This document shows, piece after piece, positions 1-64,000 of a stretch of 64,000 bases of DNA; within the stretch, counting starts at the first letter, position 1; each line of letters begins with the position of its first letter. The translations under genes and the position numbers were made by a program. This DNA is from Planctomycetota bacterium. Its GTDB lineage: Bacteria; Planctomycetota; UBA1135; GCA-002686595. The stretch covers positions 1-64,000 of the forward strand of contig CANKOY010000002.1 in assembly GCA_947484275.1 (NCBI GenBank), written 5' to 3'. Below the pieces are notes generated by a model. It was not told where the DNA came from, made no database searches, and saw only the letters and a program-made list of their open reading frames with translations.

Positions 1-27
1 AATGCGCTGTGGGGTTCTTGTCCCATG

Positions 28-1203
28 TCAGTAGCTCTGATACTCGGGGTGTGCGACCAAGGCGTAGACGATCATCGCGGGCTTGCCTGCGGAATCGCCC
101 AGGGCCGCGACGAACGCGGCAGCTTCCTTTTCCTTGGGCGCGCGGCCCAAGAGCCGGCGGAACTGCTCTTCGACAAACAGTTCGACCTGCAGACCGCGCT
201 TGGAGGCCGGCACGACGGTCTGATCCGAATCGATCAGCAGTCGCGCCATCACCGAACGCAGGGGCTGGGGGTCGGACAATCCGTCCAAGGCGCTGCGCAT
301 GCGGCTGAATTCCTCGATCGAGGGCTCGCGCTGGCACAGGTCGACGATCAGGGAACGCACGAACAAGCGGTTGTCCATGACCTCGCGGCGGCCCAGGCGT
401 GCTCGATAGGCGGAAGACGAGATCCAACCGCGCACGAGCTCGGGAAACACGGCCGCGTCGGCCTGGAATCCGGCGACCCAGGCCGTCAGCTCTGATCGCT
501 CGGGAGCTGCGTGCACGTAGCGACGGTACTCGCGCGCGAGGAACGTCTCGGCGAAAGAGCGCAGCTCGATCGCCGTGCTCACGACGTCGGATTGGCGCGA
601 ACCGGGGCGGCCCAGGAACGTGCCCGGTTTGCCGTCGTAGAGGCCCTTGCCGATCTCCAATTCGCGGCGGTTCTTCTCCACTGCGAGACCCGCGATCTGC
701 TCCATCACAACGGTCACGAACGTATCCGCGCCGGGATTGCGCTGTTCGAAATTCGAGGACAGGGCGATGCGGTGGACGGCGTCGCGGACGCTGAGCGTGC
801 CGGCGGTCAGCTCGTCGGGAATCGTGAGCATGTTCTCGGCCCGCGGCGAGAAGTTGTCCACCAGCAGGAAGTAGTAGAGCTGCTCCTCGTACCACTGCTG
901 CCAGAAGTCGCGCGAAGCCATCAGCGCCGTGGCCAGTCCGACGAGGCCTAACTTCGGCGCGCCGGGAACTGATCCCGGCACGCTGCCGTCGTCAGTGCGC
1001 GGCTCGCCGAGCACGGGGGGGGCCGGAGGTGACGGTGACCAAGGGGACGAAGCGTGGGCCGCGCGCTCCCCATCAAAGGGGGGCCTGCGCAGCAGATCCA
1101 GGTACAGGGTGCGCAATTCAGAGGAAGTCATCGCGCTGCTCGCCGACCCCTGAGCCGCGGGAGCCGTCCCCGATGCCGCCACCTGATCCTCCATCGCCGC
1201 CAT
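28..1203 (-). CDS. DUF1549/DUF4214-like repeat protein (hypothetical)
   Basis: A 391-residue protein with no signal peptide that I can see. It contains repeated short helical motifs of the form 'YLDLLRRPP', 'LIVDLCQREPS' and 'FRRLLGRAPKEKE', at roughly residues 32, 285 and 350. These resemble the 'LLGRxPTxxE' repeats of the DUF1549/DUF4214-type families that are abundant in Planctomycetota. Residues 45-85 are a low-complexity Pro/Ser stretch. The ATG at 1203 is followed by a second ATG three codons later, so the exact start is uncertain. No catalytic motif is visible and the function is unknown. It diverges from the ABC exporter genes to its right. Confidence 0.7.
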   Translation of the reverse strand: MAAMEDQVAASGTAPAAQGSASSAMTSSELRTLYLDLLRRPPFDGERAAHASSPWSPSPPAPPVLGEPRTDDGSVPGSVPGAPKLGLVGLATALMASRDFWQQWYEEQLYYFLLVDNFSPRAENMLTIPDELTAGTLSVRDAVHRIALSSNFEQRNPGADTFVTVVMEQIAGLAVEKNRRELEIGKGLYDGKPGTFLGRPGSRQSDVVSTAIELRSFAETFLAREYRRYVHAAPERSELTAWVAGFQADAAVFPELVRGWISSSAYRARLGRREVMDNRLFVRSLIVDLCQREPSIEEFSRMRSALDGLSDPQPLRSVMARLLIDSDQTVVPASKRGLQVELFVEEQFRRLLGRAPKEKEAAAFVAALGDSAGKPAMIVYALVAHPEYQSY

Positions 1204-1299
1204 CGCGCCCTACTCTACCCGTCTGGTCCGGCCCGGTACCGCGAGTTCGGCTCCTCGACCCTGTTCTCCGGCACCGCGAGCGGGCATCCTCTCTGCCCC

Positions 1300-2215
<916 letters not shown>

Positions 2216-2223
<8 letters not shown>

Positions 2224-3796
2224 GAACAAGACCCTGCTGGTCGCGATGCGCGAGTACTCGGAGAACCTGCGCACAAAGACCTTTTGGCTTGGGATCCTGT
2301 CCTTTCCGGTAATCCTGATCATCATGGCAGTGGTGCCTACGTTCCTGGCCAAGGCCAAGGACGTTCGACGCTATGCGGTGATCGACCCCACTGGATGGCT
2401 GCTGCCCGCGATCGAGGAGCGCGCCCAATATGGTGAGGTTCTCAGCCTGCTGAAGTTCTTGCAGCGCAAGGCCGAGCAGGGCGAGAGTTCGCTCTCCAAG
2501 CTCCCCAAGGCCCTGCGCGAGATGGCGAATGGGCTCGAGAAGAAGACCGCAAAGCAGTTGGAGTCCGATGCGCGCCTGATGACCGCGCTCGGCAAGAGTC
2601 TCGCGAACCTTCAGTTCATGACCAAGCCGGTCAGCGCGTCCAAGAAGGATGAGATCTCAGCGGAAACGACCCAATTCCTGGCCTGGGTCACGTCGCTTTC
2701 GCCCGATGAGGCGCGCAGTCTCAAGGCGGGCGTGAAACGCGAGCGCTACCTGCGCGTGCCGATCGATCCGGGCATTGAGGACCAAGAAGCCTGGGCGCGC
2801 TCGAAGCTGGACAACGGTAGCGACGGGCTGTTCGCCTACTTCGTTCTCGGCCCGACTCCGTTGGAGAACACCGATGGCTTCAAGTACGTCTCGAACAATC
2901 GCACCGACAAGGATCTGAAGACCTGGATCGGCAAGCTGGCCTCCGATGAAATCGGGGCGCGGCGCTTCGCCAAGGAGAACATCGACCGCGACATCGCGCG
3001 CAGGATCCAGGAGCCGATCTACTTCGACGAGAAGCAGGTTGACGAGCAGGGCCTCGAGATGGAGGTCTCGAGCAAGGACGTGTTCCGCCAATGGGCGCCG
3101 CTGGTCTTCGTGTACCTGCTGTGGATTTCGATCTTCACGATCGCGCAGCTGCTCTTGACCAACACGATCGAAGAGAAGTCCAACCGCATCATCGAAGTGT
3201 TGCTGTCGTCGATTTCACCCCTGCAGCTGATGACCGGGAAGATCGTCGGCATCGCGGCGACCGGGTTGACGACGATCCTGTGTTGGGCCGGCTTTTCGCT
3301 GATCGGATTGAAGTGGGCGCCCAAGCTCATGGACCTGCCAATGGACGTCGACCTGACGATCCTGATCAGCGATCCAAATTTCGCGCTGTCGTTCCTGGTC
3401 TATTTCCTGCTGGGATTCCTGTTCTACGCTTCCTTGATGGTGGGACTTGGGGCTGCCTGCAACTCGATCAAGGAGGCGCAGAACCTGATGTCCCCGATCA
3501 TGGCGCTGTTGATGCTGCCGCTCATGGCCATGATCCCCGTCGGACAGGATCCCAACGGCACCCTGGCGCGCGTCCTGTCCTTCATTCCGCCCTTCACGCC
3601 CTTCGTGATGATGAACCGCGCCGCCGGTCCGCCGGCGACCTGGGAGTACGTGGTCACGACGATCTTGCTGGTGATCTCCGTAGGCCTAGCCTTCATGGCC
3701 GCGGCCAAGATCTTCCGCGTCGGCATCCTGATGACAGGCAAGCCGCCGAAAATGGGCGAGATCTTCCGCTGGGTGTTCGCGAAGGAACGCCAGTAG
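2216..3796 (+). CDS. ABC transporter permease (NatB/ABC-2 type)
   Basis: A 526-residue membrane subunit. One membrane segment lies near residues 23-45 (FWLGILSFPVILIIMAVVPT). It is followed by a soluble domain of about 250 residues and a C-terminal block of five or six hydrophobic helices from about residue 300. The 'TNTIEEKSNRIIEVLLSSI' stretch before the helical block is the conserved signature of NatB-like ABC-2 permeases. The start overlaps the ATPase gene by 8 bp, which fits a two-gene exporter operon. The large extracytoplasmic loop is typical of the NatB/YhaP family. The substrate is unknown. Confidence 0.9.
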
Positions 3797-3844
3797 CAGC
3801 GCCCGCGCAGCGTCGTAGCTGATGAGGGAGAGCGGACCCTGGCG

Positions 3845-4537
3845 TCACTTCGACGTACCGCTGGGCGGTTCCGATTCGGCGCGAAATTGTCCGGAGTGCA
3901 TCCAGCTCATGGACTTCCGGTCCGGGGCAGGACGGCGTGGGATCTCGCGCTCCAGCCAGGCGATTTCCTCGAGCAGGTCCCTGGTCGCCGGGTCGGTCGA
4001 GGGGCAAATTTCCAGCATGTGCGTTTCCAGGGAGCCATTTGCCTGCCGTACGGTGCGCCCTGACTCGGGATGCACACACCCAGGGTGAACGGCACGACGC
4101 CAGTTCGGCACCCCCCCCACACAAACGCGGGCGCCGTGTCGCCCAGACGCCAGCTCCAGCTCGAAGCTTGAGTGCAGTTCGTCGAAGCGAGCGCTCTGCG
4201 CCGCGGCAAGTCGTTCTCTGGCTCGCGCGGGCTCCGCGACCAGGTCCTGAAAGGTGAATCCCTCGTATCGGGCCTCGAAGGACTTGCGCAGTCTCAGTTC
4301 GGGACTCTCCACGGGCCGGCGTTGATCGCCGTTGCGCCCCGCGACGCTGGAGGGCATCGGATCGGGGAGCTGGAGTTCCTGCGCGTGAGACCCGCCATCA
4401 GGCTCCGGCACGGCATTACCAACCGCGATCTGGATCTCCGCGGCATCGATCCGCGCGCCGTTTGGGCGCATCAGCGAAACGAAGATTGCCAGGGCGGCGA
4501 GACCGCACACTCCGCACAGAAGGATCATGCGCTTCAT
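3845..4537 (-). CDS. Hypothetical single-pass membrane protein
   Basis: A 230-residue protein, no family recognised. I chose the ATG at 4537 because it is directly followed by a basic residue pair and one hydrophobic segment (MILLCGVCGLAALAIFVSL), a plausible membrane anchor or uncleaved signal; the frame stays open further upstream. The rest is charged, with Glu/Arg-rich helical stretches ('ERLAAAQSARFDELHSSFELE' region) and two Cys in the middle. No clear ribosome binding site. It is convergent with the ABC permease, whose stop is about 50 bp away. Confidence 0.5.
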   Translation of the reverse strand: MKRMILLCGVCGLAALAIFVSLMRPNGARIDAAEIQIAVGNAVPEPDGGSHAQELQLPDPMPSSVAGRNGDQRRPVESPELRLRKSFEARYEGFTFQDLVAEPARARERLAAAQSARFDELHSSFELELASGRHGARVCVGGVPNWRRAVHPGCVHPESGRTVRQANGSLETHMLEICPSTDPATRDLLEEIAWLEREIPRRPAPDRKSMSWMHSGQFRAESEPPSGTSK

Positions 4538-4685
4538 GGTCGGGGTGCAGGCCGAAGCCAAGCCTAACCAGATTGCCGCGGGTGGTGATTCGATTGCGGG
4601 CGAAGCCCACTGGAGATAGCACCGCCCCCGGCCGGCCCCCATGGGACGCGACCAGGGGCGGTGCCCACTGCGATCCCTTCCCGCC

Positions 4686-6050
4686 TCAGTTCAGAAACGG
4701 ATCGACGACTTTACGCAGTTGAGGGCTGCGCAATTTTCCGATGGCGCGCACCTGGATCTGGCGCACGCGCTCCAGGGACACCCCCAGCTTGGCGGCGACC
4801 TCGGCCAGTGTGTGCTCGCGCTCAACGCCAACGCCGAAGCGCAGGGTGATCACGTAGCGCTCGCGGTCAGAGAGCCTCTCGAGCGCTTCGCCGATGCTCT
4901 CTTCCAGGGAGACATCCTCGAGCGCGGTGGTGTAGGGCCCGTCCTCGCTGAGATCTGCCTGCAGCAAGTCCTTGAGACGTCCACTTTCCCCCGAATCATC
5001 GAAGGCCATGTCGATCGAGCGCGACGAGCGCGCCGAGGCCATGGCCGCGACGACAATGCTCTCCGTCAGGTCGGCTTCCTCGGCGATCTTGGCCACGCTG
5101 GCCTTCGAATCCCCAAGGCGACCCTTGGCGTCATTGACGTGCTTGAGCGCCTTTTGCAGGTAGACCGGCACGCGCACCGTGTTCATGAAGTTGTAGAGGT
5201 AGCTGCGGAACGCTTGGTTCAGCCAGTGCACCGCGTAGGTCCGGAACAGCAATCCGCGGCGCCAGTCGAAACCGTCCACGGCGCGAAACAGGGCCGCGGA
5301 TCCTTCCTGGATCAGGTCCGCCTGACTCGCGGTGGTGTGCGAGTAGCGCTCGACGTTAATCAGCGCCAGGTACAGATTGCGCTCGACCATCTCGGTCCGC
5401 AGCGTGTGCAACTCGAGCCAGCGGCGGCACAGATCCGCCGGAAGCCTGCAGTTCGTCGGATATGCGCCCACGAAACCGCCAGTGCCCGAGACATTTCCCT
5501 GGGCCACATCGGCCGCCGTCAGTCCTGCGACCTTCAAGGTGTTCTCGAAGCGGATGCGAGCGAATTCGACGCGTCGCGCCAGGCGCGCCTCGGGCTCGCG
5601 ATCCAGCAGGATCATCGAGTCCACGTCGCGGCGGAATTGCTGAGCCAAGGAAACGCGCGCCCCCGCCTCTTCCGGGCTGATCGGCTTGCGCCAGCTCAGG
5701 GGATCGGTGACCTCCAGCCCCGTGCAGGTGCGATCGAGCTCGCCGGCCAGGGTCAGTGAGCCAGCGACGAAGGTCTCGGGGGCGGTAGCCAGGGCGTCGA
5801 GACGCTCGTCCAGCTCCCAGTGCGAGATGATCTTGGACGACGCCCGCGGATCGAGCTTGCCGACAGCGCGCGGGGCCTGTTCAGCGGTCTCGGTACCGTT
5901 TTGCGCCCTGCGACCGCGGGGCGACTGCGGGCGCGAAGCCGGCGCTGCGCCACCGGTCCGGGACCGTACCCCCGCAGTGAAGGCCTCCGGGCCCGCGGCC
6001 TGGGGGCGCTGAGGCTTCAGATCACCGATTCTTGATTGAGTCCTTCTCAT
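4686..6050 (-). CDS. RNA polymerase sigma factor, sigma-70 family (divergent)
   Basis: A 454-residue sigma-70 family factor. Residues 1-75 are a basic, low-complexity extension. Region 2 lies around residues 220-285, including 'DLIQEGSAALFRAVDGFDW' and 'RTYAVHWLNQAFRSYL', equivalent to regions 2.2-2.4. Region 3 follows, with 'RVPVYLQKALKHV'. The region 4.2 helix-turn-helix is at about 414-440 (TLAEVAAKLGVSLERVRQIQ). Regions 2.3-2.4 differ from housekeeping RpoD, where 'WWIRQAI' is typical; here it is 'HWLNQAF'. About 60 extra residues sit between regions 1.2 and 2.1. It is therefore likely an alternative or lineage-specific factor rather than RpoD itself. It is a single gene flanked by a 370-bp gap. 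Confidence 0.85.
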   Translation of the reverse strand: MRRTQSRIGDLKPQRPQAAGPEAFTAGVRSRTGGAAPASRPQSPRGRRAQNGTETAEQAPRAVGKLDPRASSKIISHWELDERLDALATAPETFVAGSLTLAGELDRTCTGLEVTDPLSWRKPISPEEAGARVSLAQQFRRDVDSMILLDREPEARLARRVEFARIRFENTLKVAGLTAADVAQGNVSGTGGFVGAYPTNCRLPADLCRRWLELHTLRTEMVERNLYLALINVERYSHTTASQADLIQEGSAALFRAVDGFDWRRGLLFRTYAVHWLNQAFRSYLYNFMNTVRVPVYLQKALKHVNDAKGRLGDSKASVAKIAEEADLTESIVVAAMASARSSRSIDMAFDDSGESGRLKDLLQADLSEDGPYTTALEDVSLEESIGEALERLSDRERYVITLRFGVGVEREHTLAEVAAKLGVSLERVRQIQVRAIGKLRSPQLRKVVDPFLN

Positions 6051-6420
6051 GATTCTTACCCTTGCGTGAGAGTACAGATCCCCCGTCGATTCGTGACCAC
6101 TGCTCGCGAAAGCCGGTCCAGGCTGCCCAACCGAACCCTAGATATTCCGTAACCTATTGCAGATAAACAGGTTCCGACACGAATGCTCGGAACTCGTTGC
6201 CCGGAGTTACACCTGCCGATCTGGCACCCTGCCGACTGCCATCACCTACTACGAGCGACAGAACGGCAGCTCCATGACGAGTTGTCTATTCGCACGCGCC
6301 TTACCTTTGGACGCGCCTAAATGTGGCCAGCGCGCAGGGTCCCTCGCGGCCCATGAAACGTCAGCGAGCCGCGTTCTCCTGGGAGAACACGGCTCGCGCG
6401 AGCAGTCGGAGCGTCGGCGA
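6051..6420. other. Intergenic gap between sigma factor and acyl-CoA dehydrogenase
   Basis: 370 bp without a convincing gene. An open frame at 6157-6435 on the plus strand has no recognisable motif, no ribosome binding site and runs into the dehydrogenase gene on the other strand, so I did not call it. The gap should hold the minus-strand promoter of the sigma gene (about 6060-6180) but no clear -35/-10 pair is visible. It also holds a stem-loop at 6364-6397, listed separately. Confidence 0.5.
6364..6397 (-). terminator. Stem-loop terminator candidate after acyl-CoA dehydrogenase
   Basis: An inverted repeat with arms GCGAGCCG+GTTCTC and GAGAAC+CGGCTCGC, broken by a single C/A mismatch, with a 4-nt CTGG loop. 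It lies 23 bp beyond the stop of the minus-strand acyl-CoA dehydrogenase gene. On that strand it is followed by a short T-containing stretch (GTTTC), so it is a plausible but not classic rho-independent terminator. Confidence 0.55.
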
Positions 6421-7677
6421 TCAGGGCTTGGCTGAGCCGGTGGACGCGGTTTTCATCGCGCCGTTTTTGTAGGTCGCCTGGGACTCGTGCGGGATGAAGG
6501 CGGCCAGGTGTTCCAATTCCATGGCCTCGCGGATCATGTGCCGCGCGATGACCACGCGCTGGATCTGATTCGTGCCTTCGTAGATCTGCAGGATCTTCGC
6601 GTCGCGGAAAAACTTGGCGATCGGGTAGTCCTCCATGAAACCGTAGCCGCCGAAGACCTGCACCGCATCGGTCGCCACTTCCATGGCGACGTCCGTGGCG
6701 AAGCACTTGGCCATGGCGGCTTGTTTGCTGACCTTGTTCTTCTGGCCCTGATCGATGGCCCCTGCGGCAGAGTAGACCAGCCAGCGCGCAGCCTCGGTCT
6801 TCATCGCCATGTTGGCCAGCATCTGCTGGACCATCTGGAAGCTCGAGATTGGCGCCCCGAACTGGTTGCGCCGGTTGGCATAAACCACAGCAAGATCCAG
6901 CGCGCCCTGGGCCGCCCCCACCGCCTGGGCCGCCACGCCGGGCCGGGCCAGGTCGAGGGTTTCCATCGCGTGCTTGAAGCCCATGCCGGGCCGCTCGCCG
7001 ATCAAATTCGACTTGGGCACGCGCACGTTGTCGAAGTGGGTTTCCACCACGGGCACGCAGCGGATGCCCATCTTGTCCTCGACCTTCTTGACCGTGAATC
7101 CGGGGGTGCCCTTCTCGACCACGATCGCGCTGATGCGCCGCGACTTCGAGTTCGCATCGGTCACGCAGAAGACGGAGTAGATGTCGGCCACGCCGCCATT
7201 GGTGGTCCACTTCTTCTCGCCACAGATCACGTAGTCGTCGCCGTCTTCCTCGGCCGTGACAGCAAGGCCGCCCGCGTCCGACCCCGCGAATTTCTCCGAC
7301 AGGCAGAAGGCGACGAATTTCTCACCGCGGGCGATTTGTGGTAGCCAGCGCTGCTTTTGCTCCTCGGTGCCGCCGACGAGGATCGGGAACGAGCCCAGGG
7401 CGTTGACCGCGAAGGCCACGCCGAAGCCCGAATCGGCCTTGGCCAATTCCTCGGTGACACAGGCCAGGGCCAGGATCCCCGCTCCGTGGCCGCCGTACTC
7501 CACCGGAATGAAGGTGCGAAACAACCCGGCGTCCGCCACGGCACGCGCGGCTTCCCAGTTGTACTCCTGAAGCCTGTCGTACTTCTTGGCCGCGGGACGG
7601 ACGTACTTGTCCGCAATCTCGCGCGCCTTGGCGGCGAGTTCCTTGGCTAGATCGGAAAAAACGATGTTCTCGCGCAT
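6421..7677 (-). CDS. Acyl-CoA dehydrogenase
   Basis: A 418-residue FAD-dependent acyl-CoA dehydrogenase of fatty-acid or branched-chain acyl-CoA beta-oxidation. It shows the N-terminal helical domain, the FAD-binding 'AFCLSEKFAGSDAGG' segment near 130 (usually A.T(E)P.AGSD) and 'KKWTTNGGVADIY'. The C-terminal signature 'VFGGYGFMEDYPIAKFFRD' precedes 'QIYEGTNQIQRVVIAR', which carries the catalytic Glu region of this family. The ATG at 7677 has a GAAGGG ribosome binding site 5-6 nt upstream; a GTG at 7695 is the alternative. Length fits the family. It appears monocistronic and ends in a stem-loop. The chain-length preference cannot be read. Confidence 0.93.
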   Translation of the reverse strand: MRENIVFSDLAKELAAKAREIADKYVRPAAKKYDRLQEYNWEAARAVADAGLFRTFIPVEYGGHGAGILALACVTEELAKADSGFGVAFAVNALGSFPILVGGTEEQKQRWLPQIARGEKFVAFCLSEKFAGSDAGGLAVTAEEDGDDYVICGEKKWTTNGGVADIYSVFCVTDANSKSRRISAIVVEKGTPGFTVKKVEDKMGIRCVPVVETHFDNVRVPKSNLIGERPGMGFKHAMETLDLARPGVAAQAVGAAQGALDLAVVYANRRNQFGAPISSFQMVQQMLANMAMKTEAARWLVYSAAGAIDQGQKNKVSKQAAMAKCFATDVAMEVATDAVQVFGGYGFMEDYPIAKFFRDAKILQIYEGTNQIQRVVIARHMIREAMELEHLAAFIPHESQATYKNGAMKTASTGSAKP

Positions 7678-7788
7678 GGCCTGCCCTTCTCTCACTCGCG
7701 GACGCCTGGGGAAGCGCGGAGTATAGCGAGACTGGGCCGCTGCGAAGCCGCGCGCCTACGGAACGGCGGCGAGAATGCGCAAATCCAA

Positions 7789-9534
7789 TTAGCGCCGAAC
7801 GGCGTCGGCCTGCTGCCCGAGCGACAGCCCCATCGTCATGCCAAACCGCAGCGTGCCGCCCTCGGCCCCGAGGTAGACGGTCAGGGGGTCTGGGTTGACC
7901 GCGTGCAGGCCGACCGGTCCGGTCCTGTCGGAGGGGCGCGCGGGCTCGGATAGCGCCCGCCAGAGCCGGGCCCACTCCCCACGGTCCTGGGTCAGGCGCG
8001 CCAGATCAAGGCGCAGGACAGCGGCTGAGCGCGCAGAGCCCAAGTGCGCGAGAGCGCTGCGCACATCGGGCGGCGTGAGGTCCTTGCCCTCCTTGGCCCA
8101 AAGGACCGTGCGCCGGAACCACGCCTCGTCATTTCCGATGGCGATCAGTCCATGGACGCCGAAATTCGCGATGCGCACGCGCACGGCTTCGGCGCCGAAC
8201 AGCGAACGCGCCACAGAGTCAAGGCGCGCCTGCACTGCCGGCAAGTCAGCGGCGGGCTCGCCGGTCAACATGCACATCGAGGCCGCGTCGAAGTGCACGA
8301 GCAAGTCCTCGACCTCGACACCGGAGATCGTTGACAGGCTCTTCGACTGGACGACGACGCCCATGCCATTGCGCGAGAAGAGCTCAAAGGTCGCGGCGAG
8401 ATTGCGCGCGAAACCGGGGTCTTCCGCGGCCCGCACATGCAGCGCCACATGGGAGTCACCCTCGCCCAGTGAGACAGACACCGCCCCCAGTGAGCTGAAG
8501 AGGCCCGAGAAACTGTCCAGGACGCGAGAAATTCTCTCGTGCTGCGACTCGGAACTGCCAAGTAGCTCGGCCAGAGTCTGCGCGAACAGCTCAGGAGTGC
8601 AGCCGCCGAGGAAGGCCATGGTGTCCGAAGCCACCAAGGACCGCGCGAAGGGCGCGAGCTCGACGGGATCGGTTGAGGTCCAGGCCGCGAGCGTGCCCGC
8701 GTCGCGCGTTTCCAAGGCCCCGGTGACATCAATGCGATCGGCTTCGACCTCGATCGACAGGTCGAGTTGCTGCCCGAGATCGAGTGCCTGGAGTGCGGAG
8801 GCGGCCAGGGGCTCCAGGAATTCGCTCAGGTTCGAGTCGATCGGCAGGAGCGCCATCAGGTCCGCGAGCCCCGCACCGGCCAGGGCGGTGCGCAGTTCTG
8901 GACCGTAGCGTCGCTCGATGCGGGCCACGTCCGCTCGCATGACGATCGAACGCTCGCATTTGCCGAGGGCCAGTGCCACCGGCTCACGGGGCCGCTGATA
9001 CTGCGGTGAGTTTGAAACCGCCAAGTAGGTTCCGTCGAAGATCGGCTGCGGCATGTGCGGCGCAATCTGCATCGTGCGCTTGTAGGCGACCACGTCCTTG
9101 ATCGGCAGCACGAACGTGACTTCGGGCTCGCGATTGGCCGGGAGCGAAATGGCGATTCCGATCGGCTGATCGCGCCGAATGTGGCGTCCGTCTCCGGGAA
9201 TCTGGCGGTGCAAGAGCCGCCCGAGTTCGTCGATGGAACGGCCAGAACTGGGATTGGATCGCGACAGGCGCGCGAGAAGCGCGTCAAGTCGCGTCAACGT
9301 CTTGAGCTGGACGTAGATCGCCGTGTCGGCCGGGATGAGCTTCGCGATGCGCCCCTGGACATTGGTGGCAGCGCGCTCGCTGGCGTCGTCGACCTCCCCA
9401 GCCTTGTCTTCAGCGAATGACGCCAGACTCGCGCCGGCGGTCGCGCTCGGGATGGCCGGCTCTTCGCTCCCACAGGCGGCAAACCACGGAACAAGGACCA
9501 GCCCGAAGGCCACGAAACTGCGTGCAAGGGACAT
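7789..9534 (-). CDS. Lipoprotein, DUF3352-like (hypothetical)
   Basis: A 581-residue predicted lipoprotein: the signal segment ends in a lipobox 'FAACG' with Cys at about residue 21. The mature part begins with a small acidic linker and then 'LIPADTAIYVQLKTLTRLDALLARL', which resembles the start of DUF3352-type proteins (secreted proteins of unknown role common in Planctomycetota). Two similar halves of mixed alpha/beta character follow. No catalytic residues are apparent. It is probably anchored in the envelope. It lies between the dehydrogenase gene and the methyltransferase gene, all on the minus strand, with gaps of about 110 bp that argue against tight coupling. Confidence 0.65.
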   Translation of the reverse strand: MSLARSFVAFGLVLVPWFAACGSEEPAIPSATAGASLASFAEDKAGEVDDASERAATNVQGRIAKLIPADTAIYVQLKTLTRLDALLARLSRSNPSSGRSIDELGRLLHRQIPGDGRHIRRDQPIGIAISLPANREPEVTFVLPIKDVVAYKRTMQIAPHMPQPIFDGTYLAVSNSPQYQRPREPVALALGKCERSIVMRADVARIERRYGPELRTALAGAGLADLMALLPIDSNLSEFLEPLAASALQALDLGQQLDLSIEVEADRIDVTGALETRDAGTLAAWTSTDPVELAPFARSLVASDTMAFLGGCTPELFAQTLAELLGSSESQHERISRVLDSFSGLFSSLGAVSVSLGEGDSHVALHVRAAEDPGFARNLAATFELFSRNGMGVVVQSKSLSTISGVEVEDLLVHFDAASMCMLTGEPAADLPAVQARLDSVARSLFGAEAVRVRIANFGVHGLIAIGNDEAWFRRTVLWAKEGKDLTPPDVRSALAHLGSARSAAVLRLDLARLTQDRGEWARLWRALSEPARPSDRTGPVGLHAVNPDPLTVYLGAEGGTLRFGMTMGLSLGQQADAVRR

Positions 9535-9646
9535 GCTGAGGGTGAGTTCGGCCGCGTACAGGGGCAGAACTTGAGCCCGCCTTGGATCCTCGCGCCGGGG
9601 CCGCCCCCTCGCAGCCCTGTGGGCCTGTGCCCCGCACCCCCGGCAA

Positions 9647-10384
9647 TCAGCTGCGCGCCGTGATCAGCATCCGCGGCGACTGCGGGCCGAATGGCTCCCC
9701 CGCGAAGCTGCCGTGGACGGTCTCCACCCGCAGCCCGCGCCCGGAAAGGAGGGAGCTGATCTCCGTCTCGGAATACAGGCGCACGTCCTCGCGCCAACGC
9801 CGGATTCCGCCGTCTGCGAATCGCAATTCGACGTCTTTGAGGATCCTCCGCCCACCGTCGGCCAGGGTGCGCGCTTCGCGCACGAGGAAGTCCTGACCTT
9901 CGCGCGAGGACTCCGAGCGCAGGTTGGCGCGCACGTGCGCCGGGTTCATCAAGTCGAGGATCGCAACGCCCCCGGGCCGCAGCACACGCGCGATTTCGGA
10001 GAGCATGCGCGCGTCGCCGAGTTCGCCGAAGTAACCGAAGGACGAGAACAGATTCACGACGCCGTCAAACACGCCGCGGCGGAACGGAAGCGCCGCTGCA
10101 TCGCCGCGCAGAAGCCTGCCCTCGAGCTGCGACGCGTGCTCCAGTTGCCGCGCCTCGCGCAGGAGATCCATGGAGAGGTCCAACCCCACTGCATCGACTC
10201 CCAGTTCGCGAAGCGCCAGGGTGTGCCGGCCGAATCCGCAGCACAGATCGAGCACCCGGCCGGCGAGTCCGCGCTGGGCAAGAAACGCCACTTCGGTGCG
10301 CGCGCTGGCCACATCACGGTGTGCGTACACGCGCCGATAGTCGGAACGGAACGCCTCTTCGTACCAGGGCTCGAGCGAACTCAC
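9647..10384 (-). CDS. Class I SAM-dependent methyltransferase
   Basis: A 245-residue class I methyltransferase. Motif I is 'VLDLCCGFGRHTLAL' near residue 45, motif II has the acidic 'AVGLDLSMDLL', motif III 'GDAAALPF' and motif IV 'FDGVVNLFSSFGYFG'. 'LRPGGVAILDLMNP' matches post-motif IV. This is the UbiE/COQ5-like small-molecule type, and the substrate is unknown. I chose the GTG at 10384, preceded by GGAG about 9 nt upstream. It lies 14 nt after the stop of the lipoprotein gene, and the open frame further upstream would overlap that gene. Confidence 0.85.
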   Translation of the reverse strand: MSSLEPWYEEAFRSDYRRVYAHRDVASARTEVAFLAQRGLAGRVLDLCCGFGRHTLALRELGVDAVGLDLSMDLLREARQLEHASQLEGRLLRGDAAALPFRRGVFDGVVNLFSSFGYFGELGDARMLSEIARVLRPGGVAILDLMNPAHVRANLRSESSREGQDFLVREARTLADGGRRILKDVELRFADGGIRRWREDVRLYSETEISSLLSGRGLRVETVHGSFAGEPFGPQSPRMLITARS

Positions 10385-10398
10385 GAGCCGCGCTCCGC

Positions 10399-10941
10399 TC
10401 AAGGAAGCGTGAGTTTGAGCAGGTAGTCGGACTTGCCGTTTTCGAACACCGCAACAGCGTCGGCGAGCGTTTTGCTCCCCGCGTCGCGATCGGGCTTGAG
10501 GCAAACGTACAGCTCGAGTTCCGTTCCCGCCGGCGGACTGATCACGCCCGGGTTCGAATTGAACGTCCCGGTGTGCGGCGTCGGATCATTGGCGCGCAAA
10601 TCGAAAGGCAGGGTCTTCTGTCCGGCGTCGTTCTTGGTGAAGGTCACTTCGGCGAGCGGGTAGATTCGCGCCAGCCACGGGGGCCTCGTTCCCTTGACCC
10701 GCACGCTGACGAACACAGAGCCCTGGTGGTTGTCGAATTGCGCACCCTCGAACACGATCGTCCCGGCGAGGCGCGCTTCGTCGCCGGTCGCGCCCGGCGC
10801 CAGTTCAGCGTGTCCGGGGGGCGTGCTCGGCTTCGGCTGCGCCGTGGGGACGTTCACAGGCTGAGGCGGATCGCTGCATGCAGCGAATTGGGCGACCAGC
10901 AGGGCGGGGACGAGGAGGAAAAAGTTGTTCCTGATGTTCAT
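10399..10941 (-). CDS. Lipoprotein with beta-sandwich-like domain (hypothetical)
   Basis: A 180-residue predicted lipoprotein: the N-terminus is short and hydrophobic (FFLLVPALLVAQFAAC) with the lipobox Cys at about residue 22, then a Pro/Thr-rich linker. The C-terminal ~110 residues ('GSVFVSVRVKG', 'LARIYPLAEVTFT', 'LPFDLRAND') resemble loosely the beta-sandwich domain at the C-terminus of CcmI/CcmH-type cytochrome c biogenesis proteins; this is a weak impression only. The ATG at 10941 is chosen because the signal peptide starts there. It lies head-to-head with dgt, about 190 bp apart, and is likely co-transcribed with the methyltransferase gene downstream. Confidence 0.6.
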   Translation of the reverse strand: MNIRNNFFLLVPALLVAQFAACSDPPQPVNVPTAQPKPSTPPGHAELAPGATGDEARLAGTIVFEGAQFDNHQGSVFVSVRVKGTRPPWLARIYPLAEVTFTKNDAGQKTLPFDLRANDPTPHTGTFNSNPGVISPPAGTELELYVCLKPDRDAGSKTLADAVAVFENGKSDYLLKLTLP

Positions 10942-11131
10942 GGGAGCGCACAGCATACGGCGCGAGCGTCCGCAGATCGAACCGCGCTCGCAAAGCCGCG
11001 TGAAATGCGTTCCGCGCCGTCCGCGGCAGGTCCCGCTGGCCGCGCCCAGTTCCAGGCCCGGGGCTGACCGCAAGTTCAGCGGCCGATTCTGGCTGGCGGG
11101 GCGCGCGCGCGCTCACCACACTCTGGATCCG

Positions 11132-12304
11132 ATGATCACTCAGCATCCCCTCTTCGATCGACGTGCGAAGGAGGCCCGGGAAGAGCGCGACCTGGCGCCC
11201 TACGCGCTGCACAGCGCCCGTTCCCGCGGCCGAAGCTTCCATGAGGAGGACGATGATCTCCGCACCTGCTGGGAGCGCGACCGCGATCGAATCGTGCACT
11301 GCACCGGCTTTCGGCGCCTGATGTACAAGACGCAGGTTTTCGTGAACTCCGAGGGCGACCACTTCCGCACGCGGCTTTCCCATTCGCTCGAAGTCGCCCA
11401 GGTGGCGCGCAGCGTCGGCAACGCGCTGGCGTTGAACGAGCCATTTTGCGAAGCGCTTGCCCTGTGCCATGACATCGGCCACCCACCCTTTGGGCACCGC
11501 GGCGAGAACGCGCTCGATGAATTGATGAAGCAGCACGGCGGATTCCGCCACAACTTCCAAGTCCTGCGCGTCGTGGACCGCCTGGAGCGGCGCAGTCCCG
11601 AATACCCCGGTCTGAACCTGACCCGCGAATTGCGCGAGTCGCTGCTCAAGCACGAAAAGGACGCCGATTGGCCCGCGGAATTCAGGCCGAGGCCGGAGCG
11701 GCCGTACCTCGAGGCCCAGGTCGTGGACCTCGCCGATTCCACGGCCTACCTCATGCACGATCTCGAGGACGGACTCTCGGCGGAGATGTTCGACGAGGCG
11801 ATGCTCGCCAAGGAAGTCGCCCTGTGGGCCGGCGCCGTGGAGTCTGTGGAACTGCGCCACCCGGGCTTCCTCGGGGCCACGCGAGACACGAAGTTGCGGA
11901 TTAAGCGCCTGACGAACGAGTTGCTGAAAATCGCGATCAACGATCTGATCAGCGCCACGTCCGCGCGCCTGGCCAGAGTCGACCTCCGCGACGCGGCCGC
12001 GGCACGTGCTCACTCGGCGCGAATCGTCGATCACTCCGATGCGATCGGCGTGGAAGTGGCCGAGCTGACGGAGTTCCTGTACCGGCGCTTTTACCGTCAC
12101 CCGCATTTGATGGAGTTGACCGCGCATGCGCAGTCCGTGCTCGCGGCGCTGTTCGAGACCTACGTGCGCACTCCAGGAGAGATGGCGCCTTGGTACCAGC
12201 GTTGGATCGAGCGCGAGGGACTCGAGCGCGCGGTGTGCGACTACTTGGCCGGCATGACCGATCGATTCGCCGAGCAAGAATTCGCGCGGCTGTGCAAAGC
12301 GTGA
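11132..12304 (+). CDS. dgt: Deoxyguanosinetriphosphate triphosphohydrolase-like protein (dGTPase)
   Basis: A 390-residue HD-superfamily dNTP triphosphohydrolase, cytosolic, that splits dGTP (or other dNTPs) into deoxynucleoside and tripolyphosphate. The metal-binding residues are visible as His84 in 'RLSHSLEVAQ' and the His113-Asp114 pair in 'CHDIGHPPFGH'; 'VVDLADSTAYLMHDLED' carries the later conserved Asp. The N-terminal 'RDRDRIVHCTGFRRL' is the usual opening of the dGTPase-like type 2 family. ATG at 11132 is the first Met before the family's start. Its last codon region overlaps the start of the fucosidase gene by GTGA, an unexpected functional pairing. Confidence 0.93.
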   Translation: MITQHPLFDRRAKEAREERDLAPYALHSARSRGRSFHEEDDDLRTCWERDRDRIVHCTGFRRLMYKTQVFVNSEGDHFRTRLSHSLEVAQVARSVGNALALNEPFCEALALCHDIGHPPFGHRGENALDELMKQHGGFRHNFQVLRVVDRLERRSPEYPGLNLTRELRESLLKHEKDADWPAEFRPRPERPYLEAQVVDLADSTAYLMHDLEDGLSAEMFDEAMLAKEVALWAGAVESVELRHPGFLGATRDTKLRIKRLTNELLKIAINDLISATSARLARVDLRDAAAARAHSARIVDHSDAIGVEVAELTEFLYRRFYRHPHLMELTAHAQSVLAALFETYVRTPGEMAPWYQRWIEREGLERAVCDYLAGMTDRFAEQEFARLCKA

Positions 12305-13752
12305 GGTGCATTGCGCTGTTCCTGGTGAGCCTCGCGGGCTGCGCCGAATTGCCTCAAGCACCGCAGGCTGCCGTGACCTCGGCGCCAGCTGCGGTTTCCC
12401 CTGTGCCCAGCGCGCGCCAATTGCGCTGGCAGGAACTCGAGTACTACGCGTTCGTGCACTTCAACATGAACACGTTCACCGGTCGCGAATGGGGCGAGGG
12501 CGATGAATCCCCGGCGCTTTTCGCCCCGAGCGCGCTCGATTGCCGACAATGGGCTCGCACGGCGAAGGCCGCGGGGATGCGTGCGATCATCCTCACCGCC
12601 AAACACCACGACGGTTTTTGTCTTTGGCCCTCGAAGTTCACCGACCACAGCGTCGCCGGTTCGCCATGGCGCGAAGGCCGCGGCGACGTGCTGCGCGAGC
12701 TGAGCGACGCCTGTCGCGAGTACGATTTGAAGTTCGGCATCTACCTGTCGCCCTGGGATCGCCATTCGAAGTTCTACGGGGACTCCGCGCGCTACAACGA
12801 CTACTTCGCCTCGCAACTCGAGGAAGTCCTCAGCAACTACGGCGAAGTGTTCGAGGTCTGGTGGGACGGCGCTTGCGGCGAGGGCCCAGATGGCAAACGT
12901 CAGGTCTACGACTTTGAACGATTCACCGAGATCGTGCGCGGGCTGCAACCTGGGGCCGTGATTTTCTCGGACATCGGCCCAGACATCCGCTGGGTAGGTA
13001 ACGAAGCCGGCTTCGCTGGCGAAACGTGCTGGTCGAAGCTGAATACTGCGGGCTTCTTGCGCGGCATCGGCGCACCGCCCACAAGTTCGCTGAACGAAGG
13101 TGACCGCGACGGCGTGAACTGGATTCCGGCCGAGTGCGACGTCTCGATACGGCCGGGCTGGTACTTCCACCCGGAACAGGACGGAGAGGTCAAGTCGCTC
13201 GAAAAGCTCTTCGACATTTACGAGCGTTCCGTGGGGCACAACGGATCGCTGTTGCTCAATTTGCCGGTGGATCGCCGCGGGCTGGTGCATGAAAACGATG
13301 CCGCTCGCCTGCTCGAATTGCGCCAGCGCATCGAGGCAACCTATGCAGTGGACCTGGCGCGAGGCGCGCGGGCGAGCGCGGATGACACGCGCGGCAACGC
13401 TGCGCACTTCGCTGCATCGCGCGCCATCGACGGCGATCCTGAAACCTACTGGGCCGCCAACGACGGGCGGCGCAAGGCGACGATCACGCTCGAGTTGCCG
13501 CAGCCCACGTTGGTCGATCGCGTCGTACTGCGCGAGCCCATCGCCCTGGGCCAGAGAGTCGAGCGCTTCTCGATCGAAGCCAAGCACGACGGTGCCTGGC
13601 GCGCGATCGCCCTGGGCACGACGATCGGCAACAAACGCTTCGTGCGCGTCGAGCGCTCGCCGGTGGAGGCGCTGCGCCTGACACTGGAGTGCGCCAGCGC
13701 TCCGCCCTGTCTTTCCGCCTTCGAGCTCGCGCTGACTCCACAATCGCCCTAG
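12301..13752 (+). CDS. Alpha-L-fucosidase, GH29 family lipoprotein with F5/8C-like domain
   Basis: A 483-residue glycoside hydrolase of family 29, removing alpha-L-fucose from glycans. The N-terminus is a short lipoprotein signal (ALFLVSLAGC, Cys at about residue 14), so the enzyme is exported and lipid-anchored. The catalytic barrel shows 'AFVHFNMNTFTGREWG', 'ILTAKHHDGFCLW' and 'EVFEVWWDGACGEG', whose Asp is the expected nucleophile. Residues from about 350 form a discoidin/F5/8-type C carbohydrate-binding domain ('AIDGDPETYWAA'). The GTG at 12301 overlaps the dgt stop as GTGA, implying translational coupling; the longer upstream frame would overlap dgt by over 100 bp. Confidence 0.88.
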   Translation: MRCIALFLVSLAGCAELPQAPQAAVTSAPAAVSPVPSARQLRWQELEYYAFVHFNMNTFTGREWGEGDESPALFAPSALDCRQWARTAKAAGMRAIILTAKHHDGFCLWPSKFTDHSVAGSPWREGRGDVLRELSDACREYDLKFGIYLSPWDRHSKFYGDSARYNDYFASQLEEVLSNYGEVFEVWWDGACGEGPDGKRQVYDFERFTEIVRGLQPGAVIFSDIGPDIRWVGNEAGFAGETCWSKLNTAGFLRGIGAPPTSSLNEGDRDGVNWIPAECDVSIRPGWYFHPEQDGEVKSLEKLFDIYERSVGHNGSLLLNLPVDRRGLVHENDAARLLELRQRIEATYAVDLARGARASADDTRGNAAHFAASRAIDGDPETYWAANDGRRKATITLELPQPTLVDRVVLREPIALGQRVERFSIEAKHDGAWRAIALGTTIGNKRFVRVERSPVEALRLTLECASAPPCLSAFELALTPQSP

Positions 13753-13844
13753 GAGCCTGTGGGCATAGTCGCCGGTGCAGCTTCGCGCTCAGCGGCGCGC
13801 CTTGGAGCGCCAGGCGTCGCGACGGCGACCTTGTGTACCCGCAG

Positions 13845-14099
13845 CTAGACGCCGAAGACAAAGTAGACCGCGGTCGACAATCCCAGCAGCCCGATCAGGA
13901 CCAGAAGGGCCTTGAAGAACAATCCAAGGTTGGAGGGTTCGGCCTCCTGATCCAGCTCCTCGTCCTGCCCTTCGCCGCGCGCGCCCTGGGTCCAGGGATC
14001 GGGTGCGCCGGCCGCGGGTGCTTCGTCCGCATCGCGCAAGCCCGCGTAGAGGGGCTCCACGAGTTCATCCTCACGACGGCGCTCACTGGGCTCGGCCAT
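13845..14099 (-). CDS. Small single-pass membrane protein (hypothetical)
   Basis: An 84-residue protein with an acidic, charged N-terminal 55 residues followed by one C-terminal membrane helix (LGLFFKALLVLIGLLGLSTAVYFVF) and a tail of only a few residues. That is the layout of a tail-anchored protein with a cytoplasmic head. No family recognised. ATG at 14099 is preferred over the extended frame to 14156, which would run into the rnc gene. It is divergent from rnc with only about 55 bp between starts, and convergent with the fucosidase gene. Confidence 0.5.
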   Translation of the reverse strand: MAEPSERRREDELVEPLYAGLRDADEAPAAGAPDPWTQGARGEGQDEELDQEAEPSNLGLFFKALLVLIGLLGLSTAVYFVFGV

Positions 14100-14154
14100 A
14101 GTAAGGAGTCTGCGCACATGCAGCCCACGCCACAAGCCGGGTAACCTCTGTCCC

Positions 14155-14823
14155 ATGTTGGACCTCGGCTACGTCTTCCGCGATCCCGCGCGCCTGGAGC
14201 GGGCCCTGACCCACGCCTCGTGCGTCGGGGTGCGCAACAACGAGCGCCTGGAGTTCCTTGGTGACGCGGTGCTCGATTTGGTGGTGGCCGAGGCGCTGCA
14301 CGAACGCGAGCCCCGACTCGACGAAGGCCGCATGACCCAGCTCAAGGCCGACGTCGTCGCGCGCCGCACGCTGGCGGAGCCTGCCCGGCGCCTGAAACTG
14401 GCGGAGCACGCGCGCCTTGGTCCGGGCCTGCGCGGCCGAGACCAGTCGCCCGCAGTGCTCTCCAACCTCTATGAGGCCCTGATTGGCGCGGTGCACCTCG
14501 ACGGCGGATTCCTGGCCGCGCGCGACTTCATTCACGCCACCATGGCCGAGGAATTGGCGCGCGCCCTGGGGGACTCGGCACTGGACAACCCCAAGCAGCG
14601 GTTTCAGGAACTGTGCCAGTCGCGCCTGCGTTGCTTGCCCACCTATGAATTGGTGGAGACCCGGGGCGCGGCCCACGCGCGCGCTTTCCTGGTGGCCGCC
14701 AGCGCCGACGGCGTGCGCTACCCTGCAGCCTGGGGCCGCACGCTAAAAGAGGCGGAGAGCTGGGCTGCCTGCGAGGCCCTGCTGCTACTGGAGTCACAGT
14801 CCCGGACCGTTTCGGGGCCATGA
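14155..14823 (+). CDS. rnc: Ribonuclease III
   Basis: A 222-residue double-strand-specific endoribonuclease that processes rRNA precursors and other duplex RNAs. The RNase III signature 'ERLEFLGDAVL' is at residues 30-40, with catalytic Asp/Glu in 'LGDAVLDLV' and 'LYEALIGAVHLDGG' near 108. The C-terminal ~70 residues from 'NPKQRFQELCQSR' form the dsRNA-binding domain ('PTYELVETRGAAHARAF'). The length is normal for the family. It overlaps mfd by ATGA and heads an rnc-mfd-SurA-like operon. Confidence 0.95.
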   Translation: MLDLGYVFRDPARLERALTHASCVGVRNNERLEFLGDAVLDLVVAEALHEREPRLDEGRMTQLKADVVARRTLAEPARRLKLAEHARLGPGLRGRDQSPAVLSNLYEALIGAVHLDGGFLAARDFIHATMAEELARALGDSALDNPKQRFQELCQSRLRCLPTYELVETRGAAHARAFLVAASADGVRYPAAWGRTLKEAESWAACEALLLLESQSRTVSGP

Positions 14824-17800
14824 CTTCGCCGACAGGCATGGGCAAGATCGCGGAATCCTCGGGGCGCGAAGCGGCGCTCTTTGACGCGCAGTTGGCCCTG
14901 CGCGCAGCCGAACTCGAGGCTCTGGCTACGACGCTGGAAAATCGTCGCGAGGTGACGGCGGGTGGGCTGTGGGGCGCGTCCCAGGCCCTGTGCCTCGCGG
15001 CCCTGTCGCGGCGATTGCAGGGGCCGTGGCTTGCGGTCGTCTCAAGCGAACCGGAAGCCCAAGCGCTGGTCGAGGATCTTCAGCAATTCGCGACCGAAGC
15101 GCTCTGGCTGCCCTCGCGCGGCGAAGGCGGCGCCCAGCGCGGAAATGCCGTGGACTTCGATGCCCTGCGCGATCGACTGCAGGTGGCGCAGCAACTTGCC
15201 GGAGCGCCGGCGCAGCGACCGCGGCTTCTGGTGGCCAGCATCCTCTCGCTGCTCGAGCCGATCCCCGACGGCGCGACTCTGGAGCGCGAGCGCATGGAGC
15301 TCAACCTCCGAATGCGAGTGGACGTGGAGCATCTCCTGCGACGCCTGATCGAAGCGGGCTTTTCGCGGGTCCCGATGGTGGAGCGCGCGGGCGAACTCAG
15401 TCTGCGCGGAGAAATTCTCGATGTGTTTCCGCACGCGTCGGATTTTCCGCTGCGCATCGAGTTCTTCGACGACGAAATCGAATCCCTGCGGCGGTTCGAT
15501 CCCGCGCTTCAGACCAGCGTCGAATCCGTGCGGCACGCGGCCTTTTCGCTCGCCAGCGATCCTGGCGGCATCGAAAACGGCGCGGGCGTGCAGCCGCACA
15601 CGCTGCTTTCGCCCACAGCGATCGTGGTAGACATCGAACCGCTGCGCATCGGGGACCGCTCCGAGGGCCTGCGGATTCAGTCGGCTTCCCACCAGCGCGC
15701 ACTGGCGGCTCTGCGGCAAGCGTTCTCGGCGCGGCGCCGCCTGGCGCTGCAGAGTTTGCCGGCCCAGGGCGTCAATTTCGATACGCGCTCCGTGCAGGCG
15801 CTCGGCGTTGGAGTGCGTGCCGCGGCCGCAGCACTGCGCGAAGCTACCGCGAACGGCACAACGGTGCGCGTCGCCTGCCGCACGGCGGCGGAGCGCGATC
15901 GCTTCCAGCAACTTCTCGACGACGACGGCGGCGTTGAAAACGTGGAACTCGTCGTCGGCAATGTCTCCAAGGGCTTCCGCTGGCCCGCGCTCTCCTCGGT
16001 GATCATCAATCACCGCGAACTGGCGGGCCTGGCCAACGCGAGACGCTCCGGTCCGGCGCGCGTTGCGCACAAGACGCGCGCGCTGCAGTCGTTTTTCGAG
16101 CTGAAACCTGGGGATTTCGTGGTCCACGCGGTGCACGGCGTGGGGCTCTATCGCGGCCTTGAGCGCATGACGCGCGGCGGCGGCGAGGAAGAGCACCTGC
16201 ACCTGGAGTTCGCCGAGGAAGTCAGCCTGTTCGTTCCGGGCTCGCGCATCGATCTGGTTCAGCGCTACGTCGGCGCGGGCGGCAAGGGCGCCCTGGCGCC
16301 GCCGCTCGACAAGATCGGCGGACAGTCCTTTCGCCGGCGGCGCGAGCGCGTCGAGCGCGCGCTGTTCGATTTGGCCAGCGAGCTGCTCGAAGTCCAGGCG
16401 AAGCGCGAGCTGTCGACGCGCCCGGCCTGGACGCCCGACGCGAAGCTCGTTGATTCGATGATCGGCGCCTTTCCCTACGTGGACACCTCCGACCAGGCCA
16501 CTGCGGACGCGGAGATCACGGCGAATCTTGGCGGTGAGCATCCGATGGATCGCCTGCTTTGCGGCGATGTCGGATTTGGCAAGACCGAGATCGCCCTGCG
16601 AGCCGCGTTCCGCGTGGCGGCTGCGGGCGGGCAGGTGGCGGTGCTCGTGCCGACGACCGTGCTCGCGCATCAACATTATCTGACCTTCAAGGAACGTCTG
16701 TCGGACTTCGCGGTCGAAGTTGGCGTCCTGTCGCGCACGGTGGCGAACAAGGAGACACGCGCGCTCGTGGAGCGCATCGAGTCGGGGGAAGTTGACATCG
16801 TCGTTGGAACCCATCGGCTGCTCTCCAAGGACGTGCGCTTCAAACACCTGGGCCTGGCGATCATTGACGAAGAACAGCGCTTCGGCGTGACGCACAAGGA
16901 ACACTTCAAGACACTGCGGGAGAAAATCGACATCCTGACACTGTCGGCGACGCCGATTCCGCGCACGCTGCACATGTCGCTGTCGGGCGTGCGCGACATT
17001 TCCTCGCTCTCGGTGGCGCCGCCGGGACGCCAGGAGATCGAAACTGCGTTGGTGGACAACTCGGACGAGGCTTTTATCCGCGAGGCTTGCCTGCGGGAGA
17101 AGAACCGCGGCGGGCAGATTTTCTTCCTGCACAATCGCGTGACATCGATCGTCGGTGTCACGCAGCGCCTGATGAACTTGGTGCCGGAGTGCACGTTCAT
17201 CATCGGACATGGGCAGATGGGCGCGCGCGCGCTGGAAAATGTGATGGACCAATTCACGCGCGGTGAAGCGGACTGCCTGGTGGCGACGACGATCGTCGAG
17301 AACGGACTGGACATCCCCGCCGCGGGGACGATTTTCATCGACGATGCGAATCACTTCGGCCTCGCGGAGCTGCACCAGTTGCGCGGGCGCGTCGGGCGCG
17401 GGCAGGTCAAGGCCCACTGCTACTTGCTCGTGGACCCGCACAAGCCCATGCGCGAGATCGCGCGCGATCGGCTCAAGGCCTTGGAGGAACTCAACCAGCT
17501 CGGCGCCGGTTTCCAGATCTCGATGAAAGACCTGGAGCTGCGCGGCGCGGGCAACATCCTCGGCCCGCAGCAGTCTGGCCACATCGCCGCCATCGGCTAT
17601 GACATGTACTGCCGCCTGCTGCGATTGACGATCGAGCGCATGAAGGCGGGCATGTCGGAACCCGCACCGGTTTCAGACCTCGAATTGACGCCAGGCGTCG
17701 AACTGGAGCTCGGCCTGAGGGCGTTCCTGCCCGCGGAGTGGATCCCGACTCAGGATTCCAGGCTCGAGGCGCTGCGAGCACTGGACGGCGCCCAGAGCGC

Positions 17801-18146
17801 CCCGGAAATCGACACGGTGCTCGCCGGGCTGCGCGACAGGTTCGGGCGCGTGCCCGCCGAAGCCGAGGCGCTGGCGCGACAGTTCCGCCTGCGCCTCCAG
17901 CTCGAACCCTTGTCGATCACGCGCCTGGCCTGGCGCGACAACGCCTACCTGATCGAGTACTCCGATCGCGCGGCCCTCGAGCCTCTGGCGCGCCAGTCCA
18001 TTGAGCTGCGCAACCTGCGCACCGGGGTCGCGCACCTGATCGTTCCCAAGCGCGCCAAGAACCCAGCCGAGGGCCTGAGCTGGTTGGAGCAGCTATTGCG
18101 CACGAGCGGCGCGAGCCCGAAGATCCCGGCCAGCGCCCGACCATGA
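14820..18146 (+). CDS. mfd: Transcription-repair coupling factor
   Basis: A 1108-residue Mfd: it dislodges RNA polymerase stalled at DNA damage and recruits UvrA. Domain order is clear: UvrB-like N-terminus (about 20-330), RNA-polymerase-interacting domain beginning 'GDFVVHAVHGVGLYRG' near 430, then the RecG-like helicase with Walker A 'GDVGFGKTE' near 581-589, DEEQ box 'IDEEQRFG' near 683 and motif VI 'QLRGRVGRG'. A TRCF C-terminal domain follows. Its start overlaps the rnc stop (ATGA) and its stop overlaps the next gene (ATGA), so all three are translationally coupled. Confidence 0.97.
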   Translation: MTSPTGMGKIAESSGREAALFDAQLALRAAELEALATTLENRREVTAGGLWGASQALCLAALSRRLQGPWLAVVSSEPEAQALVEDLQQFATEALWLPSRGEGGAQRGNAVDFDALRDRLQVAQQLAGAPAQRPRLLVASILSLLEPIPDGATLERERMELNLRMRVDVEHLLRRLIEAGFSRVPMVERAGELSLRGEILDVFPHASDFPLRIEFFDDEIESLRRFDPALQTSVESVRHAAFSLASDPGGIENGAGVQPHTLLSPTAIVVDIEPLRIGDRSEGLRIQSASHQRALAALRQAFSARRRLALQSLPAQGVNFDTRSVQALGVGVRAAAAALREATANGTTVRVACRTAAERDRFQQLLDDDGGVENVELVVGNVSKGFRWPALSSVIINHRELAGLANARRSGPARVAHKTRALQSFFELKPGDFVVHAVHGVGLYRGLERMTRGGGEEEHLHLEFAEEVSLFVPGSRIDLVQRYVGAGGKGALAPPLDKIGGQSFRRRRERVERALFDLASELLEVQAKRELSTRPAWTPDAKLVDSMIGAFPYVDTSDQATADAEITANLGGEHPMDRLLCGDVGFGKTEIALRAAFRVAAAGGQVAVLVPTTVLAHQHYLTFKERLSDFAVEVGVLSRTVANKETRALVERIESGEVDIVVGTHRLLSKDVRFKHLGLAIIDEEQRFGVTHKEHFKTLREKIDILTLSATPIPRTLHMSLSGVRDISSLSVAPPGRQEIETALVDNSDEAFIREACLREKNRGGQIFFLHNRVTSIVGVTQRLMNLVPECTFIIGHGQMGARALENVMDQFTRGEADCLVATTIVENGLDIPAAGTIFIDDANHFGLAELHQLRGRVGRGQVKAHCYLLVDPHKPMREIARDRLKALEELNQLGAGFQISMKDLELRGAGNILGPQQSGHIAAIGYDMYCRLLRLTIERMKAGMSEPAPVSDLELTPGVELELGLRAFLPAEWIPTQDSRLEALRALDGAQSAPEIDTVLAGLRDRFGRVPAEAEALARQFRLRLQLEPLSITRLAWRDNAYLIEYSDRAALEPLARQSIELRNLRTGVAHLIVPKRAKNPAEGLSWLEQLLRTSGASPKIPASARP

Positions 18147-19336
18147 TTCAATTCCTTCTCGCCCTGTGTTGCGTCCAGGATCCAGCTCCGCCGCCCACGG
18201 CCCCTGAGGCCGCGCCGCAGAAGCAAGGCCAGCCCTCGCGCTCGCGCGAGGATCGGCTCGAGGGTCGGGTCGCCGCCGATCCCGCGGCGCCAGCGGCGCC
18301 CACGGCCCCCACTGCCAACGGGGCGACACCAGCTCCGGATCCCGCGGCTGCGCCCGAGGACCCCATGGCGGGCTGGACCAAAATCAATGCGGCCGTGCTG
18401 ATCGTCAACGAAGACATGGCAACCATGTTTGAGTTGCAGCGCGGAGTGGCGCGTCGCATGCGCGACCCCCGCCGCGGCGGCGCGGACCCTGAGCGTATGT
18501 TCAACGATGAACTCGGCGAGCGCGCGCGCCACATGCTCGAAATCGACGGCGGCAAGAACCTGGGCTTCGATCCCCAGGCCGTTCAACGCTTCGTGCGCGA
18601 CACACTCCAGCGGCAGGCCGAGGAAGCGGGCAGCGTCACGCGCCTGGCCGCCGACCTCAAGCGCGATGACATCACCTCCTTCGACCGCAAGGAAGAGGTC
18701 AACGATTACGTCAATCGCATGCTTTGGGAGCAGTCTGTCACCGGCAAGGCGGCCAGCCCGGGCGGGCGTGTCTCCCGCGACCGCTACGTCCGCCCCGGCT
18801 GGGCGATGTTCGCCCAGAGGGTTGCCGTGCGCCGCCAGTCGGAAAACCGCACGGTTCAGGTCACCCAGCTGGTTCTGACCCTGGGAGCCCCTGGCAGCGC
18901 GGAAAGGGCCAAGCGCCGCCTGGAGGAACTGCGTCTACGGATCCTCAACGGCGAGGACATGGGCGAGCTGGCGGAACAGCTCGGCGCCTCCGAAAAGGGC
19001 ACGCGCGGGTTGTCCAGCTTCCTTAACGTCGAGCTCCTGCGGGCCAACAACCCTCCGGTCGGCGATTTTCTGGCCAAGGCCGAAGCGGGAGAGTTGTCCG
19101 AGGTTCTTGAGTACTACGACCGCGGACGCCTGGCCGGCTACATCCTGGTGCGCCCCGAGGAATACAAGCTCGCCCCGGTCGAGGCCTTCGACGAGCCCCG
19201 TGGCCAGCGCGTCTGGATCGAGGGCCAGCGCCAGCGGGTGTCGGACCGGCGCATCCAGACCGGCCTCGTCGACCTGCTGAGCGGCGCCTATGTCTGGCCG
19301 CCGCAGATCTTCGGCGACCCCACTTCGAAGCGCTGA
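18143..19336 (+). CDS. SurA-like peptidylprolyl isomerase (parvulin type), probably exported
   Basis: A 397-residue protein with a very short hydrophobic N-terminus (MIQFLLALCCVQ), then an Ala/Pro-rich linker to about residue 75. A SurA-N-like helical domain follows ('AAVLIVNEDMATMFELQ'), and a rotamase-like domain at about 235-340 ('TVQVTQLVLTLGAPGSAERAKRRLEELRLRI', quoted in part, and 'LAEQLGASEKGTRG'). That matches the parvulin 'ARHILV...A...A..L...L..G.dF..lA...S' pattern only partly, so isomerase activity is uncertain. It is likely a periplasmic or membrane-attached folding factor. The start overlaps the mfd stop by ATGA. The C-terminus may contact client proteins. Confidence 0.65.
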   Translation: MIQFLLALCCVQDPAPPPTAPEAAPQKQGQPSRSREDRLEGRVAADPAAPAAPTAPTANGATPAPDPAAAPEDPMAGWTKINAAVLIVNEDMATMFELQRGVARRMRDPRRGGADPERMFNDELGERARHMLEIDGGKNLGFDPQAVQRFVRDTLQRQAEEAGSVTRLAADLKRDDITSFDRKEEVNDYVNRMLWEQSVTGKAASPGGRVSRDRYVRPGWAMFAQRVAVRRQSENRTVQVTQLVLTLGAPGSAERAKRRLEELRLRILNGEDMGELAEQLGASEKGTRGLSSFLNVELLRANNPPVGDFLAKAEAGELSEVLEYYDRGRLAGYILVRPEEYKLAPVEAFDEPRGQRVWIEGQRQRVSDRRIQTGLVDLLSGAYVWPPQIFGDPTSKR

Positions 19337-19529
19337 CCGCCAGGCCGGCCGCCGGCCCCATGCCTCGTGTCCGGGCCCGGCCTCGCGGGTATACTCTGAA
19401 CCCTTTCGTTTGCGCCGCGTTTCCCCCGGAACCACGGCCACCGCATCGGCACGTCTCACCCCCACTCGACACCGGCTCGCCCCTCCGGGAGGGCCATTTC
19501 CGCCAGGGCGCACGCTTCGGAGCCCGTTC

Positions 19530-21095
19530 ATGACCCAAGAAGACTTCTCGAACATCCATATCGAGAGCTCCCTGCCCAAGCACTGGGAAGTCGAGCGCAC
19601 GTTCAACGACGTTCTCTATGACTGGATGGCCAGCGCCCCGTGGTTGGCGATTTCGGCCGCAGGCCACGGCATCATCCTCCTGATCATGTGGATGATCCCC
19701 TGGGAGTTGTTCGAGGACCCGAAGGCCAAGATCATCCAGGCGTCGGTCGAGCAGGCGCCTGAGGACCCCTTCGAGGATCCCCCGCCTCCGGAGGAGCCCG
19801 AGGAGATCGAGAAGGAAGTCACCGAAGAGCCTGTGCTCAAGGACGCCGAGATCTCGGACCACAACGAGACCGACGACGACCAGCCCACGGAGGAATCCAT
19901 GGGTGAGGACGACCTCTCGGATTCGCCCTTCGAAGGCAAGGGCGACAACGGCGTGATCGGCATCGGCGGCGGCGCGGGTGGCAAGTACGGCGGTCGTCGC
20001 GGCGGTCACCGCAACCTCAAGGCGGGCGGCGGCTCAGGCACCGAGCAGGCCCTAAAGGACGGCCTCGAGTGGTTGAAGTGGCACCAGTCTGAAGACGGCT
20101 CCTGGGACTCCGACGGCTTCATGGCCAATTGCGGTCACGTCCAGGCCGGCAGCACCTGCGACAGCCCCGGTGAACCGACCCACGATGTGGGCATGACCGG
20201 CCTGGCGTTGCTCGCATTTCTCGGCGATGGCAACACCACGCGCGAGGGTCCCTACAAGGAACAGGTCGCCAAGGCGATCAAGTGGATGAAGGACCAGCAA
20301 GATGCTGACAGCGGCATCTACGGCGAGAAGGTCGGCCACAGCTTCATGTACAACCACTCGATCGCCACCCTGGCGATGTGCGAGTCCTACTACTTCTCGC
20401 GCAGCCCGCTTTTGAAGCGCTCGGCCCAGGACGCGATCAACTTCATCTCGCGCGCGCGTAATCCCTACGGCGCCTGGCGTTACGACTCTCCGCCCACGGG
20501 CGAGAACGACACGTCGGTCACCGGCTGGTGCGTGTTCGCCATGGCTTCCGCACAAGAGGGCGGACTGACGATCGATACCGAGGGCTTCGTCGGCGCGGCG
20601 CAGTTCATCGACGACATGACCGATCCGGCCACGGGCCGCACGGGCTACGACTCGATCGGTTCGGCTTCGTCGCGGGTCAATGGCCTCAACGATCAGTACC
20701 CGACGAACACGGGCGAGGCGATGACCGCCGTGGCGATCCTTTCGCGCGTGTTCATGGGACAGGACGTCGCCAAATTGCCGATCGTCGACAAGGGCGCGGA
20801 TCTGATGAAGGCCCACCTTCCGGAATGGGATCCGGACGGCCTCAAGAATGACATGTACTACTGGTACTACGGCTCCTACGCCCTGTTCCAACTGGGCGGA
20901 CCGCGCTGGGATGCGTGGAACAAGTCGGCGAAGAAGGCCCTGGTGGACAACCAGCGCAAAGATGGCGACTTCAAGGGCTCCTGGGACCCGAAGGACGCCT
21001 GGGGTCACGCGGGTGGCCGGGTCTACATGACGGCGCTCGCCGTGCTGTGCCTGGAGGTTTACTTCCGCTACGCACGCGTGATCGGCGGACGCTAG
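19530..21095 (+). CDS. Membrane-anchored prenyltransferase/squalene-oxidase-repeat protein, copy 1
   Basis: A 521-residue protein. A short cytoplasmic N-terminus is followed by one membrane helix (WLAISAAGHGIILLIMWMI), then a TonB-like acidic/proline linker ('EDPPPPEEPEEIEKEV') and a Gly-rich hinge. From about residue 175 there is an alpha/alpha barrel of prenyltransferase/squalene-oxidase repeats ('LEWLKWHQSEDGSWD', 'DVGMTGLALLAFLGDG', 'VTGWCVFAMASAQEGG'). The ATG at 19530 has GGAG 7 nt upstream. No lipid-cyclase DxDD motif is visible, so the barrel is more likely a binding or structural domain. It is followed by a strong hairpin terminator and then a close paralogue. The function is unknown. 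Confidence 0.8.
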   Translation: MTQEDFSNIHIESSLPKHWEVERTFNDVLYDWMASAPWLAISAAGHGIILLIMWMIPWELFEDPKAKIIQASVEQAPEDPFEDPPPPEEPEEIEKEVTEEPVLKDAEISDHNETDDDQPTEESMGEDDLSDSPFEGKGDNGVIGIGGGAGGKYGGRRGGHRNLKAGGGSGTEQALKDGLEWLKWHQSEDGSWDSDGFMANCGHVQAGSTCDSPGEPTHDVGMTGLALLAFLGDGNTTREGPYKEQVAKAIKWMKDQQDADSGIYGEKVGHSFMYNHSIATLAMCESYYFSRSPLLKRSAQDAINFISRARNPYGAWRYDSPPTGENDTSVTGWCVFAMASAQEGGLTIDTEGFVGAAQFIDDMTDPATGRTGYDSIGSASSRVNGLNDQYPTNTGEAMTAVAILSRVFMGQDVAKLPIVDKGADLMKAHLPEWDPDGLKNDMYYWYYGSYALFQLGGPRWDAWNKSAKKALVDNQRKDGDFKGSWDPKDAWGHAGGRVYMTALAVLCLEVYFRYARVIGGR

Positions 21096-21115
21096 TACGA
21101 GCCGACGACAACCGA

Positions 21116-21152
21116 CGAGGCCGGCGATCCCGTGGAGGGATCGCCGGCCTCG
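21116..21152 (+). terminator. Perfect 16-bp hairpin after prenyltransferase-repeat copy 1
   Basis: Arms CGAGGCCGGCGATCCC and GGGATCGCCGGCCTCG pair perfectly around a GTGGA loop, 20 bp after the stop. It is followed by TGTGTTTCTG, a weak U-rich tail. It fits an intrinsic terminator separating the two paralogues into different transcripts. Confidence 0.75.
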
Positions 21153-21244
21153 TGTGTTTCTGTGAACCGTGATCTTGGACCAAGCGTTTCGACAGGACGC
21201 GCGGGTCGCGCACAGACTTGTTTCGCAGCAACACACGGAAAGCG

Positions 21245-21466
21245 ATGGCGCGCCAGGGGAACCGCGCTGGGCGGCGCGCTGTTCCCGTGGGAGTCCCCTG
21301 CGCGCTGGTCGCCGTTGCCGTGCTGGTGGCAGCAGACTTGATCTTTCGGTTCATTCAGACCCAGTTGCCCGGCGAGACAATCCACTGCCCGTTCGTCCCC
21401 CCGACGGAGTTCGAGCAATTCCAGGGCGCTACGCAACTTGCGTCGCCAATTGCGAAGGACGAGTGA
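21245..21466 (+). CDS. Small membrane protein candidate (hypothetical)
   Basis: A 73-residue open frame in the 540-bp gap between the two paralogues. It starts with a basic patch, then a single hydrophobic helix (VPCALVAVAVLVAADLIF) and a polar tail. Third codon positions are GC-rich as in neighbouring genes and GGAAAG lies just before the ATG, but spacing is short. No homologue recognised. It could be a real small transmembrane protein or chance; the stretch downstream to 21638 shows no other gene. Confidence 0.35.
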   Translation: MARQGNRAGRRAVPVGVPCALVAVAVLVAADLIFRFIQTQLPGETIHCPFVPPTEFEQFQGATQLASPIAKDE

Positions 21467-21638
21467 TGTACCTGTCCTGCACTCGCTCCGTCAGCTAGCG
21501 ATTTCCACACTCGAGCTGAACGTCTGCGAAGCACGCGCGTTCTGAGATGGCACGCAAGCTGATGCGGCGCGCAATTGGAGCGCGCACGGGCTTTCGCAAA
21601 TCCACTGTGCGCTGATCGCGCGAATGAGGAGATTCGAA

Positions 21639-23207
21639 ATGAATCACGCCAATTCCGAGCCGCTTCGTATCGAGAGTTCGCTGCCCAGGAACTGGGAAGT
21701 CGAGCGCTCGTTCCACGACAAGCTCTATGAATGGATGTCCGGCGCGCCGTGGTTGGCGATCTCCGCGGCAGGCCACGGCATCGTGCTGCTGATCATGTGG
21801 ATGATCCCGTGGGAACTGTTCGAGGCTCCCAAGTCGGTCGTGATCATCAGCCAGGTCGAGTTGCCCGTCGCCGATCCCTTCCTCGATCCGCCCCTGCCGG
21901 AAAAAGTGGATCCAATGGAGCTCGACAAACCAGTGGATCCGGTCGAGAACACCGTCGACACGCCGCAGGACAATCAAGTCGAAACACCCTTCGACTCCAC
22001 GGATTCCACCGGAGAGCAGGACAACCTCCCCGACGCCCCGTTCGACGGCAAGGGTCCCAACGATGTCATCGGCATCGGAAATAATTCGGGCAGCAAACTC
22101 GGCCACCGCGGTGACGGTACCGGCGGACGGACGGGCAAGGGCGGCGGAGGCACCGAGGTTCCCCTGGAATACAGTCTGCAGTGGCTCAAGGCGCACCAAT
22201 CGGCCGACGGCTCCTGGGACTGCGACGGATTCACTTCCAACTGCGGCCACGTTCAGTCCGGCAGCGCCTGCGACGGCGCCGGCGAAGCGACTCACGACGT
22301 GGGCATGACCGGTCTAGCGACGCTCGCTTTCCTCGGCGACGGCAGCACCGTGCGCAGCGGTCGCTATCGCGAGCAGGTGGCCAAGGCGGTCAAGTGGATG
22401 AAGGACCAGCAGGACGCAGACAGCGGTGCCTTCGGCGAAAAAATCGGCCACTCGTTCATGTACAACCACTCGATCGCGACGCTGGCGATGTGCGAGGCCT
22501 ACTACTTCTCGCGCAGTCCGTTGCTCAAACGCTCCGCCCAGGACGCGGTCAATTTCATTTCGCGTGCGCGCAATCCCTACGGCGCCTGGCGCTACAACTC
22601 GCCGCCCACTGGCGAGAACGACACCTCGGTCACAGGCTGGTGCGTGTTCGCCATGGCCTCGGCCCAAGAGGGCGGCTTGACGATCGACCCCGAGGGCTTC
22701 GTCGGCGCGGCGCAATTCCTCGACGACATGACCGATCCCGCCACGGGCCGCACGGGCTACGACAGCGTCGGCTCGGCGTCGTCGCGCGTGACGGGTCTCA
22801 ACGACCAGTTCCCGGCGAACACGGGCGAAGCCATGACCGCGGTTGCGATCCTCTCGCGCGTTTTCATGGGACAGGACATCTTGAAGGACCCGCTGATCGA
22901 CAAGGGCGCCGACTTGCTGAAGCAGCGCCTGCCCGAGTGGGATCCGGACGGCCTGGGCAATGACATGTACTACTGGTACTACGGCTCCTACGCCCTGTTC
23001 CAACTGGGCGGACCGCGCTGGGACGCGTGGAACAAGTCCGCGAAGAAGGCCCTGGTGGACAACCAACGCCTCGATGGCGACTTCAAGGGCTCGTGGGATC
23101 CCAAGGATGCCTGGGGACACGCTGGCGGGCGCGTGTACATGACGGCCCTCGGAGCCCTGTGCCTGGAGGTCTATTTCCGCTACGGGCGCGTGCTCGGCGG
23201 CAGATGA
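21639..23207 (+). CDS. Membrane-anchored prenyltransferase/squalene-oxidase-repeat protein, copy 2
   Basis: A 522-residue tandem paralogue of the gene at 19530. It has the same order: short N-terminus, one membrane helix (WLAISAAGHGIVLLIMWMI), acidic/proline linker, Gly-rich hinge and repeat barrel from about residue 175. The first 55 and last 350 residues are nearly identical to copy 1, while the linker (about 60-170) differs in sequence though not in character. The ATG at 21639 has an AGGAG ribosome binding site 7-8 nt upstream, preferred to the ATG at 21624. It is convergent with the DUF1499 gene. The pair looks like a duplication with different linker reach; the role is unknown. Confidence 0.8.
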   Translation: MNHANSEPLRIESSLPRNWEVERSFHDKLYEWMSGAPWLAISAAGHGIVLLIMWMIPWELFEAPKSVVIISQVELPVADPFLDPPLPEKVDPMELDKPVDPVENTVDTPQDNQVETPFDSTDSTGEQDNLPDAPFDGKGPNDVIGIGNNSGSKLGHRGDGTGGRTGKGGGGTEVPLEYSLQWLKAHQSADGSWDCDGFTSNCGHVQSGSACDGAGEATHDVGMTGLATLAFLGDGSTVRSGRYREQVAKAVKWMKDQQDADSGAFGEKIGHSFMYNHSIATLAMCEAYYFSRSPLLKRSAQDAVNFISRARNPYGAWRYNSPPTGENDTSVTGWCVFAMASAQEGGLTIDPEGFVGAAQFLDDMTDPATGRTGYDSVGSASSRVTGLNDQFPANTGEAMTAVAILSRVFMGQDILKDPLIDKGADLLKQRLPEWDPDGLGNDMYYWYYGSYALFQLGGPRWDAWNKSAKKALVDNQRLDGDFKGSWDPKDAWGHAGGRVYMTALGALCLEVYFRYGRVLGGR

Positions 23208-23405
23208 GAGGTTCGCGCCAGCAGTCCGCCCGAAAAAGTCCCGTCGCGAGGCGAAGCGATCTTCGTCGTGGTTAGGAACGCGCCCGCGGGACGACGGATG
23301 GACGGCGGAGGCGGCCTTCCTGGCCGCTGAGCAAGGCCCGACGAGTGCGACGACGCCACGGCGGAGGGCGCGAAGCCGCCGCCGGGCACTCTTTCGGGCG
23401 GGCGG

Positions 23406-23747
23406 CTAGAGGCAGACCCGGCGGTGGAACGGGCGCACGAATTCGGCGACGTTCTGCCGGTCGCGGCGCAGGATTCCGCCGCTGGATTCACTGCGGACAT
23501 TTACGGTCGTCGAAGGGACGCCCGCGGGCGATTCGATGCTGATCGTGATCCGCGATTCGCCCGAGAGGAACCCGGCGCGCCGCTTGCACTCGATTTTACC
23601 GCTCGCCTCGTCCGCCGCGACGAGGGTCCAGCCGGGAAGTTCGCTGACCAGCGTGCGCGCTTCCTCGAAAATCCCAGCCTGCAAGGCGGCGGCGCGCACG
23701 GGCCGATGTTCGAGGGCTGGGTGGGAATCGGAGGTCTGAAAACTCAT
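23406..23747 (-). CDS. DUF1499 family protein
   Basis: A 113-residue protein matching the small DUF1499 family: 'FEEARTLVSELPGWTLVAAD' and 'IECKRRAGFLSGESRITISI' followed by 'VNVRSESSGGILRRDRQNV', the typical order of helix, short strand, 'RSRSRxGxxDxGxNxxRI' tail. The function of the family is unknown. No signal peptide. The ATG at 23747 leaves the whole domain intact. It sits alone between the paralogue pair and rpsT. GC-rich inverted repeats lie on both sides of it, so its transcription unit is probably short. Confidence 0.75.
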   Translation of the reverse strand: MSFQTSDSHPALEHRPVRAAALQAGIFEEARTLVSELPGWTLVAADEASGKIECKRRAGFLSGESRITISIESPAGVPSTTVNVRSESSGGILRRDRQNVAEFVRPFHRRVCL

Positions 23748-23753
23748 TCCAAG

Positions 23754-23778
23754 ACCCGCGGGCGTTTCGCCCGCGGGT
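23754..23778. repeat. Perfect 11-bp inverted repeat with TTT loop
   Basis: Arms ACCCGCGGGCG and CGCCCGCGGGT around TTT, a very stable hairpin just upstream of the DUF1499 start on the minus strand and about 180 bp beyond the rpsT stop. It could stop rpsT read-through, though it has no U tract. A related string (CGCCCGCGGGACG) occurs once more at 23281 on the other side of DUF1499. Confidence 0.5.
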
Positions 23779-23957
23779 TAGTGGGCTGTAACGGCAAGTT
23801 CGCGAGCAGGAATCGCCCCCACGGGTCGCCGAGCAAGGCGCGACGACGGGCGCGTCTTCGCAGTGATACGCGAAAGAGGAGCAACGCAGCCCAACAGCGA
23901 GTGAAGGCGAGGCCGGCTCGCGGACGGATCGCTGCAGTCCACTAGATGCTCCGCTGA

Positions 23958-24224
23958 CTACTTGCTCGCTTTCGCGAGTGCGTTGACGCGCTTGGCCAGA
24001 CGGCTCTTGCGACGCGCGGCGGCGTTTTTGTGAATCACGCCGGCCTTGGCGGCCTTGTCGAGCTTCTTCATCGCGGCGGCGAGGTCTGCCTTGCCCTCCA
24101 CTGCGACCGTGGCTCCGACGACGCGCTTGACCGCGGTCTTCATCGCTCCGCGAACGGCCTTGTTGGCGAGGCGGGCCTTCTCGTTGGTGCGGATGCGCTT
24201 CTGGGATTGCTTGCTGGTTGCCAT
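23958..24224 (-). CDS. rpsT: 30S ribosomal protein S20
   Basis: An 88-residue, Lys/Arg-rich helical protein that binds the 5' domain of 16S rRNA. It opens 'MATSKQSQKRIRTNEKARLA' and has the S20 core 'KRVVGATVAVEGKADLAAAM' and 'KAGVIHKNAAARRKSRLAKR', almost canonical. The ATG at 24224 is the family start; the open frame extends upstream spuriously. It is downstream of the TPR gene on the same strand with a gap of about 90 bp. Confidence 0.97.
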   Translation of the reverse strand: MATSKQSQKRIRTNEKARLANKAVRGAMKTAVKRVVGATVAVEGKADLAAAMKKLDKAAKAGVIHKNAAARRKSRLAKRVNALAKASK

Positions 24225-24315
24225 GCTTGGAATCGGGTGCGGCGCTGTGCCGCGTGCGGAGTTGTCGTGATGGAATCGGGAGCGTGCTGCGGGAGGGGCC
24301 CGCTGCACGAAACGC

Positions 24316-25662
24316 TCAGCGCGGAGGCGCCTTGCGCAGTTCGTTCATTTTCGCGGCGACGTCGCGGAAGCCGACATCGACCTCGTAAATGCGCGCAAAC
24401 AGCGTGCGCGCCTGATCGGTGTCGCGCTCAGCCAGCGCGATTTCGGCGAGATTGTACAGGATCTCCTTGGCGCGCAAATCGAGCTCGCGCGCGTCCCCCA
24501 GGGCGCGCTCGTACTCCTTGCGCGCCAGGTCGAGGAATCCCTTCATTTGAAAGCACTGCGCGAGCAGCGCGCGAGCCTCGCGCTCGTGCCGCGCGTCGCC
24601 GGTGGCCCGCTGCAATTCGGCCAGCGCGGCATCGGCATCGCCTGCGCGCAGGAGTCGCTTGCCCAACTGGACCCGCAGAGCCAGGTCCGAGGGGTGTGCA
24701 TCGACGCGCAGGCGATAGTCCGCCGATTCGTGGGCGATCAGCTCCCGCTCGAGCCGCGCGGCCTCGGCGGCATTGCCCTCCTTGTCCGCGCGCGCCGTGG
24801 CCTTCTTGAGCAGCTTCGCGCGCAAGTCGCCGGCGCGGCAGATCAGGTCGAAGGAATTCTTGCGGTAGGACAGCGCGCGATCGACCAGGCTGCTTGCAAG
24901 CTCGAGATCCTTGGACTTCTCCGCGATCTCGGCGAGCTGGAACATCACGTCCGGATCGGTCGGATTGTCGGCGTAGAGCTGCTCTAGCCGCTCGCGTTCC
25001 TGGGCTATTTCTTCCTCGGACAAATGCAGGCGCTTCGAGCGCTCGAGGGCGCGCGCCTCTTCCTTGTTCTGCATCAGATCGCGACTGTGGGTGACGTGCT
25101 CGAAGTTGGTCTTCGAAAGCGCCGCCTCCGCCGACAGATCCTTGCGCGCCTTGAGCGCTTCCTGATCGCGCGGGTCGGCGCCCAGGGCGCGCTCGTAGTA
25201 CTCGAGCGCGCGCGCGTGATCGCCGCCGCGGTACATCAGCGCGCCGGCGCGCTTCAGTGCCTCGGAATTTTTTGGCGCGAGTTCCGCCACAAATTCGTAG
25301 ACCGCCAAGGCACTCTTGGTGTGTCCGGCGTCCTCCAGGGACAGTCCGAGCAGAAGGTTGGCGTCCTCGTCCAAGGGACTTGTCGCGAGGTAGGTCTCCA
25401 ATGACTTTGCGCACGCGTCGTGGCGGCCCGCCTTGCGCAGTGCCTTCGCCGTGGCGAGGGGCACGGCCCCAGACAGCGCGCGCAGGAACCGGCCGCCGCC
25501 CTTGGCCTCGAATTTCTTCTTCAGCGCCTGGCGCAAGCCGCGCCGGGCTTCCCCGAGATCTGGCTCCAACTCCAGGAGCTGCTTGTAGACCTCGATCGAG
25601 AAATCGAAGTTCTTGCGACGCAAGGCCTCCTCGGCCTTTTCCAGGTGTTTGGAGTAATCCAC
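24316..25662 (-). CDS. Tetratricopeptide repeat protein
   Basis: A 448-residue protein built of TPR-type helical hairpins, e.g. 'ALRRKNFDFSIEVYKQLLEL' near the start, 'ALMYRGGDHARALEYYERAL' near 145, 'GKRLLRAGDADAALAELQRA' near 340 and 'ARKEYERALGDARELDLRAK' near 385. The middle (190-240) is a charged coiled-coil-like helix. No signal peptide, so probably cytoplasmic and a protein-interaction scaffold. The GTG at 25662 is the start. It lies immediately upstream of rpsT and head-to-head with def. No specific partner can be named. Confidence 0.8.
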   Translation of the reverse strand: MDYSKHLEKAEEALRRKNFDFSIEVYKQLLELEPDLGEARRGLRQALKKKFEAKGGGRFLRALSGAVPLATAKALRKAGRHDACAKSLETYLATSPLDEDANLLLGLSLEDAGHTKSALAVYEFVAELAPKNSEALKRAGALMYRGGDHARALEYYERALGADPRDQEALKARKDLSAEAALSKTNFEHVTHSRDLMQNKEEARALERSKRLHLSEEEIAQERERLEQLYADNPTDPDVMFQLAEIAEKSKDLELASSLVDRALSYRKNSFDLICRAGDLRAKLLKKATARADKEGNAAEAARLERELIAHESADYRLRVDAHPSDLALRVQLGKRLLRAGDADAALAELQRATGDARHEREARALLAQCFQMKGFLDLARKEYERALGDARELDLRAKEILYNLAEIALAERDTDQARTLFARIYEVDVGFRDVAAKMNELRKAPPR

Positions 25663-25800
25663 GCGGGGGCCCCAGCCTGCATTGGGGGGGCGGAGATCCT
25701 ATCTGCGCGGCAAAATGGCGTCAACGCGCGGACTCGGGCCGCCGAGCCTTGGTGGCGGCCGCGATGGCGGCTACAAGAGGATCCTGCACCCGCGCCACCC

Positions 25801-26355
25801 ATGACCGAAACGCCCCGCACCAAGCTCGAATTCTCGCTCTCCCTGTACCCCGACCCGGTGCTGCGCAGGCCAGCCGTAGCCATCGATCACTTCGACGAGG
25901 GCCTGCGGGCAACGGTTTCTGCGATGTTTGAGCGCATGCGCGCCTCCAGCGGCGTGGGGCTCGCGGCGCCGCAGGTGGGCCTCGGCCTGCGCATCCTGGT
26001 GCTCAACGCCACCGGCAGGCCCGAGGACGACCTGGCCCTGATCAATGTGACGATTCTCGAACGTTCTGGCCCCCTGACGGTGTTCGAGGAGGGGTGTCTT
26101 TCGTTCCCCGAGATCTATGCCGAGGTCAAGCGACCCGAGCGTTGCAAGGTGAAATACTGCGACCTCGAGGGCCGCCAGTTCGAGCGCGAGTTCGAAGGCT
26201 TCGAAAGCCGCATCGTGCAACACGAGTACGACCACCTCGAGGGCGTTCTGCTGGTCGATCGCATGTCGCCGGCGGACAAGACGCGCCACCGCGCGGCGCT
26301 TGCGGAGCTGGTGGAACGCTTCAAGACGCGCGCGAGCTCGAAAGTGGCGCGGTGA
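25801..26355 (+). CDS. def: Peptide deformylase
   Basis: A 184-residue metalloenzyme that removes the N-formyl group from nascent proteins. All three motifs are present: motif 1 'GVGLAAPQVG' near residue 50, motif 2 'EGCLSFPEIYAE' with the metal Cys near 100, and motif 3 'QHEYDHLEGVL' with the two metal His and catalytic Glu near 140. The length is typical of the bacterial type I enzyme. The stop overlaps the ribF start by GTGA, so both are translated together. It is divergent from the TPR gene. Confidence 0.96.
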   Translation: MTETPRTKLEFSLSLYPDPVLRRPAVAIDHFDEGLRATVSAMFERMRASSGVGLAAPQVGLGLRILVLNATGRPEDDLALINVTILERSGPLTVFEEGCLSFPEIYAEVKRPERCKVKYCDLEGRQFEREFEGFESRIVQHEYDHLEGVLLVDRMSPADKTRHRAALAELVERFKTRASSKVAR

Positions 26356-27302
26356 TCGAAACCCGCGAGTTGCGCGCGCTTCCAGTGCCCACTGCGAATG
26401 GCGCGGTAGTCTCGATCGGAGTCTTCGACGGCGTGCACTTGGGCCATCAGGCGATCCTCGCCGCAAACGTCGATCGGGCGCGGAAGCTCGGTGCGCGCGC
26501 GACGGTCGTGACCTTCGCCGGACATCCGAAAAAACTGCTGCTGGGCCGCGAACCGCGCACGCTCACCAGCCTTGGACACCGGCTCGAGCTGTTCCGGCGA
26601 GCGGGGATCGAGCACACCCTGGCCCTGACGTTCGACGAGGAACTGCGCCGGTTGGAGGCCGAGGAGTTTGCCGCGGACATCCTGGTGAAGCGCCTGGGCG
26701 CGCGGGCATTCGTGCTCGGTTTCGACAGCAAGTTCGGCCGCGACCGACGCGGCGGGCCGGAGTTTTTGCTGGGGCTGGGCTACGACGTCGAAGTAGTCGA
26801 TCAAGTCCAGGTCGGCGGCCGCGCGGTCTCCAGCACTGCCATCCGCGAGGCGGTCGAATTGGGTGACCTCGAGGGTGCGCGACGCATGCTGGGACGCTCG
26901 GTCTCCGTGCTCGGCGATGTGATCGCCGGGGCCCAAATCGGCCGCGAGCTGGGGTTCCCCACGGCCAATTTGGACCTGCACCACGAACTCCACCCGCCCT
27001 CGGGCGTCTACGCCGGCCTGGCTCGCGTGCTCGGGCGGCCAGAGCAGCACCTCGCCGTCGCAAACATCGGCGTGCGCCCCACCGTGGACGGGGCGTTGCG
27101 CCAGAATGGCCCTGGCTCGCGCGCCACGGTGGAAGTCCACCTGCTGGACTTTCGCGCAGACATCTACGGCGAACAGGTTGAATTCCAGTTCACTCACCGG
27201 TTGCGGGGCGAGCAGCGTTTCGAGGGGCGCGCCGCACTGGCGCAACAGATCGCCAGCGATGTGACCGCCGCGCGGGGCCTGCTCTCCGGCCGCGGAGCCT
27301 GA
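26352..27302 (+). CDS. ribF: Bifunctional riboflavin kinase / FAD synthetase
   Basis: A 316-residue enzyme making FMN and then FAD from riboflavin. The N-terminal FAD synthetase domain shows 'SIGVFDGVHLGHQAIL' near residue 20, the nucleotidyltransferase HxGH-type motif, and 'VLGFDSKFGRDRRGG' near 125. The C-terminal kinase domain begins 'LGDVIAGAQIGRELGFPTAN' near 195, with 'GVYAGLA' and 'EVHLLDFRADIYGE'. The GTG at 26352 overlaps the def stop as GTGA; the longer upstream frame reads through def and is spurious. Confidence 0.95.
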   Translation: MIETRELRALPVPTANGAVVSIGVFDGVHLGHQAILAANVDRARKLGARATVVTFAGHPKKLLLGREPRTLTSLGHRLELFRRAGIEHTLALTFDEELRRLEAEEFAADILVKRLGARAFVLGFDSKFGRDRRGGPEFLLGLGYDVEVVDQVQVGGRAVSSTAIREAVELGDLEGARRMLGRSVSVLGDVIAGAQIGRELGFPTANLDLHHELHPPSGVYAGLARVLGRPEQHLAVANIGVRPTVDGALRQNGPGSRATVEVHLLDFRADIYGEQVEFQFTHRLRGEQRFEGRAALAQQIASDVTAARGLLSGRGA

Positions 27303-27331
27303 GCTTCGCCCCCGACTCCTTGGATTGGCGG

Positions 27332-27360
27332 TTGACGCACCGGGAGGGGCCCTAGATAAT
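27332..27360 (+). promoter_or_regulatory. Sigma-70-type promoter for tRNA-Phe
   Basis: TTGACG (27332-27337), a 17-bp spacer, then GATAAT (27355-27360). The pair is close to the sigma-70 consensus and ends about 43 bp before the mature tRNA. It is the clearest promoter in the window and would also drive the DUF971 and arfB genes by read-through. Confidence 0.8.
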
Positions 27361-27403
27361 CCCCGCCCTCGCATCGTTCCTCGCGGCCTCCGCGCGGTCC
27401 GAG

Positions 27404-27479
27404 GGGCAGGTAGCTCAGTTGGTAGAGCACGTGACTGAAAATCACGGGGTCACCGGTTCAACCCCGGTCCTGCCCACCA
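27404..27479 (+). tRNA. tRNA-Phe (GAA)
   Basis: A 76-nt cloverleaf with encoded CCA. The acceptor arms are GGGCAGG and CCTGCCC, the D-arm is GCTC/GAGC, the anticodon stem CGTGA/TCACG holds the loop CTGAAAA (anticodon GAA, Phe), and the T-arm is ACCGG/CCGGT with loop TTCAACC. All stems pair perfectly. It is preceded by a near-consensus promoter. Confidence 0.97.
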
Positions 27480-27514
27480 CCGCACGCCAGCCCCACAGTG
27501 GGCGGGCCCTCCAA

Positions 27515-27823
27515 ATGTCGAACGCAGAACCGCGGGTGATCACGCGCAGCGATCCGACCCGGCTCGTGATCGAGTGGGTCGATGGTGGCCGCACGACTTA
27601 CACCGCGGCCCAGTTGCGGGCGATCTGCCCCTGTGCCCGCTGCGTCAATGAACTGACCGGCGTGCGAATGCACGATCCGAAGGACGTTCCGGCGGACCTG
27701 ACCCAGATGGACGCGCGCATGGTCGGGAACTACGCCCTGGCCTTCCGCTTTAGCGACGGACACGACACGGGGATCTACCCCTTCGCCATGCTGCACTCCC
27801 TGTCGCCCCAGGCGGCGGGTTGA
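27515..27823 (+). CDS. DUF971 domain protein
   Basis: A 102-residue protein of the DUF971 family (related to the N-terminal domain of gamma-butyrobetaine hydroxylase, GBBH-like_N). The visible core is 'RLVIEWVDGGRTTYTAAQLR', 'CPCARCVNELTGVR' with three Cys that may bind metal, and 'VGNYALAFRFSDGHDTGIYP'. In other bacteria it occurs alone or beside Fe-S cluster carrier genes; the role is not firmly known. The ATG at 27515 starts 36 bp after the tRNA, which the upstream open frame crosses. The arfB gene follows after 6 bp. Confidence 0.88.
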   Translation: MSNAEPRVITRSDPTRLVIEWVDGGRTTYTAAQLRAICPCARCVNELTGVRMHDPKDVPADLTQMDARMVGNYALAFRFSDGHDTGIYPFAMLHSLSPQAAG

Positions 27824-27829
27824 CGGGCC

Positions 27830-28267
27830 GTGGCCGACGGGCGAAACGCTGACTTGCGGATCGGGCCCAAGCTCGCGATTCGCGGTGCAGAACTGCTCTT
27901 CGAGACCTCGCGCGCGGGCGGACCCGGCGGTCAGAACGTCAACAAGGTCGAGACGCGAGTCACGCTGCGCTTCAACGTCGCCACCAGCGGCAGTCTCGAC
28001 GATCGCGCCCGCGCGTGGCTCATGGAACGGCTGGCCGGCGAACTCACGGCCAGCGGCGAACTCATCCTGCACGCCTCTCGTTTTCGTTCCCAGGCCCGCA
28101 ATCTCGACGACGCGCGCGAGCGACTGGCGGAGCGACTGCGCAACGCCCTCGTGCGCCCGCGCACGCGGCGAGCCACGCGTCCGACGCGCGGTTCGAAGGA
28201 GCGACGCCTTACGGCGAAGCGTCATCGGGGCGAGATCAAACGCGGTCGCGGCGACGCTGCAGAGTGA
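27830..28267 (+). CDS. arfB: Alternative ribosome-rescue factor ArfB (peptidyl-tRNA hydrolase)
   Basis: A 145-residue class I release-factor-like protein that frees ribosomes stalled without a stop codon. It has the GGQ loop 'RAGGPGGQNVNKVETRVTL' near residues 30-48, the catalytic core of ArfB/ICT1, and lacks the codon-recognition domains of RF1/RF2. The C-terminal ~40 residues are strongly basic ('RATRPTRGSKERRLTAKRH'), the tail that enters the mRNA channel. The GTG start lies 6 bp after DUF971, so the two are probably co-transcribed. Confidence 0.93.
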   Translation: MADGRNADLRIGPKLAIRGAELLFETSRAGGPGGQNVNKVETRVTLRFNVATSGSLDDRARAWLMERLAGELTASGELILHASRFRSQARNLDDARERLAERLRNALVRPRTRRATRPTRGSKERRLTAKRHRGEIKRGRGDAAE

Positions 28268-28594
28268 GCACAAGGCGCGGTAGCAAGTAGATCTTGCCTG
28301 CGAAGTTGATGTGGAGGATCGATCGATGTCGGACGAGCGGAGCTGCGGATTGGAGACAACCGGCGCGCCACGCATTGACGTAAGATCTTTATTTTCAATT
28401 ATTTACGTCGTTTACGAGCAAGCTTGACCAACTTGGCAGTCCGCGCGGACGCTGTTGTCGCCGAACGCATTCGACATGGAGCGCTCGCGCCGGAAATTGT
28501 TGGAAGTCACTCCGACGCCTGCGTAACCTCGCGCTCTACTGAACTCCCCATCCCGTTCGTGTCTCTCTCCCTCTCTCTTTGGAGTGCTTACTCA
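28268..28594 (+). promoter_or_regulatory. AT-rich regulatory gap upstream of porin-like gene 1
   Basis: 327 bp without a gene. It contains an AT-rich island at 28375-28415, unlike the GC-rich surroundings, with TTGACG at 28375 and ATTATT at 28398 (17-bp spacing), a possible promoter. The same island carries the inverted repeat GACGTAA (28377-28383) / TTACGTC (28403-28409), an operator-like palindrome lying on the promoter. A pyrimidine-rich stretch (28560-28580) precedes the ribosome binding site GGAG at 28581. Confidence 0.5.
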
Positions 28595-29806
28595 ATGAAC
28601 AAGTTCGCGATTGGAGCGCTGGTCCTCTCATCGGCCGGCTCGCTCGCCTTTGCTGGCGGCGAAGGGACCACTGAATGGTCAACGCTCGACAGGGAAATCC
28701 TGTCCCTCACGGCGAATCAAGGCGCGACCGCAGGGTCGTTTGGCATCAATGGCTACGTCCGCGCGCGCGGAGTGAGGTCGAAAGATGTTGACGTCAGCCG
28801 GCCTGAGCGTAATCCCAACCCTGCATTCGACCCCCTCCTTCCGATCGGCCCGGGCAACCAGCCCAATCTCGCAAGCGACGGCCAACAGGACCTCAGCGGC
28901 TTCGTGTTGGACAACGCACGGGTCGAATTGCGCGCCTCTCAGGGCGATTACGGCGCCTACATTTCCCTCGAAGGCGCCGGCGGAACTGTCGGCGTGCTCG
29001 ACGCCTATGCCACCTTCAAGATCGCCGAAGGCGTCACAGGACAGATGGGACGCTTCCGCGCGCCGTTCCTCTGGTCGTCCTTCATGGTCGAAGAGAACAA
29101 TATGTTGCTGCTCGACCGCACGTTCAACGGCCAGATTTTCCAGGGCCGCCAGGACGGCGCTCAGCTGAGCGGCGTGTACGACCAGTTTGGCTGGTGGGCA
29201 GCCTTGCAGAACGGCATCGACGGCCTGCAGGACAAGATCTCCTGGACCGTGCGCGCTCAGGTGAACGCCCTCGGAACAGGCATGGGCAAGCAGGAAGGCG
29301 CCTTTGGCTCTTCCAGCGACACCAACATCACGATCGGTGCTGCCTACACGGAGGACACGGCCGCTGACCTAGTCGGCGGCGTCAACTCCGGCGGGGCCTA
29401 CGCCGTCGACGCGGGCTTGACCCAGGGCGCATTCTCGGCCCATTTCGAGTTGGTCAACTACGAGGCGGACATCCGCCCCATCGCGGACATCAGCCCGACT
29501 ACAGGAGTCGTGACCCCGGTGGCGTCGGGCAGCCTCCCGGCATTCGGTGCTGGTGGACTCGCCCTGAACGTGGAAAACCCCTGGACGGCCACGGCTTCCT
29601 ACGCCATTCAGCCGGACGTCGTCGACCTGGTCGTGCGCTTCGAGGATCTCGACGACAACAGCGACACCTCGGTTTGGTCGGTGGGTCTGAACTACTACCT
29701 CTCAGGTCACAACGCGAAGTGGACCCTCCAGGGTTCCCGCTCCGATAGCGACCTCAGCTTCATGGACGTTGACACCCTCGCGCTCGGTTTGACCGTGGGC
29801 GTCTGA
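28595..29806 (+). CDS. Porin-like outer-membrane beta-barrel protein, copy 1
   Basis: A 403-residue exported protein. A signal peptide ends near 'SLAFAGG' (about residue 20), then a short helix 'LDREILSLTA' (possible trimerisation segment) and many alternating amphipathic strands ('DYGAYISLEGAGGTVGVLDA', 'ATASYAIQPDVVDLVVRFED') ending in a strand-like C-terminus. It resembles phosphate-selective porin O/P and similar barrels found in Planctomycetota. Strong codon bias towards GC, GGAG upstream of the ATG and the double terminator suggest high expression. It is followed by a smaller paralogue. Substrate selectivity unknown. Confidence 0.7.
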   Translation: MNKFAIGALVLSSAGSLAFAGGEGTTEWSTLDREILSLTANQGATAGSFGINGYVRARGVRSKDVDVSRPERNPNPAFDPLLPIGPGNQPNLASDGQQDLSGFVLDNARVELRASQGDYGAYISLEGAGGTVGVLDAYATFKIAEGVTGQMGRFRAPFLWSSFMVEENNMLLLDRTFNGQIFQGRQDGAQLSGVYDQFGWWAALQNGIDGLQDKISWTVRAQVNALGTGMGKQEGAFGSSSDTNITIGAAYTEDTAADLVGGVNSGGAYAVDAGLTQGAFSAHFELVNYEADIRPIADISPTTGVVTPVASGSLPAFGAGGLALNVENPWTATASYAIQPDVVDLVVRFEDLDDNSDTSVWSVGLNYYLSGHNAKWTLQGSRSDSDLSFMDVDTLALGLTVGV

Positions 29807-29848
29807 GCAACTCCGCTGGGGCCGCACACTGCGGAGCCCCGGCAACAG

Positions 29849-29907
29849 CTCCCGCGCGCGTCGCGGGAGAGAGACCAAGGCCCCGCGCGCGTCGCGGGGC
29901 CTTTTCT
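29849..29907 (+). terminator. Double hairpin terminator between the porin-like genes
   Basis: Two near-identical hairpins in a row: CTCCCGCG-CGCGT-CGCGGGAG (29849-29869) and GGCCCCGCG-CGCGT-CGCGGGGCC (29879-29901), the second followed by TTTTCTTTTTG. The second is a textbook rho-independent terminator, and the first shares its core and loop. Confidence 0.9.
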
Positions 29908-30059
29908 TTTTGTGGGACATCCACCTCGAGCTCTCGGCGGGCGATCCGTCTCGGCCCTTCCATCCCCCCCATCCAACCTGCATCCTTCCGCGATGGCCGC
30001 GCGAATGAGCGCGCGGTTCCGTTCTGCTTCTGCACGGGGAGAACCTGAGGAATAACGCG

Positions 30060-31124
30060 ATGCGAACAGTGACCATGGGTGTGCTCTCCACGATCTCGAC
30101 GATTGGCGCCCTTGCCTCGCCATGCCTCGCCGGCGGCGATCGCTGGGCGGCCATGGATCGCGAACTCGAATCGCTGGTCCTGGGAACCGCAGCGCAGGAT
30201 CCCGAGCACCCCGAGCTCCACGGCCTCTTGCGCACGAATTGGGCGCACTCACCGAACACCCTCACGGGCGCGAGTGGGGCCGAAGACTACAGGGGGTTCG
30301 CGCTCGACAATGCGCAGGTCATTCTCGAGGGTCGTGTGGGCGACAAGATCGGCTACCGCCTGCAACTGGAGGGCGCCAGCGGCACTGCAGGTATGATCGA
30401 TGCCTACGGCACCTGGCAATCGTGCGAGTACGTGCGCATCACCATGGGCCGCTTTCGCTCTCCGCTGATGTGGGAGTCCCAGATGGACGAAGGCGACTTG
30501 CTCTTCATCCTGCGCACGGACGCCGGTGAGTTGTTCTCCGTGCGCAACGAAGGCGTGATGTTCAGCGGCACTCAGGGCCAAGTCCAGTGGGCCGCATCGC
30601 TGCAAAACGGATTCGACGGCCTCCAAGAGAAGTCAGCGATCACCGCCCGTGCCAGCTTGGACGCGATCGGTGGCGGCGCCGGCCTGTACCAGGGTGCCTA
30701 TGGCGCGGGCTCACGCACGAAGCTCAGCGTCGGAGCCGGTTACTTCGACGAGCAGAGCGAGGGCTCCCGCAAGGACGGCGACGTGGTCACTCTCGACTCC
30801 CAGCTTCGAATGGGTCCCTTCGCGGCCGAAGCCATGGTGGCGAAGTTCCAGGATTTCACGAACGCCAATTTCCTCTCGCGCTCAGATTCGCAGCCGTGGA
30901 ACGTGAGCGCGAGTTTCATGCTCATTCAGGATCGCGTGGAAGCGGCGGCGCGCTATCAGGACACCGACAACATTCGCAGGGAGCGCGACGTCACCGCGGG
31001 CTTCAACTACTACTTGGATGGCCACGCGATGAAGTTCCAGTTGAACGCGAGCTACATTTTTTCGAACAGCGCGCTGCTTGATGACACCATCCGCCTAGGG
31101 CTCGGGGCGACGGTTCGAATCTGA
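30060..31124 (+). CDS. Porin-like outer-membrane beta-barrel protein, copy 2
   Basis: A 354-residue relative of the gene at 28595. It shares a signal peptide (cleavage near 'SPCLAGG'), 'MDRELESLVLG', the strand 'IGYRLQLEGASGTAGMIDAY', 'MGRFRSPLMWESQM' and 'AASLQNGFDGLQEK', but the overall identity is modest and one loop is shorter. The ATG at 30060 has GAGGA 8 nt upstream. It lies behind its own terminator, so it is separately transcribed or rarely read through. Possibly a second channel with different specificity. Confidence 0.65.
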   Translation: MRTVTMGVLSTISTIGALASPCLAGGDRWAAMDRELESLVLGTAAQDPEHPELHGLLRTNWAHSPNTLTGASGAEDYRGFALDNAQVILEGRVGDKIGYRLQLEGASGTAGMIDAYGTWQSCEYVRITMGRFRSPLMWESQMDEGDLLFILRTDAGELFSVRNEGVMFSGTQGQVQWAASLQNGFDGLQEKSAITARASLDAIGGGAGLYQGAYGAGSRTKLSVGAGYFDEQSEGSRKDGDVVTLDSQLRMGPFAAEAMVAKFQDFTNANFLSRSDSQPWNVSASFMLIQDRVEAAARYQDTDNIRRERDVTAGFNYYLDGHAMKFQLNASYIFSNSALLDDTIRLGLGATVRI

Positions 31125-31220
31125 TCCGCGGTGCGCGAGCGCAGACCTCGCGCGTTCGATATCCAGCGTACGCGTTGAAAAACTGCGGCATCGCGCCGGG
31201 GAGCGCTAAGCTGGCAGCGC

Positions 31221-33305
31221 ATGTCCACTCCCCATCAAGCCGGCCGGCCCCGCGGTCCAGCGAACCGCCTGGCGCGCGAAACCAGTCCGTACCTGCTGCA
31301 ACACGCGCACAACCCCGTCGATTGGTATCCCTGGGGGCCGGAGGCACTGGACCGGGCGCGCAAGGAGAACAAGCCGATCTTTCTGTCCATCGGCTACTCC
31401 GCCTGCCACTGGTGCCACGTCATGGAGCGCGAGAGCTTCGAGAACGACGCCACGGCGGCGCTGATGAACGCGAACTTCGTGTGCATCAAGGTCGATCGCG
31501 AGGAGCGCCCGGACATCGACGAGATCTACATGAAGTCCGTTCAGGCCATGACCGGTCAGGGCGGCTGGCCCATGAGCGTCTGGCTCACGCCGGAACTGGA
31601 ACCGTTCTACGGCGGCACGTACTTCCCGCCGACGCGCATGTACGGTCGGCCGAGCTTCCCGGAAATCCTGACGTCCTTGACACGCGCCTGGGAGGGCGAC
31701 CGAACGGGACTGCTGGCGGCTGGCACGCGCATGCGCGATCACCTGCAAAAAGAAAGTCGCGCCGTGACGGCAGGCGAGATTTCGGCGGAAGCCCTCGAAG
31801 TCTCGCGCTCGATGCTCGCCTCGAATTTCGACGCCATTTGGGGCGGCTTCGGCAACGCGCCGAAGTTCCCCCATCCGCTCGACCTGCGATTGATGCTGCG
31901 CCACCACGCTCGAACGCGCGACCCCCAGGACCTAGCCATGGTGGTGTTGACCCTAGACCGCATGGCCGAGGGCGGCATCTACGACCAGTTGGGCGGCGGC
32001 TTCCACCGCTACTCGACCGATGCGCAGTGGCTGATTCCGCACTTCGAGAAGATGCTCTACGACAACGGGCTCTTGGTGCCCGCGTACCTTGAGGCTTTCC
32101 AGCTCACGGGCGACGTCAACTACGCGCGCGTGGCGCGCGAGAGCTGCGATTGGGCCCTGCGCGAAATGACCACCCCCGAAGGCGCGTTCGCCAGCGCCCA
32201 GGATGCGGATTCCGAAGGCGAGGAAGGCGCGTTCTTCGCCTGGACCCCGGGAGAGATACAGGCGGTGCTCGGCGAAAAGCTCGGCGGTCAGGCCTGCGTC
32301 TGGTTCGGCGTGACCGACGAGGGCAATTTCGAGCACGGATCCAGCGCCCTGTGGCGGCACGAAACCGCGCAGAAAGTCGCGACACATGTTGGCGTCCCCC
32401 TAGCGGAACTCGAGACGGCCATGGAGGACGCGCGCAGGCGTCTGTTCGAGGCGCGCGAGAAACGCATTCATCCGAACACGGACGACAAGGTGCTCGTCGC
32501 CTGGAACGGGCTAATGATCTCGGCCTTGGCCCAGACCACGCAGGTCCTGGGCGATGGACGCTACGTGAGTGCGGCGCGGCGCGCGGCGGAGTACATCTTG
32601 ACCCACATGCGCCAGCCCGATGGCGCATTGTTCGCAACGGCGCGCGCTGGACGCGCGCACTTGAACGCGTACCTCGACGACTACGCGTTCCTCGTGCAGG
32701 GCCTGATCGACCTCTATGAAACGGACTTCGACCAACGCTGGATCGAACATGCCATCGAGCTTACTGGCATCGTCGGTGAGCGCTTTGCGGACGTGGAACA
32801 CGGCGGATTCTTCACGACGTCGAACGATCACGAGCGCCTGCTTGCGCGGCTCAAGTCGCCCCAAGACGGCGCGCTGCCCTCGGGCAACGGGGTGCATGCG
32901 CTCAATCTGCTGCGTCTGGCGGAGCTAACCGGTCGGCGAGATCTCGCGCTCGCCGGCGCGCGCACGATCACGTCCATGGGCCAGCTGATCAATCGCTTCC
33001 CCGCAGCCTTCAGCCAAGCCCTGTGCGCGGTAGATTTCCTGGCGGGAGCACCTCGCGAAATCGTCATTTCGGGCGAAGCGAGCGACCCATTAGTCCAAGC
33101 TTTGCTCCGCTGCGTGCGCGCGCAATTCCTGCCCCAAAAAGTCGTCGCCCTGGCCCACGCCGCCGCGGACACGGCCCTGATGCCAGTCCTGGCCGAGAAG
33201 ACGGCGCTCGGCATCCAGGCCCGCGCCTTTGTCTGCCGAAACTACGCCTGCGGCACGCCGCAGACGAGCGTCGAAGGCCTGCGCCGCGAGCTCGGCGAAA
33301 ACTGA
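31221..33305 (+). CDS. DUF255 / YyaL family protein (thioredoxin domain, SSP411-like)
   Basis: A 694-residue protein of the YyaL/spermatogenesis-associated-20 family. The N-terminal DUF255 domain begins '[21 protein letters not shown]' (first 20 conserved positions) and carries a thioredoxin-like CHWC motif near residue 62-65 in '[12 protein letters not shown]'. The middle and C-terminal part is an alpha/alpha toroid similar to N-acylglucosamine 2-epimerase ('[20 protein letters not shown]', '[13 protein letters not shown]', '[12 protein letters not shown]'). The length is normal. The enzymatic role is not established in the family. It appears monocistronic, with the SDR gene following about 85 bp later. 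Confidence 0.9.
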
Positions 33306-33389
33306 TCGTTTCGCAGGCGCGCGCAGTATCCTGTCCCGAATCGGCGCGAACCGCCAAGCATCCAAACGGCCCCATTCATCGAGCATTCC

Positions 33390-34094
33390 ATGTCCAATTT
33401 GCGCGTCATCGTCACCGGAGGAAGCCAAGGCATCGGCCGCGCCATTGCGCTGGCCTTTGCGCGCCGGGGAGCGCGGGTTGCAATTGCGGCGCGCACCGGC
33501 GACAAGCTCGATCAGGTCGTGGCCGAAATCGACAGCCTCGGCGGCAGGGGCTGCCCGCTGCAGATGGATGTGACCGAGGACGGCGGCCTCGAGGGCGCGA
33601 TCTACCGCGCCGTGGAACACTGCGATGGCGTGATCGACGTGCTGGTCAACAACGCCGGGATCTTCGGGGTGCAACCCTTCGAGGATCAGTCCCCCGCGGG
33701 CTGGCGCAAGATGCTCGACGTCAATTTGACCGGACCGTTCCTGGTGACCCGCGAGACCATCGATGCCCTGAAGGCTTCGCCGCGCGCACACATTTTCAAC
33801 ATCGCCTCGGTCGCAGGGCGCCAGGGTTTTCCCGGCGCCACGGCCTACTGTGCCTCGAAGTACGGCCTGCGTGGATTCAGCGACGCCCTGCGGCTGGACC
33901 TGGCGAAGACCAAGATCCGAGTCTCGACCGTATATCCGGACGCGACTGACACGGCCATTTTCGACGGCGTTCCTGGTGACTGGGACCGGTCGAAAATGAA
34001 CCGCCCCGAAGACGTGGCTGCAGTGATCCTGAAGGCCTTCGATTCCGACCTCGGCACGGACGTGGCCGACATCGACGTCCCCGCGCCCAAGTAG
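33390..34094 (+). CDS. SDR family oxidoreductase
   Basis: A 234-residue short-chain dehydrogenase/reductase. It has the cofactor loop 'TGGSQGIGRA' at residues 9-18, 'NNAG' at 87-90, the Ser in 'IFNIASVAGRQGF' and the active-site Tyr153 and Lys157 in 'YCASKYG'. An Arg-containing 'AARTGDK' after beta-2 suggests NADP preference. Its stop lies 6 bp from the folE stop (convergent), and folE and a PTPS gene follow on the other strand. SDRs of this type include sepiapterin reductase, so a pterin substrate is possible by context only. Confidence 0.9.
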   Translation: MSNLRVIVTGGSQGIGRAIALAFARRGARVAIAARTGDKLDQVVAEIDSLGGRGCPLQMDVTEDGGLEGAIYRAVEHCDGVIDVLVNNAGIFGVQPFEDQSPAGWRKMLDVNLTGPFLVTRETIDALKASPRAHIFNIASVAGRQGFPGATAYCASKYGLRGFSDALRLDLAKTKIRVSTVYPDATDTAIFDGVPGDWDRSKMNRPEDVAAVILKAFDSDLGTDVADIDVPAPK

Positions 34095-34100
34095 GCGCGC

Positions 34101-34724
34101 TCAGGCGATCGAGTTCACCATCGACATGAATTCGAGGCGCGTTTTGGAGTCGCCCTGGAAGGCGCCCCGGAGGCAGGACGTCATCGTCGATGAATTCTGC
34201 TTCTGCACGCCGCGCATCATCATGCACAGATGCTGGCCGTCGGCGACGACGCCCACGCCCTTGGGCTTGAGGATCGATTCGATCGCCTCGGCGATCTGGA
34301 CGGTCAGGCGCTCCTGAACCTGCAGTCGTCGGGAGAACAGGTCGACGATGCGCGGAATCTTCGACAGTCCGATGATCTTGCCGTCGGGGATGTAGCCCAC
34401 GTGCACGCGACCGTAGAACGGCAGCAGGTGGTGCTCGCACAGGCTGTAGAACTCGATGTCCTTGACCAGGATCATCTCGGAGATGTCCTCCGTGAAAACT
34501 CCGTGACCGACGACCTCGTCGATCGACATGTGCATTCCGGAGGTCAGCTCCTTATAGGAACGCGCCACGCGCTCCGGCGTGCGCGCCAGTCCCTCGCGGG
34601 TCGGATCCTCGCCCAGCTGCGTGAGCAGCGCGCGGATCAGGTCGACCGTGGCGGCAGGGTCGGCCCCAGGTAGTCCACGTAGTTGTTGCGGCTCTCGCGC
34701 ACGCGAATCCGGTGTAGTCGACAT
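34101..34724 (-). CDS. folE: GTP cyclohydrolase I
   Basis: A 207-residue zinc enzyme converting GTP to dihydroneopterin triphosphate, the first step of folate and tetrahydrobiopterin synthesis. Zinc ligands are visible in '[20 protein letters not shown]' and '[11 protein letters not shown]'. The core starts at '[20 protein letters not shown]', residue 27. The only usable start is the ATG at 34724, which puts the first 29 codons inside the 3' end of the PTPS gene (88-bp overlap in another frame). GAAGG directly abuts this ATG. The length is normal with that start. Likely translated by coupling to the PTPS gene. Confidence 0.95.
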
Positions 34725-35086
34725 CCTTCGTGGGCCTCGAGGCTGGGTTCGAGCTCGCGCCAAAATGCGCGGGCAATGTTCTCGGCAGTCGGAATGATGT
34801 CCCGCAGAAACGGGACGTCGTGGTTGAGGTGCAGGTGATCGACGCGCGCGATCAATTTTTCGAGCACGAGGACGCGCAGACGATTCAGGTCCATGACCAT
34901 GCCGCTGCTGGCGTCGAGCTCACCTTTCACCGTGACTTCCACGACCCAATTGTGCCCGTGGCCGTTCTCGTTGTTGCAGATCCCGTAGATACGGCGGTTC
35001 TCCTCGAGCGTCCAAGCCGGGTTGTGCAGGCGATGGCTCGCCGCAAATTCTTGGACGTGGGTGATCTCGACGATGTCAGGACTCAT
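34637..35086 (-). CDS. 6-pyruvoyl-tetrahydropterin synthase / QueD family protein
   Basis: A 149-residue pterin synthase. Zinc ligands are His18 ('AASHRL'), His43 and His45 in '[10 protein letters not shown]'. Catalytic Cys37 and the Asp83-His84 pair in '[13 protein letters not shown]' are in place, and Glu131 ('[11 protein letters not shown]') would anchor the pterin. The CNNxNGHGHN form is that of animal-type PTPS and PTPS-II rather than the CxxxHGH form of QueD, so it may make 6-pyruvoyl-tetrahydropterin; a queuosine role remains possible. It lies upstream of folE on the same strand and overlaps it. Confidence 0.88.
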
Positions 35087-35362
35087 GGTGATCGGGGGCG
35101 GAAAGATAGCTCGCCGGGGCCCCGAGCACCCCCCACAGTCCCGATGGAACTCGCGTTAAGGAGGGCCCCGTGGCGTGCCGGGGTCGGTGCGAAGCTTCTT
35201 CCTCGATCAGGACGGCAGGGGGGTTGAGATCCGTAAGTTCTTTTCAGTCCACCGGTTAGGCCACAGCCACTTCGACGGAGATTACAACCTTGTGCCCTCG
35301 GTCTAAGCCCCAGTTCCGGCTAGAAGGGGCATGACAGCCGACATGGCTGGAAGGAGAACCCA

Positions 35363-35674
35363 ATGACCCAGACCCTCAATGTTCAGGTGGATGCAGACCG
35401 CACGCTGCCCCTCGTGCGAGCGATCAGCCTTGAAGTCCGCGAAAGGACGGCCCGGATCGAACAACTCGAGGCGCGCCTTGTTCGCGGAGAACGCGGTGCT
35501 CGGATCGAGTCAGAGTTCTCACTTCAGAAGCGCGAGCTACGTTCCTGTGAGCGCGAGCTAGGACGGCTCGGCTACGGGATCGACGCCGATGACCCGCACC
35601 TCATCGTCGGACGCGGCTCCTCGTTCAGGATCGACGACACACAGTTCTTGAAGATCGCGAGCCTGCGCAACTGA
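35363..35674 (+). CDS. DUF2203-like small coiled-coil protein
   Basis: A 103-residue protein. It starts 'LPLVRAISLEVRERTARIEQLEARL', which resembles the 'LPLVRRIVADIVELRARLERLE' opening of DUF2203 proteins, forming a helical hairpin to about residue 70. A short C-terminal part 'GYGIDADDPHLIVGRGSSFRI' follows. Family function unknown. The ATG has a strong AAGGAG 6 nt upstream, and a small CAGCC/GGCTG hairpin sits before it. It is isolated, with about 275 bp of gene-free DNA before it (35087-35362), where I see nothing else. Confidence 0.6.
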   Translation: MTQTLNVQVDADRTLPLVRAISLEVRERTARIEQLEARLVRGERGARIESEFSLQKRELRSCERELGRLGYGIDADDPHLIVGRGSSFRIDDTQFLKIASLRN

Positions 35675-35793
35675 CGCCAGCCACGGGATCTTAGAAATAC
35701 GCGCCGGCCCGGATCTCCGCGGCGGCGCGCACTCATTTCCGCGAGCAGCGCGGCATCACCGCCTGCCCCCGGAGAGTCCAACGCGCGGCCATG

Positions 35794-36747
35794 TCACTGA
35801 ATTCCGCCCCCGGTGGGCCGCTGCGGCGCCGGTGGAGCTGCGGGAGGTACGTCTTGCGGCGTCGCGGGTGCAGATTTTTGCGCAGGAGGACCGGACACCG
35901 GGAGCACGTCCCTGGAGGCAGGAGCAGACTCCATTGCTCCACGGTCATTCTCCGGCGTGACCACCGTCGCTCCGCCGACCTGGATTTCCTGCACAGGACG
36001 GCTGGGCCCCATGCCCGAGTCCCCCGAGTTCGCCGAGTCCCTCGGGGACCGGTTCGAGTTCGGCGCACCAGCCTTGGCGGGCTCTACGGTGAGCGCGGCG
36101 ATCCGCCGGTCGATCGCCTCGAGCCCCAGGCGGGCATTCTCTGGCGTCAGCTCACCGCGCCGGATGCGAAGCAGGATCTCACTGCGAAGATCCAGTGCCG
36201 CCCAAGCGCGCTCCTCATCGCTGAGGTGAAGCAAGGCGCCGCGCGATGCTGCGGGTCCGCTGGAAGCGGATCGCGCGCCAGCGACCGGCAGATTGCGCCC
36301 TTTGGCGCCCGAGCCACTCGCGGTCGATCTGTGGGCGCCTGCCTCGCGTCGGGAAAGCAGCTCTTGGGTGCGCTCCGCGCGCCGCTGCGCCTGGAGGCGC
36401 GTGGACTCTGCCCGCAGGTCCCCCGCAACCGCCTTCCCCGTGCGAGCCGCGCGGGTTTCGCTGTTCACTGTGAACTCAGCCAGACTCATCCACAGATCGC
36501 CGTCGGCATCCGCGAGGGCGAAGGTCGGTCCGTCGAGGCCCGAGGCCACTGCTTCGGCGAGGTCCAGGCTGCCGCTCTTGTTCGTGTCGGCCACGGAGAA
36601 AGACTCGCGAACTTGGCCCAGGGTCAGACCGATGGGTTGTGCCACTGCACGCCGTCGCGAACTCGGGCCCGCCTCTCCTTCGTTCTGGCTCCCGAGCGCG
36701 GCGCCGCCGAGCATCAGGATCCAACACAGCTTGCAGAGGGGGTTCAT
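35794..36747 (-). CDS. Exported EF-hand protein (hypothetical)
   Basis: A 317-residue protein with a signal peptide (MNPLCKLCWILMLGGAALGS) and two EF-hand calcium loops near residues 50 and 75: 'DTNKSGSLDLAE' (all ligand positions filled) and 'DADGDLWMSLAE', which has Leu-Trp where Gly and a hydrophobic residue are usual. The rest is low-complexity, Arg/Ala-rich helix and a Pro/Ala-rich tail, with one short folded-looking segment 'LRIRRGELTPENARLGLEAI'. ATG at 36747 starts the signal peptide; the open frame upstream to 36960 is unlikely coding. Probably secreted or periplasmic. Confidence 0.6.
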   Translation of the reverse strand: MNPLCKLCWILMLGGAALGSQNEGEAGPSSRRRAVAQPIGLTLGQVRESFSVADTNKSGSLDLAEAVASGLDGPTFALADADGDLWMSLAEFTVNSETRAARTGKAVAGDLRAESTRLQAQRRAERTQELLSRREAGAHRSTASGSGAKGRNLPVAGARSASSGPAASRGALLHLSDEERAWAALDLRSEILLRIRRGELTPENARLGLEAIDRRIAALTVEPAKAGAPNSNRSPRDSANSGDSGMGPSRPVQEIQVGGATVVTPENDRGAMESAPASRDVLPVSGPPAQKSAPATPQDVPPAAPPAPQRPTGGGIQ

Positions 36748-37088
36748 AGCTTGAAGTCGAGCACCGGCATCGCCCTGGACGCCCCACCCCGACAACAGCG
36801 ATCTCGGGTCGGAGGAGGCCAAATCCAGAGCCTTTCGCCGGGATTCCTGCGACTGGCGTGCCAGCGAGCCTAGAGTCCCGGGCGCCCCGGATCGGGCCCA
36901 GCGGGGCGGACGCGCGGCGAAATCAGCGGCGGCTGCCGTGTGCTGTCCTCCCAGGGACACAGTCTGAATCGGCCGAGGTCTGGCCCGAACGGCTCGGTCA
37001 GGACGCCGACCTGGCTAACCGGACGCCACTTGGGAAAGCCGGACGCGCCCCGGGCTAGAATCTCGCCGAGCGAGCGAGACTGACAACG
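36748..37088. other. Divergent intergenic gap before ctpA
   Basis: 341 bp between divergent starts. The minus-strand frame of the EF-hand gene extends into it without coding signs. No consensus promoter is evident on either side. TCTCGC (37061-37066) and GCGAGA (37074-37079) form a small hairpin just ahead of the TTG start of the next gene and may influence its translation. Confidence 0.4.
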
Positions 37089-38387
37089 TTGCGACCCCCT
37101 CATGTCACTTTCTGGATCGGGCTCTGCGTGGGGATCGCCCTCGCGACCCTGGGCTCACAACTGTGGTCGCGCGCGGAGGACACGGATCTAGCGCGCTACC
37201 GCGCCGTGCGCGACTGGGTGCGCGGAAACTACGTGCGCGAGGTGCAGGACAGCGGCTTGGTGGACGCCGCGCTTCACGGCATGGTGGAGAGTCTCGACGG
37301 CTACTCGCGCTACTACGACCGCGCCCAGGTGGCTGCGCTGGAGCGCGACACCACGGGCAAGTACCGCGGCATTGGAGTCGTGTTCCACCCGCCGCTCGAC
37401 AGCGGAAGAGTCCTGTTCACACTGCCGGGATCGCCCGCGGACAGGGCCGGAATCGGCCCCGGTGACACGATCCTCGCGGTCAACGGGCACCCGCGCACCG
37501 ATCTCAGCGTCTCCGAATTCCAGGCTGCGATCGCCGACAGTTCAAAGGACGAGGTGGAGCTGCTGGTCTCGGATCTAGGCGGGGCCACGCGCACGCTGAG
37601 CATCGAGCGCGCGGAATTGATCGATCCGACTGTGCGACACGCCCAGATCCTCGACGAGGAACTCGGGGTCGCCTACCTGGCGATCACTTCGTTCAGCAAA
37701 GAGACGCCGGTGGAATTCGATCGCTGGATCGCGGCGCTCCAGGCCCAGGGCATGCGCGCCCTGGTGATCGATTTGCGCGGCAATCTCGGCGGCGTCCTCT
37801 TCTCGGCCGTGCGCATCGCCAATCGATTCATCGATCGCGGCCTGATCGTCTCCACCGAAGGCCGCGGCGAGCCGACGCGGCACGAAGCGGTTCGGGGCGA
37901 AGCAACATTGGCCGCCCTGCCGCTGGTGTTGCTCGTGGACGCCGACTCGGCGAGCGCCAGCGAAGTCCTGGCCGGCGCTCTACAGGACCATCGCCGGGCC
38001 GCCCTGGTGGGCGCGCGGACCTACGGCAAGGGCATGGTGCAGCAGGTGCGCGCCTTTGGAGACGACGAGGCCGAAGTCCGCCTGACGACGGCCTACTACT
38101 ACACGCCCGCGCACACGAACATCGAACGCACGGCGCAAAAGGGTCGCGAACACGGCCTGACACCGGATCTGTCGATTGAATTGTCGAGCGAAGAGGCGGC
38201 CCGCGTGCGCACGTACTTGCGTCACTACAGTCCGCCCGCCACGTCGCTGGAAGCACTGCGCGCTTGGGAAGCGGTCGAGGGCATTCAATTGATCGATCCC
38301 CATCCGCGCGACGGCCAATCGCAGGGCGCCCTTGACCTTTTTCGGGGCGTGCACCCGGGACCCAACGTGCTCGAGAAGCGCCTGTGA
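37089..38387 (+). CDS. ctpA: S41 family carboxyl-terminal processing peptidase
   Basis: A 432-residue membrane-anchored serine protease of the Ctp/Prc family. One N-terminal membrane helix (VTFWIGLCVGIALATLGS) is followed by a PDZ domain near residues 90-170 ('GIGVVFHPPLDSGRV', 'GSPADRAGIGPGDTILAVNG') and the S41 catalytic core. There 'DADSASASEVLAGALQDH' holds the nucleophilic Ser and 'TYGKGMVQQV' the Lys. The start must be a TTG at 37089, as the first in-frame Met codons come much later. It cleaves C-terminal regions of periplasmic proteins. Its stop overlaps tsaD by GTGA. Confidence 0.93.
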   Translation: MRPPHVTFWIGLCVGIALATLGSQLWSRAEDTDLARYRAVRDWVRGNYVREVQDSGLVDAALHGMVESLDGYSRYYDRAQVAALERDTTGKYRGIGVVFHPPLDSGRVLFTLPGSPADRAGIGPGDTILAVNGHPRTDLSVSEFQAAIADSSKDEVELLVSDLGGATRTLSIERAELIDPTVRHAQILDEELGVAYLAITSFSKETPVEFDRWIAALQAQGMRALVIDLRGNLGGVLFSAVRIANRFIDRGLIVSTEGRGEPTRHEAVRGEATLAALPLVLLVDADSASASEVLAGALQDHRRAALVGARTYGKGMVQQVRAFGDDEAEVRLTTAYYYTPAHTNIERTAQKGREHGLTPDLSIELSSEEAARVRTYLRHYSPPATSLEALRAWEAVEGIQLIDPHPRDGQSQGALDLFRGVHPGPNVLEKRL

Positions 38388-39400
38388 GCAACCTGATCCT
38401 TGGGATCGAGTCGTCCTGCGACGAGACCGCCGCCGCCGTGGTGCGCGGCGGGCGCGAGGTGCTCTCGTCGATCATCGCCAGCCAAATTGCCGAGCACGCG
38501 CCCTTCGGCGGTGTCGTGCCGGAGATCGCGGGCCGCTCCCACGTTCGCGCGATCCTGCCGACGATCGAACGCGCACTGGAAGAGGCGAAAGTGGATCTGA
38601 GTGAGATCGACGCGATCGCCGTCACGACGCGCCCGGGACTGATCGGCTCGCTGCTGGTGGGACTGTCCGCGGCCAAGGGCCTCGCCTATTCGCGCGGTCT
38701 ACCGCTGGTGGCGGTGGATCACATCGAAGCCCACGCCTATGCGGCTGTGATGGAAGCGAACGACGACGCCTATCCGAACCTGACGTTGGTGGCCTCAGGC
38801 GGGCACACGGCGCTGTACGAGGTGCGCTCGCCGATCGACCTGACGCGGGTGGCCGAAACGCGCGACGATTCTGCCGGTGAGGCGTTCGACAAGGTGGCGC
38901 ACCTCTTGGGCCTGCCCTACCCCGGCGGTCCATCGATCTCGCGTCTCGCCCAGAGCGGAGATCCGAAGAAAATTGCGTTTCCGCGCTACCGCGCGAAGCA
39001 CGGCGGCACTGACTTTTCGTTCAGCGGCCTGAAGACCGCGGTGCTGTACTACCTGCGCGGACAGGACGCCCTGGCGAAGACGCCCGCGCCGGACGCGATC
39101 CCCAATCGCGCGGATGTGGCGGCCTCGTTTCAGGCGGCGGCGGTGGACGCGCTGGTGGCGCCAAGCTTGGAGTACGCAACTCGCAGGGGCCTTGGGACGA
39201 TCGCGGTGGTCGGAGGCGTGGCCTCGAACCTTCGCCTGCGCGAGAGCATGCAACTGCGAGCAGCGGAGGTCGGGATCCGCTGCCTGTTCCCTTCGCCGAT
39301 CTACTGCACGGACAATGCCGCGATGATTGCGGGCCTGGGCTGGCACCTGGTCCGGGCAGGGCGCGCCGCCGACCTGGCGCTCGACGCCAGCGCCCGGTGA
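38384..39400 (+). CDS. tsaD: tRNA N6-adenosine threonylcarbamoyltransferase
   Basis: A 338-residue ASKHA-fold enzyme that transfers threonylcarbamoyl to A37 of ANN-reading tRNAs. The start is 'ILGIESSCDETAAAVV'. The metal motif is 'VDHIEAHAYA' near 108-117, the nucleotide motif is 'LVASGGHTALYEV' and 'AGEAFDKVAHLLGLPYPGG' follows. 'VVGGVASNLRLRE' and 'CTDNAAMIAGLG' complete the fold. GTG at 38384 overlaps the ctpA stop (GTGA), and its own stop overlaps larB the same way, so translation is chained. Confidence 0.97.
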   Translation: MSNLILGIESSCDETAAAVVRGGREVLSSIIASQIAEHAPFGGVVPEIAGRSHVRAILPTIERALEEAKVDLSEIDAIAVTTRPGLIGSLLVGLSAAKGLAYSRGLPLVAVDHIEAHAYAAVMEANDDAYPNLTLVASGGHTALYEVRSPIDLTRVAETRDDSAGEAFDKVAHLLGLPYPGGPSISRLAQSGDPKKIAFPRYRAKHGGTDFSFSGLKTAVLYYLRGQDALAKTPAPDAIPNRADVAASFQAAAVDALVAPSLEYATRRGLGTIAVVGGVASNLRLRESMQLRAAEVGIRCLFPSPIYCTDNAAMIAGLGWHLVRAGRAADLALDASAR

Positions 39401-40218
39401 ACGCTGGCACGCAGAGCCGAAAGAGGCGAGAATCCTCGCGCTTGAAAACCGCTCCTTTGGACGCCCGGGAACTCGAACAGCTGCTGCAGGAAATCCGCGA
39501 CGGAACCACCAGCGTTGCAGCGGGCGTCGAACGCTTCCAGGCGGCGCCCATCGCCGACCTCGGTCACACTCAGGTCGACCTGCAGCGCGAAGTGCGCTGT
39601 GGCCAGCCGGAGGTGGTATTCGGCCAGGGCAAGACCGCTCCTGAGTTGGTCGAAATCGGCAGAACTCTCGTGATGCGCCACGGGCGCCTGCTGGTGACGC
39701 GTCTTGGGGACGAAAATGCCAAGGCCTTGATCCAGGCGCTCCCCGGGGCGCGCCACCACGCAAGGGCGCGCATGTTGACCGTAGAGGGGCCCGAGGAAAA
39801 AACGGGCGAGGGCATGGTGCTCGTGGTCAGCGCGGGGACTTCCGACGGACCGATCGCCGAAGAAGCCTGCGTCACGGCGCGCTTCATGGGCGCGGCTGTC
39901 GAAGAGCTGCGCGATGTCGGTGTCGCCGGGCTGCATCGCCTGATGGCGCACACCGAACTCCTGAGGAGCGCAAACGTCGTCATCGCCGTCGCCGGCATGG
40001 AGGGCGCCCTGGCGAGCGTTGTAGGCGGCCTGGTCCAGCGACCAGTGATCGCGGTGCCGACCTCGGTGGGCTACGGCGCGTCATTCCACGGGCTGGCGGC
40101 GTTGCTAGCCATGCTCAACTCCTGCGCAGCGGGCGTAAGCGTGGTCAATATCGACAACGGATTCGGCGCCGGATACGCCGCGGCCCAGATCAACCGACTG
40201 GCAAAGGTGAAGCGATGA
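39397..40218 (+). CDS. larB: Nickel pincer cofactor biosynthesis protein LarB
   Basis: A 273-residue LarB: carboxylates and hydrolyses nicotinic acid adenine dinucleotide, the first step to the nickel-pincer nucleotide cofactor of lactate racemase-type enzymes. The PurE-like core is plain in the C-terminal half: 'VVSAGTSDGPIAEEACVTA', 'VAGLHRLMAH', 'VIAVAGMEGALASVVGGL' and 'GVSVVNIDNGFGAGYAA'. The N-terminal 50 residues are the variable extension. It starts with GTG overlapping tsaD and ends overlapping carA by ATGA. No larC or larE is in the window, but a TIGR00300-like gene is present at 56909. Confidence 0.93.
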   Translation: MNAGTQSRKRRESSRLKTAPLDARELEQLLQEIRDGTTSVAAGVERFQAAPIADLGHTQVDLQREVRCGQPEVVFGQGKTAPELVEIGRTLVMRHGRLLVTRLGDENAKALIQALPGARHHARARMLTVEGPEEKTGEGMVLVVSAGTSDGPIAEEACVTARFMGAAVEELRDVGVAGLHRLMAHTELLRSANVVIAVAGMEGALASVVGGLVQRPVIAVPTSVGYGASFHGLAALLAMLNSCAAGVSVVNIDNGFGAGYAAAQINRLAKVKR

Positions 40219-41339
40219 GCACAGCGGGCAAGGCCTGGTTGGCACTGGAAAACGGACTGGTAATGGAGGGCCTCGCGGTGGGCGCCGCCGGCGAGAAGGC
40301 CGGCGACCTGGTCTTCAACACGGCGATGACCGGCTACCAGGAGATCCTCACGGACCCGTCCTACTTCGGGCAAGTCGTGTTGATGACCTATCCGCTGATC
40401 GGAAACTACGGCGTCGCAGCGAGCGACGACGAAAGCGACCGCGCCTGGGCCGAGGCTTTCGTGGTCAAGGAGATGTCCTCGATCTCCAGCTCGCATCGCG
40501 CGAGCATCGACCTTCCGAGCTGGCTGCGCAAGAAAGGCGTGGTCGCGATCAGTGGCGTGGACACGCGCAAACTGACGCGCATCGTGCGCGAGGAGGGGTC
40601 ACTGCGCTGCATCGTTTCCACTGTCGATTCCGACGCCGCGTCGCTTGTGGCCAAGGCGCGGCGTGCGCCCTCCACAGACGGTCGCGATCTGACCAACGAG
40701 GTCACCTGCGCCAAGCCCTACACGTGGGTGGACGGCTACAACGATGCCTATCCGTCAACGCAACCGGCTCACTCAGGCGAACGGATCCGCGTAGTGGCTT
40801 TTGATTTTGGCGCCAAGCGCAACATCATGCGCAGCCTTGTGCACTCGGGGTTTGACGTGACGGTCGTGCCGTCGCGCACGCGCGCGGATGAAGTGCTCGC
40901 CATGGATCCCCAGGCGATCTTCCTCTCGAACGGCCCGGGAGATCCCGCGGCGGTGACCCATGCGATCGATGCGCTGAGCAACTTGATCGACAAGAAGCCG
41001 ATCTTCGGCATCTGCCTCGGCCACCAGATTCTCTCAATCGTATTCGGCGCAAAGACGCGCAAAATGCCCTTCGGGCACCACGGCGCGAATCATCCGGTGC
41101 GCGATCTGATCACTTCGCGGGTGGAAATCACCTCGCAGAATCACTCGTTCGAAGTCGATCGCTCGACGTTCCCGAAGGACGTCGAAGAGACGCACACGAA
41201 CTTGAACGACGGCACCGTCGAAGGCATGCGCCATACGAAGTTGCCCGTCATGAGCGTGCAGTACCATCCCGAAGCCGCGCCCGGACCGGTGGATTCCGAG
41301 CACCTGTTCTCGCGCTTTCGCGAGTTGGTTCTGCGCTGA
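40215..41339 (+). CDS. carA: Carbamoyl-phosphate synthase small subunit
   Basis: A 374-residue glutaminase subunit that hands ammonia to CarB for arginine and pyrimidine synthesis. The N-terminal domain shows 'NTAMTGYQEILTDPSYFGQ' and 'GVDTRKLTRIVREEGSLRC'; the class I glutamine amidotransferase domain has 'LSNGPGDP', the nucleophile Cys267 in 'GICLGHQIL', and His/Glu in 'QYHPEAAPGP'. The start overlaps larB (ATGA). carB is not adjacent. It ends the ctpA-tsaD-larB-carA chain. Confidence 0.97.
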   Translation: MSTAGKAWLALENGLVMEGLAVGAAGEKAGDLVFNTAMTGYQEILTDPSYFGQVVLMTYPLIGNYGVAASDDESDRAWAEAFVVKEMSSISSSHRASIDLPSWLRKKGVVAISGVDTRKLTRIVREEGSLRCIVSTVDSDAASLVAKARRAPSTDGRDLTNEVTCAKPYTWVDGYNDAYPSTQPAHSGERIRVVAFDFGAKRNIMRSLVHSGFDVTVVPSRTRADEVLAMDPQAIFLSNGPGDPAAVTHAIDALSNLIDKKPIFGICLGHQILSIVFGAKTRKMPFGHHGANHPVRDLITSRVEITSQNHSFEVDRSTFPKDVEETHTNLNDGTVEGMRHTKLPVMSVQYHPEAAPGPVDSEHLFSRFRELVLR

Positions 41340-41644
41340 GATTTGGCGGTACCTGCCGACGCTGACCGTCAAGGCAGAACAGACGCGACTCGCGTCAATC
41401 TTACGCGGCTCCGCATGCTGGGTCGCAGAGCCTCCCTGATGCGTGGAGCAGTTGGATCGGCGGTCGTCCGCGACGTCAGCGGAGCAACGGACGCTGACGA
41501 CTCTGTGAATCGCGCGCCCAGTGCCGCCCGGTGAAGGCCCATTCGCGCTGCCCACGATTGTGCGAGACCGCGCGCGCCCTATACTCAGCCCCTCCTAGAG
41601 CATGCCTCCGCGCACGGCTCGCGCTGCCCAACTCACACACACCG
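41340..41644. other. Intergenic gap after carA
   Basis: 305 bp with no gene; the upstream-extended frame of the serine hydrolase from 41531 lacks coding signs. It holds two inverted repeats on the plus strand: GACGCG-ACT-CGCGTC at 41382-41396 and CGTCAGCG/CGCTGACG at 41474-41499. Either could end the carA transcript, but neither has a U tract. No clear promoter for the next gene is seen. Confidence 0.45.
41474..41499 (+). terminator. 8-bp hairpin candidate downstream of carA
   Basis: CGTCAGCG, a 10-nt loop, CGCTGACG, 135 bp after the carA stop. A perfect stem but no T-run; may be a processing or pausing hairpin rather than a terminator. Confidence 0.35.
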
Positions 41645-42706
41645 ATGATCACACTTCCGTTCCTGCTCCTCGCCTGCGTTGGTATCGTTCAGGCCGCAGT
41701 CGACGCGCCCAAGTCGCTGAACACCGACCTGCAGGAGACCTGCGAGGCCTTCCGTGTCGAAAATCGAATCGTCGGGATGGCTGTGACAGTGATCCGGAAA
41801 CGCGAGGTGCTCTTCGACGCCCAGTTTGGCTTGGCCGATCGCGAAGCGCAGCGCGCGGTGGACAGCGCCTCGCTTTTTCGACTGGCATCGATCAGCAAGC
41901 CGGTGACTGCCACGATGGTCATGCAATTGGTGGACGCGGGCAAACTTGCCCTGGACGCCGACGTTCGAGCGCTGCTGGCCAAGGAGCCGAGCGAAATTCC
42001 GCGAATCGAATTGCGCCAGGTCCTAGCCCACACGTCCGGGATCCGGCATTACCTCGCTGGCCGCGAGGACAATGGCACCTCCTCGCGCACGACGAAGCAG
42101 GTCATCGACGGGCTCGCGCAGGACGCGCTCCTGTTCGCGCCCGGGACGAAGTACTCCTACAGCACCCACGCGTTTTCGTTTGCCGTGGCAGCGATTGAGA
42201 AGGCCTCCGAGCGCAGTTTTGTCGAGCAAGTGCGCAAGCAGATCGCCGCGAATGGCTGCCCGACGCTCGACTGTGAGGTTGCGTCGGAAAAGAAGCCCGC
42301 GCGCACAGCGCTCTACGGAGTCCGCGGGCCGCTGGTCCTCACGCTCGAACCGCGCGAAGACCTGAGCTGGAAATATGGCGGCGGCGGAATGGAGTCCACG
42401 GCACTGGACTTGGCGCGCTTCGCAGATCGAGTGCTGCACGCCGAACTTGTTTCTGCGCAGTCGCGCGATGCGATGTGGACGCGCCAGCAACTCGCCGACG
42501 GCAGCTTCACCGAGTATGGGCTCGGCTGGGGTGTGGGCCGCAATGGCACTTCAGCCTCACACACCGGTCAGCAGCAGGGCGCCAACTGCGGTTTGCTGAT
42601 CGTGCGCAATGGCGAGTTGATCATCGCGGTGCTAGCGAACACGGATGGCGCGAACGCCGACAATTTGGTCGGCGTGTTACGCAAAAAAATCGAGTCGAAG
42701 CGCTGA
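41645..42706 (+). CDS. Beta-lactamase-like serine hydrolase (class C / DD-peptidase fold)
   Basis: A 353-residue exported protein with a signal peptide (MITLPFLLLACVGIVQA). It has the SxxK motif 'RLASISKPVT' near residue 82, 'HTSGIRHYL' near 130, the YxN-type motif 'YSYSTHAF' with Ser in place of Asn and 'SHTGQQQGAN' as the KTG equivalent. It belongs to the beta-lactamase class C/esterase/DD-peptidase superfamily (PF00144). The substrate cannot be predicted. The ATG at 41645 begins the signal peptide; the longer frame to 41531 is not supported. It is convergent with priA. Confidence 0.88.
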   Translation: MITLPFLLLACVGIVQAAVDAPKSLNTDLQETCEAFRVENRIVGMAVTVIRKREVLFDAQFGLADREAQRAVDSASLFRLASISKPVTATMVMQLVDAGKLALDADVRALLAKEPSEIPRIELRQVLAHTSGIRHYLAGREDNGTSSRTTKQVIDGLAQDALLFAPGTKYSYSTHAFSFAVAAIEKASERSFVEQVRKQIAANGCPTLDCEVASEKKPARTALYGVRGPLVLTLEPREDLSWKYGGGGMESTALDLARFADRVLHAELVSAQSRDAMWTRQQLADGSFTEYGLGWGVGRNGTSASHTGQQQGANCGLLIVRNGELIIAVLANTDGANADNLVGVLRKKIESKR

Positions 42707-42730
42707 GCTGACGCGCGATTGGCGCTCAGC

Positions 42731-45079
42731 TCAGAGCATCGAGACCGGATCGACGTCGATCGAAATGCGCGGCCGCGCGTTGGCGGCGGCGAACTGTCGC
42801 AGCGCGGTGAGCACGACGCTGATCTCTGCATCTCCCGCGGACAGCTTCAAGAGCACGTGATGGCGATGGCGTTCGCGCGCCATGGCGATCGGCGCCGGCG
42901 CGGGGCCTAGCACACTGGCGCCGACGCGTTCGAAATCCTCCTGGAGTGTTTCCACCAGATTCGCCGAGGAACTCAGGACACGTTCCAATTCCTCGTCCTC
43001 GAACACCACGCGCACGAGGCGCGAGTGCGGCGGATAGGACAGCTCTCGACGCATTTCGCTCTCTGCGCGGGCAAAGCCATCGAAGTCGTGCTTCGCGGCG
43101 CGCTGAATCGCGGGATGCTCCGGGGTCAGCGTCTGAACCACGATCCGTCCCTTCGCCGAGCCGCGGCCGGCGCGTCCCGCAACTTGGGCAATCAACTGGA
43201 ACGTGCGCTCCGAGGCGCGGAAATCGGGCAAGTGCAGGCCAGAATCGGCGTTGACCACCCCGACGACGGTGACGCGCGGAAAATCCAGCCCCTTGGCGAT
43301 CATCTGGGTGCCCACAAGGATGTCGATCTCGCCGCGGCCGAATGCTGAGAGCGCGTTCTCGTAGTCCTCTCGCCGGCGCATCGTGTCCGAGTCCATGCGC
43401 AGCACGCGCGCCGTGGGAAGCAGTAGCTTGATCTCGTCCTCGATCTTTTCGCTTCCGGCGCCGAGGTAGCGCAGGTTCGGCGCGCTGCAGGACGGACAGG
43501 CCCGCGGTCGGGTGCTCTCTTCGCAGCAGGAATGGCACACGAGACGTGCGATGCGCTGGTGCCAGGTCAAGCTGACATCGCAGGACTTGCAGCGCAGAGT
43601 GGTCTTGCAGCCGGAACACCACAGAGTAGGCGCGAAACCGCGGCGATTCTGGAACAGAATCGACTGCTCTTTGTTCGCTAGCGCTTCGAGGACCAGGTGT
43701 TTCAAGCGCGCAGAGAACAGGCGCGAGCCGCGCGCGCCCTCGAGGCGCATGTCCACGATTTCGACGCTCGGCAGGGGCTTATTGCCTACCCGCGAGCGCA
43801 GCCGGAGGTGGCGATAGACACCGCTCTCCGCCCGATGCCAACTCTCCAGGGACGGCGTCGCGGAACCGAGGATGCAGATCGCGCCCGTGGATCGCGCCAA
43901 CTCCACGGCGACATCGCGGGCGTGGTAGCGCGGCACGTTGCCTTGCTTGAATGACGGTTCGTGCTCTTCATCGACGATCACCACGCCAAGATCGGGCACC
44001 GGCGCAAAAATCGCGGAGCGCGCGCCGACCACCACGCGCGCTTCGCGCCTGCGGAGTCGTTGCCACATCGACAGGCGCTGGGCGTCGCTCATGCGACTGT
44101 GCAGTACGGCCACGTCGCGCAGGCGCGCTCGAAACCAACCGACCGTTTGCGGCGTCAACGCGATCTCGGGCACGAGCACGATCGCCCCGCGACCCAGCTC
44201 CAGTGCGCGCTCGATCGCCGCCAAGTAGACCTCGGTCTTGCCGCTGCCGGTGACGCCCTCGAGCAGGAACGTGGCGTGCTCGCGTGCTTCCAGGGGCTTG
44301 AGCAACGCGCCCAGTGCGGCCTCCTGCTCGCCGGACAGCTGGGCGGGCCGCGGACGATCCGCCGTGGCGGTTTCGTATTCATCGGCGCTGCACTCGACGG
44401 AATCGATTTGTGCCAGGCCGCGCTGGACCAGTGACTTGGCCGGGGCATCGGACAGGTTCAGGCGCCGCAGAAGATCGCGCAACTCCACCGGCGCGCCGAT
44501 CTCCAGCAGGGTGCGCAGCAATCGGTGTTGCTTCTCCTGCGTCTTGTCGAGTTCAGCGAACACGCCTGGGTCCACGGGTGAGACCGCGCGAATCATGCGT
44601 ATGCGACGGCGCGTGGCTTCGCGCTTGAGCGCAGCCGGAAGCGCCGCGTGAAGCGCCTCGCCGAAGGAACAGGCAAAGCGTTCGGAAATCCAACGCGCCA
44701 GCGCCTGCAACTCATCGCTGACCAGAGGCTCCACGTCGAGCACACGGGCGATATCGCGCACGCGCTTGGGATGCAGATCCGATTCGCTCGCCATGGCCGT
44801 GACCACACCGACTTCGCGCGAGCCAGTGAACGGCACGGCGACGCGCATGCCGATCCGCACGCTCGCCGCGAGGTTCTCTGGAATTCGGTACGTGAATTCG
44901 CAGTCCAAGGGCCGCCCCAGGGCCACGTGGGCAAAGCGTCCGGCCACGGGAACTCTCGGCGCGCCCGTGGCGACCGCGGGGGCCGCCCTGGCGCGCTTGG
45001 GCGCAGGCTGGGCCGCTGTGGCCGGCTCGCGGCCGAACAACGTCAGTTCTCCGCCTTGAGTTTCTCGGGCGCGCGCCAT
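42731..45079 (-). CDS. priA: Primosomal protein N' (replication restart helicase)
   Basis: A 782-residue PriA that reloads the replisome at stalled forks. The N-terminal 3'-DNA-binding domain begins 'AHVALGRPLDCEFTYRIPE'. The helicase shows Walker A 'EGVTGSGKTEVYLAAIE' near 270, a DEEH box 'IVDEEHEPSFKQ', and motif III 'LGSATPSLE'. A zinc-binding insertion is rich in Cys pairs ('CSGCKTTLRCKSC', 'CHSCC', 'CPSC'). Residues 1-45 are an extra low-complexity tail. It ends the long minus-strand run, 9 bp after the MazG-like gene. Confidence 0.97.
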   Translation of the reverse strand: MARARETQGGELTLFGREPATAAQPAPKRARAAPAVATGAPRVPVAGRFAHVALGRPLDCEFTYRIPENLAASVRIGMRVAVPFTGSREVGVVTAMASESDLHPKRVRDIARVLDVEPLVSDELQALARWISERFACSFGEALHAALPAALKREATRRRIRMIRAVSPVDPGVFAELDKTQEKQHRLLRTLLEIGAPVELRDLLRRLNLSDAPAKSLVQRGLAQIDSVECSADEYETATADRPRPAQLSGEQEAALGALLKPLEAREHATFLLEGVTGSGKTEVYLAAIERALELGRGAIVLVPEIALTPQTVGWFRARLRDVAVLHSRMSDAQRLSMWQRLRRREARVVVGARSAIFAPVPDLGVVIVDEEHEPSFKQGNVPRYHARDVAVELARSTGAICILGSATPSLESWHRAESGVYRHLRLRSRVGNKPLPSVEIVDMRLEGARGSRLFSARLKHLVLEALANKEQSILFQNRRGFAPTLWCSGCKTTLRCKSCDVSLTWHQRIARLVCHSCCEESTRPRACPSCSAPNLRYLGAGSEKIEDEIKLLLPTARVLRMDSDTMRRREDYENALSAFGRGEIDILVGTQMIAKGLDFPRVTVVGVVNADSGLHLPDFRASERTFQLIAQVAGRAGRGSAKGRIVVQTLTPEHPAIQRAAKHDFDGFARAESEMRRELSYPPHSRLVRVVFEDEELERVLSSSANLVETLQEDFERVGASVLGPAPAPIAMARERHRHHVLLKLSAGDAEISVVLTALRQFAAANARPRISIDVDPVSML

Positions 45080-45088
45080 GGGCGCATT

Positions 45089-45373
45089 CTACGGGCAGCT
45101 GCAAGGGGTCGCGCGGCAACGCGGACAGCCCTTGGCGTACTTCTGCTCAATCGCGTGCTCCAGGCTGACCCCTGACATCGAGGCCAAGGTCGCGAGCCAG
45201 GCGAAAACATCGGCGAACTCGCCCTCGAGTTCGGCCTTATTGTTGCGCCGCAGGGCCCGGGTCAGCTCGCCGACCTCTTCGCAGAACCACATGTGGGTTC
45301 CCGCGAGACCGCGCTGTGAGTCCCGCGAGAGATAGATGCGCTCGATCAGTTGCTGGAACTCGGAAACTTGCAT
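45089..45373 (-). CDS. MazG-like nucleotide pyrophosphohydrolase
   Basis: A 94-residue protein of the all-alpha NTP pyrophosphohydrolase fold: 'MWFCEEVGELTRALRR' supplies the EExxE-type metal motif and 'LEGEFADVFAWLATLASMSG' the second acidic ExxD pair. It ends with a Cys-rich tail 'KGCPRCRATPCSCP' that could bind zinc, absent from most MazG-like enzymes. It probably hydrolyses a non-canonical or damaged dNTP to dNMP. It lies between the SpoIIE phosphatase gene and priA with gaps of only 9-15 bp, so it is in the same transcript. Confidence 0.8.
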   Translation of the reverse strand: MQVSEFQQLIERIYLSRDSQRGLAGTHMWFCEEVGELTRALRRNNKAELEGEFADVFAWLATLASMSGVSLEHAIEQKYAKGCPRCRATPCSCP

Positions 45374-45388
45374 GCGGTGCTGGAGGGG

Positions 45389-46948
45389 TCAAACGCGGCG
45401 CGAAGTCAGGATCGAGATGTCGCGGGCCGGTGAAACTTCGCCGGCATAGGCTTCGAGCACACTGCGCAGTCGATCTAGGAATTCTTCGCTGGGGCGCGCG
45501 CCGTGACGCTGCACCTGGGCGTAAAGCTGCTTCTCGCCGAATTCCGCTCCGGCCTCGTTGACCAGGGCTGCGGGGCCAGAATTGAAAATCGTCAAACGAT
45601 CGCCGGGCTCGAGCGCGACCTCCGCGAGCTCGAGCCGGCTCTCGAAAATCGGGCCAGGATCGAACCCCAGGGCGATGCCCTCGGGATGCACCAGCCGAAC
45701 CTTGCCGCTGGCGGCGGAAAAATGCACCAGGGGCAGCTTGTGGCCGGCGCAGGCGACGCGCGCCACATGACTGCCCTTCTCGAACAGCACGTACATGGCC
45801 GAGACGTACATCCCGGCGCGCACATCGCGCGAGATCTCGCGGTTGACGTGGAACAGAGCCTGGCGCAAATCACCGTCGCGCGAGAGCTCGGCGCGCAGGT
45901 ACGCGCGCGCCGTGGCACCCACCAGAGTGCCCGGCATGCCGCGGCCGGAAACGTCGCAAACCAAAAGGCCAATCCCGCCCGCGGGCGTGGCGATGAAGTC
46001 GTGGAAATCGCCGCCGAGGTCCGGGGCGGAAATGTTCAAGGCGCCGAATTCAAAACCGTCGCGCTTGGGTGCTTTGTTGGGAGCCAAGGACTCGCGCACT
46101 TCCGCTGCCAGGGCCACCTCGCGCTCGCGCACCGACAGTTCCAACCGCGCCTCTTCCGCCTCGGCGAGGTCGGCGGTCATGCGATCGATCGAACGCGCGA
46201 GCACGTTGACCTCCTTTACGCCGCGGGCGCGCGTGGTGTGCGTCAAATCACCCGTGGAGATCTGGCGCACGTCCTCGGCGATCGCCTCGATCGGACCGGA
46301 GACCTGTGAGCCAACGAGGACCGATACCATGGCACCGACTGCGATGACCACAAGTGTGATGCCGATGATCAGGCCCAAGAGTCCGCGTTGGGCCTCCACG
46401 GTCGTCGCCGGCGCCAGCAAGTCGAAATCGGGATCCTTGGGACCGCTCGCGACTTTTTTTGAATAGCGCAGCAGGTACGCACGGTCCTTCGAAGGCCCGA
46501 CCTCAATGGGAAAGCGCTTGACTTGACCCAGGTCGTATTCGAGCACGTCCTGACCTTCGATTTGGCGCCAGGTGATGCTGCGCTCCAGCTCGCCGGACTT
46601 CGCCGCGCGCTCGTCCCACATGCCCTTGAGTTCGGTACGCAGGGCCGTGAAATCGGTGTTCGGCGGGTAGCTGGCGGCGATGCGCTTGTCCACGGACTGC
46701 AGCATGTCGCGCTCGTTCGATAGGCGCCTCAACTCGGCGTCGATCTTTTGATTGGCGCCCGTCAGCCGCACCGCGTCGAGCAACGTGCGCTCCTGAACGG
46801 TGGAAGTCACTTTCGCCGCGCTGGCGTAGAGGATGAAGCCCGCGACCGTCATCACGACCGCCAGTGCCAGCGTCATGAACAACGTGAAGCGCATCGACAG
46901 CGACATGCCGCCCTGCGGTGCCTCGGGGTCCTTCGAACGGCTTGCCAT
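45389..46948 (-). CDS. SpoIIE-type PP2C phosphatase with HAMP domain
   Basis: A 519-residue membrane signalling phosphatase. Membrane helix 1 is at about 19-42, then a periplasmic sensor region (45-190) and helix 2 near 193-215 ('GLIIGITLVVIAVGAMVSV'). A HAMP domain ('GPIEAIAEDVRQISTGDLTH') follows, then a coiled-coil linker and the RsbU/SpoIIE catalytic domain from about 290 ('DLGGDFHDF', 'VCDVSGRGMPGTL', 'CAGHKLPLVHF'). It would dephosphorylate an anti-sigma antagonist in response to an envelope signal. It is 3 bp downstream of pgpA and shares its transcript. Confidence 0.9.
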   Translation of the reverse strand: MASRSKDPEAPQGGMSLSMRFTLFMTLALAVVMTVAGFILYASAAKVTSTVQERTLLDAVRLTGANQKIDAELRRLSNERDMLQSVDKRIAASYPPNTDFTALRTELKGMWDERAAKSGELERSITWRQIEGQDVLEYDLGQVKRFPIEVGPSKDRAYLLRYSKKVASGPKDPDFDLLAPATTVEAQRGLLGLIIGITLVVIAVGAMVSVLVGSQVSGPIEAIAEDVRQISTGDLTHTTRARGVKEVNVLARSIDRMTADLAEAEEARLELSVREREVALAAEVRESLAPNKAPKRDGFEFGALNISAPDLGGDFHDFIATPAGGIGLLVCDVSGRGMPGTLVGATARAYLRAELSRDGDLRQALFHVNREISRDVRAGMYVSAMYVLFEKGSHVARVACAGHKLPLVHFSAASGKVRLVHPEGIALGFDPGPIFESRLELAEVALEPGDRLTIFNSGPAALVNEAGAEFGEKQLYAQVQRHGARPSEEFLDRLRSVLEAYAGEVSPARDISILTSRRV

Positions 46949-46951
46949 GGC

Positions 46952-47434
46952 TCAGCTCCCCGTCGTCCAAGGAACGTCGATCAAGAGACGTGCCGGCAGC
47001 ATCACCAGCACGAATCCGTAAATACCGGCGACCACGTCGTCCAGCAGGATCCCGTCTCCGCCGCCGAGAGCTTCCATTCTGCGCGCGAGCTTGGGTTTGA
47101 ACACGTCGAAGAAGCGGAACACGAAAAAGGCCGTGACGAGAGCGATCAAAGACGGTCCGCCGAGCCACGCTACCGTGATCAGGTAACCGATGACCTCGTC
47201 GAGCACGAAGAATCCGGGATCCTTCCCCTTAGCGTAACTCTCGGCCCAGGTCCCCAGGGACCGGCCCACGGCGTACAGCAAGGCGGCGATCCCCAGGGAC
47301 CACCACAGGTAATGGGGCTGGTCGCGCAGGACCCACGCGATCGCCACGCCACCCAGGGTCCCTACCGTGCCCGGTGCGAATGGCGAGCAACCCAGGTACA
47401 GGCAGGAAACGATGCCCAGTTTGATCGCGTTCAA
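46952..47434 (-). CDS. pgpA: Phosphatidylglycerophosphatase A
   Basis: A 160-residue membrane enzyme that removes phosphate from phosphatidylglycerol phosphate. It has the PgpA pattern: 'SPFAPGTVGTLGGV' near the N-terminus, 'DPGFFVLDEVIGYLI', 'RFFDVFKPKLARRME' and 'GGDGILLDDVVAGIYG', the last with the acidic residues of the active site. Four hydrophobic helices are apparent. It starts with TTG overlapping the pgsA stop as TTGA. Directly follows pgsA, which makes its substrate. Confidence 0.93.
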   Translation of the reverse strand: MNAIKLGIVSCLYLGCSPFAPGTVGTLGGVAIAWVLRDQPHYLWWSLGIAALLYAVGRSLGTWAESYAKGKDPGFFVLDEVIGYLITVAWLGGPSLIALVTAFFVFRFFDVFKPKLARRMEALGGGDGILLDDVVAGIYGFVLVMLPARLLIDVPWTTGS

Positions 47435-48051
47435 GGCGCACGCTCCGCCAGGATCCGCTGGGTCTTAACGATGTACGACACACCCGAGCCGACGGAAGTT
47501 ACCAGCGTCGTCCAAACGAAGAACTTCGCCACCAGGCTCCAGAATTCGAAGTGCGGCGCGATCCACTCGAAGGAATGCAGGGCCAGCACGATGCCCACCG
47601 CGAAGCACTGGGTGAACATCTTGACCTTGCCAAAGCCGTCGGCGGGGAATTGCGCGCCGAGACTCTCGACGTAGCCGCGAATCCCGGTGACCAAGAACTC
47701 GCGCGAGAGGATCACGACCACGATCCAGGCCGGGAAGTAAGGCCGCGACCAGGGCATCACCGCCAGGAAGATCATCGCGCCGAGGATCAGGACCTTGTCC
47801 ACAAAGGGATCGGCGATGCGCCCGAAGGCCGTGATGTGGTTGCCGCGCCGCGCAAGCCAGCCGTCGAGAACGTCCGAGGCCGCGATCACGATGAACAACC
47901 AGAAGGCGAGCACAGCTTTCGAGCGCGCGGCCTCCATCGCCGCGACATCGGCCTCGGCGAACTGCGCCAGCACCGCGAACAGGCCCGCCGCCCCGACGAA
48001 ACGCGCCGCGGTGATGCGGTTGGGCCAGTGCGCGAAAATGCCCTCTCTCAT
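47431..48051 (-). CDS. pgsA: CDP-diacylglycerol-glycerol-3-phosphate 3-phosphatidyltransferase
   Basis: A 206-residue multi-pass membrane enzyme that makes phosphatidylglycerol phosphate. The CDP-alcohol phosphotransferase signature is complete: 'DVLDGWLARRGNHITAFGR' then 'IADPFVDK', i.e. DGxxAR-x8-GxxxDxxxD, near residues 60-85. It opens with the typical 'WPNRITAAR' helix. The ATG at 48051 overlaps the rimO stop as ATGA; the longer frame to 48090 lies within rimO. It is coupled to pgpA. Confidence 0.95.
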   Translation of the reverse strand: MREGIFAHWPNRITAARFVGAAGLFAVLAQFAEADVAAMEAARSKAVLAFWLFIVIAASDVLDGWLARRGNHITAFGRIADPFVDKVLILGAMIFLAVMPWSRPYFPAWIVVVILSREFLVTGIRGYVESLGAQFPADGFGKVKMFTQCFAVGIVLALHSFEWIAPHFEFWSLVAKFFVWTTLVTSVGSGVSYIVKTQRILAERAP

Positions 48052-49475
48052 GGACGGGGCCGGGCAGCCGGCGCGGCAAGCGGCGCGCAAATCAGGTTGA
48101 ATTCACTGTCGACCTCTTCGACGCGAACGCGAACGCGCTCGCCAACCGCAGTCTTGACCCCGCGCAGGCGCGCGATCAGGTCCACTTCTGGCGCGTCCAT
48201 GGCCGTTCGAGCGACCGCGTAAGGCTGGCGACCTCCGGCGTGAACCTCGTCCACGAGAACTTCGATCTCCGTGCCGATCAAGGCCCGCTGAGAGGCGGCC
48301 AGGACCTCGTCGCGGGCGGCGAGCACGCGCTCGCGCCGGGTCACGGCCACGGACTCGGGCACGTCGTGCTGCAGTTCGAAGCCGGGAGTGCCCGACTCAT
48401 GCGAGTACGTGAAGGCCCCGAGGCGGCCGAGGCGGTACTCGCGCACGAAAGCCATCGCTTCTTCGGCGTCGGCGTCGCTCTCGCCGGGGAATCCAAAGAG
48501 CATCGTCGTGCGCACCGTGAGCCCGGGCACTTCCTCCAGCAGTCGATCGAGCAGGCGGCGGACCTGATCGCCGCTTCCGGCGCGGCGCATGGCGCGCAGC
48601 ATCGGGGTCGCAATGTGCTGCACGGGAATGTCGAGGTACTTTTCGACGCGCGGGTGCTCGCGCAACAGGCGCGTCAGCTCCCACGGAAATCGATTGGGGT
48701 AGGCGTACATGATCCGCAGGCGGTGATCGCCGTCGAGTTCCGCGAGGGTCTCAACCAGGGCCGGCAATTCCAGGCCGATGTCGCGGCCCCAGGCGGTGGA
48801 GTCCTCGGCCACCAGCACCAGTTCCTTGACCCCGCCGTCGATCAACTCGCGCGCCTCTTCCACCAGGTCCGACGGCCGTTTGGAGCGGTGCGGCCCGCGG
48901 ATCGAGGGGATCGCACAGAAACTGCAGGTGTGGTCGCAGCCGTGGGAGATGCGCAGGAACGCGTAGGAGCCGGGCGTGGCGAGCATCCGCGAACCATCGC
49001 GCCCGGCCTCGCGCAAACCGGGGCTCTCCAGGTAGCTCTCGACCTCGCGGCCGTCGGCCAGCTTGCGGATGCGCCGAGCGAGTTCGCGGCCGTCGGAGAT
49101 CTCGGCGAACAGATCGACGCCGGGAAATTCCTGGGCCAGATCGCGTTTGTAGCGTTGAACCAGGCAGCCGGCGACGACGACGCGCTCCAGCTCGCCGCGC
49201 GCCTTGCGCGCTAGAAGATCGCGAATGTTCGCGTAGGACTCCTCGCGGGCCGGGCCGATGAAGGAGCAGGTGTTGAGGACCACGGTCCCAGCGGCCGAAA
49301 CGTCGCCGCTGACTGCCAAGCCCTCCTCGGCCATGCGCGCCAGGATCAGCTCCGAGTCGATCAAGTTGCGAGCACAGCCCAGGTGTACCAGGCTGACGAC
49401 TGCGGCGGACGCGGCGGCCGGGGTCGAGTCAGGGGATTTCGCCCTCTGGCGCGCGGGACTGTGTTTCTTGGCCAT
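48048..49475 (-). CDS. rimO: Ribosomal protein S12 methylthiotransferase
   Basis: A 475-residue radical-SAM enzyme that methylthiolates an Asp of ribosomal protein S12. The N-terminal MTTase domain carries three cluster Cys ('HLGCARNLIDSE', 'LNTCSFIGPAREES', 'AGCLVQRYKRDL'). The radical-SAM domain has 'HGCDHTCSFCAIPSIRG' near 180. A TRAM-like C-terminal domain follows. 'IDSE' after the first Cys is the RimO hallmark against MiaB. The ATG at 49475 is preferred to a GTG at 49484. The stop overlaps pgsA. Confidence 0.95.
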   Translation of the reverse strand: MAKKHSPARQRAKSPDSTPAAASAAVVSLVHLGCARNLIDSELILARMAEEGLAVSGDVSAAGTVVLNTCSFIGPAREESYANIRDLLARKARGELERVVVAGCLVQRYKRDLAQEFPGVDLFAEISDGRELARRIRKLADGREVESYLESPGLREAGRDGSRMLATPGSYAFLRISHGCDHTCSFCAIPSIRGPHRSKRPSDLVEEARELIDGGVKELVLVAEDSTAWGRDIGLELPALVETLAELDGDHRLRIMYAYPNRFPWELTRLLREHPRVEKYLDIPVQHIATPMLRAMRRAGSGDQVRRLLDRLLEEVPGLTVRTTMLFGFPGESDADAEEAMAFVREYRLGRLGAFTYSHESGTPGFELQHDVPESVAVTRRERVLAARDEVLAASQRALIGTEIEVLVDEVHAGGRQPYAVARTAMDAPEVDLIARLRGVKTAVGERVRVRVEEVDSEFNLICAPLAAPAARPRP

Positions 49476-49529
49476 TGCGGTCACTGACGACGTTCGCGTC
49501 GCGGCCCGCAGGGATACCTGCTCTGCCGT

Positions 49530-51512
49530 CTAGGACGCCGCGCCAACCTTGGCCCGCCACTCCTCCGCGGTCAGGAGTATATCCCTGCGCTGACCGCCCA
49601 AGTACGGGCCGATGAGGCCCTGCTCCTGAAGCTGATCGAGGACCGCGGTGGCCTGCTTGAAGTCCAGGCCGAATTCGCGCTGGAGCATCGAGACGGCCAC
49701 GCGCTGGTGCTTCAGGAACAACTCGGCGCTTCTCTGGAGCAATTCCTCACCCTCGGCGGCGGGCTGCATGGGGAGCTTCGCGCTGGGCTTGGGAGCCAGG
49801 GTGACCGTGCGCTCGACCGGCTCGGACTTGGGCGCGGGCTTCTGGGGCCCATCGAAGAGGTCGGATTGGACGGGCTGGAGGACGACTTCGCGCTCGCGGC
49901 GCGCGGGAGCGCTGGCCGCCGCCTTCGGTGCCTCTTGTGTTGCGCCAGCTGCAGGCGCAGGGGGCGAGGCGATCGCGAATGCAACTGCCGGAGTCGAGAC
50001 CTCGTCGATATCCGGCTCGAGCTCGGCCTGGGGATCGTCCTCGAAATCGGGGGCCTCGCTCTCCTCATCAGCGTCGAGGTCGGGCTCGGAGTCGAATTCA
50101 GCTTCGTCCTCGGCCTGCTCGTCCTCGGTCTGCGCTTCCAGGTCGCCTTCCACGTCGTTTTCAACGTGTGCGGGCTCGGAAGCGATCGCCGCTGCAGGGG
50201 CGCTTTCCGCCAGCGGGAGTTCGGACTCGCGACTCTTGCCGCGCAGTTCGGCGACGAGTTCCAGGGGAGTGCCGTAGGCATCGACGACTTCCGCGTCCCC
50301 AGGCGGCTCTGCTTCAACCTCGACCTCAATGCTCTTCGAGGCTACGGCCGCAGGCATCTCCAACACCTCCGGCTCGGGCTCCAACTCTGATTCCCAGGAC
50401 GGCGCGCCCAGGGGACGGTCGGGCGAGGTGATCGGCGTCGCCGAGACCGGACCGCGACCAACGGCGAGCGGCGACTTCAGCTCTGTCGACTTCGGGGCGA
50501 CCTGGGCTGCTCCAGGGCCGCGGGCATCCTTGGCTCCAGCCAGATCTGCGCCAGTGCGGACCGGGGCGGCGTCAACTTTGGGAGCGCTCCAGGTGTACAC
50601 GGACCCAGGGCGACTCGCACCGCCAGCGACCGGTGCATCGGACTTGACCGCGGGAGCGGGGCTGCCACGGACGGCGACAGGAGTTGCGAGGGGACCTGCG
50701 GCAGGCGCTGCGGTTCGTGACTCATGGATAATGTCGATGGGCTGCGCCCCGGCCGGGATCCCACCTCCGCGACGGACGTCTTCGGGATAGGGCGAGGGCG
50801 CGCGATTGACGCTCGAGGGGTTGTTCCGGTTCGAACTGCGCAGGGCCTCCAGGATTTCGTCGCGCTCGGGGTCGGGCAGGAGCGCGCTGGCCTCAGCGGA
50901 GGTGACGCCAGAGGGATCTTCCGTGCGCGCCTTGGCCGGCGGGGCATTGCGGGTGCCGCGGGCAGCGGAAGTCGGGGCCGCTGTCTCAGCTGTGGGAGTT
51001 TCGCCGATCAGGCTGCTGACGCGCTCCACTAGGGCCGGCGGGGCAACGCGCAACCAGATGACCCAGGCGGGCACGAGCAGCGCCGCAAAACCCAGGAGAG
51101 CTCCTGCGACCACGGTTCCAAGCTGGCTCATTTCCCAGCCAACCATGGCCCCGACCGAGCCGCCCAGGGTCGGCGAGAAGGCACCTAGCAGGATCGAAAG
51201 CCCCAGGGCCGTCGCGGCGAAGCCAACTGCGTCGCGGCCCAGCCCACGCTCGCCGCCGGACATGAACAGGCGCACGCCGATGAACAGAAGCCCCAAACAG
51301 AGCCACAGGATCGGGGCTGCCCCGAGGAACTGGATGAACCCGCTCATCAGCTCGCCGTAGGTCGCCTGATTCTCGGTGGGCCCCTTGGTGATGAACATCA
51401 CTGACGAGGTGCCAAGCAGGGCGGACGCGGCGATCAGTCCCAGGCCGGTGATGTCGTGCACGACAGTGTGCGGGACGGTGGATTTCTTGGTGTCGGTCAC
51501 GGTCTTCCTCAT
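49530..51512 (-). CDS. FtsK-like membrane protein lacking the ATPase motor
   Basis: A 660-residue protein. Residues 15-170 hold four hydrophobic helices with FtsK-4TM-like features ('TLGGSVGAMVGWEMSQLGTV', then 'FAALLVPAWVIWLR'). Residues about 175-575 are a long, low-complexity linker, Ala/Pro-rich with an acidic block near 430-480. The last ~70 residues align with the FtsK gamma winged-helix: 'LLQRSAELFLKHQRVAVSML', 'EFGLDFKQATAVLDQLQEQG', 'GQRRDILLTAEEW'. No Walker A/B or other RecA-type motor motif lies between. It sits 43 bp downstream of the full ftsK. It looks like a motor-less FtsK paralogue; partner or anchor roles are possible. Confidence 0.75.
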   Translation of the reverse strand: MRKTVTDTKKSTVPHTVVHDITGLGLIAASALLGTSSVMFITKGPTENQATYGELMSGFIQFLGAAPILWLCLGLLFIGVRLFMSGGERGLGRDAVGFAATALGLSILLGAFSPTLGGSVGAMVGWEMSQLGTVVAGALLGFAALLVPAWVIWLRVAPPALVERVSSLIGETPTAETAAPTSAARGTRNAPPAKARTEDPSGVTSAEASALLPDPERDEILEALRSSNRNNPSSVNRAPSPYPEDVRRGGGIPAGAQPIDIIHESRTAAPAAGPLATPVAVRGSPAPAVKSDAPVAGGASRPGSVYTWSAPKVDAAPVRTGADLAGAKDARGPGAAQVAPKSTELKSPLAVGRGPVSATPITSPDRPLGAPSWESELEPEPEVLEMPAAVASKSIEVEVEAEPPGDAEVVDAYGTPLELVAELRGKSRESELPLAESAPAAAIASEPAHVENDVEGDLEAQTEDEQAEDEAEFDSEPDLDADEESEAPDFEDDPQAELEPDIDEVSTPAVAFAIASPPAPAAGATQEAPKAAASAPARREREVVLQPVQSDLFDGPQKPAPKSEPVERTVTLAPKPSAKLPMQPAAEGEELLQRSAELFLKHQRVAVSMLQREFGLDFKQATAVLDQLQEQGLIGPYLGGQRRDILLTAEEWRAKVGAAS

Positions 51513-51555
51513 CTGTGTCGCAGTGGTGATCGAATCGAGTTCGGGCGGCGCCCGT

Positions 51556-54342
51556 TCACGCGTCGGAGCCCCTCGAGCCGCCCGGCAATTCGCTGCCGTG
51601 CTGCTCTTCCCATTGGTCGATGGTCATCAAGACTTCGCGGGCCTTGCTGCCCTTGTGGTCAGAGACGATGCCCGCTTCGCCCATCATGTCGAGCAAGCGA
51701 GAGGCGCGCGTGTAGCCGACCCCGAGGGCGCGCTGCAAAAGGCTCGCGCTGCCGCGTTTGGATTTCAGGATCACGCGCACGGCCTCGTCCCACATCGGGT
51801 CGTCCAAGGCCGTCTCGAAGCCTTCGCCGGCGCCCGGTTGCGCGGTGCCTGTGGTCAGCTGCTTGAGCTCTTGGTTGAAGTTCTGCGCCGAGTGGGTGCA
51901 GACGAAATCCACCAGAGCCTTGATCTCGTGGTCCTCGACCAGCGCGCCTTGGACGCGCTTGATGCGCGAGCTCTGGGGCGGGTTGTAGAGCATGTCGCCG
52001 CCGCCGAGCAGTTTCTCAGCGCCCATGGCGTCGAGAATCACGCGGCTGTCGACTTTCGACGCCACTTGGAACGCAATGCGCGTCGGCAAGTTGCCCTTTA
52101 TCACGCCGGTGATCACGTCCGTGGAGGGTCTCTGGGTGGCCAAGATCACGTGGATGCCGACGGCGCGCGACTTTTGCGCCAGGCGCGTGATCGCCTGTTC
52201 GGCCTCCTTCTTGGCCTGCATCATCAAGTCAGCGAATTCATCGACGACGACGATGATGTAGGGCACGTGGCGCGGTGTGCGGTCGCTGAACTCATCTCCA
52301 AGACGCTCGCGCAGGCCAGCTTCGCCCAGGGCGTTGTAGCCCTTGAGGTTCTTGACGCCCGCGGCGCGGAACAGCTCGTAGCGGCCTTCCATTTTCTCCA
52401 CAGCCCACTCGATGACCTTCGTCGCCTGGCGCATGTCCGTGACCACCGGCAGCATCAAGTGCGGGATCTTCTCGAACAGTTGCAGCTCGACCATTTTCGG
52501 GTCGATCAGGATCATCTGCACGTCGTGGGGCGAGCGCGTCAAAAGGAAGCTGGCGAGGATCGTGTTGATGCACACCGACTTGCCCGAGCCGGTGGTGCCC
52601 GCGATCAACAGGTGCGGCATGCGCGCCAGGTCTTCGATGATCGGAAAGCCCTCGGCGTCGATGCCAAGGAACAGCGGCAGCGCTCCGGCCTTCTTGTCGT
52701 AGGCGGACTGGTTGACCAACTCCGAGATGCGCACCTTGCGGCGCGCGCCGTTGGGCACTTCGATGCCGATGGTCGCCTTGCCGGGGATCGGGGCGATGAT
52801 GCGCACCGATTGGGCACGGAGGGCAGCCGCGATCTCCTGGCTGAGCTGCGTGACCTTGTTCATGCGCGTGCCCTGCGACACCTCGAGCTCGTACAGGATC
52901 ACGGTGGGCCCGATCTTGGCGCCGCAGACCGTGGCCTCGACGCGGAACGAGAGCAGTGCTGCCTCGAGCTTGCGCGCCTGGGCTTGGATCGACTTCTCGT
53001 CCAGGTTCGCGGCGCCGTCGGGCGGCTCAAGCAGCTCGAGCGGCGGCAGGCGCCACTCGCCCGGAGGCGGAGTCGGCGGTTCGAAAGGCAGATCGTGCAC
53101 CAAGCCCGTCTTGCCTGACTTTGGCCCGGCCTTGATCGCAGCCTTCGGAAGCGCGGAGGGGATCACGTGATCGTCTTCCGGGTGGCCTTCCTCGTCGTCG
53201 AAATCCTCGGGATCTCCTGAGCCCTCGAGGTCGTCGTCCGGGCGCGTCCCGTTCCCGCCAATACCCTCGGAGTCCTCCTCTGAAAAATCGTCTTCGGTGG
53301 CCGCATTGACCGCGATCGCATCCTCATCGAAGTCGTCGCCGTCGGGGTCCCCCACCTCATCGTCGTCAAGACCATCGAAGGAACCGGCGGCGGGCACTTC
53401 CTCATCGTCCTCGGAGTCCGAGAGATCCCCGAGGTCAGCGTTCTTCGCGGTCGGCGGGAGCTCCTCCGGCTTGCCATTTTTCGGGCGGCGTCCAACGGTT
53501 GCGGGCACCGCGGTCGCAGCGCCTGCGGCGGCGAGCACCGGTGCAAGTTCTCGAACTCCCGTTCCGTTTCGAGCCTCCGCGCTCTCGCCCAGTCGCGCGC
53601 CGCGAAGGAAATCCCACAGGCCAAGGAACATGTTGCGCACCCAAGTCACCAGGGCGCGCGCGAACGATTCGCCGCGCTCCTCGCGGCGCTTCTTCGCCCA
53701 CTGACCAAGCTCCAGCAGCAGCGGGTAGAAGGCCATGTTGGTCGCGAGCATGAACGAGACCAGGGCCAGGGCGAGCATCAGGATCCACAGACCCGGACCG
53801 CCGACCTTGTCCTCCAACATCGGCGTCGCTTCGTTGGGGAACCAACCGCCCGCGCCGTAGGGCAGACCACTGGTGGGAACGAAACGCCCGTCAGCGCCGC
53901 GGAAGGCGAGGTGCAGCAGGAATCCGAGCGACAGGATGAACGCGAGCGCCGAGAACAGCCGCAGCAGCACCTTGGGCACCGTCTTTCGCGCGATCAACAC
54001 CACGCCCCAGGCCAGTCCAAGCACGGCAAGCACGTGCCCAGCCGCTCCCGCGAAACTGTGGGCCGCGGTGGCCAAGAAGAATCCGAGCCGGCCACCCCAG
54101 TTGTATCCCTGTGCTCCCGGATCGCCGAAGGGAGCGTGGTAGCTGATCAGTGCGACCCACAGCCACACCGAGCCGAAGAGCATGAAAATGCCGACGACTT
54201 CGCGCGCGTGTTGCGAGGGCGCTTCGTCCTCGTCGGCCACGAACAGACTCTTGGCGAGCGCTCCGAGGCGAGCCGCAAGGCTCGTCCCCCCGCCTTCTGC
54301 CTCTGTTGTCGTCGAACGTTTGCGCGCTGCCGCTCGGGCCAT
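51556..54342 (-). CDS. ftsK: DNA translocase FtsK/SpoIIIE
   Basis: A 928-residue septal DNA pump that moves the chromosome terminus during division. Four N-terminal membrane helices (about 50-230) are followed by a linker with long acidic runs (about 270-390). Then comes the alpha/beta motor: Walker A 'TTGSGKSVCIN' near 585, Walker B 'MILIDPKMVEL' near 608, 'VVDEFADLMMQ' and 'ATQRPSTDVITG'. A gamma winged-helix domain is at about 845-915 ('RGSASLLQRALGVGYTRASR'), which would read polar KOPS-like sites. It is followed by the motor-less paralogue on the same strand. Confidence 0.97.
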   Translation of the reverse strand: MARAAARKRSTTTEAEGGGTSLAARLGALAKSLFVADEDEAPSQHAREVVGIFMLFGSVWLWVALISYHAPFGDPGAQGYNWGGRLGFFLATAAHSFAGAAGHVLAVLGLAWGVVLIARKTVPKVLLRLFSALAFILSLGFLLHLAFRGADGRFVPTSGLPYGAGGWFPNEATPMLEDKVGGPGLWILMLALALVSFMLATNMAFYPLLLELGQWAKKRREERGESFARALVTWVRNMFLGLWDFLRGARLGESAEARNGTGVRELAPVLAAAGAATAVPATVGRRPKNGKPEELPPTAKNADLGDLSDSEDDEEVPAAGSFDGLDDDEVGDPDGDDFDEDAIAVNAATEDDFSEEDSEGIGGNGTRPDDDLEGSGDPEDFDDEEGHPEDDHVIPSALPKAAIKAGPKSGKTGLVHDLPFEPPTPPPGEWRLPPLELLEPPDGAANLDEKSIQAQARKLEAALLSFRVEATVCGAKIGPTVILYELEVSQGTRMNKVTQLSQEIAAALRAQSVRIIAPIPGKATIGIEVPNGARRKVRISELVNQSAYDKKAGALPLFLGIDAEGFPIIEDLARMPHLLIAGTTGSGKSVCINTILASFLLTRSPHDVQMILIDPKMVELQLFEKIPHLMLPVVTDMRQATKVIEWAVEKMEGRYELFRAAGVKNLKGYNALGEAGLRERLGDEFSDRTPRHVPYIIVVVDEFADLMMQAKKEAEQAITRLAQKSRAVGIHVILATQRPSTDVITGVIKGNLPTRIAFQVASKVDSRVILDAMGAEKLLGGGDMLYNPPQSSRIKRVQGALVEDHEIKALVDFVCTHSAQNFNQELKQLTTGTAQPGAGEGFETALDDPMWDEAVRVILKSKRGSASLLQRALGVGYTRASRLLDMMGEAGIVSDHKGSKAREVLMTIDQWEEQHGSELPGGSRGSDA

Positions 54343-54378
54343 GAATACTCTCGTCCGCCGAACGCGGGCTGAAAGTTT

Positions 54379-55122
54379 TCAGAGCCCGCGCGTTGCGCGC
54401 CCGGAGGCGCGCGCCTGGTTCACAATCAGCTCCGCGAGGACTTCGGCGATGTCCTCTTTGGAGCGTCGGGAAAGCCCCTGGCGCGTTCCGTCCCGTCCGA
54501 GAATCGTGGCGCTCGAACGGATCGCGTTGAGCGCACTCTCGTCATTCAGGACGACGTAGTCCAGGTTCTTGCGGCGCAGTTTCGACATGGCGCGCCGCAC
54601 GCCGTCGCCAGTTTCGAGAGCGAAGCCCACCGCGAGCCGTTCGCCCTTGCCCCTCGCGACCGTGGCGAGAATATCGGGATTGCGAGTCAACTCCAAGCTT
54701 GTGCTCTGCGTCCCGCCGTCCTTCTTGCGCCATTTGCCGGCCAATTTTCGCGTGGGTCGCCAGTCGGCCACGGCCGCCGACATGACCAGCGCGTCAGCGC
54801 GCCGGAAGCCCTTGCGCACCGCCGCCAGCATCTCGCGCGCGCTGACGACGTCGGTGCGCTCGACACCGGCCGGAGTCGCGAGCGCCACAGGACCGGCGAT
54901 CAGGGTCACGCGCGCACCCCGGCGCGCCAGTGCCGCGGCGATCGCGAAGCCCATCCGGCCGCTGGACTCGTTGGACAGGTAGCGCACCGGGTCGATGTAC
55001 TCGCGCGTCGGACCGGCGGTGACGAGCACCGCGAGGTGGGCCCCGGTCCGGTTCACAGCAGGTCGGTTCGCACCTGGCCGCCTCACTACCTTGCCCAGCA
55101 CTTTGGCCCGACGCGGGCTCAT
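54379..55122 (-). CDS. coaB: Phosphopantothenate-cysteine ligase (CoaB)
   Basis: A 247-residue enzyme of coenzyme A synthesis that joins 4'-phosphopantothenate and cysteine. It has the CoaB pattern 'VLVTAGPTREYIDPVRYLSN', 'SSGRMGFAIAAALARRGARV', 'MSAAVADWRP' and 'KLRRKNLDYVVLND'. In most bacteria it is the C-terminal half of CoaBC; here it is a separate gene starting with an ATG (55122) that overlaps the coaC stop as ATGA. An alternative open frame to 55644 runs across coaC and is spurious. Confidence 0.92.
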   Translation of the reverse strand: MSPRRAKVLGKVVRRPGANRPAVNRTGAHLAVLVTAGPTREYIDPVRYLSNESSGRMGFAIAAALARRGARVTLIAGPVALATPAGVERTDVVSAREMLAAVRKGFRRADALVMSAAVADWRPTRKLAGKWRKKDGGTQSTSLELTRNPDILATVARGKGERLAVGFALETGDGVRRAMSKLRRKNLDYVVLNDESALNAIRSSATILGRDGTRQGLSRRSKEDIAEVLAELIVNQARASGRATRGL

Positions 55123-55670
55123 GGGCGCAGGAACTCGGCCACGCGCAGAACCAGGGTCGCAGGCTCGGGCAGGCGCCCGAGGCCGTCGTCGCCGCAGGCC
55201 ATGTGGCCAGCCTCGGGCTGCACCACAGTCCATCCATCGCTGCCAAGTTGCTTCAAATTCCGCTGCACTGACGGCTGGGCGAGCATCCCGGGGTTCATGG
55301 CCGGGCAGAGGACCCGCGGACGCTCCTTCGGGCAGGCCAGGATCGCCGTGGTCACGAGGTCCCCGGCAAGGCCGTGGGCTAGGCGCCCGATCAGGTCTGC
55401 GCTTGCGGGTGCCACCAGAATCAGATCCGCCCATTGGCCCAGCTGGATGTGGTCCATGGCGCCCCGGCGCGCGGGCCCGAATTCGCTGACCGAAGCACTC
55501 TGCCCCGTGACGGCCTCGAACAACTGCGGCGAGATCAGCTCGGCTGCTGCCGGGGTCATGACAGTCTTCACGGTGTGACCCGCCTGGGTGAGCTTGCTGG
55601 CGAGGTCGCAGGCCTTGTAGATCGCCACCGAGGCGCCGCAGCACAGGAGGAGCTTAGCCATGGGCTCCAT
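55119..55670 (-). CDS. coaC: Phosphopantothenoylcysteine decarboxylase (CoaC)
   Basis: A 183-residue FMN-dependent flavoprotein decarboxylating 4'-phosphopantothenoylcysteine. It shows 'LLCCGASVAIYKACDLASKL' at the start, the active-site His region 'AMDHIQLGQWADLILVAPAS', 'CPAMNPGML' (PAMNxxM motif) and the Cys flap 'HMACGDDGLGRLPEP'. Usually the N-terminal half of CoaBC; here separate. The ATG at 55670 follows directly after CTATAA, a promoter-like -10, raising the possibility of a near-leaderless mRNA. It heads the minus-strand run towards priA. Confidence 0.92.
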   Translation of the reverse strand: MEPMAKLLLCCGASVAIYKACDLASKLTQAGHTVKTVMTPAAAELISPQLFEAVTGQSASVSEFGPARRGAMDHIQLGQWADLILVAPASADLIGRLAHGLAGDLVTTAILACPKERPRVLCPAMNPGMLAQPSVQRNLKQLGSDGWTVVQPEAGHMACGDDGLGRLPEPATLVLRVAEFLRP

Positions 55671-55743
55671 TTATAGACGACCGCCCCCTCGGAGTGGCTG
55701 CCCCCCCCATCGCTGGGTCGCTTCCGCGCGCTAGATGCGCCGA

Positions 55744-55791
55744 CCTCTGTTTACAGCCAGAGGGGCCAGTGGGCCCCGGAGCATTGATCAA
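55744..55791 (+). promoter_or_regulatory. Tandem hairpins and TTGATCAA palindrome upstream of the TGA-containing thioredoxin gene
   Basis: In the 220-bp divergent gap, CCTCTG/CAGAGG (55744-55763) and GGGGCC/GGCCCC (55762-55777) form two adjoining hairpins that share two bases, and the palindrome TTGATCAA lies at 55784-55791. They may be a leader structure or an operator site. No standard -35/-10 pair could be assigned with confidence. Confidence 0.35.
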
Positions 55792-55891
55792 TCAAGGCAA
55801 AAAGCCGTCTGCTGACAGCGCGGAGGCCCACAAACAGGCTATTGTCGCTCGTCCGGGGTGCGTCCTCTCGACCTCCCCACAGCTAAAAATT

Positions 55892-56848
55892 ATGAAGACT
55901 CTCCAATTGCTACTCGCGCCCGTCGCGATGGTGGCTCTGGTTGCCTTCGCTCCCGTGGAAGGTGTTGTTGGCAAATCCATGCCGGCGATCCCGATCGAGG
56001 GGCTGACGCAGACCAAGGCCAAGTCGTTCGACGAGTACACCGGACGGGCAGTGCTCGTCGAATTTTTCGCCTACTGGTGAGGCCCCTGCAGCTCGTCAGT
56101 CCCGCACCTCAATCAACTCCAGGAGGAGTACGGTGCCAAGGGGCTGTCAGTCATTGGCGTGACCAGTGAAGGCGCTTCCGAAACGGATAAATGGGTGGCC
56201 GAGCACGGTGCGAAATTCGCCTACGGCTACGACAAAGGCGGCAAGCTCTCCAGGTTCTGCGGCGTTGCGGGCATCCCCCACGCTGTCCTTTTCGACCCCA
56301 GCGGCAAAGCCGTTTGGGACGGACACCCCGGCGGACTGACCGGCAAGGACATTGAAAAGGCCCTGGTCGGCGCCCTGCCGAAGTTGCCTTGGGAGTGGGA
56401 AGCGCCGTTGCAACCGGCGGCGCAACTGCTCGCCAAGCGTCAATTCGCCAAGGCGATCGCAGAGGCCCAGAAGGCCGGCACCGCGGGCGAACCCCTGGTG
56501 GCCGCCGTGCAAGCGGTAGTCAAGGGACGCGTCGAGGGGATCAACGCGGCCAAGACCGCCGGCGATTTCCTGGGGGTGACCGAGGACGCCAGCGCATTGT
56601 TGAAGGACATCAAGGGCCTGCCCGAAGAGGAGGCTCTCGCGGCGCTGATCAAGGAAGTTGCCAGCGACAAGGAAGCCCAGAAAGTGATCTCGGCTCAAAA
56701 AGTCGTGCGCGAAATCGGCTCGGAGAAGATCAAGAAGCGCGATCTCCCCGGCGTGATCAAGAAACTCGACAAGATCGCCAGCGAGAACGAAGGCAACGCC
56801 GCAGGCCGTGAAGCGCGTTCGGCCATCGAGGCGCTGCGCAAAGTCTGA
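55892..56848 (+). CDS. TlpA/thioredoxin-like selenoprotein candidate (Sec-Gly-Pro-Cys)
   Basis: One reading frame of 318 codons interrupted only by TGA at 56078-56080 (codon 63). Residues 1-27 are a signal peptide. Residues 28-150 are a TlpA/AhpC-type thioredoxin fold: 'AVLVEFFAYW-[TGA]-GPC' replaces the usual W-C-G-P-C, so Sec63 and Cys66 would be the redox pair. 'LSVIGVTSEG' and the cis-Pro loop 'GIPHAVLFDPSGKAVWDGHP' follow. Residues 150-318 are a Lys/Ala-rich helical domain. Frame, codon use and homology continue past the TGA, which argues for selenocysteine rather than decay. A terminator follows. It probably reduces disulphides or peroxides outside the cytoplasm. A point nonsense mutation is the alternative. 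Confidence 0.8.
56081..56145 (+). promoter_or_regulatory. SECIS-like stem-loop candidate after the in-frame TGA
   Basis: Starting with the first base after the TGA, the RNA can pair GGCCCCT (56081-56087) with AGGGGCT (56139-56145), GCACC (56104-56108) with GGTGC (56132-56136) and ACTCC (56116-56120) with GGAGT (56125-56129). That leaves an AGGA tetraloop. Bacterial SECIS elements lie just 3' of the UGA and need a G near the start of the apical loop, as here. The loop is about 40 nt from the UGA, at the far edge of the usual range. The fold was done by eye. Confidence 0.4.
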
Positions 56849-56864
56849 TTCGGCGGGTCCACAG

Positions 56865-56901
56865 AGGCGGGGCGGTCCAAGGGGCCGCCCCGCCTTTTTT
56901 T
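56865..56901 (+). terminator. Rho-independent terminator after the thioredoxin-like gene
   Basis: AGGCGGGGCGG and CCGCCCCGCCT pair over 11 bp around a 9-nt loop, followed by TTTTTTT. It starts 17 bp beyond the stop codon of the TGA-containing gene, which supports the whole gene being one transcription unit that is still maintained. Confidence 0.92.
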
Positions 56902-56908
56902 GCGGCCC

Positions 56909-58114
56909 CTACTTCAGAAGTTCCTGCTCGAGCCGCTCGAGGAAGAACCCGACGTCAGTCACCAGTCCCAGGGCGTGCATCGTGCCGCGATTGGAGAGTT
57001 TGGTGGGCAACGCCTCGGTCATGTCCACGCACACCGTCTTGACGCTGGCCGGAAGCAGGTTTCCCACGGCGATCGAGTGCAGCGCCGATGCGAGCATCAG
57101 GCACATGCCGCAACCCTCGAGCGCCTTTCCGTAGGCCACCTGCGCTTCCAACACATCCGTGATCACGTCCGCCAGTGGACCGTCGTCGCGGATCGAGCCC
57201 GCGAGCACGTAGGGCACCTTGGCGCGCACGACTTCATACATGACGCCGCGCTGCACCAAGCCCGCGTCCACGGCCTGCCGAATCCCGCCGCAGCGATTGA
57301 CCGCGTTGATCGCGAACAGGTGATTGCGGTTGCCGCCCTCCACCGCGCGACCGCTGAGCTGGCACACGCCGAGCGACGTTTTCAGGATCGCCTTTTCCAA
57401 GTCGTGCGTCGCAAAGGCATTGCCCGTGAGCAGCACCTGGATCCAGCCGGCGCGCACGAGGCGCCCAAGGGCAGCGTCGCCGCCGGAGTGCACGATCGCT
57501 GGTCCGGCGACGAGCACGATTTTCGCGCCGCTCTCGCGCACCTGCTTCATCTCGCGCGCAATGCCAGCGATCGCGATGACCTTGTTGACCTCCGAGGAGA
57601 CGTCGTTGGTCATGAAACCGAACACGGAGTAGCCGCGACTGCGCTGGGGCGGAACTACGCGCACGCCGCCGCCGCGCAGGAGGACGGGCTCATCGGCGCG
57701 AACGAGGCGCTGCTTGACGCAGGTCGGCTTCCCGCCGCGCAGGACGAGGGCACAGTCCATTTTCTGCGCGGCGACTTGGATCCAGCCGCCGCCTATACGC
57801 ACGTAGGTTTCGAAGTTGGTCGTCGAGTAGAACGCGTCGGGCAAGATCCCGTCCGCTTCTGCGGATTCGAAACGCGCGTCGGCGACGTGTGTGGACGCGC
57901 CCAGATAGGAAAGGCTCTGCAGGATCGCGTCGAGCACGTGGGGATCCTTCGCGCGCACTGCGAGGCGCGCCGAGGAAGGCTCCTCGTTGGTCTTGCCGAT
58001 GGCGAAGTCGAGCACCTCGAACTCTCCGCCCTCCTCGACGATGCGCGCAAAGGTCTTGCGCAGGATGTCCGAGTCGATCAAGTGCCCGCTGAGTTCGACA
58101 ATTTCCTGGACCAT
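56909..58114 (-). CDS. TIGR00300-like protein (LOR/SDH domain; nickel-pincer ornithine cyclodeaminase type)
   Basis: A 401-residue protein of the TIGR00300 family. The N-terminal ~100 residues match the LOR/SDH domain ('GHLIDSDILRKTFARIVEEG', 'FEVLDFAIGKTNEEPSSARL'). The C-terminal ~280 residues carry 'GYSVFGFMTNDVSSEVNKVI', 'IVLVAGPAIVHSGGDAALGR' and 'LLTGNAFATHDLEKAILKTS'. By family knowledge such proteins are linked to ornithine cyclodeaminase activity, in part with a nickel-pincer nucleotide, and larB lies in this window. The ATG at 58114 is preferred; the frame extends to 58165. It is preceded by a large inverted repeat at the gmk end. Confidence 0.75.
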   Translation of the reverse strand: MVQEIVELSGHLIDSDILRKTFARIVEEGGEFEVLDFAIGKTNEEPSSARLAVRAKDPHVLDAILQSLSYLGASTHVADARFESAEADGILPDAFYSTTNFETYVRIGGGWIQVAAQKMDCALVLRGGKPTCVKQRLVRADEPVLLRGGGVRVVPPQRSRGYSVFGFMTNDVSSEVNKVIAIAGIAREMKQVRESGAKIVLVAGPAIVHSGGDAALGRLVRAGWIQVLLTGNAFATHDLEKAILKTSLGVCQLSGRAVEGGNRNHLFAINAVNRCGGIRQAVDAGLVQRGVMYEVVRAKVPYVLAGSIRDDGPLADVITDVLEAQVAYGKALEGCGMCLMLASALHSIAVGNLLPASVKTVCVDMTEALPTKLSNRGTMHALGLVTDVGFFLERLEQELLK

Positions 58115-58129
58115 TGTGCGGCGATGGTA

Positions 58130-58222
58130 GCGTACGGAGTCGGGTGAATTCGTCCGGGGTTCCATCGACCCGCCCGGCGCGGATGGATGGATCCGCGCAC
58201 GAATTCAACCGATTCCGTGCTC
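58130..58222. repeat. Imperfect inverted repeat (about 36-nt arms) at the gmk 3' end
   Basis: Left arm 58130-58165 and right arm 58187-58222 are reverse complements at about 29 of 36 positions, with a 21-bp loop. The perfect core is TGAATTCGT (58145-58153) and ACGAATTCA (58199-58207). The right arm contains the last six codons of gmk. Both arms would read M-D/E-P-R-T-N-S. It could be a terminator-like hairpin for gmk or a mobile-type palindrome. Confidence 0.7.
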
Positions 58223-58780
58223 CAGCCCCGCGATCTTGCGAATCTGCGCCAGCGCGTCCTCGAGCTTGTCGTTGACCACCACGTGGTCGTAGCGGCCGCG
58301 CTCGCGCCATTCGTCCTCAGCTTTCCTCAAGCGCCGCTCCAGGACATCGGGCGCTTCGGTCTTGCGGTCGGTCAGGCGCCGTCGCAGCTCAGTGAAATCG
58401 GGCGGAGCGATGAACACGTAGATTCCAGGCTCGCGCAGCGACTTCAATTGCAGCGCGCCCTGAACATCGATCTCGAGTAGATAGACCTCGCCGCGCGCCA
58501 TGGCCTCCTGCATCGGACCGCGCAGAGTGCCGTACATGTTGCCGTAAACGTCGGCGTGTTCGATGAACGCGCCCTCAGCCATCAGCTCCTTGAAGCGCTC
58601 ACGCGAAATGAAGTGATAGTCGCGGCCGTCCACTTCCCCAGCCCGCGGGTTGCGCGTGGTGGCCGAGATCGAGAAACGCACGCGCGGATCCTCGAGCAGG
58701 CGCTTGCAGATCGTGGTCTTACCGCTGCCCGAGGGCCCGGAGATCACGAGCATCGTGCCCTTGCGCGGAGTGTCGCTCAT
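58205..58780 (-). CDS. gmk: Guanylate kinase
   Basis: A 191-residue kinase converting GMP to GDP. It has the P-loop 'ISGPSGSGKTT' at residues 13-23, the GMP-binding stretch 'SATTRNPRAGEVDGRDYHF' near 39, and 'LLEIDVQGALQLK' near 100. The length is typical. The last few codons fall inside an inverted repeat shared with the region before the next gene. Its start overlaps the yicC stop as ATGA. Confidence 0.96.
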   Translation of the reverse strand: MSDTPRKGTMLVISGPSGSGKTTICKRLLEDPRVRFSISATTRNPRAGEVDGRDYHFISRERFKELMAEGAFIEHADVYGNMYGTLRGPMQEAMARGEVYLLEIDVQGALQLKSLREPGIYVFIAPPDFTELRRRLTDRKTEAPDVLERRLRKAEDEWRERGRYDHVVVNDKLEDALAQIRKIAGLEHGIG

Positions 58781-59655
58781 TCAACGTTGGCCACCTGCTC
58801 GCGCAGGCGCTCGATGGCCGTCTTCATTTCGACGACGGCGTGTGCCACTTCGGCGTCCGAGCACTTTGAGCCGATCGTGTTGGCCTCGCGCAGGAATTCC
58901 TGCACCAGGAAATCCAGGGGGCGACCCACGGGACCGGCGCGGGCCAGGATCGTGTCGAACTGCACGAAGTGACTGCGCAGGCGCGTCAGTTCTTCGGCGA
59001 CGTCGAGCCTGTCGGCCACCAGCGCCACTTCGCGCGCGAGGTCCGCGGGGGCGAGCGAGCCGCGCGAACCCAGCAGTTCTTCAACGCGCCGCCTCAATGC
59101 GGCGTGGTGTTCGCGCACGACGACCGGCATGCGCTTTTCGATCGCATCGGTGTGGCGCTCGAGCAGCTTTCGGTTCTTCTTGAGGTCTGCCCCAAGGGCG
59201 CGCCCCTCCGCTTCGCGCATGGTCTCGAGCTCGCACAGCGCAGCCTCGGCCGCCTTGAGGATCAACTTGTGCTCGCGCTCCAGTGCGCGCTCGGCGACCG
59301 GCGCGTGGGCCACGACCCCGGGCAATTTCGCCAGGGTGTCCAGTGAGAGTGTCGGCTCAATGCCGAGTTGCTTAGCGAGCTTGAACAGCTCGCGCTGCAG
59401 ACGCTGCGCGACCTCGGGTTGAACGCTGGGTCCGCCCGTGCGCTCGCTGGCACCAAGTGTCACGTTCATGTTGACCGACCCGCGGTCCAGGCGCTTCTTG
59501 ATCAGCGCCTCGATCTCGGGCTCCAACTCCAAGCAATCCACCGGCAGGCGCAACTTCACCTGCAGTTGTTTGTGGTTCACCGTGCGCACTTCCGCGCGCA
59601 CGGACACGCCAGCTTGCTCCAGTGAGGCCGCGCCGAATCCGGTCATCGAACGCAT
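58777..59655 (-). CDS. yicC: YicC family endoribonuclease-like protein
   Basis: A 292-residue YicC family protein. The N-terminal 'MRSMTGFGAASLEQAG' and 'EVRTVNHKQLQVKLRLP' are the family signature, and the C-terminal DUF1732 part 'REANTIGSKCSDAEVAHAVV' closes it. E. coli YicC acts with RNase activity on sRNA; the role here is inferred only by family. The ATG at 59655 lies 2 bp after the pyrE stop. Overlaps gmk, its frequent partner, by ATGA. Confidence 0.95.
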   Translation of the reverse strand: MRSMTGFGAASLEQAGVSVRAEVRTVNHKQLQVKLRLPVDCLELEPEIEALIKKRLDRGSVNMNVTLGASERTGGPSVQPEVAQRLQRELFKLAKQLGIEPTLSLDTLAKLPGVVAHAPVAERALEREHKLILKAAEAALCELETMREAEGRALGADLKKNRKLLERHTDAIEKRMPVVVREHHAALRRRVEELLGSRGSLAPADLAREVALVADRLDVAEELTRLRSHFVQFDTILARAGPVGRPLDFLVQEFLREANTIGSKCSDAEVAHAVVEMKTAIERLREQVANVE

Positions 59656-59657
59656 GT

Positions 59658-60260
59658 TCAGACCTGAGTCTTCGCCGCGCCGGGGCGACTTCCGGGTTTG
59701 ACCGCGGGACCGTGGGCGCCGGACTTGCACAGCGGGCATTCCTCGCGGGTCCACGACACCGCTTCCACGTCGGCGAGCGCCGTGAATGGCAGGCCCTCGG
59801 CCTCAAACGGATTCTTGCGTCCCGAGCGGTTGACGATTGAGGCGACGCCAACGACCTGACCGCCGAGCTGTCTTACCAGCGCGATCACTTCGCGCACGGA
59901 ACCGCCGGTAGTCAAGACGTCCTCGACCACGAGCAGTTTCTCGCCGGGCCGGAGCTCGAACCCGCGGCGCAAACTCATTTGCCCGTCGACGCGCTCGGAG
60001 AAGAAGGAGCGCAAGCCAAGCTCGCGCGCGACTTCTTGGGACCAAACCACGGCGCCCAGTGCCGGACCGATCACCAGTTCAGGTCGGGTCGCAAGCCGCG
60101 CCGCAATCTCCTTCGCAAGCGCCTGTGCGTGGCGCGGATGCGCCAGCAATAGCGCGCACTGGAAGTACTGATTGGAATGGCGCCCGCTCGAAAGCTGGAA
60201 GTGGCCCTCCAGGAGCGCGCGACTCGAGCGGAACAGGTCGAGGACTTCCGCCGCCTCCAT
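59658..60260 (-). CDS. pyrE: Orotate phosphoribosyltransferase
   Basis: A 200-residue enzyme joining orotate to PRPP in pyrimidine synthesis. It has 'GHFQLSSGRHSNQYFQCALL' at the start, the substrate loop near 'SFFSERVDGQMSLRRGF' and the PRPP motif 'VVEDVLTTGGSVREV'. The C-terminal 25 residues add two Cys (CPLCKSGAHG), a tail seen in some PyrE proteins. ATG at 60260 is 5 bp after the secG stop; the extended frame to 60443 reads through secG. Confidence 0.94.
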   Translation of the reverse strand: MEAAEVLDLFRSSRALLEGHFQLSSGRHSNQYFQCALLLAHPRHAQALAKEIAARLATRPELVIGPALGAVVWSQEVARELGLRSFFSERVDGQMSLRRGFELRPGEKLLVVEDVLTTGGSVREVIALVRQLGGQVVGVASIVNRSGRKNPFEAEGLPFTALADVEAVSWTREECPLCKSGAHGPAVKPGSRPGAAKTQV

Positions 60261-60265
60261 GGAGC

Positions 60266-60616
60266 TCAACCCCCGGTCGTGGGCGGATTGGTCGGAGGGG
60301 GCGTCGACGGAGGCGTCGAGCCTGATGCACCGCTGTCCAGGGGCGTAATGTCGGTGGCGCTGGGCTCGAGGTCCGAACCGCGCACGTGCACTCGGTTGAG
60401 CACCGTAATCAGCATCGCGCTGACCAGGAACACTCCGACGCACACGCCCGTGAACGTGTTGATTCCACGGGAACCCGCGCCAAAGGTCTCTTGACCGCTG
60501 GTGCCCAGGGCCTGGCCGAAGCCACCGCCCTTGCCCTCCTGCAACAGAACAACAACGATCAGAACGACCGCCGCGAGGATGAAAACGAAGTACAGGAGCG
60601 TGATGAGCAGGTCCAT
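60266..60616 (-). CDS. secG: Preprotein translocase subunit SecG
   Basis: A 116-residue SecG of the Sec channel. Two membrane helices are clear: 'LLYFVFILAAVVLIVVVLLQ' (residues about 6-26) and 'FTGVCVGVFLVSAMLITVLN' (about 55-75). Between them lies the conserved 'QEGKGGGFGQALGTSGQETFG'-type cytoplasmic loop, quoted here only as family evidence. A Pro/Thr-rich C-terminal tail follows. It lies 25 bp after tpiA, a common neighbour in bacterial genomes. Confidence 0.93.
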   Translation of the reverse strand: MDLLITLLYFVFILAAVVLIVVVLLQEGKGGGFGQALGTSGQETFGAGSRGINTFTGVCVGVFLVSAMLITVLNRVHVRGSDLEPSATDITPLDSGASGSTPPSTPPPTNPPTTGG

Positions 60617-60641
60617 GGATGACTCTCGAGCGCTAAGGAAT

Positions 60642-61400
60642 TTAGAGCGCGCCCTCGACGATGCCGAGGAACGCTTCAGATTGTAGTGATGCACCGCCGA
60701 CCAGCGCGCCATCGACATTGGCGACGCCCATCAGGGCCTTGATGTTGTCGGCTTTCACGCTGCCACCGTACTGGATCCGCACGGCCTTGGAGGCCATGTC
60801 CGAGTAGATCCCGGCCAACATGCCGCGGATGTAGCTGTGGACGTCCCCCACCTGGGCCGGGGTGGCGTTGTTGCCGGTACCGATGGCCCACACAGGCTCA
60901 TAGGCCAGAGTGACGCGTTCCAGGTCGTCCTCGCTGACTCCCGCGAGGCCCAGGGTGAGCTGACGTCCGATGCGCGGCTCCGTGGACCCGGATTGGCGCT
61001 CCTCGGCGGTTTCACCGACGCACAGGATCACGTCGAGACCCGCGCCGAGAGCCGCGTGCAACTTGCGATTGACCAGTCGATCGTCCTCGCCGTAAAGGTG
61101 GCGGCGCTCCGAGTGGCCGCAAAGCACCAGAGTCGCGCCGACGTCCTTGAGCATCGCGGCGCTGACCTCGCCGGTGAACGCGCCGCTCTTCTCGTCGCTG
61201 ACGTTCTGGGCGCCAACCGCGATCGACGAACCGGCCAGGCTGCGCGCAATTTCGGCCAGGTAGACAAAGGGCGGAAAGACCGCCACGTCGCGGCCGGTCC
61301 AAGTCACCGAACGCGCTGCCAGAGCTTGGGCCAGCGCCACGCCGGAGCGCCGGTCGAGGTTCATCTTCCAATTGCCCGCGAGAAACGGCTTGCGAGTCAC
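60642..61400 (-). CDS. tpiA: Triosephosphate isomerase
   Basis: A 252-residue glycolytic TIM barrel. Lys12 in 'GNWKMN', the catalytic His in 'LVLCGHSERRHLYGE' near 94 and the catalytic Glu in 'AYEPVWAIGTG' near 166 are all present, with the phosphate loop 'IQYGGSVKADN' near 210. GTG at 61400 overlaps the aroF stop as GTGA. Full length, nothing missing. Transcribed with secG. Confidence 0.97.
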   Translation of the reverse strand: MTRKPFLAGNWKMNLDRRSGVALAQALAARSVTWTGRDVAVFPPFVYLAEIARSLAGSSIAVGAQNVSDEKSGAFTGEVSAAMLKDVGATLVLCGHSERRHLYGEDDRLVNRKLHAALGAGLDVILCVGETAEERQSGSTEPRIGRQLTLGLAGVSEDDLERVTLAYEPVWAIGTGNNATPAQVGDVHSYIRGMLAGIYSDMASKAVRIQYGGSVKADNIKALMGVANVDGALVGGASLQSEAFLGIVEGAL

Positions 61401-62443
61401 GCGGAGCCTTTCATGGCTTGGGGCGTGCCTTCGACGAGCTTGCGCCCGTCGAGTTGCGCCATCGCCCGCGCGTCAGCCATCACACGCTCGAATTCCGCTG
61501 GAGAAATCGCCTGGTTTCCGTCGGAGTGGACTTCGGACGGATTGGGATGCACCTCGACGATCAAGCCGTCCGCGCCCGCGGCGAGGCCCGCGCGCGCCAG
61601 TGGCCGCACGAGATCTCCGCGACCCGCCGCGTGGGACGGATCGACGATCACCGGCAAGTGCGTGTTGCGTTTGAGGAACGCGACGCCGGCCACGTCGAGC
61701 AGATTGCGCGAGGTGGCATCAAAACCGCGCACTCCGCGCTCGCACAGGACCACCTGGGTGTTTCCGGCGGAAAGAATGTATTCGGCGGCGAGCACGAACT
61801 CGCGCAGGGTCGCCATGAAACCGCGCTTGAGCAGCACGGGCTTCTTCGTGCGCCCGACTTCGATCAACAGAGGCGCGTTGAACATGTTGCGCGAGCCGAT
61901 CTGAAACATGTCAGCCGCATCGCCGACCGCTTCGACTTCGCGCGGATCGAGCACTTCGGTGACAATCGCAAGACCGGTTTCCACGCGCACGCGCTCGAGG
62001 ATCTCGAGGCCCTTCATGCGCGTGCCCTGGAACGAGTACGGCGAGGTGCGCGGCTTGAAGGCGCCGCCGCGCAGGCACAGGGCTCCGCGCTCGCGCACGG
62101 CGCGGGCGATCTCCAGGGTGCGCTCAAAGGACTCGATCGCGCAGGGACCGGCAATCATCGACACCGAGCCACCGCCAAAGCGCGCGGCACCCACGGCGAC
62201 TTGGGTGTCAGCGCGGCCGGGCCCGCGCTCGTGCAGCTCGCGCGAGGCGCCCATGTCGAGGATCGAATGGACGCTCGATAGATCCTCGAACCGCGAGCGG
62301 TGCTCCGGACGGCCGGGACCGGTCAACTCGAGGTATTCGCGGTCAGGATCCACGAAGCGCGCCGAAAGCGAGAGCTCTCGCGCCAGTTCGAGGACCGCTT
62401 CGATCTCGCCGGCAGCGAGCTTCTTCTTAAGCCGAATCAGCAT
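61397..62443 (-). CDS. aroF: 3-deoxy-7-phosphoheptulonate synthase (type I-beta)
   Basis: A 348-residue DAHP synthase, first enzyme of aromatic amino acid synthesis, joining PEP and erythrose-4-phosphate. The first ~75 residues form the small regulatory (FL/ACT-like) domain of the I-beta type ('MLIRLKKKLAAGEIEAVLEL'). The barrel shows 'IAGPCAIESFERTLE', 'GGAFKPRTSPYSFQG', 'LKRGFMATLREFVLAAEY' and 'VIVDPSHAAGRGDLV'. The ATG at 62443 fits the domain; the upstream frame to 62677 is spurious. Its stop overlaps tpiA (GTGA). Confidence 0.93.
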   Translation of the reverse strand: MLIRLKKKLAAGEIEAVLELARELSLSARFVDPDREYLELTGPGRPEHRSRFEDLSSVHSILDMGASRELHERGPGRADTQVAVGAARFGGGSVSMIAGPCAIESFERTLEIARAVRERGALCLRGGAFKPRTSPYSFQGTRMKGLEILERVRVETGLAIVTEVLDPREVEAVGDAADMFQIGSRNMFNAPLLIEVGRTKKPVLLKRGFMATLREFVLAAEYILSAGNTQVVLCERGVRGFDATSRNLLDVAGVAFLKRNTHLPVIVDPSHAAGRGDLVRPLARAGLAAGADGLIVEVHPNPSEVHSDGNQAISPAEFERVMADARAMAQLDGRKLVEGTPQAMKGSA

Positions 62444-62676
62444 GGGGGGCAGGGGTGGCGCGCGGCGGGGCCAATTGCCGACCGATTCGCCCGTTTCGAA
62501 GCGCAGCAGTCTAACCACGTCCGAGGCGGGGTGCCACGCGGCGACCCCCTTCGTCCTGCCGGGCGCGCAGGGCCCAAGGCCGATCTGGCCGGGCCCAGAA
62601 CCGTGCTGGGCTGGACGGCGCCTGGGCGGACCTCTATAGCTTGGCGCCCCGGCGCAGGCCGTTGTCGCCGACCCCA

Positions 62677-63693
62677 ATGCAGCGCATCGCAGTGATTTTC
62701 ACCTGCCTGGTGTTTTCCATCCTGATCGGGGGGATCCTCTCGCGCAGCAGGTCCGTTCCGCAGCCGCCTGCTGAGCGCTTTGAGCCGACCTCGGCCCCAA
62801 TCCTGCCTCCGATCGTCGACCCTCTCGGCGCCGCGCGCCTTGCCTCGGACGCGCGTCAGGATCGCGCGCGCTTGCGCGTGGTCGATCCCGCCGGGGCTCC
62901 GGTGGTCGGCGCCGCATTGATCCTCCGCAGCGGCGATTCGACGATCTGGACCTTCACGGATGCCGACGGCGCAGCGACCCTCGAGGGCTTGCCACCGGGC
63001 AAGTCGCGCCTGGCCGTCCTCGCCTTCCCGCACCTCGGACAGGAGTTCGACATTCAGGCCGGCAGCGAAGTGCTACAGCTCACGCTGGCCCCCGCCGCGG
63101 AGGTTCCGACCCCGATTCCCGACTTCGCGCGCTCTAAATTCGCGGGTCGATTGATCTGGACCGGGTCTGTGGTGCCGGTCGGCTACGAAGTTCTCTTGCT
63201 GCCCGTCAGCGCGCCGTCCGAGTTGGGCGGCGCCTTGCCGCGGGCCGCTGTGACGGACGACACAGGGGGCTTCAGTTTCGATGCCCTGGCCCACGGCCGC
63301 TACTTCGTGCGGGTCCTTCCGCCGTGGGCCCGCAGTGGCTCCTGGCCGGACCTCACCGCGATCCCGAACCGCGAACTCGACTTCCGCGGCGCCACGGCCG
63401 AGCACGGAATCGAGCTCCGTCGCGGGCGAATCGAGGGCGAAGTGCGCGATGACCTGGGGCGAGCCCTCGAGGGCGCCCTGGTACTTGCGAGCGAAGTCGG
63501 GAATGAGGCCCACGTCTGGCCGCCCAGCTCCAGCGGTCCCGACGGCCGCTTCCGATTTCTCGACCTGCCCCCGGGCAAGTACCGCGTCATTTGCCGCGCG
63601 GGTGAAGGTGGATCCGCGATCGAGGAATTGACCGTTGAAGCCGACGCCGCGGCGTGGGCCGCTTTGCCGCCCTTCGCGGCGCGCCGGCGCTGA
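62677..63693 (+). CDS. Carboxypeptidase-regulatory-like repeat protein (hypothetical)
   Basis: A 338-residue protein with an N-terminal membrane or signal helix ('IAVIFTCLVFSILIGGIL') and at least two carboxypeptidase-regulatory-like (beta-sandwich) units: 'RLRVVDPAGAPVVGAALILR' ... 'TDADGAATLEGLPPGKSRL' near 65-110, and 'EGEVRDDLGRALEGALVLAS' ... 'GPDGRFRFLDLPPGKYRVIC' near 250-305, with a related unit between them. Such proteins are common, exported and of unknown role in Planctomycetota. Start at ATG 62677; the frame opens upstream without support. Divergent from aroF by about 230 bp. Confidence 0.7.
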   Translation: MQRIAVIFTCLVFSILIGGILSRSRSVPQPPAERFEPTSAPILPPIVDPLGAARLASDARQDRARLRVVDPAGAPVVGAALILRSGDSTIWTFTDADGAATLEGLPPGKSRLAVLAFPHLGQEFDIQAGSEVLQLTLAPAAEVPTPIPDFARSKFAGRLIWTGSVVPVGYEVLLLPVSAPSELGGALPRAAVTDDTGGFSFDALAHGRYFVRVLPPWARSGSWPDLTAIPNRELDFRGATAEHGIELRRGRIEGEVRDDLGRALEGALVLASEVGNEAHVWPPSSSGPDGRFRFLDLPPGKYRVICRAGEGGSAIEELTVEADAAAWAALPPFAARRR

Positions 63694-63762
63694 CCGAGGA
63701 TCCGGGCCGAGGTCGCGCTGGCCCCGGCCCCCACGGACAGGCAGACTGCGCCGGGATCCCGC

Positions 63763-64000
63763 ATGAATCGCACCCTCGCGCTGTTTCTCACGCTCGCGAT
63801 CTTGCTGGCGCACATGCTGGCGATCCACATGACCCTCGCGGGCCAGTTCGCGCCGCCCTACGACGACGCCCACGTCGCCTTCCGTGTGGCGCGCAATCTC
63901 GTTGAGACCCAGCGGCCGACCTGGGACGCGTCCACCGCAGCGGTCGAAAGTTTTTCGTCGTTCCTGTGGGTTGGCGTGGCCGCGATCGGCCAGCGTCTGG
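63763..64000 (+). CDS. Membrane glycosyltransferase-like protein (5' part, cut by window end)
   Basis: The first 79 codons of a gene that continues past the window. It opens with a membrane helix ('LALFLTLAILLAHMLAIHM') and then 'PPYDDAHVAFRVARNLVE' and 'ESFSSFLWVGVAAIG'. This order (DDAxxxxRxxxNLxxG...sFLW) is that of ArnT/PMT-like (GT39/GT83-type) polytopic mannosyl or arabinosyl transferases. Assignment rests on the N-terminus only. Confidence 0.6.
   Translation, partial: MNRTLALFLTLAILLAHMLAIHMTLAGQFAPPYDDAHVAFRVARNLVETQRPTWDASTAAVESFSSFLWVGVAAIGQRL

Follow-up and report, generated by a model that had tools for sequence, protein, structure and literature searches.

A predicted exported thioredoxin-like selenoprotein with a UGPC motif, conserved across a bacterial family

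The interrupted gene and its protein

The window, that is, the whole 64-kb stretch of DNA that was analysed, carries on its forward strand a frame that runs from ATG to TGA and whose sole interruption is another TGA, at codon 63 (Table 1). The codon is found in the context LVEFFAYW-U-GPCSSSVPHLNQLQ, which can also be written LVEFFAYWUGPCSSSV. The first-pass annotation of this DNA had described a frame open over 318 codons save for one TGA, free of frameshifts and followed by a strong terminator. All of this was borne out. No second disruption was found in the frame, and the terminator consists of a hairpin proper at 56863-56897 and a T run after it. It had also been anticipated that a gene caller would split the gene, and an ordinary ORF listing indeed gave two pieces, 55694-56080 (128 aa, GTG start) and 56159-56848 (229 aa, GTG start). 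The G+C content at the three codon positions had a coding-like pattern that hardly changed across the TGA (0.63/0.40/0.76 before and 0.67/0.45/0.78 after). At the composition of the window, the chance that 255 more codons would stay open after the TGA was P ~0.002. The search for other TGA-interrupted genes in the window gave four candidates, all of them without redox motifs and resembling normal gene ends.

Table 1. Features of the selenoprotein gene (positions in the window)
Feature	Position	Strand	Remarks
Full CDS, 318 residues	55892..56848	+	Codon 63 UGA read as Sec; stop is TGA 56846-56848
In-frame TGA, predicted selenocysteine U63	56078..56080	+	TGA in 62/70 homologues, TGC/TGT in 7/70, TAA/TAG in 0/70
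Active site W-U-G-P-C, W62-C66	56075..56089	+	W62, position 63 and C66 invariant (28 aligned orthologues)
Thioredoxin-fold (TlpA/ResA/DsbE-type) domain, residues ~25-160	55964..56371	+	Pfam, AlphaFold, Foldseek, invariant columns
All-helical C-terminal domain, residues 163-318	56378..56845	+	Structure models; Pfam and fold searches without match
Candidate SECIS-like hairpin ACUCC-AGGA-GGAGU	56116..56129	+	-6.1 kcal/mol; unproven
Intrinsic terminator, long G+C-rich hairpin, then T run	56863..56901	+	-34.1 kcal/mol, z -3.7

Three genes on the reverse strand lie nearby. A nickel-pincer nucleotide-dependent ornithine cyclodeaminase (56909-58165; TIGR00300, 485 bits) is convergent with the selenoprotein gene. 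The gene at 51556-54342 encodes an FtsK translocase that matches its model nearly to the end, and its neighbour at 49530-51512 looks FtsK-related, with only an FtsK_gamma domain at the C-terminus.

The predicted protein matched AhpC-TSA and Redoxin above the Pfam cut-offs. Its nearest solved sequences and folds, including those found with Foldseek, were DsbE (3gl3), ResA (4nmu, 1st9), CcmG and TlpA. The AlphaFold model (pLDDT 88.7) contained a thioredoxin domain at residues ~25-160 and a helical domain at residues 163-318, and the helical domain modelled by itself reached a pLDDT of 93. The intact thioredoxin core and the helical C-terminal domain described in the first pass are thus both backed by the structure models. 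The helical domain belonged to no family in the Pfam search, and a fold search against solved structures gave no match at E <= 0.001, the best being BamD-like TPR proteins at E 2.5. The columns invariant among 28 orthologues include W62, position 63, G64, P65, C66 and P129. The redox motif falls where helix 1 of the fold begins, and Pro129 (56276-56278) probably occupies the place of the thioredoxin cis-Pro. The hydrophobic N-terminus, MKTLQLLLAPVAMVALVAFAPVEG, resembles a signal peptide as judged by eye only. When contigs were searched with the protein alone, only weak matches to Chloroflexi TlpA proteins were obtained (25-48% identity), and a plasmid search returned only ordinary TlpA/ResA proteins at an identity below 60%.

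Conservation of the TGA and the selenocysteine machinery

A homologue was present in all 81 of the 81 genomes of the same taxonomic family, and most best matches contained exactly one in-frame TGA. Seventy homologues within the family, the 30 best and 40 further loci, were read at codon level. Codon 63 was TGA in 62 of them, TGC/TGT in 7 and GAG in 1; TAA or TAG was found in none. In the 30 best orthologues, which are full length and share 33-94% pairwise protein identity, a TGA aligned with codon 63 in every case, within FFA(Y/H)WUGPC or a close variant. The 40 further loci had TGA in 32, TGC/TGT in 7 and GAG in 1. It had been proposed that the TGA sits where the first Cys of W-C-G-P-C belongs, and the homologues with Cys at this site agree with that placement. 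Setting aside one motif-less paralogue, the alignment contained only TGA or Cys codons at codon 63, and the other stop codons that would have spoken against the proposal did not occur there.

Conservation by codon position among the 30 orthologues was 0.73/0.83/0.53 for residues 30-62 and 0.70/0.78/0.53 for residues 64-100. These values are alike before and after the TGA, and coding selection continues on both sides of it. Beyond the family, searches of the class and the phylum listed homologues with one TGA in several further taxonomic families, as judged by the number of TGA codons and not by codon position. Of the seven Cys loci, four (L088-L091) belong to ordinary TlpA paralogues and three (L061, L068 and L078) are orthologue-like. 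The single GAG locus, L075 (G005:C1:2719660-2720804), is a tandem paralogue near L041 in the same genome. It has lost the whole redox motif, with GEQTS replacing WUGPC, while full length is kept, and it is possibly a non-catalytic partner.

The main test of the first-pass proposal was whether the genome encodes the machinery for selenocysteine (Sec), and SelA, SelB, SelD and tRNA-Sec(UCA) were all found. The genome containing the window (G000) is an assembly of 3.67 Mb in 101 contigs, 87.9% complete with 2.5% contamination, in which no 16S rRNA gene was found. SelA scored 487.5 bits, SelB scored 309 bits with TIGR00475, and SelD scored 294.8 bits. The SelD gene has one in-frame TGA in the context ACAGUAGK, at the known Sec site of SelD. 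The tRNA-Sec (selC) has the anticodon TCA. In this draft assembly, selB and selC are on contigs other than that of the selenoprotein gene: selA, selD and selC lie less than 10 kb apart on contig C12 (locus L092, C12:40000-56000), and selB is on contig C15. SelB was over the cut-off in 73 of the 81 family genomes. It was absent above the cut-off from G010, G057, G067 and G068, all incomplete assemblies, despite a UGA gene or gene fragment in each.

Two other accounts of the TGA were weighed against these data. The TGA is one base away from TGC and TGT in a genome known from a draft assembly, so that a Cys codon might have been mutated in a pseudogene or misread in sequencing or assembly. However, 61 other family homologues, from many genera, share the TGA and the protein sequence is conserved downstream of it, while the frame at 55892-56848 has no second disruption. 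The misreading of a TGC or TGT at 56078 that the first pass had named as a danger is ruled out by these homologues, and the pattern of TGA and Cys codons across the homologues leaves no room for a sequencing error, a pseudogene or the read-through of a random stop; we give this account a negligible probability. Alternatively, an unusual UGA-decoding tRNA might insert Cys or another amino acid, which would make the protein an ordinary CGPC enzyme. In favour of this are functional-looking homologues that have Cys at the site, and the weakness of the SECIS signal. Against this, the Sec machinery is complete, SelD of the same genome has a UGA at the known Sec site, and the only UGA-decoding tRNA seen, in a search short of a full genome tRNA scan, was the canonical tRNA-Sec. 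UGA is also often a terminator in the family, since 18 of the 30 orthologues end in TGA. We consider such a tRNA very improbable. The assignment of Sec to codon 63 is close to certain as a prediction from sequence. Because UGA is kept at the position of the catalytic Cys and the bacterium has the full Sec machinery, an exported selenium-containing redox protein is very probable.

Recoding signal and Sec-to-Cys changes

The published bSECIS model (PMC13188914) places a hairpin 16-37 nt downstream of the UGA and has a G in the first two positions of its loop. In the best simple hairpin of the gene in the window, the loop comes 40 nt downstream of the UGA, beyond the range of this model. Pair counts for the hairpin at columns 39-52 from the UGA gave weak covariation, and the test is weakened by Leu and Lys/Glu codons that impose some of this pairing. 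RNAalifold found no consensus structure across the family, and the folding energy after the UGA was not clearly lower than that of random synonymous sequences made by synonymous-codon shuffles. A subclade of 15 shares a hairpin of 7 bp and a 6-nt loop, located 17 nt downstream of the UGA, whose second loop position is G. Here, 84.7% of cells were paired, three pairs were changed on both sides, and slid controls were far lower. This plausible SECIS hairpin, which does not extend to all family members, fits the published model.

In a tree of the 70 homologues, in which several deep nodes were poorly supported and had long branches, the Cys orthologues L061 (G032), L068 (G061) and L078 (G055) were nested within the Sec clade. 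Their genomes retain SelB. The position of these three orthologues inside the Sec clade suggests that Sec was replaced by Cys, with at least two such changes in genomes that keep SelB. According to a current review, Sec-to-Cys reversal is rare in bacteria and has been documented mainly for FdhA and SelD. A bolder reading joins the two observations: the lineage might insert Sec into exported TlpA-like proteins by means of a SECIS element outside the published bSECIS model, while several orthologues have reverted from Sec to Cys. Such an element would be variable in place, with its register shifting between subclades and lying more than 37 nt from the UGA in the present gene, and the reversions would have taken place in Sec-using genomes. 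We regard this combined reading as doubtful.

Proposed function and relation to known families

We think it highly likely that the product of the gene is an exported TlpA/ResA-like thiol-disulfide oxidoreductase in which Sec would replace the nucleophilic first Cys of CGPC. SelB would bring Sec-tRNA to the UGA at codon 63, aided by a downstream RNA element, and the protein would be exported by means of its hydrophobic N-terminus. Outside the cytoplasm, the U63 selenolate would attack a substrate disulfide, and the mixed selenosulfide would be resolved by C66. A membrane transporter of the DsbD/CcdA type may then re-reduce the resulting U63-C66 selenosulfide; the genome has a single DsbD_TM gene. 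The C-terminal helical domain probably recognises a substrate or partner. The neighbours of the gene in the window (CoaBC-like and the ornithine cyclodeaminase) are not beside the orthologues in relatives, and as gene neighbours differ between relatives, the genomic context points to no partner. We hold the reductase direction and the partners, as proposed from sequence comparison, with about even confidence.

The main functional rival is a peroxidase role, in which the Sec protein would act as an oxidant, a peroxidase or a Sec-dependent peroxiredoxin-like enzyme instead of being a ResA/TlpA-type disulfide reductase. The models of its best Pfam matches, AhpC-TSA and Redoxin, include peroxiredoxins, and Prx-like UxxC selenoproteins are already known. 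However, ResA, DsbE/CcmG and TlpA are the solved structures closest to it, the active site reads WUGPC rather than TxxU and its resolving Cys is invariant, and the export-like N-terminus, again judged by eye, hints at an extracytoplasmic place. A peroxidase role is a rather unlikely alternative to the TlpA/ResA-like oxidoreductase.

The protein resembles ResA, DsbE (CcmG) and TlpA (PDB 3gl3, 4nmu, 1st9) in its thioredoxin fold, with a motif of the W-x-G-P-C type in the same place, in the conserved Pro129 at the expected cis-Pro and in its exported-type N-terminus (by eye here). It differs from them in having Sec for the first Cys and an extra helical C-terminal domain of ~155 residues. Its scores were far below the cut-offs of the NCBIfam models for ResA (65.9 bits, cut-off 170) and DsbE (45.4 bits, cut-off 123). 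The nearest selenoprotein model, NF041054 (WAxxUGC_long, a ResA-like selenoprotein), shares the TlpA-like domain and the long C-terminal part and weakly matched 28 of 28 members. The protein scored only 40.1 bits against its cut-off of 300, and its motif, FFAYWUGPC, has a Pro between Gly and Cys, unlike WAxxUGC. True members of NF041054 were found as separate paralogues within the same taxonomic order, for example in G138. No NCBIfam model, NF041054 included, matched the family above its cut-off.

Selenoproteins with a UxxC motif have been catalogued as 'Thiol-disulfide isomerase-like protein' (cd02966), 'Redoxin family protein' (PF08534) and Prx-like (PF00578) (PMC13188914, Table 1), and the thiol-disulfide isomerase-like kind came from a Sargasso Sea survey (PMC1088965). 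The cd02966 and PF08534 kinds agree with the present protein in fold class and Sec placement, a likeness of fold and motif and not of sequence. The Prx-like thiol:disulfide oxidoreductase selenoproteins (PF00578) have an AhpC-TSA/Redoxin-type domain and UxxC, a likeness by description and not by sequence; the present protein differs in standing closest to ResA/DsbE structures and in its additional helical domain. Sec in place of Cys in thioredoxin-like selenoproteins is thus a known pattern, as the first pass had said (PMC13188914, PMC1088965). We found no paper naming WAxxUGC, and among papers naming Planctomycetota and selenocysteine, none dealt with the selenoproteins of that phylum by title and abstract. 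Since the protein stays below the NF041054 cut-off and the UxxC kinds are already catalogued, we call the gene a new member at family level: the predicted family is a new selenoprotein family of a known kind, with the catalogued UxxC families compared by fold class and motif only. The term 'probable new selenoprotein' used earlier thus stands for the predicted selenoprotein, by the shared TGA and the machinery, and for the novelty of the family, but not for novelty of kind.

Relatives contain many further TlpA/ResA-like genes with one and some with two in-frame TGAs, for example at G015:C36:45351-46331, G014:C12:15568-16560 and G062:C133:5967-6731, a sign that thioredoxin-like selenoproteins may have undergone a large expansion in the lineage. 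Some genomes of the phylum have at least 35 copies of PF07596, a domain whose abundance is a planctomycete hallmark, and the phylum is therefore probably Planctomycetota.

This predicted but well-supported selenoprotein family occurs in dozens of genera at least, in a single phylum. Because NCBIfam has no model for it, annotation is likely to break each member into two ORFs and to lose the active site. Sec would be commonly used in exported thioredoxin-like proteins of this lineage, and the natural Sec/Cys pairs offer a means of testing what Sec contributes. If a loose SECIS element and Sec-to-Cys reversal were both true, the lineage would be a natural test bed for the looseness of SelB recognition and for reversal.
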